Below, in pieces: positions 1 to 64,000 of a stretch of 64,000 bases of DNA (position 1 is its first letter; every line of letters starts with the position of its first letter). A program made the position numbers and the translations under genes. The notes below the pieces were generated by a model. The model saw only the letters and a program-made list of their open reading frames with translations, was not told the origin of the DNA and made no database searches. The stretch lies in the NCBI RefSeq assembly GCF_000191885.1, contig NZ_AEWI01000005.1, positions 1 to 64,000 of the forward strand, given 5' to 3'. The stretch is from Anaerophaga thermohalophila DSM 12881. Its GTDB lineage: Bacteria; Bacteroidota; Bacteroidia; Bacteroidales; Marinilabiliaceae.

Positions 1-104
1 GATGAAATGGACATAGATGGGTTTTCGACAATAAGAATATGTATAAATCCTTTTATGCGAGTTCCATCAGACTAATGACTTAGATAAATTTTATACGGAT
101 GAAA
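1..104 (+). repeat. Family B short repeat, diverged copy
   Basis: The second half (from about 40) matches the family B consensus well: GTATAAATCC, GCGAGTTCCATCAGACTAAT and TTTTATACGGATGAAA. The first half has drifted from GATGAAACGAGCATGACAA. It may begin before the window. It is non-coding. Confidence 0.7.
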
Positions 105-112
105 TATAAAGT

Positions 113-144
113 AAACCGCGGCAGTATTCTGTTGCGGTTTTTTT
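113..144 (+). terminator. Rho-independent terminator
   Basis: A stem AAACCGC / GCGGTTT with a 14-nt loop is followed by a T run. It would end a plus-strand transcript that starts outside the window. Confidence 0.6.
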
Positions 145-162
145 CGGATTTTAGAAAATATA

Positions 163-205
163 TGAGTGCGGAATAAAAAGTATATTTGGTTAAAATCAAA
201 AACTG
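163..205 (+). repeat. Truncated family A repeat end
   Basis: TGAGTGCGGAATAAAAAGTA and the following bases resemble the left end of the 143-bp family A element. The similarity fades after about 40 bases and no matching right end is present. Confidence 0.4.
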
Positions 206-377
206 CTTCCATTCCCTGAAAATTGTTTGTTGTTGCTTCGCATGATATTGTTTTTAAAAAAATTCTGAGTTCACCCGCCACCATCCTCTTCGCAGCACTA
301 TATGCTGTACGGTTAATTCTTCTTTTAATTCAAAACATATATAAAGCACTGATTTACAGCAATTAGAATGGTTTTCG

Positions 378-409
378 TTTGTCGGTTTCTCAAAATCTTT
401 GTATATTTG
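378..409 (+). promoter_or_regulatory. Promoter for the kamA-like gene
   Basis: TTTG (378-381), 20 nt, then TATATTTG (402-409) is an exact match to the Bacteroidota housekeeping promoter. The start codon is 340 nt downstream, with a repeat element between. A promoter closer to the gene was not found; AAACTTTG near 735 has the wrong spacing. Confidence 0.6.
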
Positions 410-483
410 TAATAAATTAAGGATCATGTCTACTTCTGAAAATTGATTCCTCATGGCAATTTTTTTGCCTCTTTATTTTGCTT

Positions 484-654
484 AATTAGTGTCCGTCTAT
501 AAAGTCGGCAAAAGTTGTATCAAATCATGTGTCTGTTCAGAAAGTGTCAGTTGCAAGGCTTTCGAAGCCGCCCAAAATGGAGTTTACTTATCAAATGAGT
601 ATTTTGGCGGCGAGTGTAACACAGCAAATGGCACTTTATGGACCGACACTAATT
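484..654. repeat. Family D MITE-like element, full-length copy
   Basis: The 171-bp element has terminal inverted repeats, AATTAGTGTCCGTCTATAAAG on the left and the matching AATTAGTGTCGGTCCATAAAG read from the right. It holds an internal hairpin with GCCGCCCAAAAT and ATTTTGGCGGC arms. Short open frames across it have no recognisable protein and are probably not genes. It sits in the putative 5' leader of the kamA-like gene. Confidence 0.8.
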
Positions 655-748
655 ATGGCACCGGAGCATGTCTTGATGTCTAAAAACAGATGTGTTGGTG
701 TATCGAAAGAGAATTAAATATAAAAAAAATAATAAACTTTGGATGCCT

Positions 749-2047
749 ATGAAATATCAGATCTATTCATTGCACAATTATCAAAAAATTCCTCAGATCG
801 ATAAGTTAAACAAGCAGGATCTAAGAAATATTGATGTAGTTGGTCATGTTCTTCCGTTTAAGACTAATAATTATGTTGTAAACGAACTTATTGACTGGGA
901 TAATTTTCATGAAGATCCCATTTTTATCCTAAACTTTCCTCAAAAAGATATGCTTAAGCCTGAGGATTTTCAGAGTATGTCTTCAGTGCTCGATAAAGAG
1001 AACGATAAGGTTGCAATAAAAAAGGCAGCCAACGCGATTCGTCACAAACTGAATCCCCATCCGGCCGGGCAGGCACATAATGTGCCGGAACTTAACGGGC
1101 TCAAGCTTCAGGGTGTTCAGCACAAGTATGATGAAACCATGTTGTTTTTCCCTACCCAGGGCCAAACATGTCATGCTTATTGTACTTTTTGTTTTCGCTG
1201 GCCTCAGTTTACCGGCATGGACGACCTTAAGTTTGCCATGAAACAGATGGACTATGTGATTGAATATCTGAAACAACACACCGAGATCACCGATATTTTA
1301 TTTACTGGGGGCGACCCAATGGTAATGAAAGCCTCGATTCTCGACAACTATATTACCAGTCTTTTGGAAGCTGATATTCCACATCTTCAGAATATCCGTA
1401 TTGGTAGCAAGTCGCTCAGTTTCTGGCCCTACCGTTATCTGACGGATGATGACGCCGATGATGTATTACGCATTTTTGAAAAAGTTACCAGGGCCGGAAA
1501 ATCATTGGCTTTTATGGCCCATTTCAATCATTACCGCGAGCTTGAAACAGAGGCAGTTGCCAAGGCTGTTGCCAGGATACGTGAAACAGGTGCCCAGATA
1601 AGGACACAATCACCATTGCTGAATCATATTAATGCCGATGCCGATGTCTGGAGTACCATGTGGAAAAAACAGGTCCGTATGGGAATGATCCCTTATTACA
1701 TGTTTGTTGCCCGTGATACCGGGGCTCAGGAGTATTTCGGTGTATCTTTGGCACGTGCCTGGGAGATTTTCCGTAAAGCCTATACCCGGGTAAGCGGAAT
1801 CTCACGAACTGTCAGGGGCCCAAGTATGTCATGTACGCCTGGTAAAGTACGTATCATTGGTGTGAGCGAAGTAAGGGGCGAAAAGGTGTTTGTTTGCGAA
1901 TTTATCCAGGGGCGTAACAGCGACTGGGTAGGTCGTCCTTTCTTTGCAAAGTATGATCTGCGCGCTTTGTGGATGGATGATTTAAAACCTGCTTTTGGTC
2001 AGGAGGAATTCTTCTTTGAGGAAGATATGGCAAGAATGCTTTTGTAA
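749..2047 (+). CDS. KamA-family radical SAM protein (lysine 2,3-aminomutase-like)
   Basis: 432 aa from the ATG at 749; an ATG at 743 is the alternative, and upstream in-frame codons run through AT-rich DNA unlike the gene. The radical SAM cluster motif CxxxCxxC is present as Cys141, Cys145 and Cys148 (CHAYCTFCF), followed by the LFTGGDPM motif typical of aminomutases. The family moves an amino group between adjacent carbons using SAM, a [4Fe-4S] cluster and pyridoxal phosphate. The glycine-rich PLP-lysine region of lysine 2,3-aminomutase is replaced here by SCTPGKVRI, so the substrate cannot be assigned. A terminator follows at 2194, so it is probably monocistronic. Confidence 0.85.
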   Translation: MKYQIYSLHNYQKIPQIDKLNKQDLRNIDVVGHVLPFKTNNYVVNELIDWDNFHEDPIFILNFPQKDMLKPEDFQSMSSVLDKENDKVAIKKAANAIRHKLNPHPAGQAHNVPELNGLKLQGVQHKYDETMLFFPTQGQTCHAYCTFCFRWPQFTGMDDLKFAMKQMDYVIEYLKQHTEITDILFTGGDPMVMKASILDNYITSLLEADIPHLQNIRIGSKSLSFWPYRYLTDDDADDVLRIFEKVTRAGKSLAFMAHFNHYRELETEAVAKAVARIRETGAQIRTQSPLLNHINADADVWSTMWKKQVRMGMIPYYMFVARDTGAQEYFGVSLARAWEIFRKAYTRVSGISRTVRGPSMSCTPGKVRIIGVSEVRGEKVFVCEFIQGRNSDWVGRPFFAKYDLRALWMDDLKPAFGQEEFFFEEDMARMLL

Positions 2048-2193
2048 TTGTTGTCTGTTAAAATGAAAGTATATTAAGGTTATATGAAAACTTGCGAGTT
2101 CCTCCGGTAAATCGGGGCCAGCCTGTTCAACCTTAAAAATTGAATTTTGTAATAATGAGTCAGCTTAAAACTGACATGTAAAAATATCTATTA

Positions 2194-2230
2194 AATAACC
2201 GTCAGGGACGATCCGGGGCGGTTATTTTGT
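2194..2230 (+). terminator. Rho-independent terminator after the kamA-like gene
   Basis: AATAACCG (2194-2201) pairs with CGGTTATT (2219-2226), followed by a T-rich tail. It lies 147 nt after the stop codon. Confidence 0.65.
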
Positions 2231-2312
2231 TTTATGGATTTATTGTATTTTTGAACCACGAATTTGTGAATCTCTTCCTGAGATCAGGCCTATAACCCGG
2301 ACTAATTTTATT

Positions 2313-3191
2313 TTGATGAATATTATCAACCAAAAACACATAAAAACCATAAAACTAATTGCTAAGATTTTTATTAGCGCCGGTATTTTATGGTATATTA
2401 CCTCGAAGATCGATATTGAAGAAATTGGTAAGTCCATTGCAAGAGCCAATATTCTGTTGCTTCTTGTTGCGTTATTGATTTATGTGGTTTCTCAGGTGGC
2501 AGCGGCCTTTCGTCTGAATACTTTATTCCGGTTAATGCCGGTTAATATCTCCGAAAAGACCAATATAAAGCTGTACTGGCTGGGTCTGTTTTATAACCTT
2601 TTTCTGCCTGGAGGAGTTGGTGGTGACGGCTTTAAGGTTTATATGCTCAATCACTATCTGAAAGTACCTGTTAAGAGGTCGCTGGGTGCTATTTTTGCCG
2701 ACCGGCTTTCGGGCTTAACGATTATTGTCACATTTATATTGGTACTTTTGCATTTTGTCGATTATTCTTTTCCGTATAAATTGTGGTTGTACTTTGCTAT
2801 TCCGGTTCCCTTAATTGCGTTTTATTTTTTCCTGAAATGGGTATTGCCACTTTTCCGAAAAGCCTTTGTTTATATTAGTTTGTGGTCTGTTTTGGTTCAG
2901 GGCTTTCAAATGCTGGCAGCCGTAAGTATACTGTATGCTCTCGGAGTGGAAAATTCAGGCAGTTATGATGATTATTTGTTCCTCTTTTTCCTCTCTGCAA
3001 TTATGGCATCTATTCCTGTAACACTGGGTGGTATAGGCGCCCGTGAATTTACCTTCCTGATGGGGGCCGAATACCTGCACCTGCAGCAGGACCTTGCAGT
3101 TGCTTTAAGTTTGTTGTTTTTTTCGGTTTCGGCAGTTTCTGCATTGCCGGGACTATGGTATACCATAAAACCGCGCAAAATTCTTGTCTGA
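2313..3191 (+). CDS. UPF0104 / lysylphosphatidylglycerol synthase TM-region-like membrane protein
   Basis: 292 aa, almost entirely hydrophobic with about seven or eight membrane segments. It carries the family motifs FYNLFLPGGVGGDGFKVY (about residues 91-108) and SIPVTLGGIGARE near the C-terminus. The family (YbhN/AglD/MprF N-terminal type) is thought to move lipids or lipid-linked groups across the inner membrane; the substrate is not predictable. A TATTTTTG box at 2246-2253 is a possible promoter. It converges with the next gene, with 18 nt between stops. Confidence 0.8.
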   Translation: MMNIINQKHIKTIKLIAKIFISAGILWYITSKIDIEEIGKSIARANILLLLVALLIYVVSQVAAAFRLNTLFRLMPVNISEKTNIKLYWLGLFYNLFLPGGVGGDGFKVYMLNHYLKVPVKRSLGAIFADRLSGLTIIVTFILVLLHFVDYSFPYKLWLYFAIPVPLIAFYFFLKWVLPLFRKAFVYISLWSVLVQGFQMLAAVSILYALGVENSGSYDDYLFLFFLSAIMASIPVTLGGIGAREFTFLMGAEYLHLQQDLAVALSLLFFSVSAVSALPGLWYTIKPRKILV

Positions 3192-3209
3192 ATTCAGGAG
3201 TGGGCACAC

Positions 3210-4598
3210 TTACAGGTTCAGCGATTCGAGTTGTGGATATATTTCTTCCCTGAATTTTTTCAAAAGCTTTTCCCTGGCCTCTTTTAAAGCATACTGATAA
3301 CTTCCGGGGCGCATCCCCTTTATTCCGGTCACCGTGTCACTGAAAATTTCCGTTCCTGTTTCGGCTGAAATTATTGAAAAGTAGAGGTCGGCAAAAACCA
3401 CGTAAACCGTGTAGCCTGTGCCTTCTTTTATCTCACCTTTCCTGAAATTTACATCCGTTTCAACGATGTAGGATGCCGATTCGGCGGATGGAGTGAAGTT
3501 AAAGAAAGTTTCGTTTAGTTCTGATTTTAGTTGATTGGCGAAGGGTTGCCTGATTTCAGGGCTTCCAAAAACATGCTCGACAGCGGTAAACCACGCATCC
3601 GATTTTTGGAGTTCAATGTCGAATGTTGCAGAGGGGACAGCTCCTTCGGGCAGGAAAAAGCCAACCAGCGGGCTGTTGGCGTCCTTGTTCTCTTCCTGAA
3701 GAAGTGCTGTGTGGTCGAATTTAGCTGTAACCTTTTGTTTTTTTAGTGGCGACTCAAGTTTTTGTATATAACTTTTTACTTCTCCTCCGGGATCCGAGAC
3801 CGCCTTTTCCTGTAAAATTCCTTTGCCCTGTGTAAACTGAAAACGAACCGGAAAATTATGAACAGGAACTTTTCGTCCGGCAGGTGAAAAATATTCAACC
3901 CTGGCTGTTAGCGGGGCTTCCATCGTTTTTGAGAAAGACACCTTATAGGTCGGATTAACCGGCGTGACTGATATTTTCGAGAACAATTGCCGCAGGTCGT
4001 TCATAATATCGATCCCTAAATTGATATTACCGTCAATAGTTCTGTAGGTCAGGTCCTCTTTGAGGTGGTCTTCCAGAGATTCAATGGCTTTGAAGTAAGC
4101 GCCCAGAGCAGCTGTTATTTCAATATTTTCCAGATGTTGACGCGCCTCAAGAAGAAAAGAAGCGGCCTTCTTTTTAGCCATTTCCAGATCGAGTTGTTTG
4201 CGACGCCGGTATTGTTCTTTATTCAGGCGCATCATCACCCAGTACTCTTTTTTGTTCTCCCATGTCTGCACTTCATATCCGGTCAGATTCCCGGCAGTTG
4301 ATGTGGCAATTTCTGATTCGAAAGTTTCGCGGAAAGCATAATTGTCTTCAAATTGACGCAGCAGTGAGTTGGCAGATACGTTTACTTCAATTTCCGATGC
4401 CAATTCCTTCAGTGCATCGGCTCGTGCCTTTTTGGCATAATCCAGGCCGGATGCTTCATTTTTATAAGCCATCCCTATGCCAATAAAATATTCCCTGTCC
4501 GATGGGCGTTTTTTAACCCATTTGGGTTTGGCAGCTTCAGCCGGAAGATGAGATAAGCCAAAAATGACTATCAGAAAGAGAGTGTAGAGCTTGTTCAT
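3210..4598 (-). CDS. LPP20-like secreted or envelope protein
   Basis: 462 aa with an N-terminal signal peptide (hydrophobic LFLIVIFGLSHLP, cleavage near AEAA). Residues 27-140 resemble the LPP20/FlgT-N fold: PKWVKKRPSDREYFIGIGMA followed by an amphipathic ARADALKELASEI helix. A predicted helical stretch (about 130-200) and a beta-rich C-terminal half follow. There is no lipobox cysteine, so it is more likely periplasmic than a lipoprotein. It lies 14 nt downstream of recX on the same strand, suggesting co-transcription. The function is unknown. Confidence 0.6.
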   Translation of the reverse strand: MNKLYTLFLIVIFGLSHLPAEAAKPKWVKKRPSDREYFIGIGMAYKNEASGLDYAKKARADALKELASEIEVNVSANSLLRQFEDNYAFRETFESEIATSTAGNLTGYEVQTWENKKEYWVMMRLNKEQYRRRKQLDLEMAKKKAASFLLEARQHLENIEITAALGAYFKAIESLEDHLKEDLTYRTIDGNINLGIDIMNDLRQLFSKISVTPVNPTYKVSFSKTMEAPLTARVEYFSPAGRKVPVHNFPVRFQFTQGKGILQEKAVSDPGGEVKSYIQKLESPLKKQKVTAKFDHTALLQEENKDANSPLVGFFLPEGAVPSATFDIELQKSDAWFTAVEHVFGSPEIRQPFANQLKSELNETFFNFTPSAESASYIVETDVNFRKGEIKEGTGYTVYVVFADLYFSIISAETGTEIFSDTVTGIKGMRPGSYQYALKEAREKLLKKFREEIYPQLESLNL

Positions 4599-4612
4599 AT
4601 TTTTAGCTTTTT

Positions 4613-5089
4613 TTAATTCTTTAACAATAATTGTTCCACAATTGGAATGATCTCCTCGTATTCATACCCTTTCGATACTGCATTTCTAATCAGAGCAGCC
4701 TTCTGTTTGAGGGGCTCTGTGTCTTTAACCTGTCTTAGTTTTTCTTTTATGAGTTTTTTGAGGGTTTGCCGGTAATCATTTTCATCAATTTGATTTAGAG
4801 CGTTGTTGACATCATCGTCAGAAATTCCTTTTTGTTTTAGCTGCCAGCGTATTTTTTGCCTTCCCCACCTGTTGAACCTGAACTTGTCGCGAACATAGAA
4901 CGAAGCAAACCTTGACTCATCAATAAATTGTTCTTTAACCAGTTCTGCCAATATTTTTTCAGATTGTTCCGGCTGAACGTCCCATTTTTCGAGTTTCTTG
5001 CGAATGTCCGACCGACAGTATTCCTGCCGTGCGCATAACGATGATGCTTTATGAAGTGCTGTCTTGTAATCCATGAAATAATGTTGCAA
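4613..5089 (-). CDS. recX: Regulatory protein RecX
   Basis: 158 aa from the ATG at 5089; an internal ATG at 5074 (MDYKTALHKAS) is an equally good start. The RecX helical repeats are visible: ALHKASSLCARQEYCRSDIR, then LVKEQFIDESRFASFYVRDK, then WGRQKIRWQLKQKGIS. RecX binds RecA filaments and limits recombinase activity. recA is not in the window. A LPP20-like gene follows 14 nt downstream. Confidence 0.88.
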   Translation of the reverse strand: MQHYFMDYKTALHKASSLCARQEYCRSDIRKKLEKWDVQPEQSEKILAELVKEQFIDESRFASFYVRDKFRFNRWGRQKIRWQLKQKGISDDDVNNALNQIDENDYRQTLKKLIKEKLRQVKDTEPLKQKAALIRNAVSKGYEYEEIIPIVEQLLLKN

Positions 5090-5176
5090 TATATCCGAAA
5101 CATTGAAACCTCCAATAACTTGATGTCTATCGCTAAAATAATGATTTTTGTAATTATTACCTATTTTATAGATTTA

Positions 5177-5270
5177 TGATGACAAAGATTGTCACAAAAG
5201 AACATGTATAAAACTCTTGCATGCGAGTTCCATTCGGCCAATAACTTAGATAAATTATATACGGATGAAA
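5177..5270 (+). repeat. Family B short repeat
   Basis: This copy is close to consensus: ATGACAAAGATTGTCACAAA, AACATGTATAAA, ATGCGAGTTCCAT and TATACGGATGAAA. The first GATGAAACGAGC part is degraded. It lies between recX and the PagL-like gene. Confidence 0.8.
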
Positions 5271-5310
5271 AGTCTTAGTTGGACAAGTACAAAATGATTG
5301 GAAGTTAAAA

Positions 5311-5417
5311 GTGGATTTGAAATCCACTACCAAAGGAGGTGCGGATTATCGCTCGGCTTTGCCGCTTTGCTCTGCAAAGAAATCCGCACCAGCGGGGGTT
5401 AATCGGGAGGAGTCCCG
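5311..5417. repeat. Cluster of three inverted repeats
   Basis: Three hairpins lie in a row. GTGGATTTGAAATCCAC (5311-5327) is followed by a 10-bp stem GGTGCGGATT / AATCCGCACC (5338-5347 and 5381-5390), then CGGGAGGAGTCCCG (5404-5417). An open frame from 5311 reads through into the next gene, but the composition is repeat-like. Only one copy is in the window. Confidence 0.5.
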
Positions 5418-5451
5418 TTCGGCCTTTGAAAAACAAATTTTATTTATTCGA

Positions 5452-6531
5452 ATGCAAAAACATTGTTACATATTTTTTACCATAATCGGGTTGCTTCTTT
5501 CAATTGTTGCCAAAGCTCAGGAGGAGGTAGATCAGGCTCCAATACGTTATTTAAATACCTGGGTTTATGGTGGAAAAATTGTTGTTCATTCCTCCAAAGT
5601 GGAACATTTCCGCAATGTATCTCCAAAGGGCATTGGCATAGATTATGAATGGAAATTTGTTTCCGGGGAGGCTTATTCTTTGTGTCAGTGTTATCCCTCA
5701 ATAGGTGCATCATTGAATTTCCGGGATTTTGGTGATAGTTCGCTTGGGCATGCATTGTCGGGATTGTTCTATGTTGAACCGGTTTTGTTTTCCCCGTTTA
5801 ATATTGATATTTCTTTCAAAGGGGGGTTGGGAATCAGTTATTTGAGCAATCCCTATGATGAAAGCAACAACCCTGAAAATGTGGCGTATAGCATTCATCT
5901 TTCTTTTCCCTTGTTGGCGGGATTGTCCTTTAAATATCCTGTTGGAGACCAGTGGGCACTGCGCCTGGCAGGTACTTTTCAGCACATTTCGAATGGTGGA
6001 ATCAATCAACCGAATCTGGGAATTAATTATACTGCCTTGGGGGTAGGTGTTCAACGAAAGCTCGATTCCCGTTCTCTTCCGTCCAAAATAGAGCTTCAAC
6101 CTTTTGATCGGGCAAGTGGCGAAAAAAGATGGTATTTTAACATGATTGCCGGACTGAAAGAGCCTGAAGAAAGTGAAGGTAAAGCTTTGGTATTGTCAGC
6201 ATCTGGCGAATATTTGTCACAGTTTGCTCGTATTAACGCCTGGACGGCCGGCATCATGGCAGAGTTCGACAATAGCCGTGATTATTCGGATGTGGGAAGC
6301 AAATCACGTCTGAGTTTTATGGTTGGGCACGCCTTTCTTTTGGGGCGTTTTGCTTTTGGGCAGAAAGCCGGCATTTACATCTGGAAGGGGCATGCCACGC
6401 ATGCTCCATGGTATCAGTATTATACGCTTGATTTTGAAATAAATGATAAAATCGCGATCGGGACAGGTTTAAAAGCTCATGGGAAAGTGGCCGAATTTCT
6501 TGGGGCCCGGCTTTTGCTGTCGCCTTTTTAG
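5452..6531 (+). CDS. PagL-like lipid A deacylase / acyloxyacyl hydrolase family outer-membrane protein
   Basis: 359 aa from the ATG at 5452, where a signal peptide begins (MQKHCYIFFTIIGLLLSIVAKAQ, cleaved after KAQ); the longer frame from 5311 would bury it. Alternating beta-strand residues and aromatic-rich segments suggest a barrel. The motif FQHISNGGINQPNLGIN (about residues 180-196) matches the PagL active-site His-x-Ser, so 3-O-deacylation of lipid A at the outer membrane is the likely activity. A second beta-rich region after it makes the protein about twice the length of classical PagL. It overlaps the metF stop convergently by 4 nt. Confidence 0.72.
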   Translation: MQKHCYIFFTIIGLLLSIVAKAQEEVDQAPIRYLNTWVYGGKIVVHSSKVEHFRNVSPKGIGIDYEWKFVSGEAYSLCQCYPSIGASLNFRDFGDSSLGHALSGLFYVEPVLFSPFNIDISFKGGLGISYLSNPYDESNNPENVAYSIHLSFPLLAGLSFKYPVGDQWALRLAGTFQHISNGGINQPNLGINYTALGVGVQRKLDSRSLPSKIELQPFDRASGEKRWYFNMIAGLKEPEESEGKALVLSASGEYLSQFARINAWTAGIMAEFDNSRDYSDVGSKSRLSFMVGHAFLLGRFAFGQKAGIYIWKGHATHAPWYQYYTLDFEINDKIAIGTGLKAHGKVAEFLGARLLLSPF

Positions 6532-7484
6532 TAAATCTCTCTGGCTATGTTATAGACGCACTGCGTGGCCATCATTGAATAGAAATGCAACAAATTGAAC
6601 CCGCGTGAAAGTAATTCTTTTGATTGCATTATAGCCCATTCTGTTCCTACTTTGGCGGTATCATCGTTGTTTTTGCATTTTCGGAGTTCCCGGGCCAGTG
6701 ATTCGGGTATTTCGGTATGGAAAACTTTGGGCAGAATAGTGAGCTGGTTTTTGATGTTAATGGGCTTGATACCGGGGACTATGGGCACCTTTATTCCTGC
6801 TTCGCGACATTTTTTCACAAAATTGAAAAACTTTTCGTTGTCGAAAAACATCTGGGTAATAACATATTCCGCTCCTGCATCCACCTTTTGTTTCAGCCAG
6901 TAAATATCGGAATCCAGATTTGGCGCTTCTTCATGTTTTTCGGGATATCCGGCTACACCATAACTAAAAGGTGTTTCAAAAGGCTCCATGAGTGTACCAT
7001 CGAGAAATAGTCCCTTGTTCAGATTATTAACCTGATGGATAAGGTCTATGGCATAAGCATTTCCCTGTTCCTCTGGCTTATAAAACTGATGCCGGGAAGA
7101 ACTGTCTCCCCTGAGCAATAAAAGATCGTGGATGCCAAGAAAATTCAGGTCGATAAGTGCATATTCGGTTTCGCTCCTGGTGAAACCACTGCAGATCAGG
7201 TGCGGTACTACCGGTATCTGATACTTGTGCTGAATAGAGGCGGCAACGGCAACAGTCCCCGGTCTTTTCCGATATACCCGGCGTTCGGTAAACCCTTTTT
7301 CATTGGTTTTGTAAACCACCTCGTCACGATGAGAGGTGATATTGATATATTGAGGGTTGAATTCCTTGAGTTTATCAATGGTACTGAAAACTTTTTGAAT
7401 ACTGTTGCCTTTTAAGGGGGGCAACAGCTCGAAAGAGAAGGACGGTTTGTCAATGTTTCTGATTATTTCGGCTACTGTTGGCAT
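6528..7484 (-). CDS. metF: Methylenetetrahydrofolate reductase
   Basis: 318 aa. It reduces 5,10-methylene-THF to 5-methyl-THF using a flavin, feeding the methyl group to MetH. The N-terminal motif SFELLPP carries the family's conserved glutamate. LLRGDSS, FSYGVAGYPEKHEEAP and YVITQMFFDNEKFFNF are TIM-barrel signature stretches. It has its own exact promoter at 7507-7537, giving a very short leader. It lies downstream of metH and the DNA methyltransferase on the same strand. Confidence 0.95.
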   Translation of the reverse strand: MPTVAEIIRNIDKPSFSFELLPPLKGNSIQKVFSTIDKLKEFNPQYINITSHRDEVVYKTNEKGFTERRVYRKRPGTVAVAASIQHKYQIPVVPHLICSGFTRSETEYALIDLNFLGIHDLLLLRGDSSSRHQFYKPEEQGNAYAIDLIHQVNNLNKGLFLDGTLMEPFETPFSYGVAGYPEKHEEAPNLDSDIYWLKQKVDAGAEYVITQMFFDNEKFFNFVKKCREAGIKVPIVPGIKPINIKNQLTILPKVFHTEIPESLARELRKCKNNDDTAKVGTEWAIMQSKELLSRGFNLLHFYSMMATQCVYNIAREIY

Positions 7485-7506
7485 AAATCCGGGTTTTTAT
7501 CGTGTG

Positions 7507-7537
7507 CAAAATTATTCTTATTTCTCTGTGAAACAAA
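7507..7537 (-). promoter_or_regulatory. metF promoter
   Basis: Read on the minus strand: TTTG (7537-7534), 19 nt, then TAATTTTG (7514-7507). The predicted transcript start is roughly 15-20 nt before the metF ATG. Confidence 0.75.
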
Positions 7538-7668
7538 TGGCTAAATATTATTTTGAGGGGCTATGAGTTTTGTCTGTTTTTTTATTCCACGCTGAGGGTG
7601 CAAAATTAAAGGAACGCTAAAATCGCTAAGAAAGGGATTCCGAGACATTGAAAGAACTGAGGTAATAT

Positions 7669-9228
7669 TTAGCTGACAAACCGGATGAGTTGTTTTATTT
7701 TTCCCGGTTGTGCCCAGTTCATGGTTCCTTCCATTTTCATTGACAGAAGATAATGTTCGACTTGCGGCGAGTTTAATTTTTTTAATATTTTTTCGGCTTC
7801 TTTTTTTGTACCAAAAGGGATAAACGCCTGGAGCGATTGGTTAGCCTGCCAGTGTCCGTCAACCAACATCGGATTGAATTTTTTTTTGCCGTATGCTTCC
7901 CAAACGACTTTATAGGGGGCATAATTGTAACTTCCAACTCCCAACAATGCCCACCATAGGCCTCTTTTTATATGAGATTGTATCAGGGTGCCTCTTCTTG
8001 ATGTTAATTTTTCCCGGTGTTGTTCAAGATATTTTTTCAGGGAAGGAAAGTTGTCTAATTCCTGCTTTGATAAGGGCCTTCCGTTCTTATTGTGAGGAAT
8101 TAATACCCAGACTGAAGGTTTTTTGTTCCGGTCTTTGAAATTAGCCGATGTGAGTAATGGATAAATCATTTCTGACGGTAATTCAAATTGGTCTTCTACC
8201 AGACAGATATCTGATGATATCTTCTGAACTTTCCGGAAAAAATAAACATTGTTGGCGCCACATGTATTTAGCCCCTGGCGAGGCATTGAAGCTTTGGGTA
8301 ATTCAATGGCATTAAATGCTTTCAGTGGTTTTTTTCCTACTTTTTCGTAGATACTAAACGGGCCGGCATGCTTTTGAATTGGTGATGCAAGATGTTTTGT
8401 CCATTTGTTTTGCTGAAGCATATAATAATCTATTGGAAACCGGGGTATACAGTCTCTCTCGAAATGTGCAAGACCATATCTTGTGGATATTTTATGGAAA
8501 ACAGGTTCGTTTTTAAAATCAAATATTTCGACAGGTGCAAAACTGGTATCTTTGGTTTTGAATTCTCTGAACTGTTCATGTGCTCCGTCGTTTAAAAGCA
8601 GAGAAAGGGGCAAAAAGAAATATGCATGGCCTCTTTTTTTCAGAAAATTATTAATGGACATCTGAATAATGAGTGCCGAAATATCCATTCTTGAGCCTCC
8701 CAGCAATAAAGTTTGTTTGTTCCTGATGAGCCCGCTTTTATCGAATATGCTTCGAACTTTTTCTTTGTATTCCCCGGGGAGGTCATTAAAATTTTTCCAT
8801 GGGGGATTACCAAAAATGATGTCGAATTGACGGGGAGATAAAGTAAGTATATCGCAGTTAGTGATCTGAGTTGAGAGGTTAATTCCGTATGATTGCCTGA
8901 AACGGTTCACTGTATGGGTAAAGTATTCGGTGTTTAATTCATTGCCGAATAGGTTGTTAACCGGTAAATCCTCCAATTTGTAACCTTTTTTCAAACCAAA
9001 TTCAACAAGACTTTCCAGCAAATTGCCGGTACCCATTGTGGGGTCGAAGACAGTGGCTCCGTTCATCCATTTTCCGAAAATATCGAATTGTTCGATGGCG
9101 AATTCAGCCCATTTCTTTGGGGTGAATACGTTGCCTATTCTGAGTCGTTTTTCCGAAATGGTTGTTCTCAATGGTTCGCTATTCTTTTTTAACAATCTGT
9201 TCAATCCGCCAGATTGGTCGGAATCCAC
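7669..9228 (-). CDS. Orphan N6-adenine DNA methyltransferase (gamma-type, TaqI/Eco57I-like)
   Basis: 519 aa. Motif I is [15 protein letters not shown] (about 60-74), which binds SAM. The catalytic motif IV is FGNPPW (about 139-144), the NPP(Y/F/W) signature of N6-adenine methylation. The C-terminal third ([17 protein letters not shown] onward) resembles the TaqI-like target-recognition region. No restriction endonuclease gene is adjacent, and there are no obvious nuclease motifs in the protein. It starts 28 nt inside the 3' end of metH, the SAM-cycle gene, so it is probably translated from the metH transcript. The recognition site cannot be predicted. Confidence 0.85.
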
Positions 9229-12200
9229 TTCTTTAATTCATCGGGACTTATTCCTTTTCGTCTTGCCACGTCTTCGACCTGGTCGTTTTTTATTTTTCCA
9301 ACTCCGAAATAAACGGCTTCCGGGTGTGCCAGGTAGATGCCACTGACCGATGCATTGGGGTACATGCTGAAATGTTCGGTCAGTTCGATGCCGGCATTCT
9401 CTTCAGCATTAAGAAGGTCGAAAAGAATTCTTTTTTCGCTGTGGTCGGGGCATGCGGGATAACCCAATGCAGGGCGGATGCCTCTGTATCTTTCGCGAAC
9501 CAGGTTGTCGTAGTTGAATTCTTCATCGGGGTTATAACCCCAGAATTCTTTGCGAACCCTGAAATGCATCAATTCCGCAAAAGCCTCAGCCAGCCTGTCG
9601 GCCAGCGATTTTAACAGGATGGCATTGTAATCATCGTGTTGTTCCTCAAAGTGTTTTATCCACTTTTCAATGCCTTCACCTGCACTTACGGCAAATCCGC
9701 CAATGTAATCGTTGATGCCGGATGACTTCGGGGCTACAAAATCGGATAGTGAATAGTAAGTTTCTTTTCCCTGTTTCTTTTGTTGTTCCCTTAAAAAGTG
9801 AAAGGTGGCTTTGACCTTTTTACGGTCTTCATCTTCATATATTTCTATATCGTCACCTACGCTGTTGGCAGGATAAAAGCCGATTACCGCGTTGGCCTTC
9901 AATATTTTTTCATCGCTGATGCGACGTAGCATTTTTTGTGCATCTCTCCAAAGATTGAGTGCTTCTTTTCCTTTTTCCCTGGCCGTATCAGACGAAAAGT
10001 TTTCAAGCCACATTTTCTCCGACGCCGTATCTGTCACTTTTTCAATGCCGCGATAGTTGCCGGTTAACCGCCAGGCGTGGAAAAAGAAAGTCCAGTCAAT
10101 GAAAGGAATGATCTCATCAACCGGGTAATCTTTGAAGGATTTTATACCTGTAAAAGCGGGTTTTTTTACAGATGCTTCGTTCCAGTTTGTCGTCCATCTT
10201 TTTTTTCTGGCTTCCCCGATACTCAAATATTCTTTTGTTTTTTTTGATTGATTGGCTTTTCTTAATTTTTCGTATTCTTCTTTCACCGCAGCCACATACT
10301 TTTCCCTTTCTTTGGCAGAAAGTAAAGCGCCTGTGACCTGGGCACTCATCGAGGCATCCTTTACGTAAACCACGGGGCCGTTGTAGAAAGGGTCGATCTT
10401 CACGGCTGTGTGTACCTTTGAGGTTGTGGCCCCCCCAATCAGAAGGGGTTGTTTCATTCCTCTTTGCTGCATCTCTCTGGCAACATTACTCATTTCCTCA
10501 AGAGAGGGAGTTATCAGGCCACTCAACCCGATAATATCAGCCTCTTGTTTTTCTGCTTCACTTAATATTTTTTCGGCCGGAACCATCACTCCCAGGTCGA
10601 TGACATCGTAATTGTTGCAGGCCAGAATAACACCTACGATGTTTTTCCCAATGTCATGTACATCGCCTTTAACGGTAGCCATCAGGATTTTACCTTTTTT
10701 GGATTGAGCATTTCCCGAAACACGCTTTTCTTCTTCGATGAAAGGCTCCAGCCAGGCTACTGCCTTCTTCATGACGCGTGCTGTTTTCACCACCTGGGGA
10801 AGGAACATCTTCCCGGATCCAAACAGATCACCCACGATGTTCATCCCGTCCATAAGCGGTTGTTCAATGATGTCGAGTGCAAATTCATATTTTTGACGCG
10901 CTTCCTGAAGGTCTTCTTCGAGGTAATCAGAAATTCCCTTGATAAGGCAGTGATGAAGCCGTTCTTCGAGGGGTAACTCACGCCAGGCATTTTTTTTGGA
11001 ACTTGCAGCTTCTCCGGTTCCTTCTTCTTTAAATTTTTCGGCCGCCTCGATTAGTCGTTCCGTGGCATCAGGTCGTCGGTTTAGGACAACGTCTTCTACC
11101 AGCTCCAGTAAATCGGGTGGTATCTCATCGTATATCTGGAGCATTCCCGGGTTGACAATGCCCATATCCATTCCTGCCCTGATGGCATGATAGAGAAACA
11201 CAGAATGCATGGCTTCGCGGACCTGGTTGTTTCCGCGAAACGAAAAAGACAGGTTGCTGACGCCCCCGCTGACTTTGGCATAAGGCAGATTTTCTTTTAT
11301 CCATTTTGTAGCCTTGATAAAGTCAACCGCATAATTGTTGTGTTCTTCAATGCCGGTGCCAATGGCCAGGATGTTCGGGTCAAAGATGATATCTTCAGGA
11401 GGAAAATGAACTTTTTCAGTCAGAAGATGATAAGCTCTGCTGCATATTTCTATGCGTCTTTCAAAAGTGTCGGCCTGGCCTTTTTCATCGAAGGCCATTA
11501 CCACAACTGCAGCTCCGTATTGTTTAATTCTTGAGGCTTGCTGCACAAAAGCATCTTCTCCTTCTTTCAGACTGATGGAGTTGACTATGGCCTTTCCCTG
11601 AAGACATTTGAGTCCGGCTTCCAGAACTTCCCATTTTGAAGAGTCTGCCATGACCGGGAGGGCTGCAATATCCGGTTCCGAGGCCATCAGGTTCAGAAAG
11701 GTAACCATCTCCTTTTTGGCATCAAGCATGGCATCATCCATGTTGACATCAATGATCTGTGCTCCGCCTTCTACCTGTTCGCGGGCAACAGAGAGCGCTT
11801 CTTCATATTTTTCTTCCCTTATGAGCCGGGCAAATTTTTTGGAGCCTGCAACGTTGGTTCGTTCTCCGATGTTCACGAAGTTTGTGTGTTCATCGATAAC
11901 CAATGCATCCAGGCCGCTTAACCGTGTTTTTTGTTCAATTTTTGAAGGGATATGCGGTACTGCATCTTTAAGGTATTGCCCGAAAGCTTTAATATGTTCA
12001 GGCGTGGTGCCGCAGCAACCGCCGATAATGTTGACGAGTCCCTGGTTCAGGTACTTAAATATTTTAGGCGCCATTTCGTCCGGTGTCTCGTCGTATTCAC
12101 CGAACTGATTGGGCAGACCGGCGTTGGGATAGGCGCTGATAAAGAGAGGTGTTTTGTCTCCGATTTGTTTTACATACGACCGTAAATCTTCTGCTCCGAA

Positions 12201-12938
12201 AGAACAATTAAGGCCAATCGAAAATAAGGGGAAATGCGAAACCGAAATAATGAAAGCATCCAGAGTTTGTCCGGAAAGGGTTCTGCCACTGGCGTCGGCC
12301 ACCGTAACGGAAACCATAACAGGAAAACCGGTAAGATTTCGCTTTTTGAGTTCTTCCCCGATACCAAAAAGGGCAGCCTTTGCATTCAGCGTGTCAAAAA
12401 TGGTTTCGAGCAAAAGTATATCCACGCCGCCATCGAGTAATCCCGAAGCTTGCTCGGCATAAACCTCTGCCAAATCATCAAATGTAACGGCTCTGTAGCC
12501 GGGGTTGTTAACATCGGGACTGAGTGAGGCGGTTTTATTGGTCGGGCCCATCGATCCGGCAACAAAACGCGGTTTATCGGGTGTAGCATATTTTTTTGCA
12601 GCCTCCGAAGCAAGGAGTGCCGACCGTTTATTCAGATCATAGACTTTATCTTGCATTCCGTAATCGGATTGCGAAATGCGGTTGGAATTGAACGTATTGG
12701 TCTCTATTATGTCGGCTCCGGCCCCGAGATACTGTTCATGAATCCGGCTGATAATGTCGGGGCGGGTTATTGATAACAAATCATTATTGCCTTTTTGGGA
12801 AAAGGAATGGTCTTTAAAATCTTCTCCTCTGAAATCTTCTTCCGTCAGTTTGTATTGTTGGATAAGGCTTCCCATGGCCCCGTCGAGAAGTAAAACTCTT
12901 TGCTGTACCAGGTCTTTCAATTGTTCTGTCTTACTCAT
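9201..12938 (-). CDS. metH: Cobalamin-dependent methionine synthase
   Basis: 1245 aa, full length. The order is: homocysteine-binding barrel with zinc ligands Cys245 (LNCSFG), Cys308 and Cys309 ([10 protein letters not shown]); pterin-binding barrel ([13 protein letters not shown], about 355-367); cap and cobalamin-binding domain with the cobalt-ligand motif [11 protein letters not shown]; and the SAM-binding reactivation domain ending in [15 protein letters not shown]. It transfers the methyl group of 5-methyl-THF to homocysteine via methylcobalamin. A promoter and a structured leader precede it. Its 3' end overlaps the DNA methyltransferase gene. Confidence 0.97.
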
Positions 12939-13066
12939 AATATATTGATGCTGTTTTTCAGCAACTGTGCGGGATATAGCAACCCGGCCAGAAGCATGCT
13001 GAATGAATGATGAAAGATTTGCTTTACTACGAAACGAAAATCACGCCTGTTAAAACGTAGTCTTCA
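12939..13066 (-). promoter_or_regulatory. Structured metH leader with mutually exclusive stems
   Basis: The predicted leader is about 128 nt. On the minus strand UUCAGCA (13003-12997) can pair with UGCUGAA (12963-12957), enclosing a nested hairpin with a CGGG/CCCG stem (12986-12983 with 12973-12970). The same GCUG can instead pair with CAGC next to the start codon (GCUG-AAAAA-CAGC, 12962-12950). A distal CTACG/CGTAG stem is also possible. It does not match the SAM-I, SAM-II, SAH or cobalamin consensus that I know. Regulation is inferred. Confidence 0.4.
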
Positions 13067-13072
13067 GAAATG

Positions 13073-13080
13073 CAAAGTTA
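13073..13080 (-). promoter_or_regulatory. metH -7 promoter element
   Basis: TAACTTTG on the minus strand matches TAnnTTTG exactly. A clear -33 TTTG is not visible at the right spacing. Confidence 0.5.
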
Positions 13081-13156
13081 AGGAATTATGTGATACAGTG
13101 GGGAGATAGGAGAGGGGAGCTGTTTTGGTGTTTTTGGGCTGAGTGTAAACCTTGTA

Positions 13157-13299
13157 TGAATACGGTCTGAAAAGCCTTTTGACCCCTAAATCCCCTAAAG
13201 GGGACTTTTTTAAACTGCTGATTTTTAGCAGTTCCCCTTTAGGGGTCAGGGTAAAAATGGTAAAAATCAGCAGTTTGAAGGCTTTTTATACTGCACTCA
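13157..13299. repeat. Family A-ended element with an unrelated core
   Basis: It is exactly 143 bp, the same as family A. The ends are TGAATACGGTCTGAAAAGCC and, read inward from the right, TGAGTGCAGTATAAAAAGCC. The interior is different: inverted CCCCTAAAGGGG-type arms and CTGCTGATTTTTAGCAG, not the TTAACTC core of the other copies. Confidence 0.65.
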
Positions 13300-13351
13300 C
13301 TATTGAATTGAAGATTATATGAATCACTTTTATCTGGCTTATTTTGCCATT

Positions 13352-13416
13352 CATTCTGCCCTTCTGCCTTCCTCTATGTTCTTTGCCCTATGCTCCACGC
13401 TCCATGCGCCCTGTTT
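13352..13416. repeat. Low-complexity pyrimidine-rich short repeats
   Basis: Imperfect 7-bp steps such as CCCTTCTGCCTTCC and ATGCTCCACGCTCCATGC occur. Similar sequence recurs at 43643-43672. There is no gene here. Confidence 0.35.
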
Positions 13417-13420
13417 CGAG

Positions 13421-14023
13421 CTACTGTCTTCCCCTGAGTTTATTCAGCTCATTTAGATGCTGGCGGGCCATTGTTTTTTCTTTTTCAAGCGCACGTTGTC
13501 GGTGTGCTTCAAATTCTTTTTCAAGGTCTTCATATTTTTCCTGCATCTGTTTTGTGATGAAATGACTTCTTTTGAAAAGGAAAAAAAGAAATGCTACTCC
13601 TGCGGCCAGAATAAGGACTAATGCCCACATAATGGTATTGTATTTTCCTTTTTGTATTTCTGCCCCGAAAAAGGGGATGCTGTTTTTTGAGAGAATGGCT
13701 TGGTCCAGTTTATCTTGTGTGGTTGTCAATTTTTCGTTTAACAGGACAATTTGATTGCCAAGAGAATCTATCTTCGCTTGTTTTTCTGCCATTTCGTCCC
13801 GAAGATACGCCAACGTATCCATCACATTGCTTTTCAATTTATAGAGCCATGCTGTTCGGACTACCCTGAACTCTTCATACTTGCTTGATTTTTCGATGGT
13901 ATAATCGAACTGGCCGGACAAAGGACCTTTGTCCAGTGTGGCTTCTTCGTTTTCCTGAGCTGTTAATGTCAGTATTTCTGTAAAGGATAAGATGACAATC
14001 AGAAAGATAGTGCAATTTTTCAT
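13421..14023 (-). CDS. Membrane protein with coiled coils
   Basis: 200 aa. A signal peptide (MKNCTIFLIVILSFTEILTLTAQ) is followed by a periplasmic region. A coiled-coil stretch (about 70-110, MAEKQAKIDSLGNQIVLLNEK) precedes one membrane segment (about 130-150, TIMWALVLILAAGVAFLFFLF) and a second charged coiled coil to the end. The layout suggests a membrane-anchored structural or scaffold protein. Similar Bacteroidota proteins are sometimes annotated as tRNA (guanine-N1)-methyltransferase, but no methyltransferase motif is visible. The function is unknown. Confidence 0.65.
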   Translation of the reverse strand: MKNCTIFLIVILSFTEILTLTAQENEEATLDKGPLSGQFDYTIEKSSKYEEFRVVRTAWLYKLKSNVMDTLAYLRDEMAEKQAKIDSLGNQIVLLNEKLTTTQDKLDQAILSKNSIPFFGAEIQKGKYNTIMWALVLILAAGVAFLFFLFKRSHFITKQMQEKYEDLEKEFEAHRQRALEKEKTMARQHLNELNKLRGRQ

Positions 14024-14123
14024 GGCCTGTAAAGATTTCTATAATGAGAATATGATACGAGTGTAACGATAAAATAACGATAAAATTGTAAAATACTACA
14101 AACTTTATTTGACTCAAAGATAT

Positions 14124-14153
14124 AAAAAAACCGTCCCTGAGGAAGAGACGGTT
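14124..14153 (-). terminator. Rho-independent terminator downstream of fumC
   Basis: On the minus strand AACCGTC / GACGGTT form a stem with an 11-nt loop, followed by a run of seven T. It would end transcripts from prfB-fumC, about 280 nt after the fumC stop. Confidence 0.7.
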
Positions 14154-14169
14154 AATGATTATTTACATA

Positions 14170-14420
14170 GTGTCGTATCAAGCTTAAAATATGGCACCAG
14201 GCATCACTGATTTTCGTTTTTTCTTCATGATGAAAAATTTAGGCGCTTAGTGCATAAAACTAACCAACATGTTGTTTAAGTTGACTAAATCCCGCATAGG
14301 GCTTTTTCAGGCTTGTCCTGAAAAAAGGTAGTAGCTATGTTGTGGCTATGCGCACTTTTTCTCATTTTGAAAAAAGCAAAAATCAGTTTCAACTTATACG
14401 TCGTTTTACATGACACGACA
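14170..14420. repeat. Candidate 251-bp element with short inverted ends
   Basis: GTGTCGT at the left and ACGACAC at the right bound AT-rich non-coding DNA with an inner hairpin (CTTTTTCAGG / CCTGAAAAAAG). Only one copy is seen, so the call rests on the ends alone. Confidence 0.25.
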
Positions 14421-14430
14421 CCGGGACAAA

Positions 14431-15828
14431 TTAATCGAGCGAACCGGTCATTTTTGACGGGTCTACCCATTTGTCAAATTCTTCCGCCGTGAGGTATCCG
14501 AGGTCGAGGGCTGCTTCTTTCAGGGTTGTGCCTTCTTTATGAGCTTTTTTAGCTATCTCGGCAGCCTTGTAATACCCGATATGTGGATTCAGTGCAGTCA
14601 CGAGCATCAGAGAATTGTCGAGATGCATTTTGATCCGCTGATGGTTGGGTTTAATACCTACAGCGCATTTGTCATTGAACGAAACGCAGGCATCTCCCAG
14701 TAACTCTGCGCTCTGCAGGAAGTTATATATCATAACCGGTTTGAAAACGTTCAGCTCAAAATGACCGTTGGAACCACCTACCGACACGGTAACATCGTTA
14801 CCCATGACCTGAGCACATACCATAGTCATGGCTTCTGCCTGAGTAGGATTAACCTTGCCGGGCATAATTGATGAGCCGGGTTCATTTTCGGGGATCAATA
14901 TTTCTCCGATGCCCGAACGGGGACCCGATGCGAGCAGGCGGATGTCGTTAGCGATTTTCATCAGGCTCACTGCGATTTGTTTCAGAGCGCCATGACTTTC
15001 GACAATGGCATCGTGTGCTGCCAGTGATTCGAATTTGTTTGCGGCTGTTTTGAAAGGCAGGCCGGTAAATTTGGCGATGTATTTTGCGACTGTAACATCG
15101 TAACCCTTTGGCGTGTTAAGGCCTGTGCCTACAGCAGTACCACCCAGTGCAAGTTCGGAAAGATGATCCAGGGTTGCTTTAAGCGCTTTGAGTCCATGGT
15201 CAAGTTGAGAGACGTATCCCGAAAACTCCTGTCCCAAAGTAAGTGGTGTAGCATCCATCAGGTGTGTTCTTCCGATTTTTACCACCTCCATCATTTCTTC
15301 CGATTTAGTTTTCAGGGTGTCACGCAGCTTTTCAATGCCGGGAATGGTTTTTTCGATCAGCATTTTGTAAGCTGCAATGTGCATTGCAGTAGGGAATGTA
15401 TCGTTGGATGATTGCGATTTGTTGACATCATCGTTTGGGTGAATGGGGCTTTCTCCTTCTCCCAGTTTTCCGCCGTTGAGTACATGGGCACGGTTGGCTA
15501 TCACCTCGTTGCAGTTCATATTCGATTGCGTTCCGCTTCCGGTCTGCCATACAACCAGAGGGAACTGGTCGTCGAGTTTACCCTCGATTATTTCGTCACA
15601 GACTTTTTCAATCAAGACTCTTTTTTCTTTGGGCAGGACGCCATGTTCCTCGTTGGCATAAGCAGCCGCCTTTTTGAGATAACCAAAAGCTCTGATAATT
15701 TGTTTGGGCATGGAAGCAGCAGGGCCTATGGGAAAATTCATAACAGAACGTTGGGTTTGTGCTGCCCAATATTTATCGGCAGGCACTTTTACCTCTCCCA
15801 TTGTGTCTTTTTCTATTCGGTATTCCAT
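14431..15828 (-). CDS. fumC: Fumarate hydratase, class II
   Basis: 465 aa, the usual length. It interconverts fumarate and malate in the TCA cycle without an iron-sulphur cluster. Signatures seen are SGTQSNMN (about 95-102), [27 protein letters not shown] and the fumarase/aspartase signature [13 protein letters not shown] (about 316-328). It starts 32 nt after prfB on the same strand, so the two are likely co-transcribed; the terminator at 14124 would end the unit. Confidence 0.95.
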
Positions 15829-15860
15829 TTCTTTGTGTTTTTATGTTGCAGTTGAAACAA

Positions 15861-16968
15861 TTAGTTTTTCTTGAAAACATCCTCGGCACCAAATTCCATC
15901 AGGTAAGCTTTGATAAAATCATCGATTTCACCGTCAAGTACGGCCTGAACGTTGCTGGTTTCATGATTGGTACGAACATCCTTGACCAGTTTGTAGGGCT
16001 GAAGAACATACGAACGAATTTGAGAGCCCCATTCAATTTTTTTCTTCTGTGACTCTATCTTGTTTTGTTCTTCCAGTTTTTTTCGCAGTTCCAGCTCATA
16101 GAGTTGCGATTTCAGCATACGGAGGGCATTCTCTTTATTGCCTCCCTGAGAACGCGATTCGGTGTTTTCTATAACGATACCTGTCGGGGCATGTCTTAAC
16201 CTTACGCCGGTTTCTACTTTATTGACGTTTTGTCCGCCGGCACCACTCGAACGGAAGGTCTCCCACGTGATATCTGCCGGGTTAATTTCTATTTCAATGG
16301 TATCATCAATAAGGGGAATAACAAAAACAGACGTAAATGAAGTCATTCGTTTATTGGCGGCATTAAAAGGGGACAGTCTTACCAGCCGGTGTACGCCGTT
16401 TTCACTTTTGAGGTACCCATAGGCATAATCTCCTTCGAACTGAAGGGTCACCGATTTGATGCCTGCTTCATCTCCTTCCTGGTAGTTGGTTTCCGTTACC
16501 TTGTAACCGTGGCGTTCGCCCCATCTTATATACATCCGCATGAGCATTTCGGCCCAGTCCTGGCTTTCGGTACCTCCTGCGCCTGCATTTATTTTCAGGA
16601 TAGCCCCCAATTTGTCCTCTTCCTTTTGGAGCATATTCCTTAACTCCAGGTCTTCAATAAGCTTTACAGTCTTCTTGTACTGCAGGTCCACATCGGCCTC
16701 TTCAGCTTCTCCTTCCTTCAGAAATTCCAGAAGTACAGACGTTTCTTCGATGGCGTTTTTGACATCTTCGTACGCATTTACCCAACTCTTAAGCGCTTTG
16801 AGTTTTTTCATTTTTTGCTCGGCTTTTTTGGGGTCGTCCCAAAAATCGGGTGCCTGGGTACGCATTTCTTCTTCTTCTATTTCAATCTTTTTACGATCGA
16901 TGTCAAAGATACCTCCTTAACGCAATCTCGCGTCCGGTGAGCTCTTTCATCATTTCGGATGTTACCAT
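15861..16968 (-). CDS. prfB: Peptide chain release factor 2, with programmed +1 frameshift
   Basis: RF2 recognises UGA and UAA. The gene begins at 16968 with a 21-codon frame ([21 protein letters not shown]) that meets an in-frame UGA at 16905-16903. A +1 shift continues in the long frame to 15861, giving about 368 aa. The peptide anticodon SPF ([14 protein letters not shown]) and the catalytic GGQ ([16 protein letters not shown]) are both present. Annotating only from the later ATG at 16865 would lose the N-terminus. It heads a unit with fumC. Confidence 0.95.
16902..16917 (-). other. Programmed +1 frameshift site in prfB
   Basis: Read on the minus strand: AGGAGG-TAT-CTT-TGA-C. The Shine-Dalgarno-like AGGAGG sits three bases before the CTT slip codon, followed by UGA-C. 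This is the classic RF2 autoregulatory site: low RF2 allows slippage and so restores RF2. It is retained although this phylum rarely uses Shine-Dalgarno initiation. Confidence 0.92.
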
Positions 16969-16990
16969 GGTATTTTTTTAAATTTGTGCG

Positions 16991-16998
16991 CAAAGGTA
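16991..16998 (-). promoter_or_regulatory. prfB -7 promoter element
   Basis: TACCTTTG on the minus strand, about 23 nt upstream of the prfB ATG. There is no clear -33 element. Confidence 0.5.
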
Positions 16999-17100
16999 AC
17001 AATTAAATTTGCTGCAGGGTTGTCGGAAAGTTAAATTAACGACAAAATTCTTTAATTGTATTTATTTACCGTGCAATTGGTATTTTTCAGGACAGATACA

Positions 17101-17243
17101 TGAGCCTCGTCTAAAAAGCATCTTTGTTGCCAAACTCAGTGTTGTTTTAAATTTTCGCATCCTCATTAACAATGAGTTAACTCTGGCACAAAAAATTAAA
17201 ACGCCTTGATTCTGACAAAAATATGCATTTTATACCGCACTCA
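17101..17243 (-). repeat. Family A MITE-like element, copy 1
   Basis: A 143-bp imperfect palindrome (TGAGCCTCG... to ...CCGCACTCA). It is flanked by a possible 4-bp target duplication, TACA on both sides. It lies between tRNA-His and prfB. Confidence 0.8.
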
Positions 17244-17408
17244 TACATGATTTGTAAGCTACTTTTCCGGTTTTACAGGGGGCACTAATTGGTTAACCCC
17301 CCGGTCGAAATGACCTGTACGTCCCGACTTTAACAAAAACAGCCCTTTCCTGATCAGATTCAGGTAATTTTGAATTCAAAATTCGTCATCTTTTTTCTTA
17401 AAAAAAGC

Positions 17409-17444
17409 AGCCCCAAACATCTGATTTTATAGATATTTGGGGCT
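17409..17444 (-). terminator. Terminator of tRNA-His
   Basis: On the minus strand AGCCCCAAA and TTTGGGGCT pair perfectly (9 bp). A T-rich tail follows after GC. It starts 7 nt after the tRNA 3' end. Confidence 0.85.
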
Positions 17445-17450
17445 TTAACG

Positions 17451-17525
17451 GGTGAAAGACCGGATTCGAACCGGCGACCTCCAGAGCCACAATCTGGCGC
17501 TCTAACCAGCTGAGCTACAATCACC
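17451..17525 (-). tRNA. tRNA-His (anticodon GTG)
   Basis: 75 nt, without an encoded CCA. The anticodon loop is TTGTGGC with stem CCAGA/TCTGG. The D arm is GCTC..GAGC and the T arm is GCCGG-TTCGAAT-CCGGT. The extra 5' G and discriminator C, specific to tRNA-His, are present. The acceptor stem GTGATTG/CTTTCAC contains two adjacent U-U mismatches (positions 5-68 and 6-67). It has its own promoter and terminator. Confidence 0.95.
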
Positions 17526-17539
17526 ATTTTACGTGGGTG

Positions 17540-17572
17540 CAAAGGTAAAATTTTTTCTGTTAGTTTTGCAAA
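17540..17572 (-). promoter_or_regulatory. tRNA-His promoter
   Basis: On the minus strand: TTTG (17572-17569), 21 nt, then TACCTTTG (17547-17540). It is 15 nt from the tRNA 5' end. Confidence 0.7.
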
Positions 17573-17709
17573 TGTTTTTTCAAAAAAGCGATTATTGTTG
17601 CTTTGCCGCTGGATAGGTAAAGCAGGTTAAATAAGAAATTATTGTAAATGAAACGAGCATGACAAGGTTTGTCTTAATAGATTATCAGATTTTTAGATTT
17701 AAGATTTAA

Positions 17710-17927
17710 GATGAAAAGAGCATGACAACGTTTTGTCTCAAAAGAACATGTATAATTAAACTCTAATCATCAAAGAAACCAAAAACAGGAAACAGATTCT
17801 TCGTCGTGCCTCCTCAGAATGACACTTAGCACTCTGTCATTCTGAGCGGAGCGAAGAATCTAATATCAATTAAAGCATAATAAATTGCATCATTTCAATA
17901 ACTTAGACTAATTTTATACGAATGAAA
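17710..17927 (+). repeat. Family B long-form repeat
   Basis: It has the ends of the short form (GATGAAAAGAGCATGACAA... to ...TTTTATACGAATGAAA). Between AACATGTATAA and CAATAACTTAGAC it holds a core centred on a GATTCTTCG / CGAAGAATC palindrome with TGTCATTCTGAG. A degraded partial unit lies at about 17647-17673. Confidence 0.75.
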
Positions 17928-18023
17928 CGAGCATGATAAAGATTGTCTCAAAAGAACATGTATAAATCCTTGCATGCGAGTTCCATCAGACTAATGACTT
18001 AGATAAATTTTATACTGATGAAA
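17921..18023 (+). repeat. Family B short repeat, in tandem with the long form
   Basis: This copy runs from AATGAAACGAGCATGATAAA to TTTTATACTGATGAAA. It shares its first seven bases with the end of the long copy, as expected for tandem units joined at GATGAAA. Confidence 0.85.
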
Positions 18024-18326
18024 TTCTTTCCTGATATCAGTTTTAAACAGGTTAGGGAATTTTTACAAAATAATTAACTTTGAACTCCATATCCGATATC
18101 AAATCTTAACAGATAATTGGATTTTTTAGTGACAGCCCGAGTTCTTTTATAAATAACTGATATACAAATTTTAATTAAAAAAGGGCAGAAGTATAAAGTT
18201 AAGGTAAAAGGGAGGATAGAGTGGAGAATTGTTAGATGAAAAATGTCAGGATGGAAATTCTTAAAATATAAACAATTGATTTTAATCCTTTTGCAAGAGT
18301 TTAGTTGCAACTGAAAAAGTAATCTT

Positions 18327-19508
18327 ATGCATATTGTTGAAGTAAAATCAGATAAGGAAAAACGGCAATTTCTCGATGTCGTTGATAAAATCTATAAAAA
18401 TGACGACGCTTATATTCGTCCTTTGGATATCATGATCGAAGAGGTATTTGATCCTGAAGTCAACGATTTTTTTCAACATGGCAAAGCGGTTCGTTTCCTT
18501 CTCATGGACGATGATAATAAGCCGATAGGACGAGTTGCTGCCTTTATCAATGAAAAAAAGGCCTACGGGTTTCAGCAGCCCACTGGCGGGATGGGCTTTT
18601 TTGAATGCATTAATGATAAGGATGCAGCTTTTATGCTTTTTGATGCGGCCAAAAACTGGTTATCGGAAAGCGGCATGGAAGCCATGGACGGCCCGATCAA
18701 TTTCGGAGAGAATGACAGTTTCTGGGGGCTTCTGATTGAAGGGTTTACCCCGCCGGCTTTTGGTATGCAATATAATCCGCCCTACTATAAAGATTTTTTT
18801 GAATCGTATGGATTTGAGAATTATTTCGAGCAGGTAACCAATCGTCTGGACCTGCAAAAACCATTTCCTGAAAGATTCTGGAAAATAGCCGGATGGGTAG
18901 GACGAAAGCCCGGTTATCATTTTCATCACTTTACCTGGCAGGAGAGTGAAAAGTTCATTCAGGATTTTATTGAGATATATAATGATGCCTGGCGGTTTCA
19001 TGAGAATTTTACCCCCATGAAAGCCGATACGCTTCGTAAATCTCTGAACGAGGCTAAAGATTTTATGGACGAAGAACTGATATGGTTTGCTTACTATGAA
19101 GATACCCCCATCGGATTTTTCGTCCAGTTCCCGGATGTCAATCAGATATTGAAGCACTTTCACGGGGAAATGAACTTTATTAATAAGCTAAGGTTTGTTT
19201 ATCTGAAATGGAGGAAAGTAATGACGCGAACCAGGGTTGTGATTATGGGCATCCGACCGCGTTGGCAGAGAAATGGTATTGAATCGGGGATATTCTGGCA
19301 TCTGCAGAAAGCGGTCGATAAAAAGCCATGGATCAAAGAGATGGAGCTTTCGTGGGTGGGGGATTTTAATCCCAAAATGCGCGCGCTTCATGATTCAGTG
19401 GGGGCAGAATTTAGTAAAAGACATATCACCTACAGGTATTTGTTTGATGAAGAAAAGCGCCGTCAGAAGCAAAGAGCTTCGGCTATTCCTCTGGATACAA
19501 AGGAATAG
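18327..19508 (+). CDS. GNAT-superfamily-like protein (double domain)
   Basis: 393 aa. The N-terminal half (1-170) and C-terminal half (200-380) each look like a GNAT fold. VRFLLMDDDNKPIGRVAAFIN and later WFAYYEDTPIGFFVQFPD are typical strands, and VIMGIRPRWQRNGIESGIFW (about 307-326) resembles the acetyl-CoA loop (R-x-x-x-x-G). It is a conserved Bacteroidota type with no assigned substrate. A possible promoter box TAACTTTG is at 18075, 250 nt upstream, and repeats occupy the space before it. No operon partner is evident. Confidence 0.65.
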   Translation: MHIVEVKSDKEKRQFLDVVDKIYKNDDAYIRPLDIMIEEVFDPEVNDFFQHGKAVRFLLMDDDNKPIGRVAAFINEKKAYGFQQPTGGMGFFECINDKDAAFMLFDAAKNWLSESGMEAMDGPINFGENDSFWGLLIEGFTPPAFGMQYNPPYYKDFFESYGFENYFEQVTNRLDLQKPFPERFWKIAGWVGRKPGYHFHHFTWQESEKFIQDFIEIYNDAWRFHENFTPMKADTLRKSLNEAKDFMDEELIWFAYYEDTPIGFFVQFPDVNQILKHFHGEMNFINKLRFVYLKWRKVMTRTRVVIMGIRPRWQRNGIESGIFWHLQKAVDKKPWIKEMELSWVGDFNPKMRALHDSVGAEFSKRHITYRYLFDEEKRRQKQRASAIPLDTKE

Positions 19509-19560
19509 GTAAATTCATGAGATAATCATGCTGTGATATAAAAATTTTTTAAGTAAAAGT

Positions 19561-19592
19561 TTTGGTGATTGTTGACGGAATAATTAATTTTG
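19561..19592 (+). promoter_or_regulatory. rpmE2 promoter
   Basis: TTTG (19561-19564), 20 nt, then TAATTTTG (19585-19592). The predicted leader is about 90 nt. Confidence 0.7.
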
Positions 19593-19686
19593 CAGTCCGT
19601 TTAGAGTGATATAGTGTGGTTGATATTCAACAGCTATTGAAAGTAGTTATTTTTGAAAACGAGGTTTAGAATAAAAATATTTGACA

Positions 19687-19950
19687 ATGAAAAAGGGAAT
19701 TCATCCGGAAAATTATCGCATGGTTGCGTTCAGGGATATGTCCAACGGCGATACTTTTATCACCCGTTCTACCGTTAATACCCGTGAAACGGTTGAAATT
19801 GACGGGACCGAATATCCGTTGGTAAAACTTGAAATTTCAAGTTCATCTCACCCTTTCTATACTGGTAAGATGAAACTTGTTGATACCGCCGGCCGTGTTG
19901 ATAAATTCCGTAATCGCTATAAAAAACATTTGGAAGGGAAGAAAAAGTAG
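19687..19950 (+). CDS. rpmE2: 50S ribosomal protein L31, type B
   Basis: 87 aa from the ATG at 19687 (a TTG at 19681 is less likely). The type B form lacks the zinc-binding CxxC cysteines; this protein has no cysteine at all. Conserved stretches are [28 protein letters not shown] and the basic tail FRNRYKKH. It is a component of the large ribosomal subunit. It is monocistronic, with its own promoter and terminator. Confidence 0.95.
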
Positions 19951-19974
19951 GTTTTTAGGCTAAAGAAGGTGTTA

Positions 19975-20005
19975 AGCCCTGGGTGTCTTTCCAGGGCTTT
20001 TTTTT
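19975..20005 (+). terminator. Terminator after rpmE2
   Basis: AGCCCTGG / CCAGGGCT stem, 8-nt loop and a run of eight T. Confidence 0.88.
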
Positions 20006-20198
20006 GCTGTAGAATTGGAGCGAAGCATAAATCGTGAACGCCTTATAATTTTTATCTCGTGAACAAAAAAAGTAAAAGCCCGCGCAGCTTGAGCGCAAAA
20101 AGTTAAATGCTTTTTTTGTCGGACAGTAGTGATTACTTTTTATTTTTTTTAGACCGGGCTTTTTTATTGGTATACATATTGCTACCTTAAACAGTATA

Positions 20199-20365
20199 AG
20201 TAATGTCTGTAATAAAGTATCATTTGCTGTGTTACGCTTGCCCCCATAACGCTCATTTACTTAAGTAAACTGCGCTTTGGCGGCTTCGCATGTCTTGCAA
20301 CTGCTACTTTCTGAACAAACACATGATGTGGTATAATTTTTCCCGACTTTATAGACGGGCACTAA
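20199..20365 (-). repeat. Family D element, copy 2
   Basis: About 167 bp in the opposite orientation to the copy at 484. It contains GCTGTGTTACGCTTGCC, ACTTTCTGAACAAACACATG and the right end CGACTTTATAGACGGGCACTAA. The left terminus is degraded. The stretch 20006-20198 before it holds only AT-rich DNA and a loose AAGCCCG/CGGGCTT inverted repeat. Confidence 0.7.
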
Positions 20366-20414
20366 AAAAATATATATATTATCTGCCAAAATGACAGGTG
20401 TTTTAAGCTGTTTT

Positions 20415-20640
20415 ATTCATCAGTATAAAATAAGTCTAAGTTATTGGTATTATGCAACTTATCATACTTTAATTGATGTCAGATTCTTTGCTTCGCTCAG
20501 AATGACAGAGTGCTCAGTGTCATTCTGAGGGGGCACGATGAAAAATCTGTTTCCTGTTTTTGGTTTCTTTGATGATTAGAGGTTAGATGGTGTTATACAT
20601 GTTCTTATTGTGGGAAACCTTGTCATGCTCGTTTTATCAG
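20415..20640 (-). repeat. Family B long-form repeat, inverted copy
   Basis: Read on the minus strand it runs from CTGATAAAACGAGCATGACAA to TTTTATACTGATGAATA. It carries the same palindromic core (AATCTG... and TGTCATTCTGAG) as the copy at 17710. Confidence 0.78.
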
Positions 20641-20759
20641 TTTTCGTCATGAGATGCTCAAATTATGGAATGATACAAATAGCCGCAGACAAATTTTAAG
20701 CAGGAAATAGCAGACCATTTTTAACCCGAATTCTTGCAGGCAAGAACTTAGGATCAGAT

Positions 20760-20767
20760 TAAATTTG
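20760..20767 (+). promoter_or_regulatory. Possible lon -7 promoter element
   Basis: TAAATTTG, 76 nt before the first lon ATG. The nearest TTG upstream is at a loose 23-nt spacing. Confidence 0.35.
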
Positions 20768-20842
20768 ATGAGGACGCTTGTATTGTATTTTGCTGGCAGT
20801 TGAGCATCGTAATTTATGAAAGAAGCAGTCTAAATAAAGAGA

Positions 20843-23326
20843 ATGGAGATAAGACCAAATATGGAAGATTTTAAAATATCGATAGATGCATTTGGAATGA
20901 GTGATTTTGCAGATGGTGATTCGGAATTTATTCCCATTATTGGGGATGACATGGAACAGGATACCGATGATACTCCCATCCCTGAAGAATTGCCGATATT
21001 GCCTCTTCGAAATACCATCCTTTTCCCGGGTGTTATTATTCCCATTGCTATAGGTCGCGAAAAGTCGCACCAGCTTATTAAAGATGTAGACCGGGCAAAA
21101 GGGTATTTTGGAGCATTAACACAGGTTGATTATAAGATTGATGATCCGGGCGTTAACGATCTTTACAAAACCGGTTCGGTAGCAAGGATCATCAAGATAC
21201 TTCAAATGCCCGATAATTCCACAACGGTCATAATACAAGGGAAGAAACGCTTTGAATTGGAAGAGATGGTGGACGATGATCCTTATTTCATCGGTCGCAT
21301 CAGGTTGCTCGAGGACAGGGAACCCGAAGGTGACAAAACACGTGAGTTTGAAGCCGTGGTTTCTTCTCTTAAGGATTTGTCCCTAACGTTGATTGGACAA
21401 AGTCCGAATGTACCTCCCGAGGCTTCTTTTGCCATCCGCAATATTGAAAGTCCGGCTTTTCTTATAAATTATGTGTCGTCCAATACCGATATACCTGTTA
21501 AGGAGAAGCAACGCCTTCTGGAGATTCACGACTTGAAAGAACGGGGGATGCGGTTGGTTGAGTTTCTTGTTCGTGAAGTTCAGCTGGTGGAGATTAAGAA
21601 TGACATCCAATCCAAGGTGAAGCAGGATATGGATCAGCAACAACGGGAGTATCTTCTCCAGCAGCAGATGAAAACCATCCAGGATGAGTTGGGCTCAAGT
21701 CCTGTTGAGCAGGAAATTAAAGACCTGGAAAAGCAGGCTTCGGGCAAGAAATGGTCGGATGAGGTGGCAGAATTGTTTCGAAAAGAACTTGAAAAGTTAC
21801 GCCGTTTAAATTCGGCTTCGGGGGAGTATTCCATTCAGTATAATTATCTGCAGACACTGTTGGAACTTCCCTGGAATGAATATACGAGGGATAATTTTGA
21901 CCTGAAACGGGCACAACGTATTCTTGATAGGGATCATTATGGACTGGAGAATGTAAAAGAACGCATTCTTGAACACCTGGCTGTTCTCAAGTTAAAGAAA
22001 GATTTAAAGTCTCCCATCATTTGTCTGTATGGCCCTCCCGGTGTTGGTAAAACGTCTTTGGGCAAATCTGTGGCAGAGGCATTGGGGAGAAGATATGTCA
22101 GAATGTCATTGGGCGGGCTGCATGATGAGGCTGAGATCAGGGGACACCGGAAAACCTATATCGGTGCCATGCCGGGGCGAATTGTTCAGAATATCAGGAA
22201 GGCGGGTTCCGCTAATCCTGTTTTCATTCTTGATGAGATAGATAAGATCAGTAACAGTTTTCATGGCGATCCTGCCTCGGCTTTGCTCGAAGTGTTAGAC
22301 CCGGAGCAGAATAATACATTCCACGACAATTTCCTCGAAGTGGATTTTGATCTGTCGAAAGTGATTTTTATTGCCACTGCTAACACACTGAACTCTATAT
22401 CTCCTCCGTTGCTCGATCGCATGGAATTAATCGATGTCAGTGGCTATGTGTTGGAAGAGAAGATTGAAATTGCCAGGCGACACCTAATACCTCAGCTGAT
22501 CGAGAGTCATGGAATTCCCGGGGGGACTATAACAATACCCAGGCGCACACTGGCCTATATCATTGAGCATTATACCCATGAATCTGGTGTCAGAGATTTG
22601 AATAAAACCCTGGCGCGATTGTTTCGGAAGATTGCACTTAAACTTGCTACTGATGAGCAGGTAAAAAAATCGGTTGCTATTTCAGATGTCAGAGAATATC
22701 TGGGGGTTGAGAAATTTTCGAAAGATACCTGGCAGGATAATAAGTTTGCCGGTGTTGTTACCGGTCTGGCATGGACGGCCGCCGGAGGGGAAATACTGTT
22801 TGTTGAAAGCAGTCTTAGTAAAGGGAAAGGGCAACTCACTCTCACGGGAAATTTGGGGGATGTGATGAAAGAATCGGCCATGCTGGCTCTTGAATATCTC
22901 AAGTCGCATGCCGGCTACCTGGGTGTTGAGGAGTCGGTTTTCAGTGAGCGAAATGTTCATGTTCATGTGCCGGAAGGTGCAATCCCCAAAGACGGGCCTT
23001 CTGCAGGCATTACAATGGTTACTTCGTTGGCGTCATCGTTTACAGGGCGCAAGGTGAAAGCGAGAATCGCCATGACCGGGGAGATAACGCTCAGGGGCAA
23101 AGTGTTGCCCGTAGGAGGCATTAAAGAAAAGATACTGGCGGCCAAACGTGCCGGCATCAATGAGATTATTTTATCAAAAGAGAACAAGAAAGACATTGAT
23201 GAGATTAAACCCATATACATAGAGGGGTTGACTTTTCACTACGTCGAAAATATAAAAGAAGTGCTTGATCTGGCGCTTACCAATGAAACGAGCATGGCTA
23301 AGCCTGTCACAAAAGAACATGTATAA
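20843..23326 (+). CDS. lon: ATP-dependent protease Lon
   Basis: 827 aa; the ATG at 20861 is an equally plausible start. The N-terminal LON substrate-binding domain begins at LPILPLRNTILFPG. The AAA+ module has Walker A GPPGVGKT (about 396-403) and Walker B VFILDEID. The serine-lysine protease domain has PKDGPSAGIT (Ser about 720) and GGIKEKILAAKRAG (Lys about 762). It degrades misfolded and regulatory proteins in the cytoplasm. The last 14 residues (NETSMAKPVTKEHV) and the stop codon are encoded by a family B repeat, so this copy's natural C-terminus has been replaced or extended. Confidence 0.96.
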   Translation: MEIRPNMEDFKISIDAFGMSDFADGDSEFIPIIGDDMEQDTDDTPIPEELPILPLRNTILFPGVIIPIAIGREKSHQLIKDVDRAKGYFGALTQVDYKIDDPGVNDLYKTGSVARIIKILQMPDNSTTVIIQGKKRFELEEMVDDDPYFIGRIRLLEDREPEGDKTREFEAVVSSLKDLSLTLIGQSPNVPPEASFAIRNIESPAFLINYVSSNTDIPVKEKQRLLEIHDLKERGMRLVEFLVREVQLVEIKNDIQSKVKQDMDQQQREYLLQQQMKTIQDELGSSPVEQEIKDLEKQASGKKWSDEVAELFRKELEKLRRLNSASGEYSIQYNYLQTLLELPWNEYTRDNFDLKRAQRILDRDHYGLENVKERILEHLAVLKLKKDLKSPIICLYGPPGVGKTSLGKSVAEALGRRYVRMSLGGLHDEAEIRGHRKTYIGAMPGRIVQNIRKAGSANPVFILDEIDKISNSFHGDPASALLEVLDPEQNNTFHDNFLEVDFDLSKVIFIATANTLNSISPPLLDRMELIDVSGYVLEEKIEIARRHLIPQLIESHGIPGGTITIPRRTLAYIIEHYTHESGVRDLNKTLARLFRKIALKLATDEQVKKSVAISDVREYLGVEKFSKDTWQDNKFAGVVTGLAWTAAGGEILFVESSLSKGKGQLTLTGNLGDVMKESAMLALEYLKSHAGYLGVEESVFSERNVHVHVPEGAIPKDGPSAGITMVTSLASSFTGRKVKARIAMTGEITLRGKVLPVGGIKEKILAAKRAGINEIILSKENKKDIDEIKPIYIEGLTFHYVENIKEVLDLALTNETSMAKPVTKEHV

Positions 23327-23383
23327 AACTTACATGCGAGTTCCATTCGACCAATAACTTCTACTAACTTTATACGGATGAAA
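23282..23383 (+). repeat. Family B short repeat overlapping the lon 3' end
   Basis: It runs from AATGAAACGAGCATGGCTAA to TTTATACGGATGAAA. The first 45 bases are read as lon codons; the element's ATGTATAA supplies the stop. Confidence 0.85.
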
Positions 23384-23471
23384 CGGGCATGGAGTCGTAA
23401 TTTTTCAAATGCCTGAAAGTTCATGTATGTGTCCGGTAGCTGATAAATTCCGGTGCAGGTTAACTGTTTTC

Positions 23472-24260
23472 TTAAGCTTTCTGATTTGACCGCGTTACAA
23501 ACTTTTCCTCGAACGCGTTTATGAGAGCCTGCATTTTAGGAGTAATGCGAGCCAGCGCCCGCCGTGTTATCGATTTGGGTATGTGACCGAAATATGCTTC
23601 AGCCAATCCGCCGGCGATTGATGCAATGGTATTGCTGGGTCCGCCGATGGAAATAGCCAGACGAATGGCTTCTTCGTAATCGGAAGCTTCCATAAATGCT
23701 GCAAAGGCCGGCTCTACCGGAGATACTTCACTATCGGGGGTTATTTTTTTCGTTTTCCAGTCATTCACTTTCAACGAAAAATCGTAATCAAATGCTTGTC
23801 CGATAAAAGTTTTTATCTCTTTTTTGGTGCCGGCTTCCCTGCACATATAAATAGTTGCTGCTACTGCTTTGGCGGCTTTTATTCGTTCGGGGATATTATG
23901 GGTAATTTTGGTACTTTTTTCGGCCTCGATCAGGGCTTCTTCGACACTTTTGGCGGCAAATCCTATCGGGCTGATCCTTCGTGCGGCACCTTCCCCTTTG
24001 CTTACATAATGTTTCGAATCGTCGGACAAGGCCCACTCAAGAAATTGGGGGCGATAACCTGCTTTCGGAAATTGCCGGACCCACTCTTTCAGGGTTTTTT
24101 CATAATCTTTATGGTGTAATACTGAATCGGCGGTGGCAAGTGTCAATATGGTATCATCTGTGTATGCCGAAGAAGGTTTGAAAAGCTGAAAATCGGTATC
24201 CGGAGCATTGTCCGAGGTAAATGTGGAACCAATGATGTCGCCGATAATAGCACCTTTCAT
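23472..24260 (-). CDS. ADP-ribosylglycohydrolase-family protein with altered metal site
   Basis: 262 aa. The N-terminal GAIIGDIIGS and the metal-binding TDDT (residues 34-37) mark the DraG/ARH fold, which removes ADP-ribose from proteins or hydrolyses related substrates using two magnesium ions. The second ligand motif, normally GGD(S/T)DT, is GGPSNT here (206-211), so both aspartates are replaced by proline and asparagine. The surrounding IASIAGGLAEAYFG is conserved. Activity may be altered or lost. It stands alone, divergent from the AI-2E-type permease; no ADP-ribosyltransferase is nearby. Confidence 0.85.
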   Translation of the reverse strand: MKGAIIGDIIGSTFTSDNAPDTDFQLFKPSSAYTDDTILTLATADSVLHHKDYEKTLKEWVRQFPKAGYRPQFLEWALSDDSKHYVSKGEGAARRISPIGFAAKSVEEALIEAEKSTKITHNIPERIKAAKAVAATIYMCREAGTKKEIKTFIGQAFDYDFSLKVNDWKTKKITPDSEVSPVEPAFAAFMEASDYEEAIRLAISIGGPSNTIASIAGGLAEAYFGHIPKSITRRALARITPKMQALINAFEEKFVTRSNQKA

Positions 24261-24469
24261 AGTTTAGGTTTTGTACGTTATAATTATTTTAATTTGGCAC
24301 GGCTAATATGATAAGTTTTGCGCTAAAAACAAACTTTTCTTAAAAAATATTGTTCGCTGTTTTTTCATGCCTGTTTGGCTCCAATGGTTTTGTGATGGTT
24401 CGTTGTTCGGTTCTTCCCGGCTTAGGAAAGACCTACGGCATTCGTTGGATGATTTTGTATAGAAATTTG

Positions 24470-24477
24470 TATATTTG
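24470..24477 (+). promoter_or_regulatory. Promoter for the AI-2E-type permease
   Basis: TATATTTG, with a TTG 22 nt upstream. The rest of the 24261-24627 gap shows no repeat or gene. Confidence 0.45.
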
Positions 24478-24627
24478 AGTCATCCTGATATGCTACAGAG
24501 ACAGACATGTTTTCGTGCCGGGCCAAAGCTTATCTGATCAAAAATTTTGATAAATTTTTCTGTTTGCAGCAGTATATTTTGTTAATTGTTATTCTTGCAT
24601 AATCTCATAATTCTGTGATTTGTTGAT

Positions 24628-25731
24628 ATGAAGCTGTTCCTGAAATATCTGTTTTTCATTATAGCCATTTTTGGTGGTTTTTTTCTCTTATGGTATTTCC
24701 GTTCCATTGTTATTTTCGTGTGTGTTTCTGCAATTATTTCCCTGGTTACCAGGCCGTTGTTCGATTCCTATCGACGCATAAAGATTGGAAAGGCACATGT
24801 TGGCAGAACGATATCGGCATTGTTGACGGTTTTGACTTTGTGGGTCTTTATAATCCTGTTCTTCAGATTTACTGTTCCTTTGGTAGCTTCAGAGATTCAG
24901 TTTTTCTCAAGAATTGATGTACCGCTTGCATTGGAAAAGGCAGGAAGATTGCTCTCCGATATTTTTGCGCCGTTGAGGAATTCAGAATTTGGCCGAACTA
25001 TTTTGGATGGCATGGAAGCCCAGTTTGAAGAAGCTTTTCTGACATTCCTGGATTTTGAACAGGTTCGTCAGTTTTTTACCTCCATTGCTCAATTTTTTGG
25101 AGGTGTCTTTATTGCTGCTTTTTCTATTACCTTTATTACCTTCTTTTTTCTGAAAGAAGAAGGGTTACTTATCGGTGGTATTTTGCTTTTTGTTCCCCAA
25201 AAGCATGAAGCAGGTATCAGGCATGCACTGTTGTCCATCAGGTATCTGCTAAGGCGGTATTTTCTTGGAATACTTATTCAGACAACACTGGTCGGGACCA
25301 TCGTGACTACCGGTTTTTCCATACTGGATGTCGGATTTAATCACGCTGTAACAATCGGCATTATCAGTGGTTTAATGAATATCATTCCTTATCTGGGGCC
25401 TCTCATCGGGGCATTTTTTGGCATTAGTGTCGGAACCCTTGTTTATTTACAGTTGCCTTTGGAATATTCTTTTCTGTCATTTTTTGGTGGTATGATTCTG
25501 GTTTATGTTATTGTTCAGTTGATGGACAATATGTTGTTTCAGCCCCTCATTTTTTCTAACAGTGTGAAGGCGCATCCGTTGGAAATCTTTATCGTTATCC
25601 TGAGTGCGGGGTATCTGGCGGGAATTTTGGGAATGTTTTTTGCCATTCCCGTTTACACAATAATTCGCGTCATTGCACGGGAATTTTTTGACCAGTATGA
25701 GGTGGTTCAAAAACTGACAGGCCGGATGTAA
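24628..25731 (+). CDS. AI-2E family (PerM/UPF0118) membrane protein
   Basis: 367 aa with about seven or eight membrane segments. The family pattern is visible: an N-terminal hairpin of helices, an extracytoplasmic region (about 85-150), and a C-terminal bundle with LMNIIPYLGPLIGAFFG (about 252-268) and a conserved PVYTIIRV end. Members export signalling molecules or act as sodium/proton antiporters, so the substrate is open. It converges with the SPOR gene, 12 nt apart. Confidence 0.85.
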   Translation: MKLFLKYLFFIIAIFGGFFLLWYFRSIVIFVCVSAIISLVTRPLFDSYRRIKIGKAHVGRTISALLTVLTLWVFIILFFRFTVPLVASEIQFFSRIDVPLALEKAGRLLSDIFAPLRNSEFGRTILDGMEAQFEEAFLTFLDFEQVRQFFTSIAQFFGGVFIAAFSITFITFFFLKEEGLLIGGILLFVPQKHEAGIRHALLSIRYLLRRYFLGILIQTTLVGTIVTTGFSILDVGFNHAVTIGIISGLMNIIPYLGPLIGAFFGISVGTLVYLQLPLEYSFLSFFGGMILVYVIVQLMDNMLFQPLIFSNSVKAHPLEIFIVILSAGYLAGILGMFFAIPVYTIIRVIAREFFDQYEVVQKLTGRM

Positions 25732-25743
25732 CCGGTTTAAGAT

Positions 25744-26376
25744 TTAGTCTTTTTTTCGTTGCTGAATGGCTTCCTGTATGTTAATTCTTTTCCCGTTTTT
25801 GATGGCTGTGATATAGGCTTGTTCAAATCCTATGGTTTTTACTATATCCCTGAATTCAACAGCTGCCTCGTAAGTGGGTAAAATGCCAAGTGTGAACTGA
25901 TTCAGCCCTCCGTATTCCACCTGATGAAGCGAAACCATATAATTTTTGAATTTGCTCATATTTATGTTCGTGTATGCCCCGACCTGGACACTGAAAAAAA
26001 TTCCGTCATCGGGAACGTTGAAGCGAATGGTATCCGTTCCCGGCGAGACAATGTTCAATTGCTCTATTATTAAAGAGTCTTTTTTTTCTGTAATTGAGTC
26101 ACGCTTTTTTTGTTCCGGTTGGCCGAGCTTCTGAGCAAGTGTTTGTTCGTTTTTCGCGTAAGTTTCTTCCTGTTTTTTTGGGGAGGTACCCCAAATTGCG
26201 ATATATGCAAAAGACAATAAGAGGAGGGTGGTTAATATGGCCAAAGCGTTTCTCATTTTTTTGAGCATACGGGATTTTCTGAAGTCCTCTTTTTTTAAAC
26301 GGACAAGTTCCTTTTCCAATGCTTCACGTCTGGTTTCTTCTTTCCAGCGGTTAAATGCTTTTTCGTGGTCGGTCAT
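25744..26376 (-). CDS. SPOR-domain inner-membrane protein
   Basis: 210 aa. A charged cytoplasmic N-terminus (1-40, coiled-coil-like) leads to one membrane helix (about 44-66, ALAILTTLLLLSFAYIAIWG). A linker and a C-terminal SPOR-like domain follow (about 126-200, beginning GIFFSVQVGAYTNI). SPOR domains bind denuded peptidoglycan glycan strands at division or remodelling sites. A family A repeat lies 46 nt upstream, and no standard promoter is visible between. Confidence 0.7.
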   Translation of the reverse strand: MTDHEKAFNRWKEETRREALEKELVRLKKEDFRKSRMLKKMRNALAILTTLLLLSFAYIAIWGTSPKKQEETYAKNEQTLAQKLGQPEQKKRDSITEKKDSLIIEQLNIVSPGTDTIRFNVPDDGIFFSVQVGAYTNINMSKFKNYMVSLHQVEYGGLNQFTLGILPTYEAAVEFRDIVKTIGFEQAYITAIKNGKRINIQEAIQQRKKD

Positions 26377-26421
26377 CTGATTTTATTTTTCGGGTTATTC
26401 GGGGTACTCGTTTTATATTAC

Positions 26422-26564
26422 TGAGCCCAGTCTAAAAAGCATCTTTGTTGCCAAACTCGTTGTTGTTTTAAATTTTTGCATCCTCATTAACAACAAGTTA
26501 ACTCCGGTACAAAAATTTAAAACGCCTCGATTTTGACAAAAATATGCTTTTTATACTGCACTCA
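26422..26564 (-). repeat. Family A MITE-like element, copy 2
   Basis: 143 bp, running from TGAGCCCAGTCTAAAAAGC to TTTTTATACTGCACTCA. No target duplication is recognisable. It lies between the Nudix gene and the SPOR gene. Confidence 0.85.
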
Positions 26565-26663
26565 TCAATGCCTTGTTTAAATGTTAACAGACTATAAATA
26601 AGTTAATTATTATCATAGATTATAGGATTTGTCTGTTGAAATCCGGTATCTCAAATTAATTTA

Positions 26664-26722
26664 ATCTAACAATCTAACATCTAACAATCTAACAATCTAA
26701 CATCTAACAATCTAACAATCTA
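26664..26722. repeat. Short tandem repeat (ATCTAACA units)
   Basis: Units of TCTAACAA and TCTAACA alternate for about 59 bp and run into the 3' end of the Nudix gene, supplying its last codons. Related sequence is at 49796-49850, and a looser TCTAATGA version is at 54086-54116. Confidence 0.8.
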
Positions 26723-27333
26723 TTTAAAGATGTTTCAATCACTTCCCTCACAGAAGGAAATGCATTTCTGACAAATTTATCAATGTTTTGGAGATTGACC
26801 CATTCGACAGCGGTTATATCTTCTTCTTTCTGAGGAGAAGGATTTTTATTGCCGTTGTAAATCATTTCGAACCACATGGTTTCTTTCAGTATTGGCACTT
26901 CATCAATATAGTAAATATGGAATGTGGATATGAGCGGCCTTTTGATACGGAGGCTTTCAATATTACATTCTTCCTGAACTTCTCTTATAGCCGCTGCCTC
27001 AAATGTTTCATCGGGCTCGACTTTTCCTTTGGGCAGGTCGTTTCGTCCGCGACGAGTAATTCCCAGAAAGGCGTCTCTCGCAGGATTCCAGACCAATCCG
27101 CCGGCTGCAGGAAGGTTCTTATAGCACTTCCTGACCCGTTGGAGCAATTCAAATTCATTGTAGTGATATATGAAAGCTTCTTTGCGTTTTTCATTGTTTT
27201 CAAAATCCCTGAGAAATTTTTTCAGTTCCCCGTCACTTCCCAACTTATGGATGGCTCCGAAATCAGGGGTGAGAACAGAATCAATATGTTTCGTTAAAAA
27301 GAGGGCTCTGTCTTTGAAAAATATCTTGTACAT
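26704..27333 (-). CDS. Nudix hydrolase
   Basis: 209 aa. The Nudix box GKVEPDETFEAAAIREVQEE (starting about residue 100) has the full GX5EX7REUXEE pattern, which binds magnesium and cleaves nucleoside diphosphate-linked substrates. The preceding segment GGLVWNPARDAFLGITRRGRND is the usual strand. The N-terminal 75 residues are outside the domain. The C-terminal NRLLDC is encoded by the tandem repeat. Its start codon lies inside the -7 box of the divergent pyrE gene. The substrate is not predictable. Confidence 0.88.
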   Translation of the reverse strand: MYKIFFKDRALFLTKHIDSVLTPDFGAIHKLGSDGELKKFLRDFENNEKRKEAFIYHYNEFELLQRVRKCYKNLPAAGGLVWNPARDAFLGITRRGRNDLPKGKVEPDETFEAAAIREVQEECNIESLRIKRPLISTFHIYYIDEVPILKETMWFEMIYNGNKNPSPQKEEDITAVEWVNLQNIDKFVRNAFPSVREVIETSLNRLLDC

Positions 27334-27336
27334 TTG
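27329..27336 (+). promoter_or_regulatory. pyrE -7 promoter element
   Basis: TACATTTG sits only 4 nt before the pyrE ATG. The transcript would have almost no leader, and the element overlaps the Nudix start codon on the other strand. Confidence 0.5.
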
Positions 27337-27340
27337 CGAT

Positions 27341-27973
27341 ATGAAAAAATTAAAGGAAATAATTGCCGGTCAATTGTTGCAAATAAAAGCAATTAAACTG
27401 CAACCTGCAAACCCTTTTACCTGGGCCTCGGGATGGATTTCTCCCATTTATTGTGACAATCGGAAGACTCTGTCCTATCCTGACATCCGAAATTTTATCA
27501 AGATTCAGTTTGCCCGCATTATCATGGAAAAGTGGCCCGAAGTGGATGTTATTGCAGGCGTTGCAACCGGGGCTATTGCCCAGGGGGCGCTTGTGGCTGA
27601 TCTTTTGGGAAAACCTTTTGTATACGTTCGTTCAAGTCCTAAAGGTCATGGGTTGGAGAATTTGATTGAGGGAGACCTGAAGCCGGGGCAGAAAGTAGTG
27701 GTTATTGAAGACCTGATTTCAACCGGAGGAAGCAGTCTTAAAGCTGTAGAGGCATTGCGAAATAACGGTGCCGATGTGCTGGGAATGCTTGCCATCTTTA
27801 CTTACGGGTTCCAGGTAGCAGAGGATAATTTTGCCGCCGCCGGGGTTGAATATAAAACGCTTAGCAATTATGAGGTGTTGATAAAGGTAGCGGTCGAAAG
27901 CGGATACATTTCTGCTGACGATTTGAATGCTTTGACCGACTGGAGAGAGAATCCGGAAAACTGGAGAAAATAA
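27341..27973 (+). CDS. pyrE: Orotate phosphoribosyltransferase
   Basis: 210 aa from the ATG at 27341; the frame is open further upstream but that part lies over the Nudix gene. It makes OMP from orotate and PRPP in pyrimidine synthesis. The PRPP-binding motif VVVIEDLISTGGSS (about 126-139) and the substrate loop VRSSPKGHGLENLIEG are present. The next gene starts 2 nt after its stop. Confidence 0.95.
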   Translation: MKKLKEIIAGQLLQIKAIKLQPANPFTWASGWISPIYCDNRKTLSYPDIRNFIKIQFARIIMEKWPEVDVIAGVATGAIAQGALVADLLGKPFVYVRSSPKGHGLENLIEGDLKPGQKVVVIEDLISTGGSSLKAVEALRNNGADVLGMLAIFTYGFQVAEDNFAAAGVEYKTLSNYEVLIKVAVESGYISADDLNALTDWRENPENWRK

Positions 27974-27975
27974 TT

Positions 27976-28377
27976 ATGACAAGATTTGAAAGTGATATAA
28001 AGACAGTTCCGCATTCTGCATCGAAGGTTTACGAAGTACTTTCCAATTTTGACAATTTTGAATCGCTACTTCCTTCGGATAAAATTCAGAACTGGGAAAG
28101 TTTTGGTGACAGATGCCGTTTCGAAGTAACGGGTATTGGACAGATCGGACTAAAGATTGTTGATAAGGAACCTGAAAAGACTATAAAATACACTGCCGAC
28201 GGCACTGTTCCGTTCAATTTCTTTCTTTGGGTTCAATTGAAACATGCTGAAGCCTCCAGCAAAGTTAAAGTAACTCTGGATGCCGATCTTAACCCGATGA
28301 TAAAAATGGTTGCCAAAGGACCTTTGGAGAAGTTTGTCGGCTTGCTTGCCGATGCCATTGCATCTCATTCGTATTAA
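27976..28377 (+). CDS. SRPBCC (START-like) family protein
   Basis: 133 aa. It begins FESDIKTVPHSASKVYEVLSNFDNFESLLP, the usual first strand and helices of the polyketide-cyclase/START-like fold, and ends with a long C-terminal helix (PLEKFVGLLADAIA). Such proteins hold small hydrophobic ligands. It is 2 nt after pyrE and probably co-transcribed, but a role in pyrimidine synthesis is not implied. Its stop overlaps birA convergently by 4 nt. Confidence 0.75.
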   Translation: MTRFESDIKTVPHSASKVYEVLSNFDNFESLLPSDKIQNWESFGDRCRFEVTGIGQIGLKIVDKEPEKTIKYTADGTVPFNFFLWVQLKHAEASSKVKVTLDADLNPMIKMVAKGPLEKFVGLLADAIASHSY

Positions 28378-29114
28378 AAAACAAATTCCACCTCTTTAAA
28401 GGCGTACTTTGCAGTGATACCGTCGGTACGAGTCAGAAAAATATGTCCGGCATGTCCGATACCTGAAATACTGGCCAAAAACTCCCCGTGGCTGTCACGG
28501 TATTTGTGAAACCCCGATCGCCGGTAAAGATGAGACAGATAACTCTTCTCAATTTCCCTGGTTTTGTTTTCCGTAAGTTTTTGGTAGGATGAAGTCAGTG
28601 ACTGGTAAACCTGATGAAACAGGGTTTGTAAATTCATATTATATCCTGTTATCATTTTCATCGATATGGGATTGGGGATGTTTTCCGGAAAGGAAGTTTG
28701 ATTAATATTGATGCCGATGCCTGCAATTGTTTGACTGATAGAGCTTCCCTGTAAAGCGTTTTCAATAAGAATGCCACCGAGTTTTTGATCGTTGTAGTAT
28801 ATATCATTTGGCCATTTGATTTCTACCGGCCGGATGTACTTTTCAAGTGAGGTGACAATGGCCACGGCAACAGTTTTGGAGATGATAAACTGAGATGAGG
28901 CCGGAACCATTTCCGGGAAAAAAACGATTGAGAAGGTGAGATTTTTCCCTGGTTCCGCTTCCCATGTATTTCCTGGTTGTCCGCGTCCTGCCGTCTGCCG
29001 GTTGGTAATTACGACCGAACATTCAGGCAGATTTTGCTGTTTCAGTAATTCTTTCAAATGCAGACTGGTCGATGAGGTGCTTTCGGGCTGGATGATTTCA
29101 GGTATTGAATCCAT
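28374..29114 (-). CDS. birA: Biotin--[acetyl-CoA-carboxylase] ligase
   Basis: 246 aa, the short form without a DNA-binding domain, so it is an enzyme only. It attaches biotin to carboxylase carrier proteins. The adenylate-binding motif is TAGRGQPGNTW (about 45-55), with the second Arg of the usual GRGRxG replaced by Gln. IKWPNDIYYNDQKLGGILIE is the catalytic lysine region. The C-terminal SH3-like part is present. It diverges from rsfS. Confidence 0.92.
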   Translation of the reverse strand: MDSIPEIIQPESTSSTSLHLKELLKQQNLPECSVVITNRQTAGRGQPGNTWEAEPGKNLTFSIVFFPEMVPASSQFIISKTVAVAIVTSLEKYIRPVEIKWPNDIYYNDQKLGGILIENALQGSSISQTIAGIGININQTSFPENIPNPISMKMITGYNMNLQTLFHQVYQSLTSSYQKLTENKTREIEKSYLSHLYRRSGFHKYRDSHGEFLASISGIGHAGHIFLTRTDGITAKYAFKEVEFVF

Positions 29115-29194
29115 GAGTCAAAATATTAAGCGCCAATTTGTCATAGTAATGGACACAGAAGTTACAAAAATAGGCATTTGTCCTTTTAAAATGT

Positions 29195-29202
29195 TATCTT
29201 TG
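29195..29202 (+). promoter_or_regulatory. Candidate promoter for rsfS-ftsH
   Basis: TATCTTTG, about 168 nt before the rsfS start. A TTTG upstream is at a short 14-nt spacing. Confidence 0.35.
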
Positions 29203-29369
29203 AAGGCAAATTTAATTGTGGCATTGTTTTTTCAATAGTTCATGAAGATTTTATATTTTCAGAACAGGGAGGTAAGTGATTTTTTTATGAAAAGAATTTT
29301 TTGATACAAGGCAATTCCTTGTTAGCCTTGTAACAACAGTATGTTAAGAATTAAAAAAATGTATAGTGA

Positions 29370-29750
29370 ATGACAGAAAATTATTCTGATGTTGTTGCAT
29401 CCGAAGAGCTCGTAAAAGCGGTTGTAGAAGGAATTCAGGAGAAGAAAGGGATTAATATTACCGTTCTCGATCTTCGGAACATTGAAAATATGATTGCAGA
29501 GTATTTCGTGATTTGTGAAGGAGAGAGTAATGTCCATGTTGATGCCGTTTCGGAATCCATTGAGGAGATTGTCAGAAGAGATTCCGGTGAGAAACCGTTT
29601 CATATTGAGGGGAAGCAGAATGCAGAGTGGATATTACTGGATTATCTGAATGTTGTTGTCCATGTTTTCCAGAAACAGGTGAGACGTTATTATAGTCTGG
29701 AAGAGTTGTGGGCCGACGCTTTGAGAACAGATGTTGAAAATGTATTTTAA
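29370..29750 (+). CDS. rsfS: Ribosomal silencing factor RsfS (Iojap family)
   Basis: 126 aa. It binds L14 on the free large subunit and blocks subunit joining when nutrients run low. Conserved stretches are VLDLRNIENMIAEYFVICEGES, KPFHIEG, EWILLDYLNVVVHVF and the YYSLEELW end. It heads a transcription unit with ftsH (24 nt away), the LUD gene and probably cdsA, a common Bacteroidota arrangement. Confidence 0.95.
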   Translation: MTENYSDVVASEELVKAVVEGIQEKKGINITVLDLRNIENMIAEYFVICEGESNVHVDAVSESIEEIVRRDSGEKPFHIEGKQNAEWILLDYLNVVVHVFQKQVRRYYSLEELWADALRTDVENVF

Positions 29751-29774
29751 ATCGATTTTTTCTTTATCAATTAT

Positions 29775-31940
29775 ATGACTGAAAACGAACAAAAGAGACA
29801 AAATGGTCGGTCGCAAGACCATGGGAAACAAAAAAATAACGAGAAGGATACCAAACGGCCATTAAGTAGTCAGGAATCGGGCACAGATGGAGGAGACAAA
29901 CCACAGGGTCCCAAAATGCCAAAGTTTAATGCTTACTGGATATACGCGCTTATTCTTATTGCCCTGATTATTGTGAGCACTTTTAACCTTGGACAGGGGC
30001 CGCAAAATTTATCCTACAGTATGTTCGAGGATCAGCTCCTGCCGAGTGGTGATATAGAGAAGATTGTTGTTGTGACAAATGAAGGAACGGCTGAAGTCAC
30101 CCTCCGGGAAGATGCGATAGATAAACATGGTGACTTGTTTAAGAATGGGTATACTCCAACGAGGATAGGGCCTCATTTTGCCGTTAAAATTCCTACAATC
30201 GACCGTTTTGAAGAGGCTCGAAAAGCTGCCGAAGATGAAAATAATATAAAAATTCCCGTTGAGTACGAAGAGCGCATCAACTTTTTCCGTGATTTTATAG
30301 GGATGGTATGGCCCCTGTTGCTGTTGATTGTCATTTGGATATTTATTTTTCGGCGTATGAGCTCGCAGTCAGGTGGAAGCGGGGCAGGAAATATATTCAA
30401 CGTCGGGAAATCCAAGGCCCGTATGTTTGATCGTGAATCGAACATCAAGGTTAACTTTGATGACGTAGCCGGATTGGCAGAAGCTAAGCAGGAAGTAGAA
30501 GAAATTGTTGAGTTCCTGAAGAAGCCGGAAAAGTTCACCGAGCTTGGAGGTAAAATTCCCAAAGGCGCTTTGCTGATAGGCCCTCCCGGAACAGGGAAAA
30601 CACTTCTTGCCAAAGCCGTTGCAGGTGAGGCAAATGTTCCGTTTTTCAGTATGTCGGGATCCGATTTTGTAGAGATGTTTGTAGGGGTGGGCGCTTCACG
30701 TGTTCGCGATTTGTTCAGAAAGGCCAAAGAGAAGGCGCCCTGTATTGTTTTTATTGATGAGATTGATGCAATAGGACGGGCACGTGGGAAAAATGCCGGA
30801 TTCAGCAGTAACGATGAGCGTGAGAATACCCTCAACCAGTTACTGACCGAAATGGACGGTTTTGCTTCCAACAGTGGCGTCATTATTCTTGCAGCGACCA
30901 ACCGGGCTGATGTACTGGACCGCGCCTTAATGCGTGCCGGACGGTTTGACCGCCAGATTGCAGTGGAATTGCCCGACATGAACGAAAGGAAAGATATATT
31001 TAAAGTCCATTTGCGACCATTGCGACTTAAAGATGACGTAGATCCTGATTTTCTTGCCAAACAGACGCCCGGATTCTCCGGGGCCGATATAGCCAATGTA
31101 TGTAACGAAGCCGCACTGATTGCAGCCCGCCGTAGTAAAAAACTGATCGAAAAGGACGATTTCCTCGATGCGGTCGATCGTATCGTCGGTGGACTCGAGA
31201 AGAAGAACAAAATCATCAGCAAGGATGAAAAGCGCAGGATTGCCTTTCATGAGGCAGGTCATGCCGTTATCAGCTGGCTGCTCGAACATGCACATCCTTT
31301 GGTTAAAGTGACCATTGTGCCTCGCGGAAAAGCTCTTGGCGCTGCCTGGTATCTCCCGGAGGAGAGACAATTGACAACCTCTGATCAGATGCTTGATGAA
31401 ATGTGTTCGGCTCTGGGGGGACGAGCGGCCGAAGAGTTAATCTTCAACCGCATTTCCACAGGTGCGCTTAACGACCTCGAAAAAGTGACACGTCAGGCCT
31501 ATGCCATGGTCAGCTATTTCGGTATGAGTCCTAAACTCGGTAATCTCAGCTATTTTGATTCTACCGGTCAGAATGAATATAGTTTCCAAAAACCTTATAG
31601 CGAAAAAACAGCTGAATTAATTGACCGCGAAGCTTCGAATATAGTGGAAGAGCAGTATGCACGTGCAAAGAAAATACTCACGGAAAATAAAGATAAACAC
31701 GCCTACCTGGCTGAACTTTTATTGGAGCGTGAAGTGATTTTCAGCGAAGACCTTGAAAAGATTTTCGGGAAACGTAAGGGACCGGAGCATGTTATTTCTC
31801 CTAACCCCAATGGCAAGAGGGATGATAAGGATGAGAAAAAGTCATCCGGTAATGAAAACAAATCGAACCCTGAGAGCACGGATAAAAAAGAAAACAGCGA
31901 AGCGAAGTCTGCTAATGATGAAACAGCCGGAAAAGAATAG
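29775..31940 (+). CDS. ftsH: ATP-dependent zinc metalloprotease FtsH
   Basis: 721 aa. A hydrophilic N-terminal extension (1-50) is followed by the first membrane helix (about 56-75), a periplasmic region and the second helix (about 175-192). The AAA+ domain has Walker A GPPGTGKT, Walker [12 protein letters not shown] and [23 protein letters not shown]. The zinc motif HEAGH is at about 491-495. A Lys/Glu/Asn-rich low-complexity tail follows residue 675. It degrades membrane and short-lived cytosolic proteins. The LUD gene starts within its last codons. Confidence 0.97.
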
Positions 31941-32559
31941 TGATTCACGTAAGATCATCCTCTCAAAATTACGCGGAAGTGTTTCACGAGCCTGGGAACA
32001 GAACTGGCCCGATGAAGTTCCGGAGGGCGATGTTTTTCCCCGGATAACGAATCTGTTAAATGCTTTTAAAGAAGAGCTGGAAGGGCTTGGCGGGGAGGTG
32101 TTTGTTGAGAAGAGCGAAGCTGAAGCACTCGTCAGATTGCAAAAACTTGCCAGCCATAGGAACTGGGGGCCTGTTGCGGTAGTAAACCGGGCATTAAAAG
32201 AGAAATGCTTGAAAAACAATATAGAGGTCACTGATTTTGACCCCGAAACAGGTGTTTTTGAAGCCGGATTGACCGGTTGCGAAGCCTTAATTGCGCTGAC
32301 AGGCAGTGTTATGGTGAGCAGCAATGGTTCCGGACGAAAAATGAATGTTTTCCCACCGGTTCATGTGGTTTTGGCACATAGCGATCAGGTTGTGGAATCT
32401 ATAAAGGATGGGTTTAAAAAAATTGAGGAAAAGTATGACCATCTGCCTTCTCAAATATCTTTGATTTCGGGCCCCAGTCGTACGGCCGATATTGAAAAGA
32501 CGCTTGTCATGGGTGCACACGGGCCGCGTGAATTGATCGTTTTGGTTCAGGAGGAATAG
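31915..32559 (+). CDS. LUD-domain (LutC/YkgG family) protein
   Basis: 214 aa from ATG 31915 (31918 is equally possible), overlapping the ftsH end by 26 nt in another frame. Family hallmarks are the C-terminal GPSRTADIEKTLVMGAHGPREL and the central TGCEALIALTGSVMVSS. LutC acts with LutA and LutB in lactate oxidation, but those partners are absent here. The fixed position after ftsH in this phylum suggests a separate role that I cannot name. Confidence 0.88.
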   Translation: MMKQPEKNSDSRKIILSKLRGSVSRAWEQNWPDEVPEGDVFPRITNLLNAFKEELEGLGGEVFVEKSEAEALVRLQKLASHRNWGPVAVVNRALKEKCLKNNIEVTDFDPETGVFEAGLTGCEALIALTGSVMVSSNGSGRKMNVFPPVHVVLAHSDQVVESIKDGFKKIEEKYDHLPSQISLISGPSRTADIEKTLVMGAHGPRELIVLVQEE

Positions 32560-32587
32560 GGGTGTTCAAATTACATCACTATATTGT

Positions 32588-32730
32588 TGAGTACAGTCTG
32601 AAAAATATCTTTGTTGCCAAACTCGTTGTTGTTTTAAATTTTTGCTTATTCATTAACAATAAGTTAACTCCGGTACAAAAATTTAAAATGCCTCGATTTT
32701 GACAAAAAAATGCTTTTTATACTGCACTCA
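32588..32730 (-). repeat. Family A MITE-like element, copy 3
   Basis: 143 bp, flanked on both sides by TTGT (possible target duplication). It lies between the LUD gene and cdsA, in the opposite orientation to the local transcription, unlike the other intact copies. Confidence 0.82.
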
Positions 32731-32784
32731 TTGTTTTTCCGATAAAATTCAGAATAATTTTTAAGAGATGATAACCCCCGAAGT

Positions 32785-33591
32785 ATGAGTAATTTTTGGC
32801 AACGTACCATAACGGGTCTTTTTTTTGTTGTAGCAATAGTTATTGGATTGTGGTGGCATCCGCTGGCCTACATGGCTATTTTCGCGCTTGTTGTATTGCT
32901 TGGGATGTATGAATTTATTCGCATGCTTCGGGGACTGGATGTGAAGATTCGTTGGTTTTGGGCTTTTTTAATAGGTTTGTTTCTTTACGTTGGTTCATTT
33001 TTCTTTTTTTATGCTCAGGTACCGGCCCGCTGGCTGGTTGTGATTGTTCCCATGGTAGGTGGAGTGTTCCTTTCAGAACTTTATTTCAGAAACAAGAATT
33101 CGCTTTTGAATATTGCAACGACACTTATTACTCCGCTGTACGTGGCCCTTCCTTTGGCTTTTTTGCATCATCTTGCTTTTTATGGCGGTGAGTACGGCTA
33201 TCATTTGTTAATGGGATTTTTCCTGATGGTCTGGGCAAATGATTCCGGAGCTTATGTGATAGGTTCTCTTTTGGGGAGACATAAGTTGTTTCCCAGTGTT
33301 TCGCCGGCTAAAAGTTGGGAAGGAGCTGTTGGGGGATTTGTTTTTACGATTGTAGCAGGATATTTCAGTTATTATGTGTTTGGTATATTGAAACTAATTG
33401 ATTGGATAGTCATAAGCAGCCTCATTGCAGTTTTGGGAACTTATGGCGATCTTATTGAGTCTATGCTGAAGCGAAGCGTTAATATTAAAGACTCCGGGAA
33501 TGTCTTCCCCGGACACGGTGGAGTGCTCGACCGGTTTGACGGTGTTTTTTTCTCGGCTCCGGCTGTAAGTTGTTATCTTTTGTTTTGTTAA
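32785..33591 (+). CDS. cdsA: Phosphatidate cytidylyltransferase
   Basis: 268 aa with about eight membrane segments. It makes CDP-diacylglycerol from phosphatidate and CTP at the inner membrane. The CDP-diglyceride synthetase signature is intact near the C-terminus: SMLKRSVNIKDSGNVFPGHG followed by GVLDRFD (about 230-256). It is followed by psd, so two phospholipid steps sit together, separated by a family D repeat. Confidence 0.94.
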   Translation: MSNFWQRTITGLFFVVAIVIGLWWHPLAYMAIFALVVLLGMYEFIRMLRGLDVKIRWFWAFLIGLFLYVGSFFFFYAQVPARWLVVIVPMVGGVFLSELYFRNKNSLLNIATTLITPLYVALPLAFLHHLAFYGGEYGYHLLMGFFLMVWANDSGAYVIGSLLGRHKLFPSVSPAKSWEGAVGGFVFTIVAGYFSYYVFGILKLIDWIVISSLIAVLGTYGDLIESMLKRSVNIKDSGNVFPGHGGVLDRFDGVFFSAPAVSCYLLFC

Positions 33592-33607
33592 ATTTGCACG
33601 TTTTTTT

Positions 33608-33722
33608 AATTAGTGTCTGTCTAAAAAGTCGGGGAAGTATCTTTGTAACAATGTGTCTGTTCAGAAAGTACCGGTTGCAGGGCATAACGAAGCAAGTGGT
33701 ATTTTATGGAGCGACACGAATA
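33608..33722 (+). repeat. Family D element, short form
   Basis: 115 bp with AATTAGTGTCTGTCTAAAAAG and GCGACACGAATAA ends. It lacks the internal GCCGCCCAAAAT hairpin of the 171-bp copy. It lies between cdsA and psd; an upstream ATG at 33653 in the psd frame lies inside it and is unlikely to be the true start. Confidence 0.78.
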
Positions 33723-33733
33723 AGGTTATCATT

Positions 33734-34393
33734 ATGAGAGTGCACAAAGAAGGTTATGCAACGTTGTTTGTAGTTTTTTTAATTTTGGCCGGGATCAATA
33801 CCGGAATCTATTTCTTAGTGGCTTCGCCTGCCCCGGTTCTGGAATGGACCGTTATTATTTCTATCATATTATTCTTTTATTTTGCAGCCTTTTTTCGCAG
33901 CCCGAAACGGAGCGTCTTTCTGCAGGACAAAGCCATAGTTGCACCGGCTGACGGGAAAATTGTTGTGGTTGAAGAAACTGAAGAGAATGAATTTCTTAAA
34001 GAGAAGTGTGTTCAGGTTTCGGTTTTTATGTCCATATTCAATGTCCATATCAACTGGTTTCCTGTTTCAGGGATTGTCCGTTATGTAAAACATCAGCCGG
34101 GCAGGTTTCAGGCGGCTTATCTGCCTAAGGCATCGTCTGAAAATGAACGTACAACGGTTGCTTTGGAAACTCCCGGCGGCTCACAGGTTGTTGTGCGACA
34201 GATTGCCGGCGCACTTGCCCGAAGGATAGTTTGTTACGCAGAAGAGGGTGAAAAGGTGAGACAGGGACGACAACTCGGATTTATTAAGTTTGGCTCAAGA
34301 GTAGATGTTTTTCTGCCGGTTGGAAGTCGCATCGATGTGCAGCCGGGGCAAAAGGTAAAAGGACGGCAAACCATTATCGGGTGGCTCGAATAG
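33734..34393 (+). CDS. psd: Phosphatidylserine decarboxylase proenzyme
   Basis: 219 aa from ATG 33734. It converts phosphatidylserine to phosphatidylethanolamine. Two N-terminal membrane helices (about 8-28 and 33-50) precede the decarboxylase domain with VAPADGKIVVVEE and FMSIFNVHINWFPVSG. The self-cleavage site producing the pyruvoyl group is the FGS in GFIKFGSRVDVFLP, the short PSD-A type. pssA is often next in related genomes but is not found here; the following gene is convergent. Confidence 0.92.
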   Translation: MRVHKEGYATLFVVFLILAGINTGIYFLVASPAPVLEWTVIISIILFFYFAAFFRSPKRSVFLQDKAIVAPADGKIVVVEETEENEFLKEKCVQVSVFMSIFNVHINWFPVSGIVRYVKHQPGRFQAAYLPKASSENERTTVALETPGGSQVVVRQIAGALARRIVCYAEEGEKVRQGRQLGFIKFGSRVDVFLPVGSRIDVQPGQKVKGRQTIIGWLE

Positions 34394-34411
34394 GTTGAAA
34401 AAAATCGGTAC

Positions 34412-37400
34412 TTACTGAAGTCTGATGCCCATAAATATTACATCATCAACCTGTTCCAGGTCTCCTTTCCAACTGTAGAAATGTTCTTTAACAGCATTAT
34501 ATTGCTGATCCATAGGTAAGTGATGGATTTCTTCCAGCATGGTTTTTATGCCCACTTTCATGAATTTTTTCTCTTTGGGTCCGCCAAACTGATCGGAGAA
34601 ACCATCTGAGAAAAGATAAACGGAGTCGCCGGGCTTGCATTGATATTCAATGTTTACAAAAGGCGTATCATCATCGACAAGTGAATCCCCTATACTTCGA
34701 CGATTTCCTTTATAGATGGTAAGCGCATTGTTCAGATATAAATAAACTGGTCTTTTTGCAGAAGCGACCCTTACTTTATTGGAGTCTGTTTCAATTTCAA
34801 TAACGGAAATATCCATCCCGTCGCGTGTGTTTTCTTTATTCTTGCTGTTCTGAAGTAATATTTTTATTTCCAGATCAAGGCGCTGAAGAAGATCGGCCGG
34901 AGAATTGACATCCTGACGTTTTACAATATCATTGAGCAAAGTACTGCCTATCATCGACATAAAAGCTCCCGGAACTCCGTGACCGGTACAATCGGCACAA
35001 CTGATAATAAAGTGGTTTTTGGTTTTGTAGAACCAATAAAAATCACCGCTGACAATGTCACGGGGTGCAAAGAAAACAAAGGACTCGGGGTAATATGATT
35101 TTAAGACATTAAGAGGGGGTAAGATTGATGATTGAATGGTTTTGGCATAGTTTATACTGTCGGTAATGTCGCGGTTTTTCCTTTCAATTTCAGCCTTTTG
35201 CTCTCTGAGCTGGATCGTTTGAAGATCAACGGCTTTTTGTAACTGTTCTTTCTGGCGTTTTAATTTTCTTTCCCGGGAGACTATTATCAGATATACCGCA
35301 TAGATGATAATAGCGGTAAGTGCCAGGTAGAACCATGGTTTTTTCCAAAAAGGAGCAGCGATGGAAAACGCAATCGATACAGGGTCAGAGGGAACGCCAT
35401 CGGCATTAAAAGCGCGAACGCTGAGCGTATAGCTACCGCTTGGCAAAAAATCATATTCTCTGAAATTGGTAGTGCCCAGATTTATCCATTCATGGGTTTC
35501 TTCGTCTCCACTTCTTTGTAGTTGGTATTGATAAGTTACTTCTTTTGAGTTTTTAAAACTTATGCCGATGAAATTAAATCGGAACTGATAGCTTTTACGA
35601 TAAGGGTAAGGCAGTTCTATTTTCTCTCCCGGGCGGTAGCTTTCTCCGGATATCGATATGTTGGTGAAATTCAGAGAAGGCGGTATGGGGTTTTTATCAT
35701 GCTTTTCGGGGAAGTAATGGACTGCTCCGCGGGCAGAAGCAAGCCAGAGCGTTTTGTCGGTATCTTTTTTTATTTGATAAAAATCCGATCCCATGTCCTG
35801 TTCGTGGTCGTATATTTCAATTTCGCCGGTTTTGGTGTCAATCATGCTCAGCCCGGGATGATGAGCAATCCAGAGCCGGTCGCGGTTGTCGACAGAAATG
35901 CTGTAACAAAAATTTTTAGCCAGGCCGTTGTTGATATTGAAAGTCTGAATGGAATCTTGTTTGTATTTTAATACTCCCCGACCGTGAGTGGCCAGCCATA
36001 TACTGTTGTCTGATGTTTGAACCATATCATACACATCAACAGGCGCATCGGATATTTTGTGCATTTCAATACGGTTGTTTCTTAATTTGCAGATTCCGCT
36101 GTTTCTGGGGCCTATCCATACGTTACCTTCGTTGTCGGTATATACGAAATTTATATTATTGTGGGGAAGTCCCCGTTCGGTAGTTAGATGTTCCGTTTTT
36201 CCCGTCTTTGTATTGATGGAAAAAAATCCACCATAGGTTGCAAGATAAATCATGTCGCCTATTCCGGTAATGTCCCTGATCATTAAATCAGGAAGATTAC
36301 CGGAATAGTGTAATCGGGAAAATCTCATCTCTCCCGGTTTACGGTAATAAAGACCTTTGCTGCCGCTGGCAGCATAGAGCGTGCCGTCGGGCGCACGGTA
36401 CAATCCGGTAATTTCATCGTTGGGAATACCAAAAGAGGCGTCATAATATTCAAAGTCTATGAAACAGAAAGGATCTGTTTTGATCAGCCCTTTCTCCAGT
36501 CCCAGCCATAAGGTGCTGTCATGACGGCAGGTTGACAGGACTTTGTTTTGTTCAAAGCCAATGGTCTCCAGATTGTAAAACACGTGATATTCATTTGTCA
36601 GGAGAGAGGTGCCTCCGCCATAGGTGGCAAACCAGTAATTTGATTCGCGGTCACACAATATATCCCTGACATAGTTGTTGTTGAGTCCGTTTTCGGTAGA
36701 GAAGTTATAGGAGTTGGTGTACGCTTGTTTGTCAGGATCGAAAAAAAGTTTGATCACCCCGTTGCCCCACGTGGCCAAAAGGAGATTCCCGTTTGGCTCC
36801 TCTTCAATGTCTTTTATGTTTTCCCACTGGATATCGAATTTCAGGCAGAGACTGTTGTCTACAAGGTGACGACTTTCGTTTTGTGTGTCGGAATATAAAA
36901 AGAAGCCATTGTCTTCTGTTCCGATCCAGTAATCTCCAATAATTCCTTTTCTGGGAATGATGGAAGTAATATTGGTGGATGGAATTTGTGAAATCCGGGC
37001 TGCTGAAACAATGGTATCATTTTCCGAAAAATTAAGACGAAAAAGGCCTTCGGATGTGCCTGCCAAAGCTGTACCATTATTAATTCCTATGGAATAGAAC
37101 AGTTTATGAGCAAGTTTATCGTGTTTTAAAAGTTCATAATCAAGCGTACTTTTGTCGATTTTTATTAACCCTTCATTTTGACAGGCAATCAGGATGGTTT
37201 CATTATCAAGGTCGCTGATGCAGGTTACCGGGCTTTTTGTCTCGGGAATCCTGACCGGCCAAAACCGGTTGTTTTTATATATCGTGACGTCGCCGTTATT
37301 GTGTCCAATCCAAAGGTTTTCATCAGAAGAGATATGCAGCGACGAGATGAAATCGTCGGCAAGCGAGTCGGTGTGATTAAAATTTTTGAACTCGAGTCCG

Positions 37401-37603
37401 TTATACCTTACCAGTCCTTCTCCGGTTCCCATCCAGATATAACCGTTTTTGTCCTGTTCCAGCGCATAGACGAAATTTTGTGGCAATCCCACGTTGGAAT
37501 CGAAGATTTTAAATCTGAAAGATTGCCCCGATACATTACGTGTCAATAAGAGCAAAAATGCAATTGACATGAAGAATGCCAATTGTCGGGCCCGAAACTC
37601 CAT
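34412..37603 (-). CDS. Two-component-regulator-propeller sensor with SpoIIE (PP2C) phosphatase domain
   Basis: 1063 aa. A signal peptide (cleaved near VSGQS) precedes about a dozen propeller repeats of the form D(N/K)-x-G-x-(I/V)-W-(I/M)-G (about 30-640), e.g. DKNGYIWMGTGEGLVRYN. A Y_Y_Y domain follows (about 660-750), then one membrane helix (about 755-777) and a cytoplasmic coiled coil (780-830). The SpoIIE serine/threonine phosphatase has acidic metal ligands DIVSGDFYWF, ADCTGHGVPGAF and LFSDGFSDQFGG. It probably senses an extracellular or periplasmic cue and dephosphorylates a cytoplasmic partner such as an anti-anti-sigma factor, none of which is in the window. Last gene of a five-gene unit. 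Confidence 0.88.
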   Translation of the reverse strand: MEFRARQLAFFMSIAFLLLLTRNVSGQSFRFKIFDSNVGLPQNFVYALEQDKNGYIWMGTGEGLVRYNGLEFKNFNHTDSLADDFISSLHISSDENLWIGHNNGDVTIYKNNRFWPVRIPETKSPVTCISDLDNETILIACQNEGLIKIDKSTLDYELLKHDKLAHKLFYSIGINNGTALAGTSEGLFRLNFSENDTIVSAARISQIPSTNITSIIPRKGIIGDYWIGTEDNGFFLYSDTQNESRHLVDNSLCLKFDIQWENIKDIEEEPNGNLLLATWGNGVIKLFFDPDKQAYTNSYNFSTENGLNNNYVRDILCDRESNYWFATYGGGTSLLTNEYHVFYNLETIGFEQNKVLSTCRHDSTLWLGLEKGLIKTDPFCFIDFEYYDASFGIPNDEITGLYRAPDGTLYAASGSKGLYYRKPGEMRFSRLHYSGNLPDLMIRDITGIGDMIYLATYGGFFSINTKTGKTEHLTTERGLPHNNINFVYTDNEGNVWIGPRNSGICKLRNNRIEMHKISDAPVDVYDMVQTSDNSIWLATHGRGVLKYKQDSIQTFNINNGLAKNFCYSISVDNRDRLWIAHHPGLSMIDTKTGEIEIYDHEQDMGSDFYQIKKDTDKTLWLASARGAVHYFPEKHDKNPIPPSLNFTNISISGESYRPGEKIELPYPYRKSYQFRFNFIGISFKNSKEVTYQYQLQRSGDEETHEWINLGTTNFREYDFLPSGSYTLSVRAFNADGVPSDPVSIAFSIAAPFWKKPWFYLALTAIIIYAVYLIIVSRERKLKRQKEQLQKAVDLQTIQLREQKAEIERKNRDITDSINYAKTIQSSILPPLNVLKSYYPESFVFFAPRDIVSGDFYWFYKTKNHFIISCADCTGHGVPGAFMSMIGSTLLNDIVKRQDVNSPADLLQRLDLEIKILLQNSKNKENTRDGMDISVIEIETDSNKVRVASAKRPVYLYLNNALTIYKGNRRSIGDSLVDDDTPFVNIEYQCKPGDSVYLFSDGFSDQFGGPKEKKFMKVGIKTMLEEIHHLPMDQQYNAVKEHFYSWKGDLEQVDDVIFMGIRLQ

Positions 37604-37607
37604 AATG

Positions 37608-38585
37608 CTATTGTTTTGGTTTTATGCCTATGCTGTATTTATACTCAGGAATGCCACCAATAGGAATACTGTAAAACGGCATTAGCTCTCCGTATTGATT
37701 TTCCAGGAAGATGACAACATTATTGTCTTTCACCATTGGTGATTGTCGTTTTATCATCTGGATGTCCAACGAGCTGTTGTGTTCATCTTCAGTTATGGCA
37801 TGGCGGCTTTCCACCCATTCATCATCAGCCGAAGCTGCCAGTATTTCACCGTTTTTCGCCGGCGATATGATCCTGATAGATCCGTCAGAGTCCCAATCGA
37901 AATTGCTTTGCTTAATGGCAATAACATCCGATGTCATATAAGGATAGATATGTGAAACTTCTTTGACATCGTTGTGCAGTCTGAATTTGTATTTGAAGTA
38001 AAAAGCAAATGCTCCTTCAACGGGACGGTTTTCATCGCTTTCGGTCGTCAGGAAAAGGGTGTAGAGATTCCCGTCATCTCCGTCAATTCCTTCAATTATC
38101 ATTTTAAAAATGTACCCTCCGTATTCCGGCAGTAACTCTCCCTCTGTCGGATTAAAAGGGCCGAATGTGTACCAGCTTTTATTGTACCTTGGGTTGCCTG
38201 CAAATGTTTTTGAAGCCAGGAGGTTCCCGCTTTTATAGTTTCCTTGGAGGTTGGAACGACGCGCGTCCTCTTCGGAGCAGGTACCATCGCCGCCGTAAAC
38301 AGAAAAACGGGTGGTTGTGTCCCATTCACCTTTCTGCTCATCGATATCACTTCCGGTATCGGGATCAGATACTCTTATAAAAATAGGGCGATCATAATTC
38401 TCCGGTATCGAAAAAAATATGATTTGACAAAAATCGTCATCACCCCAGGCAGTATCTCCGTCACCACCAAAAGTGACCAGATAGGGGATGTTTTCATCAA
38501 TTGCAGGAACGGGTTGGGCAGATAGCGAGGACAGGTTAAAAAGGAAACTCAGAATGATGAAATATAACGTTGTTGTTGGTTTCAT
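37608..38585 (-). CDS. Secreted protein of unknown function in the T9SS operon
   Basis: 325 aa. A signal peptide (MKPTTTLYFIILSFLFNLSS, cleaved after SAQ) is followed by a beta-rich, acidic mature protein. FGGDGDTAWGDDDFCQIIFFSIPE and RVSDPDTGSDIDEQKGEWDT look like metal-binding or jelly-roll loops. It has only two cysteines after the signal peptide and no T9SS C-terminal domain. I do not recognise a family. It is 8 nt after the PD40/PKD gene and 4 nt before the SpoIIE gene, so it probably belongs to the same envelope complex. Confidence 0.6.
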   Translation of the reverse strand: MKPTTTLYFIILSFLFNLSSLSAQPVPAIDENIPYLVTFGGDGDTAWGDDDFCQIIFFSIPENYDRPIFIRVSDPDTGSDIDEQKGEWDTTTRFSVYGGDGTCSEEDARRSNLQGNYKSGNLLASKTFAGNPRYNKSWYTFGPFNPTEGELLPEYGGYIFKMIIEGIDGDDGNLYTLFLTTESDENRPVEGAFAFYFKYKFRLHNDVKEVSHIYPYMTSDVIAIKQSNFDWDSDGSIRIISPAKNGEILAASADDEWVESRHAITEDEHNSSLDIQMIKRQSPMVKDNNVVIFLENQYGELMPFYSIPIGGIPEYKYSIGIKPKQ

Positions 38586-38593
38586 AATGCTCT

Positions 38594-40009
38594 TTATTGA
38601 GGATCAGTCACTTCAATTTCTCTGAAAAAGCACACTTCCCGGTTATTCTTTAAACGGGTTGAACAGATGATCCTGTATCTGCCGGCTTTATGATATGTGT
38701 AATCAATTTTTTTGCCAATTCTTGTTTCTCCGTTGCCAAAATCCCAATAAAAAACCATATCTTCCGGTGGATTCTTATATCCACGAAGGGTTGCCTTCAG
38801 CTCCAACGTGAAGTTGGTGTTTATAGTATCGGGTGTTTCAAACCATATTTGTTTTTTTCTTTCAATTTTCAGGTTATACGAAGCAACTGAAAAAAGTTGT
38901 TCATTCAACAACGTATCTATTACATTAAGATTAATTTGATATTGTCCGGGCTGTTCGAAACAATGATCTACTTCGAGACCTGTTGCCTCATGTCCGTCTC
39001 CAAAGTCCCATCGATAAATGTAAGGCAGCGTGTCTGACTTAAAAGGTCCGTTTTCGAAAAAAGTGAAGCAAAAATTGTCTTCTTCTACTTTTTGAGGATC
39101 GGAACATGCAATTTGAGGGAATGAGAATTTGTATATGTCATCGTCGCCGTCTCTGTCCGAAGCAAAAAAGCCATGCTTTTCATCGGGTCCGATGTAACAG
39201 GAAAAGTCATTAAAAATAGTGTTGACAGGCTCGGGAAGCGGTACGGGTTTGCTGCCGGGAATATTCATATTGACGTAGTAAATGTCGAGGTTTCCTGCTC
39301 CGTTGTGCCCGTCGGAAGAAAAATAGAGTTTTCCTGACGGGTGAATAAAGGGGAACAATTCTTTTCCCGGCGTATTTATGTCAGGGCCGGTATTTTCGGG
39401 TGTACTCCAGCCGTCCGGGGTTCTATGTGAGACGTAAATATCGGTGTCGCCATATCCGTCTTCCATATCGGACACAAAAAATAACCGGTTTCCGTCGGCC
39501 GAAAGAGATGGCTGACCTATGGAAGCACTTGGAGGAACATCTATATTCAGCTTCTGATACCTGTTCCATGCTTTTTCTCTTTTTTGAGCAGTGTAGAGCG
39601 TTAACCGGTTGGGCCGGTTCTGACCGGATCGTCCCTGATATCGTTCCGAACGATTGTGAGTGGCTATAAGCATGGCGCCATTGGCCGAAAAAGTCAGAGG
39701 ACCGGCATTGTAACGTGGCTGGTCAGGCGGTGAAAAGAGTTCCGCCTTACCTGTTGTGCCGTCAGCATTAAGCGGGGTTCTGAAAATTCTGAAAAGAAGC
39801 TCATTATTTTGGTCAAGATAGGTAACAAACAGGTTGGTTCTGCGGTTTGATATAAAATAAAGCATGGAATCCTGTACCACCGGAGCAAACTCACTGGTTC
39901 CGGGATTGCTTATTTCTAATTTCCTGACGTCGATTCCCTGTCCGGGGGCTTCTATACCGGATAAGATGAGTAAAAACAGGACTAAGTATGGTGTTTTTTG
40001 CCAGGCCAT
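38594..40009 (-). CDS. PD40 propeller and tandem PKD-domain secreted protein
   Basis: 471 aa. A signal peptide (cleaved near APGQG) precedes PD40/WD40-like propeller repeats (about 40-290), such as QPSLSADGNRLFFVSDMEDG and LFPFIHPSGKLYFSSDGHNG. Two PKD-like domains follow: YRWDFGDGHEATGLEV (about 330) and YWDFGNGETRIGKKID (about 425). This resembles the periplasmic part of PorE/SprE-type T9SS proteins but lacks an OmpA peptidoglycan-binding domain. It lies between the PorP-like gene and the unknown secreted protein. Confidence 0.8.
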   Translation of the reverse strand: MAWQKTPYLVLFLLILSGIEAPGQGIDVRKLEISNPGTSEFAPVVQDSMLYFISNRRTNLFVTYLDQNNELLFRIFRTPLNADGTTGKAELFSPPDQPRYNAGPLTFSANGAMLIATHNRSERYQGRSGQNRPNRLTLYTAQKREKAWNRYQKLNIDVPPSASIGQPSLSADGNRLFFVSDMEDGYGDTDIYVSHRTPDGWSTPENTGPDINTPGKELFPFIHPSGKLYFSSDGHNGAGNLDIYYVNMNIPGSKPVPLPEPVNTIFNDFSCYIGPDEKHGFFASDRDGDDDIYKFSFPQIACSDPQKVEEDNFCFTFFENGPFKSDTLPYIYRWDFGDGHEATGLEVDHCFEQPGQYQINLNVIDTLLNEQLFSVASYNLKIERKKQIWFETPDTINTNFTLELKATLRGYKNPPEDMVFYWDFGNGETRIGKKIDYTYHKAGRYRIICSTRLKNNREVCFFREIEVTDPQ

Positions 40010-40021
40010 TGTGGTCAGTTT

Positions 40022-40927
40022 TTAAAAGAATTTGGGACTTGGGGTATTAATTGTGTACCCGAAATCGTACTGAATAGAAATTTCGTGGCTACCATGGTTG
40101 AAATTTCCAATATCACCCAGAGAATAGTCATACGAGTAGGCTACCCGAAGCTGCGGAATGATTTGCCAGCCAACATGAAAAACAATCTCTTCCCGGGTAC
40201 GGTAGGTGGCGCCGCCCCATATCATACTGTTATAGATTACAGAACCTGACAGGTCTGCCCAGGAGCCCGTATCCTGGTTCACTTTTAACAGGAACGATGG
40301 CTGGAAACTTAAATCCTGTGAAACATCAAAGAGATAACCGCCTGTGAAGAGAATATCCATTTTCTTCGGGTCGAATTCAGGGCCGTCTAATTTTTCGAAA
40401 TCGTGGGTGAAAAACTCGGGAATTGATATGCCCCCAAAGAAACGGTGATTGTAAATACTCCATCCGAACCCTGCCTGGGGGCCCGACGATGCCTCTTTAA
40501 TGCCGAATATTTCATCTTCCGCTTCTTCCAGTGTTACCTCATTCCAGTTGATGGAATAGCTGGAAAAACCTCCCGATACACTAAAAGCCATCCAGGTATA
40601 AGGGTTGACGTGCACGCGGTAAGTATATGAAAGCGATGCACCGAGATTGTTTTTGATGGCAAAAGTTTCGTTGAAGACCTGCAAACCGACGGCCATGTGA
40701 GGATTCTTTAATGGGGTGTGACCTGTAAAATACTGTGCATGTGGCGATTGTGGCATTCCTGCCCATTGCTTTCTAAAAGAGCCGAAGAGCGAAAGGACTT
40801 CACGCGATCCGGCAAAGGAAGTGTTAATGGCAAATCTGTTGTGCATGTATTGGCTAAGCGTCATTGCTTTCTGGCCGGATGCCGGAAGCATTACAAGCAG
40901 GAATATGATGATGGCAGTAATTTTCAT
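40022..40927 (-). CDS. Type IX secretion membrane protein, PorP/SprF family
   Basis: 301 aa. The signal peptide ends at GQKAMT, followed by the family hallmark SQYMHNRFAINTSFAGSRE (about 24-42), then a beta-barrel with GGFSSYSINW and DILFTGGYLFDVS and an aromatic C-terminus. PorP/SprF proteins help secrete or anchor type-B T9SS cargo at the cell surface, as SprF does for SprB in Flavobacterium johnsoniae. It lies 15 nt after the type-B cargo gene, which is the expected cargo-partner pairing. Confidence 0.93.
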   Translation of the reverse strand: MKITAIIIFLLVMLPASGQKAMTLSQYMHNRFAINTSFAGSREVLSLFGSFRKQWAGMPQSPHAQYFTGHTPLKNPHMAVGLQVFNETFAIKNNLGASLSYTYRVHVNPYTWMAFSVSGGFSSYSINWNEVTLEEAEDEIFGIKEASSGPQAGFGWSIYNHRFFGGISIPEFFTHDFEKLDGPEFDPKKMDILFTGGYLFDVSQDLSFQPSFLLKVNQDTGSWADLSGSVIYNSMIWGGATYRTREEIVFHVGWQIIPQLRVAYSYDYSLGDIGNFNHGSHEISIQYDFGYTINTPSPKFF

Positions 40928-40942
40928 ATCAGACAGACACGG

Positions 40943-42667
40943 TTAATTTCTTTTGATGATTAAATAATCCTGTACAGTTTTAATGCCTTCTCCTTTGAAC
41001 ACAAAATAGTAAACGCCACTGTCAAGCGGTTTGCCATTGTCGTCGGTGCCGCCCCAGGGTTCATCCTCGGAGTAATCTTTTTCATGATAGACCACAGCAC
41101 CGTTTTGGTCGAAAATGATCAATTCATTGTTGTCAATATGACGGGCTCCTTTTATCTTGAAATAGTCATTTTTCCCGTTGCCATTTGGTGATATTCCGGT
41201 ATAGTAGGTCAGTTTCTGAAGATGAAGAACGATCTGGTCAGATTCGGCAGGACAGACGCCGTTGGTTACCAACCACTCAATAGTAACGGGAGCGTTGTTA
41301 ATATTGGAAATAAGCGTGATTGTGTCGGACGGGTTGACAATGTTTCCACTCCCGGATACAATATACCATTCTCCTTTCCAGTCACCCGACAAGGTGTTGC
41401 TGAGAGGCGTTCTGGCGTGAAGGGTTGTTGAGTTCTTGTGATAGAGGGTATCCGTTTCACCGTTTGTAATTTCGGCTAAAGGTGGTTCGTCGAATCGTAC
41501 AATGCGGCTCTCGCTGGCAGAGCAATCTTTGTTTGTTTCCGTCCAGGTAACAATGTGTTCGCCCCAATCCAAAGCTTCAAAAACAGAGTCATTCGGATTG
41601 GTACTTCCAGAGAATGTTCCGGTTTGGGAGCTCCAATAACCATATTGGGCTTTTGCCGATAGCTGATGTGTGAGCACGATGTTTTTTACACCACAAACGG
41701 CTGTGTCATTCCCTGCATCGGGTGAGGGAAGAAGATCAATGACCGTGGCTTCATCAGAGATATCTTCCTGTAATGCCAGACAGCCGTTGTTGTCGCGGAC
41801 CCATAGAAATGAAAAGATTGTTTCACCATTGACGGTTACGGTTTCAGTGGTTGTAGTATTGGCTGATGTACCGTTGAGGACTTTCGAATCGCCGTCGGAA
41901 ATGGCATATTCCCAGGGGCCGTCTTCACCCTCAAACATAAGTTCGAGTGTAGCCGTCTGCTCTTCCGTACCGCATACTTCCGATGAGGTGGTTAACGATG
42001 CCGAGGGAGAGCCGCGAAGCAGGACATTAACCTCGTCTGTATTTGAGCAGGCTCCGTTTTCCTGGTGAAATACCAGCGGATAATTTCCTTTTTCAGGGGC
42101 TTCAAAGGTAGTATTGGGATCGCTCGTGTCCCGGAAAACCCCTTCGGCAGGATTTTGCCATGAGTAGTTGTTTGAGATGGGATCGGGGACAGCACTAAGG
42201 ACCGCCTGCAATCCGCAGGAATCGATATCGGCACCGGCGGAAGGATTTGGCATAGCCCAGTTGGTGAAGGATATCTCTTCACCGGAAAGTTGTTGCCCGT
42301 TATCTTTAGTCCAGTTTGTTATTGTATTGTCAAAGACTTCTAATATTTCAAAGGTACCTGTGGTGTCAGTTTTTCCTTCTTCTACCGGAAAGTTAAGGGT
42401 ATAGTTTTTTATGTATACACCGTCAACCAAATTTTCTTCGAATATTTGGTTGCTTTCGAATACTTCATTGTTATTTGGAAACTTCAGTGAATATGCAAAC
42501 GGATCATCACCGTAAAAGCGGATTTTCAGTTCAACAGTAATCTGGCCGGTATTGCAAACCTCAATATCCCCGGTTACAAATTCAGCATTCGGAGTTTGGG
42601 CCAGTGCACTGCTAAAGTAGCCCCAGAGCAGGATTGTTAAAATATATACCGGTTTAAGCTTCTTCAT
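40943..42667 (-). CDS. T9SS type-B cargo protein with gliding-motility-associated C-terminal domain
   Basis: 574 aa. A signal peptide (cleaved after ALAQ) is followed by a beta-rich ectodomain with immunoglobulin/SprB-repeat-like stretches and regular cysteine pairs. The C-terminal domain (about 485-574) has YYTGISPNGNGKNDYFKIKG, LIIFDQNGAVVYHE, YSEDEPWGGTDDNGKPLDSG and YYFVFKG, the CHU_C type-B signal. It is expected at the cell surface, where it may act as an adhesin. It is the first gene of the five-gene unit. Confidence 0.93.
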   Translation of the reverse strand: MKKLKPVYILTILLWGYFSSALAQTPNAEFVTGDIEVCNTGQITVELKIRFYGDDPFAYSLKFPNNNEVFESNQIFEENLVDGVYIKNYTLNFPVEEGKTDTTGTFEILEVFDNTITNWTKDNGQQLSGEEISFTNWAMPNPSAGADIDSCGLQAVLSAVPDPISNNYSWQNPAEGVFRDTSDPNTTFEAPEKGNYPLVFHQENGACSNTDEVNVLLRGSPSASLTTSSEVCGTEEQTATLELMFEGEDGPWEYAISDGDSKVLNGTSANTTTTETVTVNGETIFSFLWVRDNNGCLALQEDISDEATVIDLLPSPDAGNDTAVCGVKNIVLTHQLSAKAQYGYWSSQTGTFSGSTNPNDSVFEALDWGEHIVTWTETNKDCSASESRIVRFDEPPLAEITNGETDTLYHKNSTTLHARTPLSNTLSGDWKGEWYIVSGSGNIVNPSDTITLISNINNAPVTIEWLVTNGVCPAESDQIVLHLQKLTYYTGISPNGNGKNDYFKIKGARHIDNNELIIFDQNGAVVYHEKDYSEDEPWGGTDDNGKPLDSGVYYFVFKGEGIKTVQDYLIIKRN

Positions 42668-42732
42668 TGATGTACAATCTTTCCTTGCCGATGATGTTAT
42701 AAACGGGAACTAAAATAAATATGGCCCTGATA

Positions 42733-42740
42733 CAAATCTA
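42733..42740 (-). promoter_or_regulatory. -7 element for the T9SS-SpoIIE operon
   Basis: TAGATTTG on the minus strand, 66 nt before the first gene. No matching -33 TTTG is visible, which would fit an activated promoter. Confidence 0.4.
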
Positions 42741-42920
42741 ATAAAAAACTCCGTGAATTCAGTCGGATATTGTTCACGCTGTTATCAGAGTTGAATTTAG
42801 TAAATAAAAATGACGAGTTCATTAAAAAGTACATGAAAGTAGTTGATTTTTACACGATTCATTGTTTTTTTCTGATGTATTTCGGGCAAAAAGTCTTTTT
42901 AGGCGCCTTTATTACCCCTC

Positions 42921-43054
42921 AATAGTCCGTTAAAAAAGTCTAAACGCAGAGACACAATGACGCAAAGCTTTTATTATGAGAGAGCTGTCCTTCTGTGTTA
43001 TTGATTGTGTAAACAATTAATTATCAGGAACCTGTAAAAGTTTAACGGAGTATT
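42921..43054. repeat. Family E MITE-like element
   Basis: 134 bp, with terminal inverted repeats AATAGTCCGTTAAA and, from the right, AATACTCCGTTAAA. The interior has AACGCAGAGACACAATGACG. A second copy of identical length is nested at 45776-45909. Confidence 0.75.
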
Positions 43055-43194
43055 GACCCCTTTAATGAGCCATAAAAGATAGGTTGGTCACATCAATGCG
43101 TACCTGAGATAAGGTAGTGTACCTTCGCGAGATGCTTATGCATGGAGCCACAGTGGGATGGAGTGTTGGACTATTTACGGAATCTTGTGATGTT

Positions 43195-43379
43195 TTTACT
43201 ACACCATTTAAAACCTCTAATCATCTGAGAAACCAAAAACAGGGAACAGATTCTTCGTCGTTACCTCCTCAGAATGACATTAGACAGTCTGTCATTCTGA
43301 GCGGAGCGAAGAATCTAAGATCAATTAAAGCATGATAAGTTGCATTATTCCAATAATTTAGACTAATTTTATACAGATG
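43195..43379 (+). repeat. Family B long-form repeat with lost left end
   Basis: From ACACCATTTAAAACCTCTAA through the GATTCTTCGTCG / CGAAGAATC palindrome to TTTTATACAGATGAAA. The left GATGAAACGAGC end is missing. 43055-43194 holds no recognisable gene. Confidence 0.7.
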
Positions 43380-43575
43380 AAACGAGCATGACAAAGATTG
43401 TCACAAAAGAACATGTATAAAATTCAATCATGCGAGTTCCATCAGACCAATAACTTAGACTAATTTTATACTGATGAAACGAGCATGACAAGGTTTATCA
43501 CAAAAGTTGATGTATAGAATCAATCATGCGAGTTCCATCAGGCCAATGACTTAGACTTATTTTATACGGATGAAA
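43376..43575 (+). repeat. Two tandem family B short repeats
   Basis: Units at 43376-43472 and 43473-43575 follow the long form directly, giving three units in a row that share GATGAAA junctions. The first is close to consensus; the second differs more in its left half. A pyrimidine-rich simple repeat (CTTCTGCCTTCTGCC) lies at 43643-43672. Confidence 0.85.
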
Positions 43576-43685
43576 AATCTGTGTAAATCTGTGTCATCTG
43601 TGGTGCATCCTCAACCTCAATCAGGGTTCCGGGTTTCTAACTTCTGCCTTCTGCCTTCTCCCTTCTTCCTGTCGGTTACTAACCG

Positions 43686-45107
43686 CTATCGACTATTTTT
43701 TCGCAGAACTTCCCTCCGGAACTTTTTAAATTGCTCAATGAAGACATCCTGAAAGTTTTCGCCGGGAGCAGGAGCGGGCACCATGACCAGCTTCCCGTTG
43801 GGATCAATAAGATAGTATAAGGGAACTGCCTGAACATTGTAGTTGTTGATCAGGTTTCCCTGCATGGCAAAATATAAAAAATGCCATTTGAATGTATTTT
43901 CGGTTGCTTGTAAAAATTGTTTTGCCTGATCGAAGTCTTCGTTGACAATAACCGTAACGATATGCAGATCAGGCTGGAAATCATCATGAATTTTTTCCAA
44001 CAGTTTCAGGTCTTTTCGGCACGCATAATTTTCGGTGTGCAGAAAGTTGAGATACACAAATTTCCCTTCAAAATCTTTCAGCGATTTTTCTCCGCCCGAA
44101 AAATCAGGCAGACTGAACGCGGGAGCATCTTTCCCTTCCATCAATATACCTATTCGGTCGTGCAATGCGGCAGCTGTTTTGGATATGCGTTTTTGTCCGG
44201 AATTATCTGCGCATTGCTTCAGTAGGTGAAGGGCAACTTTCTGAGAGAGTATTTTTTCGTGATAACTTTCGTAGATGATCCACAGGGCCACCGCTTCACT
44301 AAAGTCGGGCCGGTGAAATATATCGCGCGATCTTACAGAATCCCTGACAGTAGGGTAACTTAGGGCGCTTTGAAAATGGTATTCACCAAAGAAGGTATGG
44401 CAATACCCGTTAAAAACTTCTTTAAAGGACGTCCAGTATGCCGGCATGTTGAACTGTACCGGTTTGTCTGAAAAATATTTTTTTATGACATCCTGTTCTT
44501 TGTTTCTGCCGGCAAGCATGGCAAGTCTTGCATAGCGAAAATGTTTGTGTTCCCGAAAAAAATCATTGTCCGAAGGAAAATCAGTTTCGAGCGAGTCGAT
44601 GACATCCTGAGCTAAAGATTTATTTTTGGTAGTGAGGAGCTTTACTGCATATTCGTTTAATTTAGTGTTGAAGGCCTGATCGAAATCCCGGATTTTTGCA
44701 TTCAGTCCGTTTGAATTTTCATTAAGTATTCCGATGACAACTTGTTCGTGTTTGAAAAAGGGATTTAGCTTTTGAGCCTGCGACAACGGGCTAAAGGGAG
44801 GCAGTTTGATGTGATACTCCTGTCCCGGAGTTAAATACATAAAACCTCTGAACCGGCCAATATCGGCAAAGGCGTAGGTTGTTTCTTCAAGTGGGAATGA
44901 AAAATCGAAAGCACCGTTGTCATCCACTTCTATGGTAAAAAGTTCTTCTTGCTGGTAATTTATAAAATTCTGATAACACCTGAAGACAATCGCGTAATTT
45001 CTGTACTCCGGTGCAGAGCCATATATTCTGACACTCCTGTTTTGGGCATTGATTGCCGTTGTCAGTAAAGACAAAGCAATGAAGTGAAAGAGTAGCTTTT
45101 TACACAT
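43686..45107 (-). CDS. TlpA/AhpC-TSA-like thioredoxin-fold protein lacking the redox CxxC
   Basis: 473 aa. A signal peptide (cleaved near INAQN) precedes a beta-sandwich-like N-terminal domain (30-110), a helical middle (120-310) and a thioredoxin fold (325-470, starting GKDAPAFSLPDFSG). The site that should be CxxC reads NYAC (360-363), with only one cysteine. The cis-proline loop AVP (427-429) is intact. It is probably periplasmic and not a normal disulphide reductase. It lies 66 nt after coaD on the same strand; the two may be co-transcribed. Confidence 0.75.
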   Translation of the reverse strand: MCKKLLFHFIALSLLTTAINAQNRSVRIYGSAPEYRNYAIVFRCYQNFINYQQEELFTIEVDDNGAFDFSFPLEETTYAFADIGRFRGFMYLTPGQEYHIKLPPFSPLSQAQKLNPFFKHEQVVIGILNENSNGLNAKIRDFDQAFNTKLNEYAVKLLTTKNKSLAQDVIDSLETDFPSDNDFFREHKHFRYARLAMLAGRNKEQDVIKKYFSDKPVQFNMPAYWTSFKEVFNGYCHTFFGEYHFQSALSYPTVRDSVRSRDIFHRPDFSEAVALWIIYESYHEKILSQKVALHLLKQCADNSGQKRISKTAAALHDRIGILMEGKDAPAFSLPDFSGGEKSLKDFEGKFVYLNFLHTENYACRKDLKLLEKIHDDFQPDLHIVTVIVNEDFDQAKQFLQATENTFKWHFLYFAMQGNLINNYNVQAVPLYYLIDPNGKLVMVPAPAPGENFQDVFIEQFKKFRREVLRKNSR

Positions 45108-45173
45108 TATTATAACCTAACATTTTCAGGAATTCAGTATCCTGACCTTTTAATTTGCACGAATCATGCCAGG

Positions 45174-45656
45174 TTATTGTTCCCGGCTGACTCTGGCTAC
45201 CTGTATTTTTATTTTATCGGGAATAAACCTTGAAGCATCACCGCCATGTTTAAGAATATCACGGATTATAGAGGAGTTTACAGGCGTATGCTCGGGCGAG
45301 GTAAGCAGAAAGACGCTGTCAATGCCCGACATTGCCTTGTTTACCTGCGCAATGGCACGCTCATATTCGAAGTCGGCTGCTGTTCTGATGCCTCTGAGTA
45401 TGAAATTACAACCCAGTTCTTTTGCAAAATCAACTGTTAAACCTTCGTATGAAACGACTTCAATTCGGTTTTCGCCGGCAAAAACCGAGTTTATCCATTC
45501 TATTCGCTGTGAAACCGGGAAAAAATCTTTCTTGTTTGCATTGAACCCTATGGCGATAAAGATTTTGTCAAACAAGTTTAGCCCCCTGCGGACAATATTT
45601 TCATGACCAACCGTGAAGGGATCGAACGAACCGGGGAAAATTGCTGTTTTTTGCAT
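45174..45656 (-). CDS. coaD: Phosphopantetheine adenylyltransferase
   Basis: 160 aa. It transfers AMP to 4'-phosphopantetheine, the fourth step of coenzyme A synthesis. The nucleotidyltransferase motif is GSFDPFTVGHENIVRRG (about 9-25). FILRGIRTAADFEYE and the C-terminal VNSSIIRDI, the family ISSTxxR-like motif, are conserved. The length is typical. Confidence 0.96.
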   Translation of the reverse strand: MQKTAIFPGSFDPFTVGHENIVRRGLNLFDKIFIAIGFNANKKDFFPVSQRIEWINSVFAGENRIEVVSYEGLTVDFAKELGCNFILRGIRTAADFEYERAIAQVNKAMSGIDSVFLLTSPEHTPVNSSIIRDILKHGGDASRFIPDKIKIQVARVSREQ

Positions 45657-45760
45657 GCCTCCGTTTTTCAGTTTTTATTGACGCTGTAAAAATTCAAAAA
45701 ATAAGTCAAACCACCAATTTGTTGGCATATATTTCGGATAATGGCTGTGTTCTAAGTCGT

Positions 45761-46061
45761 GCTGTCTATAAAGTAAATAGTCGATTTTAAAAAGCCTAAA
45801 CGCAGAGACGCAATGACGCAAAGTTTTTATTATGAGAGAATTGTGGTTTGTGCCGTTCATTGTGTAAGCAATTAATTTTCAGACATCCGTAAAAGTTTAA
45901 CGGAGTATTATAAGGTAATATTTGTTGCGTTAGCCCAAAATGGAGTTTACTTATCGTAAGTGAGTAAACTCCGTGTTTTCGGACTTCGCAAGCCTTGTAA
46001 TCGCCACTTTTTGAACAGACACATGAGTTGTTACAACTTTTCCCTGCTTTATAGACGAGCA
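45761..46061 (-). repeat. Family D element with a nested family E copy
   Basis: 301 bp between two direct copies of CTAAGTCGT (45752-45760 and 46062-46070). The ends are GCTGTCTATAAAG and CTTTATAGACGAGCA. The family E copy occupies 45776-45909, just inside one end; the rest matches family D in reverse (TTTTGAACAGACACATGAG, GGAGTTTACTTATC hairpin). Confidence 0.78.
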
Positions 46062-46077
46062 CTAAGTCGTATACTAT

Positions 46078-47487
46078 TCACCAGAATTTAATTTTTGCCG
46101 CCGCGAAAGCCGCCATTTTCAAGAGGATGAATCCATGGGAAAAACGGCTGATATTAGTGCTTCCAAAGGTTCGTTCGCGATACCTTACCGGGAGGTCTAT
46201 GATTTTCAGGTTAAGCTTGTAAGCGCCAAACAACAGGTCGAAATCTCCGAACGGGTCAAATTCTCCAAAGAAGGGGCGGTTTCGGGCCAGCCTTAGGTAA
46301 TCTGAGCGAAACATGACTTTAGTGCCGCACAGGGTGTCTTTAACCGGTTGTTCGAGAAGCCAGGAAAATAAAAGGCTAAAAAAGTAATTACCGATGGTAT
46401 TAAGTGGTCGCATGGCATTCTTTTCCATTGGATAAACCAGTCTCACGCCATTGATAAACTCTCCTTTACGGCTTGTCAGGGCATGGTAAAAACGGGGGAG
46501 GTCTTCCGGGGGCACCGTCAGGTCGGCATCGAGTATCATCAGTATGTCGCCCGTTGCCTGTTTGAAACCTTCGCGCACGGCATCTCCTTTCCCTTTGCCG
46601 GGCTGGCGTATGGCTTTAATGTCGCGTGCAGGTGTGTATTTTTCTTTAACCTTGTTTATAACGTCCCATGTGTCGTCGGAGGAATTGCCTTCAACAAAAA
46701 TAATTTCTATATGGCTTCCGAACTCCGGAATGCGTTTAACTGCATTTTCAATGTTTCCCGATTCATTTCTTGCCGGGATAACAATTGATGTGGAGTATTG
46801 AATTTCGGTTTTACCGGGAACGGGTGCCGGCCTCGCAAAGATGTAATTGTTGAGACTCAGATGCCTGAGCAGAGGAAGTCGTGAAACAATACGGTTAAAA
46901 AACCATGAAATGAGCGGAACTTTAAACGGGATCATCATATTTTTGTTGACCCGGTAAGTTTCAAATCCGGAGAGATAAAGAAGATTTTTCAGATCGTTGG
47001 TAGAGAGCCAGTTCTGCAATGGTGAAGACCGTTTGATACGGAGCCATTCGCCCAGTTTCAGCACGGGTTCCCACAGCCGGTTGTAATAGGTCACAATAAT
47101 GCGGCTCCCGGCGTGTGTCACTTTGTTCAGCTCGGTGAAAGCTTTTTCTACGTCGGGTAAAACGCCCACCAGGTTAGACATGATTATAGTATCGTACTTT
47201 TCTTCCAGTGTGAGCTTTTCGGCCTGCATAACTTCAAACCGTATTTCAGGGTATTTTTCACGTGCATGTTTGATCATTTCAGGACTGAAGTCAATCCCTG
47301 TTTTATTGTCCGCATCCAGTTTGGCCAGCATTTCGCCTGTGGCACAGCCTATTTCGAGCACTTTGTGATCAGCTGGAATAAAATAATTGCAATGCCTGGT
47401 AATACTATCCCAGTAATATGATTTTCGTTTTCTGTAACGCGACCAGGTTTTTGCAGCGTTATTGTAATAGGTGAGGATATGATCCAT
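46078..47487 (-). CDS. Fused SAM methyltransferase and family 2 glycosyltransferase
   Basis: 469 aa. The N-terminal class I methyltransferase (about 1-200) has motif I VLEIGCATGEM (about 44-54) and TIIMSNLVGVLPD. The C-terminal GT2 domain (about 230-469) has STSIVIPARNESGNIE, the nucleotide-sugar aspartates FVEGNSSDDT and MILDADLTVP, and FGEFDPFGDFDLLFG; this is the dolichol-phosphate-mannose-synthase-like type. It probably modifies and transfers sugars to a lipid carrier. It follows the GT39-like gene by 3 nt, which could use such a lipid-linked sugar. Confidence 0.88.
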   Translation of the reverse strand: MDHILTYYNNAAKTWSRYRKRKSYYWDSITRHCNYFIPADHKVLEIGCATGEMLAKLDADNKTGIDFSPEMIKHAREKYPEIRFEVMQAEKLTLEEKYDTIIMSNLVGVLPDVEKAFTELNKVTHAGSRIIVTYYNRLWEPVLKLGEWLRIKRSSPLQNWLSTNDLKNLLYLSGFETYRVNKNMMIPFKVPLISWFFNRIVSRLPLLRHLSLNNYIFARPAPVPGKTEIQYSTSIVIPARNESGNIENAVKRIPEFGSHIEIIFVEGNSSDDTWDVINKVKEKYTPARDIKAIRQPGKGKGDAVREGFKQATGDILMILDADLTVPPEDLPRFYHALTSRKGEFINGVRLVYPMEKNAMRPLNTIGNYFFSLLFSWLLEQPVKDTLCGTKVMFRSDYLRLARNRPFFGEFDPFGDFDLLFGAYKLNLKIIDLPVRYRERTFGSTNISRFSHGFILLKMAAFAAAKIKFW

Positions 47488-47490
47488 TTT

Positions 47491-49146
47491 TTATTCTTCT
47501 TTATTTTTTTGTTGCCAGATGTTGTAATTCACCTCAAACAACCAGGCGGGTTCGGTTTCTCCGATTTGCTTTCTGAGAATAAAAGTTCCCGGATATTTGT
47601 CGGCAATGTGTTTCATGTAACGATGAATGGTGTTTATCACCTGGCCGGTTCTCATTCTCGGATTTTTACGCAGGGAAGCTACAATAATGTGTGTTACACC
47701 CCGGTTGTATAATTGCGTAATAAGCGTGTCCGCATTTTCGGAATCGATTCTGTAAATACCATAAAATTCCTTACCCCCGGCTGTTAAACGGGCAATATTC
47801 GGTTTGCGACAGGCAATGTAAGATTCCGGCGGCAGATTATGTGATGCAAATTCTACCATTTTCAGGTAATTCTGCCAGTCGGGCGTGTAACCGTAATATT
47901 GGTCACCAGATATGTTCTTAAATGTTGCCTGAAAATCGGTTTGTTTTACTGTTTGTGCCGTTGATAATAGTATAGTAAAAGCCAGGAGTACCGCCGGAAT
48001 TTTTTGTTTCCCGGCTGTTTTGCTTTTTGAAGTATAGGCGACAACGGTTTCGATAAGAAATATTATCATTAAAGGATAAAAGGGGATAATTAGTCGTACC
48101 TGATCCCAAATTGTGTGCAGGGCAAAAAATGTGGTGCCCAGCATAAATATCAAATATATCCCGATGAACAGGAGATAAGGGTTTCTTCTGTAGAAGCGGA
48201 TCATTCCTGCTATGAGCCATGCATAGAGCAATATTGTGACAAGAGGCTGCTTCGACAACGACATGGCATTTTTAAAGCCTGTCAGGATTGCAAAATATTT
48301 GGACAGATATATGTTGGAGTTCTGGGCAAAGCGTTCGAAAAAACCGCCAAATGTTTCGCGACCCTGAGAAGCATCGTAGGGGTGCTTCATTAACAAAGAC
48401 TGAAGCTGAGAATCTGCGCCTGTGGGACTGTCTGCAACGATTGCCTTTAACCCGATAAAAGCCCCTGACAATACAACGAAAAAGAGTATTGTCAGCCACG
48501 CTGCCTTTTTTTGATTCCGAAGGAAAAAGAAAAGAACAACTGCCGGAACAGCCACGATGGCGATCGTTCGGGTAAGATATAATGTCAGCAGTAATACCGA
48601 AATGGCTAATACACAGCGAACCGGAATGATAAGATTATCATGTTTTTCTATTGTCCTGAAAAGATAAAGTATGAAGAAACTCTGGAGAGCCATGAAGAAG
48701 GCCTCTGAGTACGTTTGGCTTCCGAAGTAGAGAAAATGGTGATTGACAACCAACGCCAGAATAATGCCCCAAAATGTAATGGCAGATACTTTGTTGACTA
48801 TGGCTTTTCCTAACAAAAAAACCGAAAGCGACAGGAAAATCCAGGAGCTCAGTTTTAATACAACAATCCGGGTTCCGAATAGGGCAATAAACAACGAAAG
48901 TATAAAGGGATAAAGAGGTCCCTGAAATTGTGGAAATTTCCCTTCTTCCAAAAACGAAATTGCACGAATGATGTAAGCGCTGTCGTCGCCACCTTCGCTG
49001 ATTCGAAGGCTGAAGGTGAAAAAACTGAAAAACAAGTATATAATGAAGGCTGCCGTTACCAGCATCGAATGGTTTTCCGCAAGTGTCTGATTCGCTTTAT
49101 CCCACCACGAAGCACGACTCTTTTTTTCTCTTTGTTTGTTTCCCAT
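47491..49146 (-). CDS. GT39-like (ArnT/PMT superfamily) membrane glycosyltransferase
   Basis: 551 aa with about ten or eleven membrane helices up to residue 370, then a soluble C-terminal domain. The first periplasmic loop has the acidic SEGGDDSAYIIRAISFLEEG, the DD-containing catalytic-type loop of this superfamily, followed by GPLYPFILSLFIALFG. Such enzymes transfer a sugar from a polyprenyl phosphate carrier to a lipid or protein on the outer face of the inner membrane. It forms a two-gene unit with the fused methyltransferase-GT2. Confidence 0.8.
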   Translation of the reverse strand: MGNKQREKKSRASWWDKANQTLAENHSMLVTAAFIIYLFFSFFTFSLRISEGGDDSAYIIRAISFLEEGKFPQFQGPLYPFILSLFIALFGTRIVVLKLSSWIFLSLSVFLLGKAIVNKVSAITFWGIILALVVNHHFLYFGSQTYSEAFFMALQSFFILYLFRTIEKHDNLIIPVRCVLAISVLLLTLYLTRTIAIVAVPAVVLFFFLRNQKKAAWLTILFFVVLSGAFIGLKAIVADSPTGADSQLQSLLMKHPYDASQGRETFGGFFERFAQNSNIYLSKYFAILTGFKNAMSLSKQPLVTILLYAWLIAGMIRFYRRNPYLLFIGIYLIFMLGTTFFALHTIWDQVRLIIPFYPLMIIFLIETVVAYTSKSKTAGKQKIPAVLLAFTILLSTAQTVKQTDFQATFKNISGDQYYGYTPDWQNYLKMVEFASHNLPPESYIACRKPNIARLTAGGKEFYGIYRIDSENADTLITQLYNRGVTHIIVASLRKNPRMRTGQVINTIHRYMKHIADKYPGTFILRKQIGETEPAWLFEVNYNIWQQKNKEE

Positions 49147-49174
49147 ATTCAGGTCGGTTAAATTATTAGTGCAT

Positions 49175-49182
49175 CAAAATTA
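49175..49182 (-). promoter_or_regulatory. -7 element for the glycosyltransferase pair
   Basis: TAATTTTG on the minus strand, about 29 nt before the GT39-like start codon; no clear -33. Confidence 0.45.
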
Positions 49183-49377
49183 ATAACTTCACTGGTTTCT
49201 TTGATAAAATACCCGAATAAACTTGTTTTTATCTAATCTGGACAAGCCAGAACCAAAAAGCTATAAAAAATCGAATCAGAATTAGCCTGATAAGTTAATT
49301 GCTGTGCAATTACTTGGTGGGGTCAACGAATTTATGCCAATTATCCATGCTGTCTAAAAACTCTGCATAATTTATTG

Positions 49378-49482
49378 TTTCACAGAGTTCCACGGAGTTG
49401 GTACACAGAGTTTCACAGAGTAAAAAGTCCGTTTTTCTCTGTGAATCTCTGTGATGTGCTCCGGGCACCTCTGTGTAACTAA
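49378..49482. repeat. CACAGAG inverted and direct repeats
   Basis: Direct copies of CACAGAGTT(T/C)CAC on the left are mirrored by CTCTGTGAATCTCTGTG on the right, so the stretch can fold back. This motif is widespread in bacterial intergenic DNA. It lies in the gene-free stretch 49147-50621. Confidence 0.6.
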
Positions 49483-49617
49483 TTGAAAAAACAATACTTG
49501 CGAAGCAAGGATCGAATTCAGTTTTTTAAAAGAATTACTTTTTAGGCAGCCCCTTTTTAATTCGCATAATTCGTGCAATTAGCTGACCCGGGACAAGAGA
49601 TGGCTTTGCCATGCTCG

Positions 49618-49721
49618 TTTCATCAGTATAAAATTAATCTAAGTTATTGGCCTGATGGAACTCGCATGATTGAGATTTATACATGTCCTTTTGTGACAAT
49701 CTTTGTCATGCTCGTTTCATC
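49618..49721 (-). repeat. Family B short repeat, inverted
   Basis: Read on the minus strand from GATGAAACGAGCATGACAAA to TTTTATACTGATGAAA. A 16-base remnant of another unit precedes it at 49602. An AT-rich GTTGTTAA-type simple repeat follows at 49735-49855. Confidence 0.85.
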
Positions 49722-49855
49722 TTACATTTAATAAATTGTTACGGCTGTTAGAATTGTTAAAGTTGTTAATATTGTTAATGTATTAGTTGTTAAAATATTA
49801 TAAGTTTTATTACATTAGCTAACAATCCTAACAATCTAACAATCCTAACAATTTT

Positions 49856-50165
49856 CATCCGTATAAAATTAGTATAAGTCATTGGAACGATGAAACTTAT
49901 CATACTTTAATTGATATTAGATTCTTCGCTCCGCTCAGAATGACAGAGCGCTCAGTGTCATTCGGAGGAGGCACGACGAAGAATCTTTCTCTTGTTACAA
50001 CAAGTTCCTTTAGCCGGTTTTTATCATTCAAAGACTCTTTGCCACTGATGAGATGCTTCGCTTTGCTCAGAATGACAGACTGTCTAATGTCATTCTGACG
50101 AGGTAACGACGAAGCATCTGCTCCCTGTTTTTGGTTTCTCAGATGATTAGAAGTTAGGTGGTGTC
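49856..50165 (-). repeat. Family B long form with two palindromic cores
   Basis: It starts TTTTCATCCGTATAAAATTA. It then carries two GATTCTTCG-type palindromes (about 49918-49994 and 50050-50117) instead of one, and ends at CAGATGATTAGAAGTTAGG without the usual GCTCGTTTCATC terminus. 50166-50420 shows no gene or repeat. Confidence 0.65.
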
Positions 50166-50424
50166 TACTTTAAGCGAACTGAACATTTTCAATTCATTCA
50201 TGTTTGCTATTCAGAACAACTCAAATAGGTTCTGTGCGACTTTTTGCATAAGTGAAGAGTGTTTTTTACCTTTGCAACTGTTTTGTCCGGCTGATTTAAA
50301 TAGAAAACCCCACATATTTAGTTGGTATAGAAATAAAATATTTTTTTAGGAATAATTTATTTAGTTTGATAGCTTAGTGTTTATCGGACTGAACAAATTT
50401 TTTTTTGTGGTTTGAAGAAAAAAT

Positions 50425-50440
50425 CACTTGACGTTAAGTG
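50425..50440. promoter_or_regulatory. Inverted repeat upstream of the porin-proVWX genes
   Basis: CACTTGACGTTAAGTG: 5-bp arms with a 6-bp spacer, about 180 nt before the porin-like start. Possible regulator site; no exact TAnnTTTG box is nearby. Confidence 0.3.
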
Positions 50441-50498
50441 GTTGAATGATTTAATTTTAAGACTGTCTTTTAAATGCGCAGAGCCCTGAGTAGGGAGT

Positions 50499-50531
50499 TT
50501 CTGTTATCCTGCTGTTACCATGCTATTACCC
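50499..50531 (+). promoter_or_regulatory. Three 11-bp direct repeats upstream of the porin gene
   Basis: TTCTGTTATCC, TGCTGTTACCA and TGCTATTACCC follow each other without gaps, 90-120 nt before the porin-like start. The 11-bp period places copies on nearly the same DNA face, as in tandem binding sites for response regulators. Function inferred. Confidence 0.4.
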
Positions 50532-50621
50532 GGTAGCGAAACCAAACATCTTTTGTTTTTTGGAACAATGTGTTGTTTTGAAGAATTCATTTTTAATTTT
50601 TAATCTAAAAATAGAGTTGTT

Positions 50622-51779
50622 ATGAAGAAAGTAGTATTTACGATTTTTGCCATTGCAGCATTTCTGACCCAGGGTATTGTTAATGCCCAGGAAAAGAATG
50701 AAGACTATGTGAAGTTTGGAGGGGCAGTTCGTTACAATATTCATGATAAGAGCTGGAACGGTGATAAGACGGATCCCCAGTTTACCTGGGACACCTGGCG
50801 GTTGAATGTTAATGCTCGTACTGTCGGCGTTGATCTTAGTTTTGAATACCGTTTCTACCCTGTTGATAATACTCATTTTATACACCACGGGTGGTTAGGT
50901 TATGGCTTTTCAGATGACCTTTATATGAAACTGGGTGTAAGCCAGGTACCTTTCGGTATCACTCAATATGCGTCTCACTCATGGTGGTTCCAGATTCCAT
51001 ATTATGTTGGTTTGGAAGACGATTATGATATGGGTATAAAATTTGATTATACCGGCATTGAAAACCTGGAATTGAATTTTGCTTATTACCATCAGCCGGA
51101 ACCAAAGGGTTCTCCTAACTATGCATCACGTTATTCTTATGATATAACGCCTTCTGAAGATGCATCTCTTAAGGAGGTTAATCAGTTTAATGTTCGTGCT
51201 GCCTACGATGTTTCCGAAAGTTTGGAGCTTGGTCTTTCAGGCCAGTTTGGAAAAAATTACAACAGTGTACTCGATGAATCCGAATCATCCAATGCTTTTG
51301 CTGCTCACTTAGTAGGAAATTTTGGTAATTTTAATTTTAAAGGCGAATACATTTCGTACGATTTTGGAGCAAAAGATAATGAAGGAAATGATCTTGACAT
51401 GGTTCAAATGGGAGCTTATAGTTACAACTATAATGTGGCCGCAGAAGGTGATATTTGGGTAGCCGGTCTGGCTTATTCAATTCCTGTTGAATGGGGGCCG
51501 ATTTCCAATATTCAGCCCTACGTTGATTATTCTGTGATTAATAAAGCAGAAGATAATTTTGAATCAAGTCAGCACCTGGTTCCAGGTATGCTTATTACCG
51601 CCGGAAGTATTTATACCTACGTGGATTGGGCATTTGGGAAAAACAATGCTTGGTTAGGTCCGGATATTTCAGATGAAGAAGGAAATGTGTATAGTACCTG
51701 GTCAAGTGGGTTAGCTGAAGGATTAGAAGATGCCGACTGGGAAAGCCGTTTCAACATCAACATCGGCTACTATTTCTAA
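50622..51779 (+). CDS. Porin-like outer-membrane beta-barrel protein
   Basis: 385 aa. A signal peptide (cleaved after VNAQ) is followed by repeated amphipathic strands with paired aromatics, such as VGVDLSFEYRFYPVD, LGLSGQFGKNYN and FNFKGEYISYDFGA. It ends with RFNINIGYYF, the aromatic terminal strand of barrels. It is 17 nt before proV, so it may supply outer-membrane passage for the osmoprotectant. A conserved loop SHSWWFQIPYYVGLEDDYDMG resembles phosphate-selective-porin-like proteins. The substrate is inferred only from context. Confidence 0.75.
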   Translation: MKKVVFTIFAIAAFLTQGIVNAQEKNEDYVKFGGAVRYNIHDKSWNGDKTDPQFTWDTWRLNVNARTVGVDLSFEYRFYPVDNTHFIHHGWLGYGFSDDLYMKLGVSQVPFGITQYASHSWWFQIPYYVGLEDDYDMGIKFDYTGIENLELNFAYYHQPEPKGSPNYASRYSYDITPSEDASLKEVNQFNVRAAYDVSESLELGLSGQFGKNYNSVLDESESSNAFAAHLVGNFGNFNFKGEYISYDFGAKDNEGNDLDMVQMGAYSYNYNVAAEGDIWVAGLAYSIPVEWGPISNIQPYVDYSVINKAEDNFESSQHLVPGMLITAGSIYTYVDWAFGKNNAWLGPDISDEEGNVYSTWSSGLAEGLEDADWESRFNINIGYYF

Positions 51780-51796
51780 ACGAAAACTCAAACCAA

Positions 51797-53023
51797 ATGA
51801 GTAAAATTGAAGTTAAAGACCTGTACGTGATATTTGGTTCCAGGCGTAAACAAGCCCTTGAATTAGTAAAAAAGGGTGTGTCCAAAAATGAAGTACTGGA
51901 AAAAACCAAATGTACGGTCGCGGTTAACAATGCCAACTTCTCGATAGAGGAAGGCGAAATATTTGTAGTGATGGGACTTTCCGGTAGCGGAAAGTCCTCA
52001 CTTATTCGTTGTCTTAACCGCTTGAATACACCTACTTCGGGTTCCATATTCGTCAATGGCAAGGATGTTACCAGGATGACAGAGGAACAGCTTCGCCAGT
52101 TGCGTCGTACCGAAATGTCGATGGTCTTCCAGCATTTTGGTTTGCTCCCGCACCGTACGGTACTTTCCAATACTGCCTTTGGTTTGGAAATTCAGGGGAA
52201 ATCTGAGGAAGAAAGCCTCGAAAAAGCCCGTCAGATGATTAAAACAGTTGGCCTGGAGGGTTATGAGGATATGATGACCCGGGAACTGAGTGGCGGTATG
52301 CAGCAGCGTGTCGGACTGGCAAGAGCGCTCACTACCGATCCGCAAATTCTGCTGATGGACGAGGCTTTCAGTGCGCTCGACCCGCTTATCCGTACCAACA
52401 TGCAGGACGAGCTCATCGAGCTTCAGCGTAAATTGAAAAAAACCATTGTTTTTATTACTCACGACCTTGACGAAGCTTTGAAGCTCGGCGATCGCATTGC
52501 TATAATGAAAGATGGCGAAATTGTTCAGATAGGAACCCCTGAAGAGATACTGGTAAAACCGGCCGACGACTACGTGAGAGCTTTTGTAGAAAATGTCGAC
52601 CGTAGCAAAATTGTTACCGCATCAAGTCTGATGTTTAAGGACACAGGTAAATTGATTATAGAAAAGGATGGCCCGGCGCTGGCCCTGAGGCGTATGCGCG
52701 AAATGGGCGTCAACAGGCTGCCGGTAGTCGATCGCGAAAATAAGTTCCTTGGTTTTGTGATGGACCATGATGTTGTGGAGCTGAAGAAAAAGGACGACAG
52801 GGATATGAGAAAGATTCTGATTTCAGATGTGATGCCAAAGGTTTCTCCGGACACGCCGGCAGCAGATTTGTTGCCGTTGTTTATCGACAAGCAATTGCCA
52901 CTTCCCGTGGTTGATGAAGAAGACAGATTGCTTGGTGTTGCGGTTCACTCTTCGGTCATTGCCGAAGTTACAGGGCGTGACCGTGAAGAGATTATTGAAA
53001 TTAAAAACAGCGGAGGTCTTTAA
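51797..53023 (+). CDS. proV: Glycine betaine/proline ABC transporter ATP-binding protein
   Basis: 408 aa. Walker A is GLSGSGKSS (about 58-66), the signature is [15 protein letters not shown], and Walker B is [13 protein letters not shown]. The C-terminal 130 residues hold two CBS motifs (e.g. [19 protein letters not shown]), which in the OpuA/ProV family sense ionic strength or nucleotides and gate transport. The N-terminal 50 residues match ProV-type enzymes ([20 protein letters not shown]). It is 2 nt from proW. Confidence 0.94.
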
Positions 53024-53025
53024 TT

Positions 53026-53898
53026 ATGGATAAACTTGATATTGGGAAATTTGTAGAACAAGCCATCGATTTTATTACCGACCATGCCGGACCGGTTCTG
53101 GACGGTATTGCCTATGTGATAGACCTTGTGGTGGATGGCTTTCAGACGGCATTGCTGGCGGTACCCTCATGGGGTATTATGATTATTCTGGCGTTGATTG
53201 CCTATTTCGTTCAGGCAGAAGGATTTAGACCCGGATTCACGAAAAAGGGCTTTAAAAAAGCCATTGGTCTCGCTGTTTTTACTGTTATAGGACTGTTTCT
53301 TCTTTTTTGGATGCAGTACTGGGAAGAGACTATGGAAACCCTTGCTCTGGTATTGGTTTCGGCACTTATTGCTCTTTTAATAGGTATTCCATTGGGAATA
53401 TGGGCTGCCAGAAGCAGTAGAGTGGATCAGATAGTAAGACCGATTCTTGACTTTATGCAAACCATGCCGGCTTTTGTCTATCTGATTCCGGCCATTCTGT
53501 TTTTTTCTGTCGGGAATGTTCCCGGCGTTGTGTCAACCGTAGTGTTTTCATTACCCCCGGCTGTTCGCCTTACCAGCCTCGGGATTCGTGGCGTACCGGG
53601 CGAAGTGGTAGAGGCCGCCTTATCATTCGGAAGCACACAAAGACAGTTGTTGTTTAAGGTACAGATACCTTTGGCTATGCCCACTATTCTGGCCGGGGTT
53701 AACCAGGTTATTATGCTTGCCCTGTCGATGGTTGTGATTGCATCGATGGTAGGTGCCGCCGGACTCGGAGAGCGTGTATATTCCGGTATCCTGCAGGCAA
53801 AAGTAGGCCTTGGTTTCGAAGCCGGACTTGGTATCGTGATCCTTGCTATAATCCTGGACCGTGTTACGCAGGCTATGGGTAGTTTAGGGAAAAAGTGA
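53026..53898 (+). CDS. proW: Glycine betaine/proline ABC transporter permease
   Basis: 290 aa with about seven membrane helices. The N-terminal amphipathic region precedes the OpuAB/ProW core, with the permease EAA loop [26 protein letters not shown] (about 187-212). [20 protein letters not shown] is a conserved helix. It forms the inner-membrane channel with ProV. proX follows after a 289-nt gap filled with repeat fragments. Confidence 0.94.
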
Positions 53899-53904
53899 TA
53901 ATAG

Positions 53905-54000
53905 AGTGCCTGTTCATAAAGTACCATTTGCTGTGTTACGCTTGCCGGCAAAATACTCATTTACGAAACGAGGATGGCAAACCTTGTCATGCTCGTTTCA
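53905..54000. repeat. Family D half element joined to two inverted family B ends
   Basis: 53908-53965 matches half of family D (TTCATAAAGTACCATTTGCTG... to ...ACTCATTTAC). It then switches to GAAACGAGGATGGCAAAC and, inverted, TTGTCATGCTCGTTTC, two family B left ends head to head. A CCTGCC/GGCAGG hairpin is at 54064-54079. Confidence 0.6.
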
Positions 54001-54119
54001 GTCGGATGGCTGTTATTAGAACTGAGATCAGTTGTATGTTTTTAAGAAAAGAGATTGTTCCTGCCTGCCTTTAGGCAGGAATCTTAAATCTAATGATCTA
54101 ATGATCTAATAATCTATTA

Positions 54120-54127
54120 TATATTTG
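54120..54127 (+). promoter_or_regulatory. Possible proX promoter element
   Basis: TATATTTG, 61 nt before the proX start and just after ATCTAATG-type short repeats (54086-54116). No -33 match. It may give proX transcripts separate from proVW. Confidence 0.35.
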
Positions 54128-54187
54128 TGATTTACAAGAATTTTGTTGAATTTTATTCGACATATCAAACCTTAAAAGGAGATGATT

Positions 54188-55051
54188 ATGAAAAACAAAA
54201 TGAAAAAAGTATTGAATCTGACCATCGCTGCTGCCCTCACACTGGCAGTAGTTGCATGTGCAGGTGACCAGCAGAAAAAAGAAGTTTTTATTCCTTATCC
54301 TAACTGGTCGGAAGGAATTGCTATGACCCACCTGGCTAAAGTATTCCTCGACAAGCAGGAGGGATACGATGTGGAAATTAAGCCCATTGAGCCGGGCCCA
54401 ATCTATGCTTCACTCTCTAAAGGTGATGCCGATGTCTTTTTGGATGCATGGTTGCCCTATACTCACGCCGAGTATTGGGAACGTTTTGGTGATAAAATTG
54501 ATCATATCGGGACTGCTTTCGCGGGAGGTACTACCGGACTGGTTGTCCCAAGTTATGTGACCATTGACTCCATTACCCAGCTGAATGACTATGTTGACAA
54601 GTTTGATGGAGAGATCATCGGTATTGGAAGTGGCGCCGGTATTCATAAAAATACCCTGAAGGCTATTGAAGAGTATGACCTCAACTTTAAGCAGGTAACT
54701 TCTTCAGGTACAGCTATGGTTGCCGCTCTTGAAAAGGCCATCAACAATAATGACTGGGTGGTTGTTACCGGCTGGAAACCTCACTTTATGTGGGCGCGCT
54801 ACGATATCAAATATCTGGAAGATCCCATGGGTGTTTATCCCACTGATGAGTTAAGAATTCTGGCACGTAAAGGTTTTACAGAAGAATTTCCAAAATTGGC
54901 CAAATTCTTCTCAAACTTTAAATTGGAAGAAGATAAACTTTACGAGTTGATGGATGCTGTTGAAAACGCAAATGATCCACTTGACGGAGCCGAGCAGTTC
55001 TATCAAAACAACAAAGCTATGGTTGACGGCTGGTGGCCGGCCGAAGAGTAA
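54188..55051 (+). CDS. proX: Glycine betaine-binding lipoprotein
   Basis: 287 aa from ATG 54188; an ATG at 54182 overlaps the purine-rich AAGGAG at 54176-54181, which is well spaced for 54188. The lipoprotein signal ends LAVVACAG (lipidated Cys about 24). OpuAC-type binding residues are visible: aromatic cage tryptophans in YPNWSEG, LDAWLPYTHAEYW and TGWKPHFMWARYD. It delivers the osmolyte to ProVW. A family A repeat and a terminator follow. Confidence 0.93.
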   Translation: MKNKMKKVLNLTIAAALTLAVVACAGDQQKKEVFIPYPNWSEGIAMTHLAKVFLDKQEGYDVEIKPIEPGPIYASLSKGDADVFLDAWLPYTHAEYWERFGDKIDHIGTAFAGGTTGLVVPSYVTIDSITQLNDYVDKFDGEIIGIGSGAGIHKNTLKAIEEYDLNFKQVTSSGTAMVAALEKAINNNDWVVVTGWKPHFMWARYDIKYLEDPMGVYPTDELRILARKGFTEEFPKLAKFFSNFKLEEDKLYELMDAVENANDPLDGAEQFYQNNKAMVDGWWPAEE

Positions 55052-55062
55052 AAAATATTTTA

Positions 55063-55205
55063 TGAGTGCGGTATAAAATGCATATTTTTGTCAAAATCAA
55101 GGCGTTTTAAATTTTTGTACCGGAGTTAACTCATTGTTAATGAGGATGCAAAAATTTAAAACAACACTGAGTTTGGCAACAAAGATGCTTTTTAGACCGG
55201 GCTCA
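55063..55205 (+). repeat. Family A MITE-like element, copy 4
   Basis: 143 bp from TGAGTGCGGTATAAAATGC to CTTTTTAGACCGGGCTCA. It is flanked on both sides by TTTTA, a 5-bp possible target duplication. It starts 11 nt after the proX stop. Confidence 0.88.
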
Positions 55206-55223
55206 TTTTATTTTAGGATAAAA

Positions 55224-55253
55224 AAGGACTGGTGAAAGCCGGTCCTTTTTTTT
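55224..55253 (+). terminator. Terminator after proX
   Basis: AAGGACTGG pairs with CCGGTCCTT (one G-T pair) across a 6-nt loop, followed by eight T. A family A element sits between it and proX. Confidence 0.8.
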
Positions 55254-55255
55254 GG

Positions 55256-55756
55256 TTAAATGGGGGCTAAACCACCGTTCGTGCCGGTTTTTTCATTTTC
55301 TTTGCTTAAAATCTCAAAATAATTTTTCACTATATCTCGTTTTGGTAAAAAAAATAAGTTTAAGTTTATACTTTTCTGTTGGTTATTGTTCAAAATCATT
55401 TTTATTTCTCTATCGGTTATAAAAATGTCTTTAATATCAATTACTCTCACGCATTCCGGCTTCTTTTGTTTTGGTAAAAGAAAATTGATTTCTTCTTCAT
55501 TCCATGAAATATAATATTTTTGATCTTGCAAGCTTTTTGCTAAAGCAAAAATACTGGCTGTGGTTATTGCCATAAATATAAGGCTATTCCAAACGGATAG
55601 GTCTAAAAATGCGTTTTTCCCGATGAATAAATTTGAGCCTAATCCCGCCAAGCCAACAATGAATATTAAAATGTCTATAGTAATGAAGAATTTTATACTT
55701 TTTTCATTTCGCCGATATAATGGCAAATAGGTCTCTTTTGTGATGTTTTTTTTCAT
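55256..55756 (-). CDS. Small membrane protein of unknown function (PH-like)
   Basis: 166 aa. Two membrane helices (about 24-45 and 58-80) are followed by a beta-rich cytoplasmic region: YYISWNEEEINFLLPKQKKPECVRVIDIKDIFITDREIKMILNN resembles a bacterial PH-like fold. No enzyme motif. It overlaps the preceding gene by 4 nt (ATGA), so the two are translationally coupled and look like diverged copies of each other. Confidence 0.6.
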   Translation of the reverse strand: MKKNITKETYLPLYRRNEKSIKFFITIDILIFIVGLAGLGSNLFIGKNAFLDLSVWNSLIFMAITTASIFALAKSLQDQKYYISWNEEEINFLLPKQKKPECVRVIDIKDIFITDREIKMILNNNQQKSINLNLFFLPKRDIVKNYFEILSKENEKTGTNGGLAPI

Positions 55757-56217
55757 AAGATGGGGATATCGTATTCTTGAGATTTAGAATTTATTGATTC
55801 TTTAATCATCTGAATTAAATTGTAATCATTTGTTGGTAAGTCAATTTCAATAGAACTATTGTTGATTAATAATATTTTGTATCTGGCTGCTTTGTATTCA
55901 ATTGATTTAATGTCCTTCCATTTGATTCTTGTTTCTTTTTTGAAGGGTTCTGGCTTGGAAACGATTTTTTCGTTATCTATTAATATATGGGCTTTCGCAC
56001 CAAACAGCTTCCTTATGGAGATGCCTGTTCCTTCTATTAAATGAGAGAGCCCCAGCAATAAAAAAACAACAAAATATATCCAATCAAGTAGATTGAAGGA
56101 CTTTTCGGTGTTCAAATTATAAAAAAGATAGGAAAATGAGAAGATCACTATCAAAATTCCGAAAATTGTCCTGACAGTAGATTTGGGGGGGTTCAATAAA
56201 TCAATGCTGAGGTTCAT
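55753..56217 (-). CDS. Small membrane protein of unknown function (PH-like)
   Basis: 154 aa. Two membrane helices (about 15-32 and 40-62) precede a PH-like region (about 75-140; ILIDNEKIVSKPEPFKKETR, IKWKDIKSIEYKAARYKILL). It has the same layout as the next gene on the strand, coupled by an ATGA overlap. It lies 82 nt after carB. No function is known; a membrane-associated regulatory or stability role is only a guess. Confidence 0.6.
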   Translation of the reverse strand: MNLSIDLLNPPKSTVRTIFGILIVIFSFSYLFYNLNTEKSFNLLDWIYFVVFLLLGLSHLIEGTGISIRKLFGAKAHILIDNEKIVSKPEPFKKETRIKWKDIKSIEYKAARYKILLINNSSIEIDLPTNDYNLIQMIKESINSKSQEYDIPIL

Positions 56218-56299
56218 AATTGTAAGTTTTTACCGTGTTAAAAATCCCTGCCGGCGGGAATAGACGGCTGTTTCACATCTAAAAACAAATCATCTTCCC

Positions 56300-59200
56300 C
56301 TACCTGTACTCATTCCAGCTCTTGATAGGGATATCACTAATATCCATCTTGCAGAAAGCATAGATAAAAGCACTTGCCAACCGGGCATTGGTGATGAGCG
56401 GTATGTTAAAATCGACGGCATTTCTTCGAATCCGATAGCCGTTCCGAAGTTCCCCTTTGCTCAGGTTTTTTGGGATGTTGACCACCAGGTCGATTTTCTT
56501 TTCCCTGATATAGTCCAGGGTATTAGGTTTCATGTCGGGTTCGTCGGGCCAGTGTAGCATGGTCGATTTGATGCCGTTTTCTTTGAAAAATTTGTGAGTG
56601 CCGGCTGTTGCAAAAATATTGTATCCTTTTTCAACCAGCATTTTTGCGCTTTGAAGCATTTCCACTTTACTTCTTAGCGGACCGGATGAAATAAGGATGT
56701 TCTTTTTCGGAATGTTATAACCTACAGCCAGCATGGATTGTAATACTGCATCGTAGTAATTATCTCCGATACAGCCGACTTCCCCGGTCGAGGCCATGTC
56801 CACACCAAGTACCGGGTCGGCATTGAGCAAGCGGGCAAATGAAAACTGCGGGGCTTTAATACCTACATAATCGAGTTCGAAGATGCTTTTTGCAGGCCTT
56901 TCGACAGGCATACCAAGCATTACTCTCGTGGCGATATCGATAAGGTTTATCTTCAGAACTTTCGAGACAAAAGGAAAACTGCGGGAGGCTCTTAAATTAC
57001 ATTCTATTACTTTTATGTCGTTGTCTTTTGCCAGCAACTGCATATTGAAGGGCCCCGAAATATTCAGAGCAGCAGCGATCTGTCGTGCAATCCGTTTTAC
57101 TCTTCTGATGGTTTCGATATAGAGTTTTTGCGGGGGGAATACAATGGTTGCATCTCCCGAGTGAACACCGGCGAATTCTATGTGTTCGGAAATGGCATAG
57201 GCAATCATCTCACCGTTTTTGGCTACGGCATCTATCTCAATCTCTTTAGCCTGTTCTATAAATTCCGATACAACTACGGGATATTGTTTGGACACGTTGG
57301 CAGCCAGTTCCAGAAAATGTTCCAGTTCTTCTTCGTTGGAAACAACATTCATGGCCGCTCCCGATAAGACATAGGATGGACGAACCAGAACGGGATAACC
57401 GACTTTCCGGATGAAAGCATAAATGTCTTCAATAGAAGTAAGCTCATTCCACCTTGGTTGGTCGATTTTCAAATCATCCAATAACGATGAGAATTTCTGA
57501 CGGTTTTCGGCACGGTCGATGTCTTCGGGCGAAGTTCCCAGGATAGGAACATTGGTTTTATGCAACCGCATGGCCAGATTATTGGGAATTTGTCCGCCTA
57601 CCGATACAATAACGCCCCTGGGATTTTCAAGATCGGTAATATCAAGAACCCGTTCCAGAGTTAATTCATCAAAAAAGAGCCGGTCGCATACGTCGTAATC
57701 GGTACTTACCGTTTCGGGGTTGTAGTTGATCATCACCGAACGGTATTTTTGTTGGTTGATGGTGTCAATGGCATTTACACTACACCAGTCAAATTCGACG
57801 CTGGAACCTATCCGGTATGCCCCTGAGCCCAAAACAACGACCGAACGGCCGTCCTTTTCAAATTCCACATCGTGGTATTCGCCATTATAGGTGAGGTATA
57901 GATAATTGATTTGGGCCGGAAATTCGCCGGCCATGGTGTCAATTTGTTTGACGACAGGCAGGATGTTACGTTTCTTTCGGTGCTCACGTACCTTCAGGAG
58001 GTTTTCTTCCATCTTGTCGTCATCAGGATTGAGGACGAGACGAGCAATCTGGAAATCGGAATAGCCCATCTGTTTAGCTTTAAGCAGCATTTCATCCGGG
58101 ATATTTTCGACAGAATCATATCTGGAAAGCTCGTTTTTAAGATCGGTAATGTTTTTTAGTTTGTTCAGGAACCATTTGTCGATTTTTGTGAGATCATGGA
58201 TTTCTTCAACGGTAGTCCCGTTCTGAAGCGACTCTGAAATGGCAAAAATGCGTTGGTCGGTAGGCTCTGCAAGTTCCGTTTCCAACACGATATCTTTAAG
58301 CGGATGATTGGCCACAAAACCGTGCATCCCTTGTCCCACCATTCGCAGTCCTTTTTGAATCGACTCTTCAAAGGTTCGCCCGATGGCCATGATTTCGCCC
58401 ACACTTTTCATACTCGACCCGATTTGTTTGGACACGCCCGTGAATTTGTTCAGGTCCCATCGGGGTATTTTGCAGACAATATAATCGAGTGCAGGTTCAA
58501 AAAATGCAGGGGTGGTTTTGGTTATAGAGTTTTTCAGTTCAAACAAACCATAGCCCAGTCCAAGCTTGGCAGCCACAAAAGCCAGCGGATAGCCGGTTGC
58601 CTTGGATGCAAGTGCACTGGACCGTGACAGGCGGGCATTTACCTCAATGACTCTGTAGTCCTCTGAGTAAGGGTCAAGAGCATATTGAACGTTGCATTCG
58701 CCAACTACTCCGATGTGCCTGATGATTTTTATGGCAAGTTCCCTTAATTTATGATATTCTGAGTTACTTAGTGTTTGAGAAGGAGCAACAACGATACTTT
58801 CACCCGTGTGAATTCCGAGCGGGTCGAAGTTCTCCATATTACATACGGTGATGCAATTGTTGTAGCTGTCACGCACTACTTCGTATTCCACTTCTTTCCA
58901 GCCTTTGAGAGATTCCTCGACCAATATTTGTTTGGAGTACGACAGCGCATTGTCGGCCCGTTTGATGAGTTCTTCCTTGTTGGCGCAGAAACCGCTACCC
59001 ATACCGCCAAGTGTATAAGCAGCTCTGATGATGATGGGATACCCCATTTTGTCGGCGGCTTTAACTGCATCCTGAACCGAAGTTACAGCAACACTTTTGG
59101 GCGTTTTAACGTTGATTTCGGCCAGTTTACCGGCAAAAATTTCCCGGTCTTCAGTATCGATGATAGCTTGTATTGGTGTGCCAAGAACTTCAAGGTTGTA

Positions 59201-59524
59201 TTTCTTCAGTATTCCCTGCTCGAAGAGCTGAATCCCGCAGTTCAGTGCTGTCTGACCGCCAAAAGCGAGGAGAATACCTTCGGGCTTTTCCTTTTTAATA
59301 ACTTGTTCAACAAAATAGGGTGTGACTGGTAGAAAGTATATCTTGTCGGCAATTTTTTCCGAGGTCTGAACCGTGGCTATGTTAGGATTGATAAGAACCG
59401 TCTCTATGCCTTCTTCTTTAAGTGCTTTCAGTGCCTGCGAACCGGAATAATCAAACTCACCTGCTTCTCCGATTTTCAGGGCTCCCGAACCCAGGATAAC
59501 CGCTTTCTTGATGTGCTTCTTCAT
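56300..59524 (-). CDS. carB: Carbamoyl-phosphate synthase large subunit
   Basis: 1074 aa, full length. Two homologous ATP-grasp halves begin VILGSGALKIGEAGEFDYSG and VVLGSGAYRIGSSVEFDWCS. The C-terminal MGS-like allosteric domain (about 940-1074) begins ILISSGPLRSK. It makes carbamoyl phosphate for both arginine and pyrimidines. carA is not in the window. It diverges from argR with candidate ArgR sites between, so arginine control is likely. Confidence 0.96.
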   Translation of the reverse strand: MKKHIKKAVILGSGALKIGEAGEFDYSGSQALKALKEEGIETVLINPNIATVQTSEKIADKIYFLPVTPYFVEQVIKKEKPEGILLAFGGQTALNCGIQLFEQGILKKYNLEVLGTPIQAIIDTEDREIFAGKLAEINVKTPKSVAVTSVQDAVKAADKMGYPIIIRAAYTLGGMGSGFCANKEELIKRADNALSYSKQILVEESLKGWKEVEYEVVRDSYNNCITVCNMENFDPLGIHTGESIVVAPSQTLSNSEYHKLRELAIKIIRHIGVVGECNVQYALDPYSEDYRVIEVNARLSRSSALASKATGYPLAFVAAKLGLGYGLFELKNSITKTTPAFFEPALDYIVCKIPRWDLNKFTGVSKQIGSSMKSVGEIMAIGRTFEESIQKGLRMVGQGMHGFVANHPLKDIVLETELAEPTDQRIFAISESLQNGTTVEEIHDLTKIDKWFLNKLKNITDLKNELSRYDSVENIPDEMLLKAKQMGYSDFQIARLVLNPDDDKMEENLLKVREHRKKRNILPVVKQIDTMAGEFPAQINYLYLTYNGEYHDVEFEKDGRSVVVLGSGAYRIGSSVEFDWCSVNAIDTINQQKYRSVMINYNPETVSTDYDVCDRLFFDELTLERVLDITDLENPRGVIVSVGGQIPNNLAMRLHKTNVPILGTSPEDIDRAENRQKFSSLLDDLKIDQPRWNELTSIEDIYAFIRKVGYPVLVRPSYVLSGAAMNVVSNEEELEHFLELAANVSKQYPVVVSEFIEQAKEIEIDAVAKNGEMIAYAISEHIEFAGVHSGDATIVFPPQKLYIETIRRVKRIARQIAAALNISGPFNMQLLAKDNDIKVIECNLRASRSFPFVSKVLKINLIDIATRVMLGMPVERPAKSIFELDYVGIKAPQFSFARLLNADPVLGVDMASTGEVGCIGDNYYDAVLQSMLAVGYNIPKKNILISSGPLRSKVEMLQSAKMLVEKGYNIFATAGTHKFFKENGIKSTMLHWPDEPDMKPNTLDYIREKKIDLVVNIPKNLSKGELRNGYRIRRNAVDFNIPLITNARLASAFIYAFCKMDISDIPIKSWNEYR

Positions 59525-59574
59525 TGATTGATTGTTTTTTAATGCAAATAATGGCTTGCTTGTTCTCCGGGTTG

Positions 59575-59600
59575 CAAAGGTACATTATTCTTTAATAATG
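59575..59600 (-). promoter_or_regulatory. carB promoter element with palindromic operator
   Basis: TACCTTTG on the minus strand (59582-59575) is followed immediately upstream by the palindrome CATTATTCTTTAATAATG (59583-59600, perfect 7-bp arms). Its position in the -33/-7 spacer fits repression. Half-site TTATTC resembles the ArgR site next to argR. Confidence 0.5.
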
Positions 59601-59755
59601 ACCATAATCTTTTTTGGTGTTTTTGTATATTTTTTGAATATATATTTTAAAAATGATTTTTAGAGAAAGTTTTTGTTTTTCTTGCTGGCAAAAGTCTTAC
59701 CACTATTTCAGGTGTTCTTTGAAAAGAATAAATAATGCAAAAAAAGTGGATAAAT

Positions 59756-59809
59756 TTTGGATGTTTATGAAATTTGAATAATTTTGCAATCAATATTGAA
59801 TAATTATTC
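59756..59809 (+). promoter_or_regulatory. argR promoter with two candidate ARG boxes
   Basis: TTTG (59756-59759), 19 nt, TAATTTTG (59779-59786). GAATAATTTTGC (59776-59787) and the perfect palindrome GAATAATTATTC (59798-59809) lie 22 bp apart over the -7 box and predicted start. They match the GAATWWWWATTC core of the ARG box and the spacing of paired boxes, so argR is probably autoregulated. Confidence 0.65.
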
Positions 59810-59901
59810 CTTGGCAGGAATTGGTTAATTTTATTATTAAATAGAACTGAACATTCCTTTTATGTATTAAGGCATGAGGGAATGTCTTTTCATTTGTCGA
59901 T

Positions 59902-60381
59902 ATGAAGGTAAAGACGCAAAGATTAAATGTCATCAGGCAGCTGATTTCGAACCACAGGGTGAGGAGCCAGGAAGAGCTGCTTAATTTGCTGGAAACTGAA
60001 GGTTTTTCGGCAACTCAGGCTACGCTTTCACGTGATCTTAAGGCATTGAAAGTGGCCAAGCGGCCCGATATAGAGGGCGGATATGCTTATGTTCTGCCGG
60101 AAGAGGATGATAAGAGTGGAGAAGACGAAAATGGAGATGTATTCCCCGTTAGCGGACTGGAATCTATTGAATTTTCCGGGAATATGGCTGTTTTGAAGAC
60201 ACGGCCCGGATTTGCCAACAGTATCGCTTCGGTCATCGATAGTCATGCTCCCTTTGAGGTGCTGGGAACAATTGCGGGAGATGACACCATACTTCTTATC
60301 AGTAAGGAAGGGGTATCGCGACCTGATGTTATCAATGCACTTTCTTTGTTTATGCCGGGACTGAAAAAGAAATTATTGTGA
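59902..60381 (+). CDS. argR: Arginine repressor
   Basis: 159 aa. The N-terminal winged helix has the family sequence TQATLSRDLKALKVAK (about 37-52). The C-terminal hexamerisation and arginine-binding domain has VLGTIAGDDTILLI, with the arginine-contacting GDD. It represses arginine synthesis when arginine is high. It heads the cluster argR-GNAT-argG-argC, and two boxes lie at its own promoter. The linker EEDDKSGEDENGD is unusually acidic. Confidence 0.95.
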   Translation: MKVKTQRLNVIRQLISNHRVRSQEELLNLLETEGFSATQATLSRDLKALKVAKRPDIEGGYAYVLPEEDDKSGEDENGDVFPVSGLESIEFSGNMAVLKTRPGFANSIASVIDSHAPFEVLGTIAGDDTILLISKEGVSRPDVINALSLFMPGLKKKLL

Positions 60382-60528
60382 GACAATCGTTCGTTAAGTT
60401 TTTGCAAAGGCCTTGAAATCTGTTTTGGGATGATGGTTTGTGATAAACAGCTGACTGTAAAAATTCTTTGTTTCAAGGTTATGTGATCATCTTAAATCTA
60501 TTGTAAATCTGACATCTTTAATATAGAA

Positions 60529-60670
60529 TGAGTGCGGTATAAAAAGCATTTTTTTTCAAAATCAAGGCGTTTTAAATTTTTGTACCGGAATTAACCCGTT
60601 GTTAATGAGGGTTCAAAAATTTAAAAAAACAATGAGTTTGGCAACAAAGATGCTTTTCAAACCGGGCTCA
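60529..60670 (+). repeat. Family A MITE-like element, copy 5
   Basis: 142 bp from TGAGTGCGGTATAAAAAGC to TTTTCAAACCGGGCTCA. It fills most of the gap between argR and the GNAT gene. No target duplication is recognisable. Confidence 0.85.
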
Positions 60671-60694
60671 TAAATATCTAACAATATATATTTA

Positions 60695-61396
60695 ATGGCA
60701 CAGGCACAGGTAAATAATATAAAAATACAGATTGCTTCGGAGGAGCATTTGCCTTATGTGGATACCATTCTGGAGACCATTGCGGAAGCCGCCAAAATCA
60801 GGGGAACAGGTATAGCCCGCAGGAGTCCGGATTATATCCGTAACAAAATTATTGAGGGGAAGGCCATTATTGCACTTGACGGTGATGAGTTTGCCGGATT
60901 CTGCTACATCGAATCATGGGGACACGAGAAGTTTGTAGCAAATTCCGGATTAATTGTCGTGGATAAATATCGTGGACAGGGTCTTGCAAAGAAAATCAAG
61001 CGGAAGGCTTTCGAACTCTCACGGAAAAGATACCCAAATGCTAAAATATTTGGGCTTACAACAGGACTTGCCGTGATGAAAATCAACTCGGAGCTCGGAT
61101 ATAAACCGGTTACTTTTTCGGAGTTGACCGACGATGACGAGTTCTGGAAAGGCTGCCAGAGTTGTGTAAATTATGATATCCTGATGCGTACCAACCGCAA
61201 ACATTGCCTTTGTACAGGAATGCTTTTTGATCCGGCAAAAGATGCAAAGCCGGAACCCATTCCTCCAAAGCGGCTGAGTGTGTACGGCAGATGGTTGAAA
61301 TTTAAGCAGTTTGTGTTCTTAAAGTCGAACAATAACAAGCAGTCCACAGGGAAAAGAAATTTGCTGAAGAGCCTGTTTTCTACTCTCTTTGCCTGA
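60695..61396 (+). CDS. GNAT acyltransferase of the arginine cluster (probable N-acylglutamate synthase)
   Basis: 233 aa. GNAT domain (about 5-150): the acyl-CoA loop is VVDKYRGQGLAKKIKRKAFE (about 89-108), and GLTTGLAVMKINSELGYKPV follows. A C-terminal part has spaced cysteines (CQSC, then CLC). No conventional argA or argJ is in the window; the position beside argG and argC suggests it makes N-acetyl- or N-succinylglutamate, the first arginine intermediate. A homologue in Bacteroides thetaiotaomicron has been proposed as N-succinylglutamate synthase; I recall that without being able to check it. Confidence 0.75.
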   Translation: MAQAQVNNIKIQIASEEHLPYVDTILETIAEAAKIRGTGIARRSPDYIRNKIIEGKAIIALDGDEFAGFCYIESWGHEKFVANSGLIVVDKYRGQGLAKKIKRKAFELSRKRYPNAKIFGLTTGLAVMKINSELGYKPVTFSELTDDDEFWKGCQSCVNYDILMRTNRKHCLCTGMLFDPAKDAKPEPIPPKRLSVYGRWLKFKQFVFLKSNNNKQSTGKRNLLKSLFSTLFA

Positions 61397-61474
61397 TTCA
61401 TCAGGCCTTTGGTGAGGCGGCAATTACCGGTAGATTTTGAAAGAATGTTTAGTTGATATAACAAAATAGAAATA

Positions 61475-62689
61475 ATGAACAACAAAGTAGTGCTTGCCTT
61501 TAGTGGCGGACTGGATACGTCGTTTTGCGTTAAATACCTCAAAGAGGAGAAGGGACTGGAAGTTTATTCAGCAATTGCCAATACGGGTGGCTTTTCGGAT
61601 GTCGAACTCGGGGAGATAGAGAAAGGTGCACGGAGCCTGGGCGTGACCGATCATGTTACCCTCGATATTACCGGACTTTATTACAGGAACTGCATCCGTT
61701 ATATGGTTTACGGGAATGTGCTCAAGAATAATACCTATCCGCTTTCGGTTTCTTCGGAGCGTATTTTTCAGGCTATGGCTATTGTAGATTATGCACGAAA
61801 AATTGGTGCCCGGTATATCGCACACGGAAGTACAGGGGCCGGAAATGATCAGATTCGGTTTGATCTTACTTTTCAGATAATGGCCCCGGAAATTGAAATA
61901 CTGACCCCGATTCGTGATCTTACTTTGTCGCGCAATGAAGAGATTGAATACCTGAAAAAGAGAGGTGTCAATAAAGATTGGACCAAAATGGCCTATTCCA
62001 TCAATAAAGGGATATGGGGTACCAGCGTGGGAGGGAAGGAGACGCTTACTTCCGATCAGGCTCTTCCTGACGATGCCTACCCGAGCCGGCTGAAGAAGGA
62101 AGGAAGTGAAGAAATGATACTTTCCTTTGAAAAGGGAGAGCTGAAGTCGGTTAACGGTGAGTCGTCTGACAATCCTGTCGATGCCATTCGTAAAGTTGAG
62201 TCGTTAGGGGCCTCTTATGCAATTGGACGCGATATACACGTGGGTGATACTATCATCGGGATAAAAGGACGCGTCGGGTTTGAAGCAGCAGCACCGCTGA
62301 TGATCATTAAAGCGCATCATTTGCTTGAGAAACATACACTTACCAAATGGCAGTTGTATTGGAAAGAGCAGCTGGGTAACTGGTACGGCATGTTGCTTCA
62401 CGAGGCTCAATACCTTGAACCGGTGATGCGTGACATTGAAGCATTCCTGGAACATTCGCAAGCCAATGTTTCGGGCGACGTTATTCTGAAACTTCATCCT
62501 TACCGCTTTGAACTGATTGGAATTCGTTCGCCACACGATCTGATGAGGAGTGGGTTTGGCGATTACGGTGAAGTGAACAAAGAGTGGGATGGTAATGATG
62601 TAAAAGGATTTACAAAGCTGATGAGCAATTATCTGAAAATATTTAATAAAGTCAACGGATTTGATGTGGAGACTGGTGTTAATGCTTGA
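61475..62689 (+). CDS. argG: Argininosuccinate synthase
   Basis: 404 aa. It joins citrulline and aspartate using ATP. The P-loop is AFSGGLDTSFC (about 8-18). YIAHGSTGAGNDQIRFD and LSRNEEIEYLKKRG are conserved; the C-terminal helix IFNKVNGFDVETGV is present. Its TGA stop codon is the first three bases of a family A repeat. It lies between the GNAT gene and argC. Confidence 0.95.
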   Translation: MNNKVVLAFSGGLDTSFCVKYLKEEKGLEVYSAIANTGGFSDVELGEIEKGARSLGVTDHVTLDITGLYYRNCIRYMVYGNVLKNNTYPLSVSSERIFQAMAIVDYARKIGARYIAHGSTGAGNDQIRFDLTFQIMAPEIEILTPIRDLTLSRNEEIEYLKKRGVNKDWTKMAYSINKGIWGTSVGGKETLTSDQALPDDAYPSRLKKEGSEEMILSFEKGELKSVNGESSDNPVDAIRKVESLGASYAIGRDIHVGDTIIGIKGRVGFEAAAPLMIIKAHHLLEKHTLTKWQLYWKEQLGNWYGMLLHEAQYLEPVMRDIEAFLEHSQANVSGDVILKLHPYRFELIGIRSPHDLMRSGFGDYGEVNKEWDGNDVKGFTKLMSNYLKIFNKVNGFDVETGVNA

Positions 62690-62820
62690 GTAAAGCATAT
62701 TTTTGTCAAAATCGAGGCGTTTTAGATTTTTGTACCGGAGTTAACTTATTGTTAATGAGGATGCAAAAATTTAAAACAACAATGAGTTTGGCAACAAAGA
62801 TACTTTTTAGCCCGGTCTCA
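62687..62820 (+). repeat. Family A MITE-like element, copy 6 (9-bp deletion)
   Basis: 134 bp. The left end reads TGAGTAAAGCATATTTTTG, lacking 9 bases of the usual TGAGTGCGGTATAAAAAGCAT. The right end ACTTTTTAGCCCGGTCTCA is intact. The first three bases are the argG stop. Confidence 0.82.
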
Positions 62821-62856
62821 ATGCTTAAATCTGACATATTGTGAAAGTTTGTTTGA

Positions 62857-62876
62857 GTTTATAGAGGAGTACTAAA
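62857..62876. repeat. Family D terminal remnant
   Basis: TTTATAGAGGAGTACTAA resembles the right end CTTTATAGACGAGCACTAA of the copy at 45761. The rest of the element is absent. Confidence 0.35.
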
Positions 62877-62891
62877 TATCTGATTAGAAAA

Positions 62892-63857
62892 ATGATAAAA
62901 GTAGGCATTGTAGGTGGAGCGGGATATACAGCCGGAGAACTTGTCCGTATTTTACTTGGGCATCCTTCGGCAGAGATTGTATGGATTCATAGCAGTAGTA
63001 ATGCGGGAAATAAATTGTTCGATGTTCATACCGACCTGTTTGGAGAGACCAATCTGGAATTTTGTGAAGGGATGGATTTCGAAGCGGTAGATGTCATTTT
63101 TCTCTGCATGGGGCATGGTCGATCAGCAACATTTATGAAAGAGCATAACCTGCCGGATCAGTTGAAGGTGATTGACTTGAGCAATGATTTCAGGCTGGAC
63201 AGACAAAACAATGAGTTTGTCTACGGTCTGCCCGAGGTGAACCGGCCAAAGATAAAAGATTGCCGGTATCTGGCTAATCCCGGTTGTTTTGCCACCTCCA
63301 TTCAGTTGGCATTGCTTCCCCTTGCGGCCGGTCATCTGCTTGATGAGATACATGTACATGCCATTACCGGTTCTACAGGTGCAGGACAGGCACCCTCGGG
63401 AACAACCCATTTTAGCTGGCGAAATGGCAATGTTTCGGTATACAAAGCTTTTGGTCATCAGCATCTTAATGAAATGACCGAAACCATGAAAGAACTGATG
63501 CCGGGCTTTAATGAAGCCTTCAATTTTATTCCCGTCAGGGGTAATTTTTCCCGGGGAATTCTGGCTTCGGTTTATTTGAATTGCCCGATAAGTGAGACTG
63601 AAGCAAATGATTTGTTCGGGAAATTTTACAGTACTCATCCTTTTGTTACAATATCGGCAAAACCTGTCGATGTAAAGCAGGTGGTCAACACCAATAAATG
63701 TTTGTTACATGTGAAAAAGTATGGCAGTAAGCTCCATGTGGTAAGTGTTATCGATAATCTTACCAAAGGTGCATCGGGGCAGGCTGTTCAAAATATGAAT
63801 CTGATGTTTGGTCTGGACGAACAGGAGGGGCTACGACTGAAGCCAGTGGCTTTTTGA
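62892..63857 (+). CDS. argC: N-acetyl-gamma-glutamyl-phosphate reductase (or N-succinyl equivalent)
   Basis: 321 aa. It reduces the acylated glutamyl phosphate to the semialdehyde with NADPH. The nucleotide-binding start is VGIVGGAGYTAGELVRIL. The catalytic cysteine is in LANPGCFATSIQLALLPL (Cys about 133). The conserved histidine is in VPVRGNFSRGI-type context. Whether it acts on acetyl or succinyl intermediates depends on the GNAT enzyme upstream. The 143 bases after it hold no further feature. Confidence 0.94.
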   Translation: MIKVGIVGGAGYTAGELVRILLGHPSAEIVWIHSSSNAGNKLFDVHTDLFGETNLEFCEGMDFEAVDVIFLCMGHGRSATFMKEHNLPDQLKVIDLSNDFRLDRQNNEFVYGLPEVNRPKIKDCRYLANPGCFATSIQLALLPLAAGHLLDEIHVHAITGSTGAGQAPSGTTHFSWRNGNVSVYKAFGHQHLNEMTETMKELMPGFNEAFNFIPVRGNFSRGILASVYLNCPISETEANDLFGKFYSTHPFVTISAKPVDVKQVVNTNKCLLHVKKYGSKLHVVSVIDNLTKGASGQAVQNMNLMFGLDEQEGLRLKPVAF

Positions 63858-64000
63858 GATAGATAAAGGGTTGTTTTTTTACGGTTTAAATTTAGGTGTT
63901 CATTTTTTTCAATCCTACTCCCTTCTGTTTGTTTGTCGCTGTGCTCAGATGAGTACAGCGACATTTCCGGACCATATTATAACCCGGTGAAACAAGCAGG

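Follow-up and report, generated by a model that had tools for sequence, protein, structure and literature searches.

The window analysed here, 64,000 nucleotides of Anaerophaga thermohalophila contig NZ_AEWI01000005.1, encodes a five-gene operon in which a known type IX secretion system (T9SS) cargo unit (genes 1-3) is attached to a protein from a family without a Pfam or NCBIfam name (gene 4) and a receptor phosphatase (gene 5). The operon occurs in a scattered set of Bacteroidota, and probably serves to inform an intracellular regulatory switch of events at the cell surface. We propose, with a little more confidence than doubt, a surface-to-cytoplasm relay in which an assembly of cargo, PorP and PorE-like protein would be linked by gene 4 to a sensor phosphatase acting on SiaC.

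A T9SS cargo unit with two attached genes

All five genes lie on the minus strand and are separated, from gene 1 to gene 5, by 15, 12, 8 and 4 nt. These ORF coordinates bear out the gene set and gaps given in an earlier note on this DNA; that note carried the unit to 42740, but gene 1 starts at 42667, and 42668-42740 is upstream DNA. Gene 1 (40943..42667, 574 aa) encodes a T9SS type B cargo, matching CHU_C at 1.6e-17 in a profile search and the TIGR04131 type B sorting domain at 39.9 bits against a cut-off of 35. Directly downstream, as in the type B arrangement of a cargo gene followed by porP/sprF, gene 2 (40022..40927, 301 aa) encodes a PorP/SprF outer-membrane barrel, the putative cognate shuttle or anchor (PorP_SprF, 2e-60; TIGR03519, 213.6 bits against a cut-off of 90.55). 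Gene 3 (38594..40009, 471 aa) combines a PD40 propeller (4.4e-17) with two PKD stretches (PKD_4, 1.2e-19), and its residues 27-301 match the PorE model NF052230 at 2.3e-44, far under that model's whole-protein cut-off. Because a domain scan found no C-terminal OmpA peptidoglycan-binding domain in the window's gene 3, we call it PorE-like, not PorE; its relatives in L061, L144 and L176 carry the OmpA domain.

These profile matches agree with the earlier assignments of genes 1-3 as CHU_C-type cargo, PorP/SprF and PD40/PKD protein. The PD40 partner for cargo and PorP had also been put forward as new, and this does not hold: PorE-like genes adjoin PorP-like genes in F. johnsoniae, and PorP binds both type B cargo and PorE (PMC9143113; PMC12618676). 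Like the P. gingivalis PorE-PorP-PG1035 complex and the F. johnsoniae type B cargo/SprF-like/PorE-like operons, the window brings cargo, PorP-like and PD40 PorE-like genes together; it differs from those systems in a gene 3 with PKD and without OmpA and in the addition of genes 4 and 5 (PMC9143113; PMC12618676). Genes 1-3 are thus an already known T9SS unit, and the novelty lies in the attached gene 4-gene 5 pair.

At its 3' end the operon meets the convergent gene psd (33653..34393, plus strand), which lies outside the unit, 18 nt from gene 5. At its 5' end, TAGATTTG, read directly from the minus strand of the upstream region (42668..42860), matches TAnnTTTG, which we take to be the Bacteroidota -7 motif; no clear -33 TTG was seen by eye in the same region. 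We set aside a promoter and terminator scan because its consensus is that of sigma-70, unsuited to Bacteroidota.

The full five-gene order is present in 73 of 97 distinct related loci, spanning at least 11 families, and 92 of 96 have gene 5 immediately behind gene 4. (Loci that agree over the final 150 gene 4 residues were merged, which reduced 108 to 97; the window itself is uncounted.) The earlier note had made its module, T9SS type B cargo coupled to a receptor phosphatase, depend on conservation of this order beyond close relatives, and the co-conservation found here is of that breadth. Cultured species with relatives of the operon include Marinilabilia salmonicolor, Alkalitalea saponilacus, Natronoflexus pectinivorans and Carboxylicivirga linearis, environmental bacteria not known as pathogens. 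Among the 73 full loci, 68 have a SpoIIE output in the adjacent ORF, two have a kinase (L065, L144), one has its PP2C encoded in a frame of its own (L123) and two end at a contig edge (L132, L143). We did not count as full one locus with two small ORFs between genes 3 and 4 (L112), one with a second cargo-PorP pair in that position (L061) and one with split frames (L040). Median gaps over the full loci are 0, 3, 16 and 14 nt, and only 9 of the 108 loci include the psd/cdsA flank in their stretch. The clustering of the five genes is not chance.

Gene 4 also stands in partial versions of the operon. Eight loci, L101 and L131 among them, have genes 4 and 5 without adjoining PorP or PD40 genes, and the receptor therefore needs no adjoining genes 2-3; a T9SS type A cargo gene lies directly upstream of the pair in L101 and near it, with two ORFs between, in L131. 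Conversely, L100 and L106 have genes 1-4 without gene 5 (L104 starts at a contig edge), and L138 has genes 3 and 4 without it. Because gene 4 is found with genes 1-3 in the absence of the receptor, and with the receptor in the absence of PorP/PD40 genes, it may be the link between cargo unit and receptor.

The receptor phosphatase and its partner protein

Gene 5 (34412..37603, minus strand, 1063 aa) has a signal-peptide-like start, a beta-propeller region (residues about 27-640; Reg_prop, 1.2e-31), a Y_Y_Y-type beta region seen in a structure model (about 640-750), a TM segment within helix 756-791 with a further helix after it, and a SiaA-type PP2C (about 835-1062; SpoIIE, 2.8e-17). The propeller, TM and PP2C parts were recognized previously and stand; the Y_Y_Y domain named with them falls under the Pfam cut-off here (23.1 against 26.6 bits), though strands are present there in the model and relatives pass (27.2 bits in L065, 40 in L062, 64 in L144). 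The sensor matches the HTCS sensor structures 4a2l, 3v9f and 3ott, with which it shares a periplasmic Reg_prop propeller, a Y_Y_Y-type region and a TM segment. It departs from HTCS in that a phosphatase takes the place of the kinase output in most loci (the window's gene 5 has PP2C instead of a histidine kinase/regulator output), in having gene 4 as a regular partner, and in that the five non-operon window genes scanned are not SusC/D. In three loci with the same gene 4 (L065, L144, L062) a histidine kinase replaces the phosphatase.

Residues 783-1061 of gene 5 match SiaA (6k4e) at 2e-34, the sole phosphatase among five PDB sequences matching at E 0.001 or better; the NCBIfam SiaA model NF038263 matches residues 779-1062 only (6.5e-59), at 200.1 bits against a whole-protein cut-off of 700. 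Judged by these matches, the output is SiaA-like and not a SiaA orthologue. Its PP2C acidic motifs SGD, DG.D, SDG and DD are invariant in 40/40 aligned sequences, chosen from 82. A four-motif catalytic regex matches 70 of the 82 full-length SpoIIE-output gene 5 proteins and misses 12; we base motif conservation on the alignment, not on the regex. The SpoIIE proteins on contigs C200 and C202 of the same genome have no SiaA match at E 0.001. The PorZ model gave a partial match to an operon protein, at 45.4 bits against a cut-off of 260.

Gene 4 (37608..38585, minus strand, 325 aa) has a signal-peptide-like start by eye and no match in Pfam up to E 1 or in NCBIfam up to E 0.1, in keeping with its earlier description as an unrecognized secreted protein. 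Its fold is predicted to be all-beta, probably with two beta-sandwiches. Fold searches (Foldseek, VIA-align) gave middling beta-sandwich matches to GOLD, carbohydrate-binding, DeCLIC N-terminal and collagen-binding domains (best Z 6.0; best Foldseek rows at TM about 0.25 or less), and no PDB sequence relative was better than E 0.2; we claim no known fold family. A DxDxDG loop (D230, D232, D234, G235) is invariant in 26/26 sequences (alignment A1), with a looser regex matching 93 of 97 gene 4 proteins, and the motif marks it as perhaps a Ca2+ site.

The proposed surface-to-cytoplasm relay

We propose that the T9SS would export the gene 1 cargo, that the gene 2 barrel would retain it on the cell surface, and that this barrel would bind the PorE-like gene 3 protein on its periplasmic face. 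Gene 4, a secreted and perhaps Ca2+-binding beta protein, would join this assembly to the propeller/Y_Y_Y head of gene 5 in the periplasm, and a change there, through the arrival or loss of cargo, a ligand or a load, would alter gene 5 across the inner membrane, switching the SiaA-type phosphatase. Cargo display or contact, the stimulus put forward in the earlier note, would be a candidate only; several loci have gene 4 and the receptor but no PorP/PD40 genes. Also in line with the relay, five loci have distant gene-4 domains in one protein with PKD repeats, next to genes for a response-regulator-SpoIIE protein, a kinase or a cyclase. A linking role of gene 4 is favored by partial correlations of distances, over 68 and 67 full loci with a long gene 5, of 0.55 for g4-g5 sensor, 0.53 for g3-g4 and 0.53 for g1-g2. 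The g2-g5 value is nearly as high (0.47) and g2-g4 is negative (-0.24), neither of which a simple-chain model predicts; linkage or rate effects may contribute to these values.

Another reading, less probable though still a serious possibility, is that gene 4 acts in the periplasm by binding a ligand or as a co-receptor and gene 5 senses a soluble molecule such as a glycan or ion, as HTCS do, the cargo unit being co-expressed but not itself sensed. The HTCS-like sensor, the eight loci in which genes 4 and 5 lack PorP/PD40 neighbors and a gene 4 fold weakly similar to carbohydrate-binding domains and other beta-sandwiches all fit such a receptor, but the loci with genes 1-4 and no gene 5, the g3-g4 covariation and the order conserved over 11 families favor a tie to the cargo unit.

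Somewhat doubtful as well is a feedback role, which overlaps the relay and differs from it in stimulus and purpose: gene 5 would monitor unexported cargo or empty PorP and adjust T9SS or adhesin expression. Its precedent is PorA, a surface protein of the T9SS that has an effect on the sensor kinase PorY and probably acts on PorXY-SigP; according to the authors of that work, further factors should connect the surface with the inner membrane (PMC7712824). The parallel with our relay is the influence of a surface T9SS protein on a sensor in the inner membrane; the PorA system is a two-component kinase with a sigma factor, and no PP2C or gene 4 is described for it (PMC7712824). The type A cargo genes of L101 and L131 and the g2-g5 correlation also suit feedback; against it, nothing points to T9SS genes in the regulon, and PorA-PorY, a kinase system, lacks these parts.

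SiaC as the candidate substrate

The relay that we favor would end on a SiaC-type phosphoprotein, from whose Thr gene 5 would remove the phosphate. The earlier note reported no anti-sigma or anti-anti-sigma partner nearby, which is correct locally but concerns another class of partner: the output is SiaA-like, and SiaC is the known substrate class. siaB-siaC are absent from the window operon; SiaB-SiaC pairs lie on other contigs of the genome, and that on C163 has no phosphatase beside it. The phosphosite Thr, expected to be that of NTSS in SiaC2, is kept in SiaC. A gene for an ABC-2 transporter-type protein, the leading candidate for a partner of SiaC2, adjoins both SiaB-SiaC pairs. The SiaC neighborhoods were examined at 20 hand-chosen places in 14 gene-4 genomes, two of which places (L190, L192) hold SiaC without SiaB. 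SiaB2-SiaC2 pairs had no PP2C in the stretch in 15/15 read, and the other pair type had one in 5/5; in G063 there is a PP2C gene (C93:11713-12534) some 5 kb away from SiaB2-SiaC2, just beyond the stretch read. Close SiaC2 relatives (64% identity or more) occur in 24/24 gene-4 genomes against 46/174 others (p 7e-13, kinship ignored), the 46 having a SiaC2 relative without gene 4.

In two relatives SiaC genes adjoin the gene 4-gene 5 pair. In L131 a SiaC gene (Pfam, 1e-29) immediately precedes gene 4 in the same orientation, overlapping it by 8 nt as called by the first-ATG rule or about 90 nt away if gene 4 starts at the signal-peptide Met, and two more SiaC genes follow about 4.5 kb after gene 5; in L063 a convergent SiaC gene comes after gene 5. 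An inventory of SiaA-type phosphatases in 12 of the 24 gene-4 genomes found four for two SiaC in G029 and in G143, and in G006, with four SiaC, only gene 5 and the one already beside the other SiaBC set. The window's own genome has three (C207, C190, C210) and two distinct SiaC; therefore that on C210 could serve the lone SiaB-SiaC pair.

The most likely target of gene 5 would be the SiaC of the C163 pair, where dephosphorylation would oppose the SiaB-like kinase and change SiaC's partner. The SiaA-SiaB-SiaC(-SiaD) switch of Pseudomonas aeruginosa shares the PP2C output, SiaB-like DUF6272 and SiaC in the genome, and the conserved phosphosite Thr; here, in contrast, the sensor is of the propeller/Y_Y_Y type, the phosphatase lies apart from SiaB-SiaC, and the assembly, 98.65% complete, has no GGDEF match. 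This leaves the genome without a SiaD diguanylate cyclase, the effector type known for SiaC, and we set such a partner aside.

More tentatively, we suggest an outside-in relay over both membranes, in which surface protein, barrel and PorE-like protein would be physically chained through gene 4, as the link so far missing in the periplasm, to the receptor phosphatase, and this would feed a SiaB-SiaC hub common to several receptors. The operon gives a concrete mediator candidate, gene 4, in a system other than PorA's, names SiaC2 as a likely cytoplasmic substrate and brings the SiaA/SiaC switch, known from work on Pseudomonas, to a Bacteroidota genome that lacks diguanylate cyclases. Our literature search, whose scope excluded preprints and most subscription journals, found no paper joining type IX secretion, SpoIIE and PorP, and no description of the five-gene operon among the matches listed (titles, abstract openings). 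If true, the relay would, as far as the literature searched shows, be without precedent as a built-in phosphatase pathway from the T9SS surface to the cytoplasm, and would give the gene 4 family its first role.

It is improbable that, as in RsbU/SpoIIE switches, the substrate of the phosphatase is instead a STAS anti-anti-sigma protein. The earlier suggestion to look for STAS partners did yield three matches in the genome (C163, C183, C210), those on C163 and C183 being distinct places and not copies; the SiaA-like output, however, and the presence of SiaC, not STAS, beside operon relatives make SiaC the likelier substrate on sequence grounds, and a more natural STAS partner would be the phosphatase on C200, with its matches to RssB/SpoIIE models. 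Least credible is that the five genes are ordinary neighbors kept by slow rearrangement without joint function, for although most loci come from one order and one set of relatives is the best 80 of 407 matches, the genes stay together over 11 families where the psd/cdsA flank does not, their gaps are short, and the unit is also kept in another order (L176).

Conservation of the five-gene order

The minus-strand operon encodes a T9SS type B cargo protein (gene 1), PorP/SprF (gene 2), a PorE-like PD40/PKD protein (gene 3), a secreted, predicted all-beta protein (gene 4) and a propeller receptor phosphatase (gene 5). Our ORF call bore out the five open reading frames, strand and gaps described in the earlier note, and domain searches upheld its assignments, including gene 4 as unrecognised, for which neither Pfam nor NCBIfam gave a match. 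The cargo gene begins at 42667, and psd, after the operon's 3' end, is convergent. The assembly (4.32 Mb in 211 contigs; 98.65% complete, 5.39% contamination) has the window on its contig C207. Upstream of the cargo gene lies an intergenic three-copy direct repeat (43327-43575; 56 nt in register, spacing 97 and 96 nt, copies 71-93% identical to the reference copy).

Of 198 genomes sampled from the order, 24 encode gene 4 (Anaerophaga counted). They represent 14 families, with identities of 49-70% beyond the Anaerophaga genome; the closest named relative among the best 80 of 407 matches is from Thermophagus xiamenensis (82%). We read the surroundings of 28 loci from the order sample and 80 named loci, the latter biased toward close matches because the best 80 of 407 confirmed were taken, and merged copies into 97 distinct loci, excluding the window. 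The operon is conserved: all five genes follow in order on one strand in 73/97 loci, gene 4 leads directly to gene 5 in 92/96 loci with a downstream ORF, and gene 3 lies directly 5' of gene 4 in 82/93 with an upstream ORF. This complete arrangement, whose conservation across Bacteroidota the earlier note had made a test of its reading, spans at least 11 families and also stands in one genome from a different order within the class (L176). Median gaps over the 73 full loci are 0, 3, 16 and 14 nt, with starts called mechanically, and only 9/108 loci have the window's psd/cdsA flank within the stretch read. A histidine-kinase-like gene, co-directional with the cargo gene and immediately 5' of it in 22/73 full loci (L042, L043, L044 and 19 more), is possibly a sixth operon member in some families; it is often cut by the stretch end (up to 956 aa read), and the L110 copy has HAMP/HisKA/HATPase domains.

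Exceptions are of several kinds. Genes 4 and 5 occur without PorP/PD40 neighbours in L047, L055, L082, L085, L097, L101, L131 and L137, a judgement that leaves out L060, L063 and L142, which begin at contig edges. In L101 the ORF immediately 5' of gene 4 is a T9SS type A cargo gene; L131 has one as well, with two ORFs in between. By eye, this L131 cargo (L131:5104-7371) has an N-terminal motif and a Gly-rich stretch in common with long type B cargos from other families; the window cargo has neither. Genes 1-4 occur without gene 5 in L100 and L106 (L104 lies at a contig edge), L138 retains genes 3 and 4 with gene 5 absent, and L061 has an extra cargo-PorP pair and a gene 3 with OmpA. HisKA/HATPase replaces the phosphatase in L065, followed there by a receiver-like protein (by eye), and in L144; in L062 HisKA starts and the contig then ends.

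Gene 4 between the PKD protein and the receptor

The AlphaFold2 model of gene 4 (26 sequences) is all-beta, with a mean pLDDT of 83.2, and structure comparison found no close fold. D230, D232, D234 and G235 are invariant in 26/26. Across the phylum, gene 4 occurs in 11/395 sampled genomes (Anaerophaga included), 9 of them outside the class, where it is embedded in large open frames of 993-1654 aa; the rest of these frames matches the gene 3 model in its PKD portion (in L166, Pfam recognises 15 PKD stretches). Signalling genes stand near these fusions: in L166, L167 and L173, runs holding a response-regulator-SpoIIE gene together with a HAMP-bearing kinase or cyclase; in L168, a kinase; in L169, a cyclase. 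None of these gene types was seen adjoining the fusion in L171 or L174. The reading of neighbours covers these seven loci, and L170 is short. The gene 4 domain is thus found with PKD domains and SpoIIE/kinase signalling in two separate settings. The L167 run also has a FecR/LysM/Glucodextran_B protein.

Over 67 loci, pairwise distances give partial correlations of 0.53 for genes 1-2, 0.26 for genes 2-3, 0.53 for genes 3-4 and 0.55 for gene 4 and the gene 5 sensor, the cargo-PorP and PorP-PorE pairs, which bind elsewhere, being positive. Other pairs give 0.47 (gene 2-gene 5 sensor), 0.12 (1-3), 0.09 (3-5), -0.01 (1-4), -0.02 (1-5) and -0.24 (2-4); the larger values keep their sign in 500 half-samples. 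Covariation thereby suggests gene 4 as the connection between gene 3 and gene 5, although linkage or rate effects may contribute and the gene 2-gene 5 and gene 2-gene 4 values are at odds with a simple chain. The proposed relay rests on what was observed, namely conservation, the SiaA-like output and a SiaB-SiaC pair with no phosphatase beside it; from these we infer the physical chain from cargo to receptor, its stimulus and the substrate of the phosphatase.

The phosphatase output and SiaC as candidate partner

The gene 5 output is SiaA-like. The gene 5 model has a mean pLDDT of 84.9 and a pTM of 0.63. The sensor matches HTCS-type structures, and SiaA is the only PDB match for the phosphatase domain at E 0.001. 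SGD (852-854), D928-G929-D931, SDG (999-1001) and DD (1053-1054) are identical in all 40 sequences aligned, and M930 nearly so. The Anaerophaga genome encodes five SpoIIE proteins, three of them SiaA-type (C207, C190, C210), and two distinct SiaC sets: PP2C-SiaB-SiaC-ABC protein on C190, and on C163 a SiaB-SiaC pair with no phosphatase and a convergent ABC protein, a stretch repeated on C183. The ~16 kb shared by C163 and C183 are almost identical, either through assembly duplication or through strain mixture (contamination 5.39%).

We compared 22 SiaC loci, 20 from 14 gene-4 genomes and the two from Anaerophaga. PP2C is present in 5/5 loci of the C190 type and absent from the stretch read in 15/15 pairs of the C163 type (SiaB2-SiaC2), with one just beyond it, ~5 kb from the pair, in G063. 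SiaC occurs in 24/24 gene-4 genomes vs 63/174 others (p 3e-10, kinship ignored), and close SiaC2 relatives (defined by identity >=64% rather than by a tree) in 24/24 vs 46/174 (p 7e-13, kinship ignored). L131 has SiaC genes both directly 5' of gene 4 and at a greater distance downstream, and L063 has SiaC adjoining gene 5. All SiaA-type phosphatases of G006 other than gene 5 adjoin a SiaB-SiaC set, yet there are four SiaC in this genome. Against a gene 5-SiaC2 pairing count the further candidate phosphatase on C210 and the four SiaA-type phosphatases for two SiaC in G029 and G143. Several receptors likely feed few SiaC hubs. The C210 protein (L070:11252-14623) is a second propeller/SiaA-type receptor phosphatase, with enolase- and citrate synthase-like neighbours (by eye) and no gene 4 relative adjoining; the genome has one gene 4.

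The cargo-PorP-PorE-like set (PMC9143113; PMC12618676), SiaABC(D) in Pseudomonas (PMC7647112; PMC8457831) and PorA to PorXY-SigP signalling (PMC7712824) are known; among the papers searched, none was found to describe their combination.

Where diguanylate cyclase is absent, a candidate SiaC effector is a protein combining an ABC ATPase with an ABC-2 membrane part. Both Anaerophaga SiaB-SiaC pairs adjoin such a 1024-aa protein (L068:7802-10876, L066:9450-12524), one of the two with a TerB domain, and it is convergent next door to 12/15 SiaB2-SiaC2 pairs.
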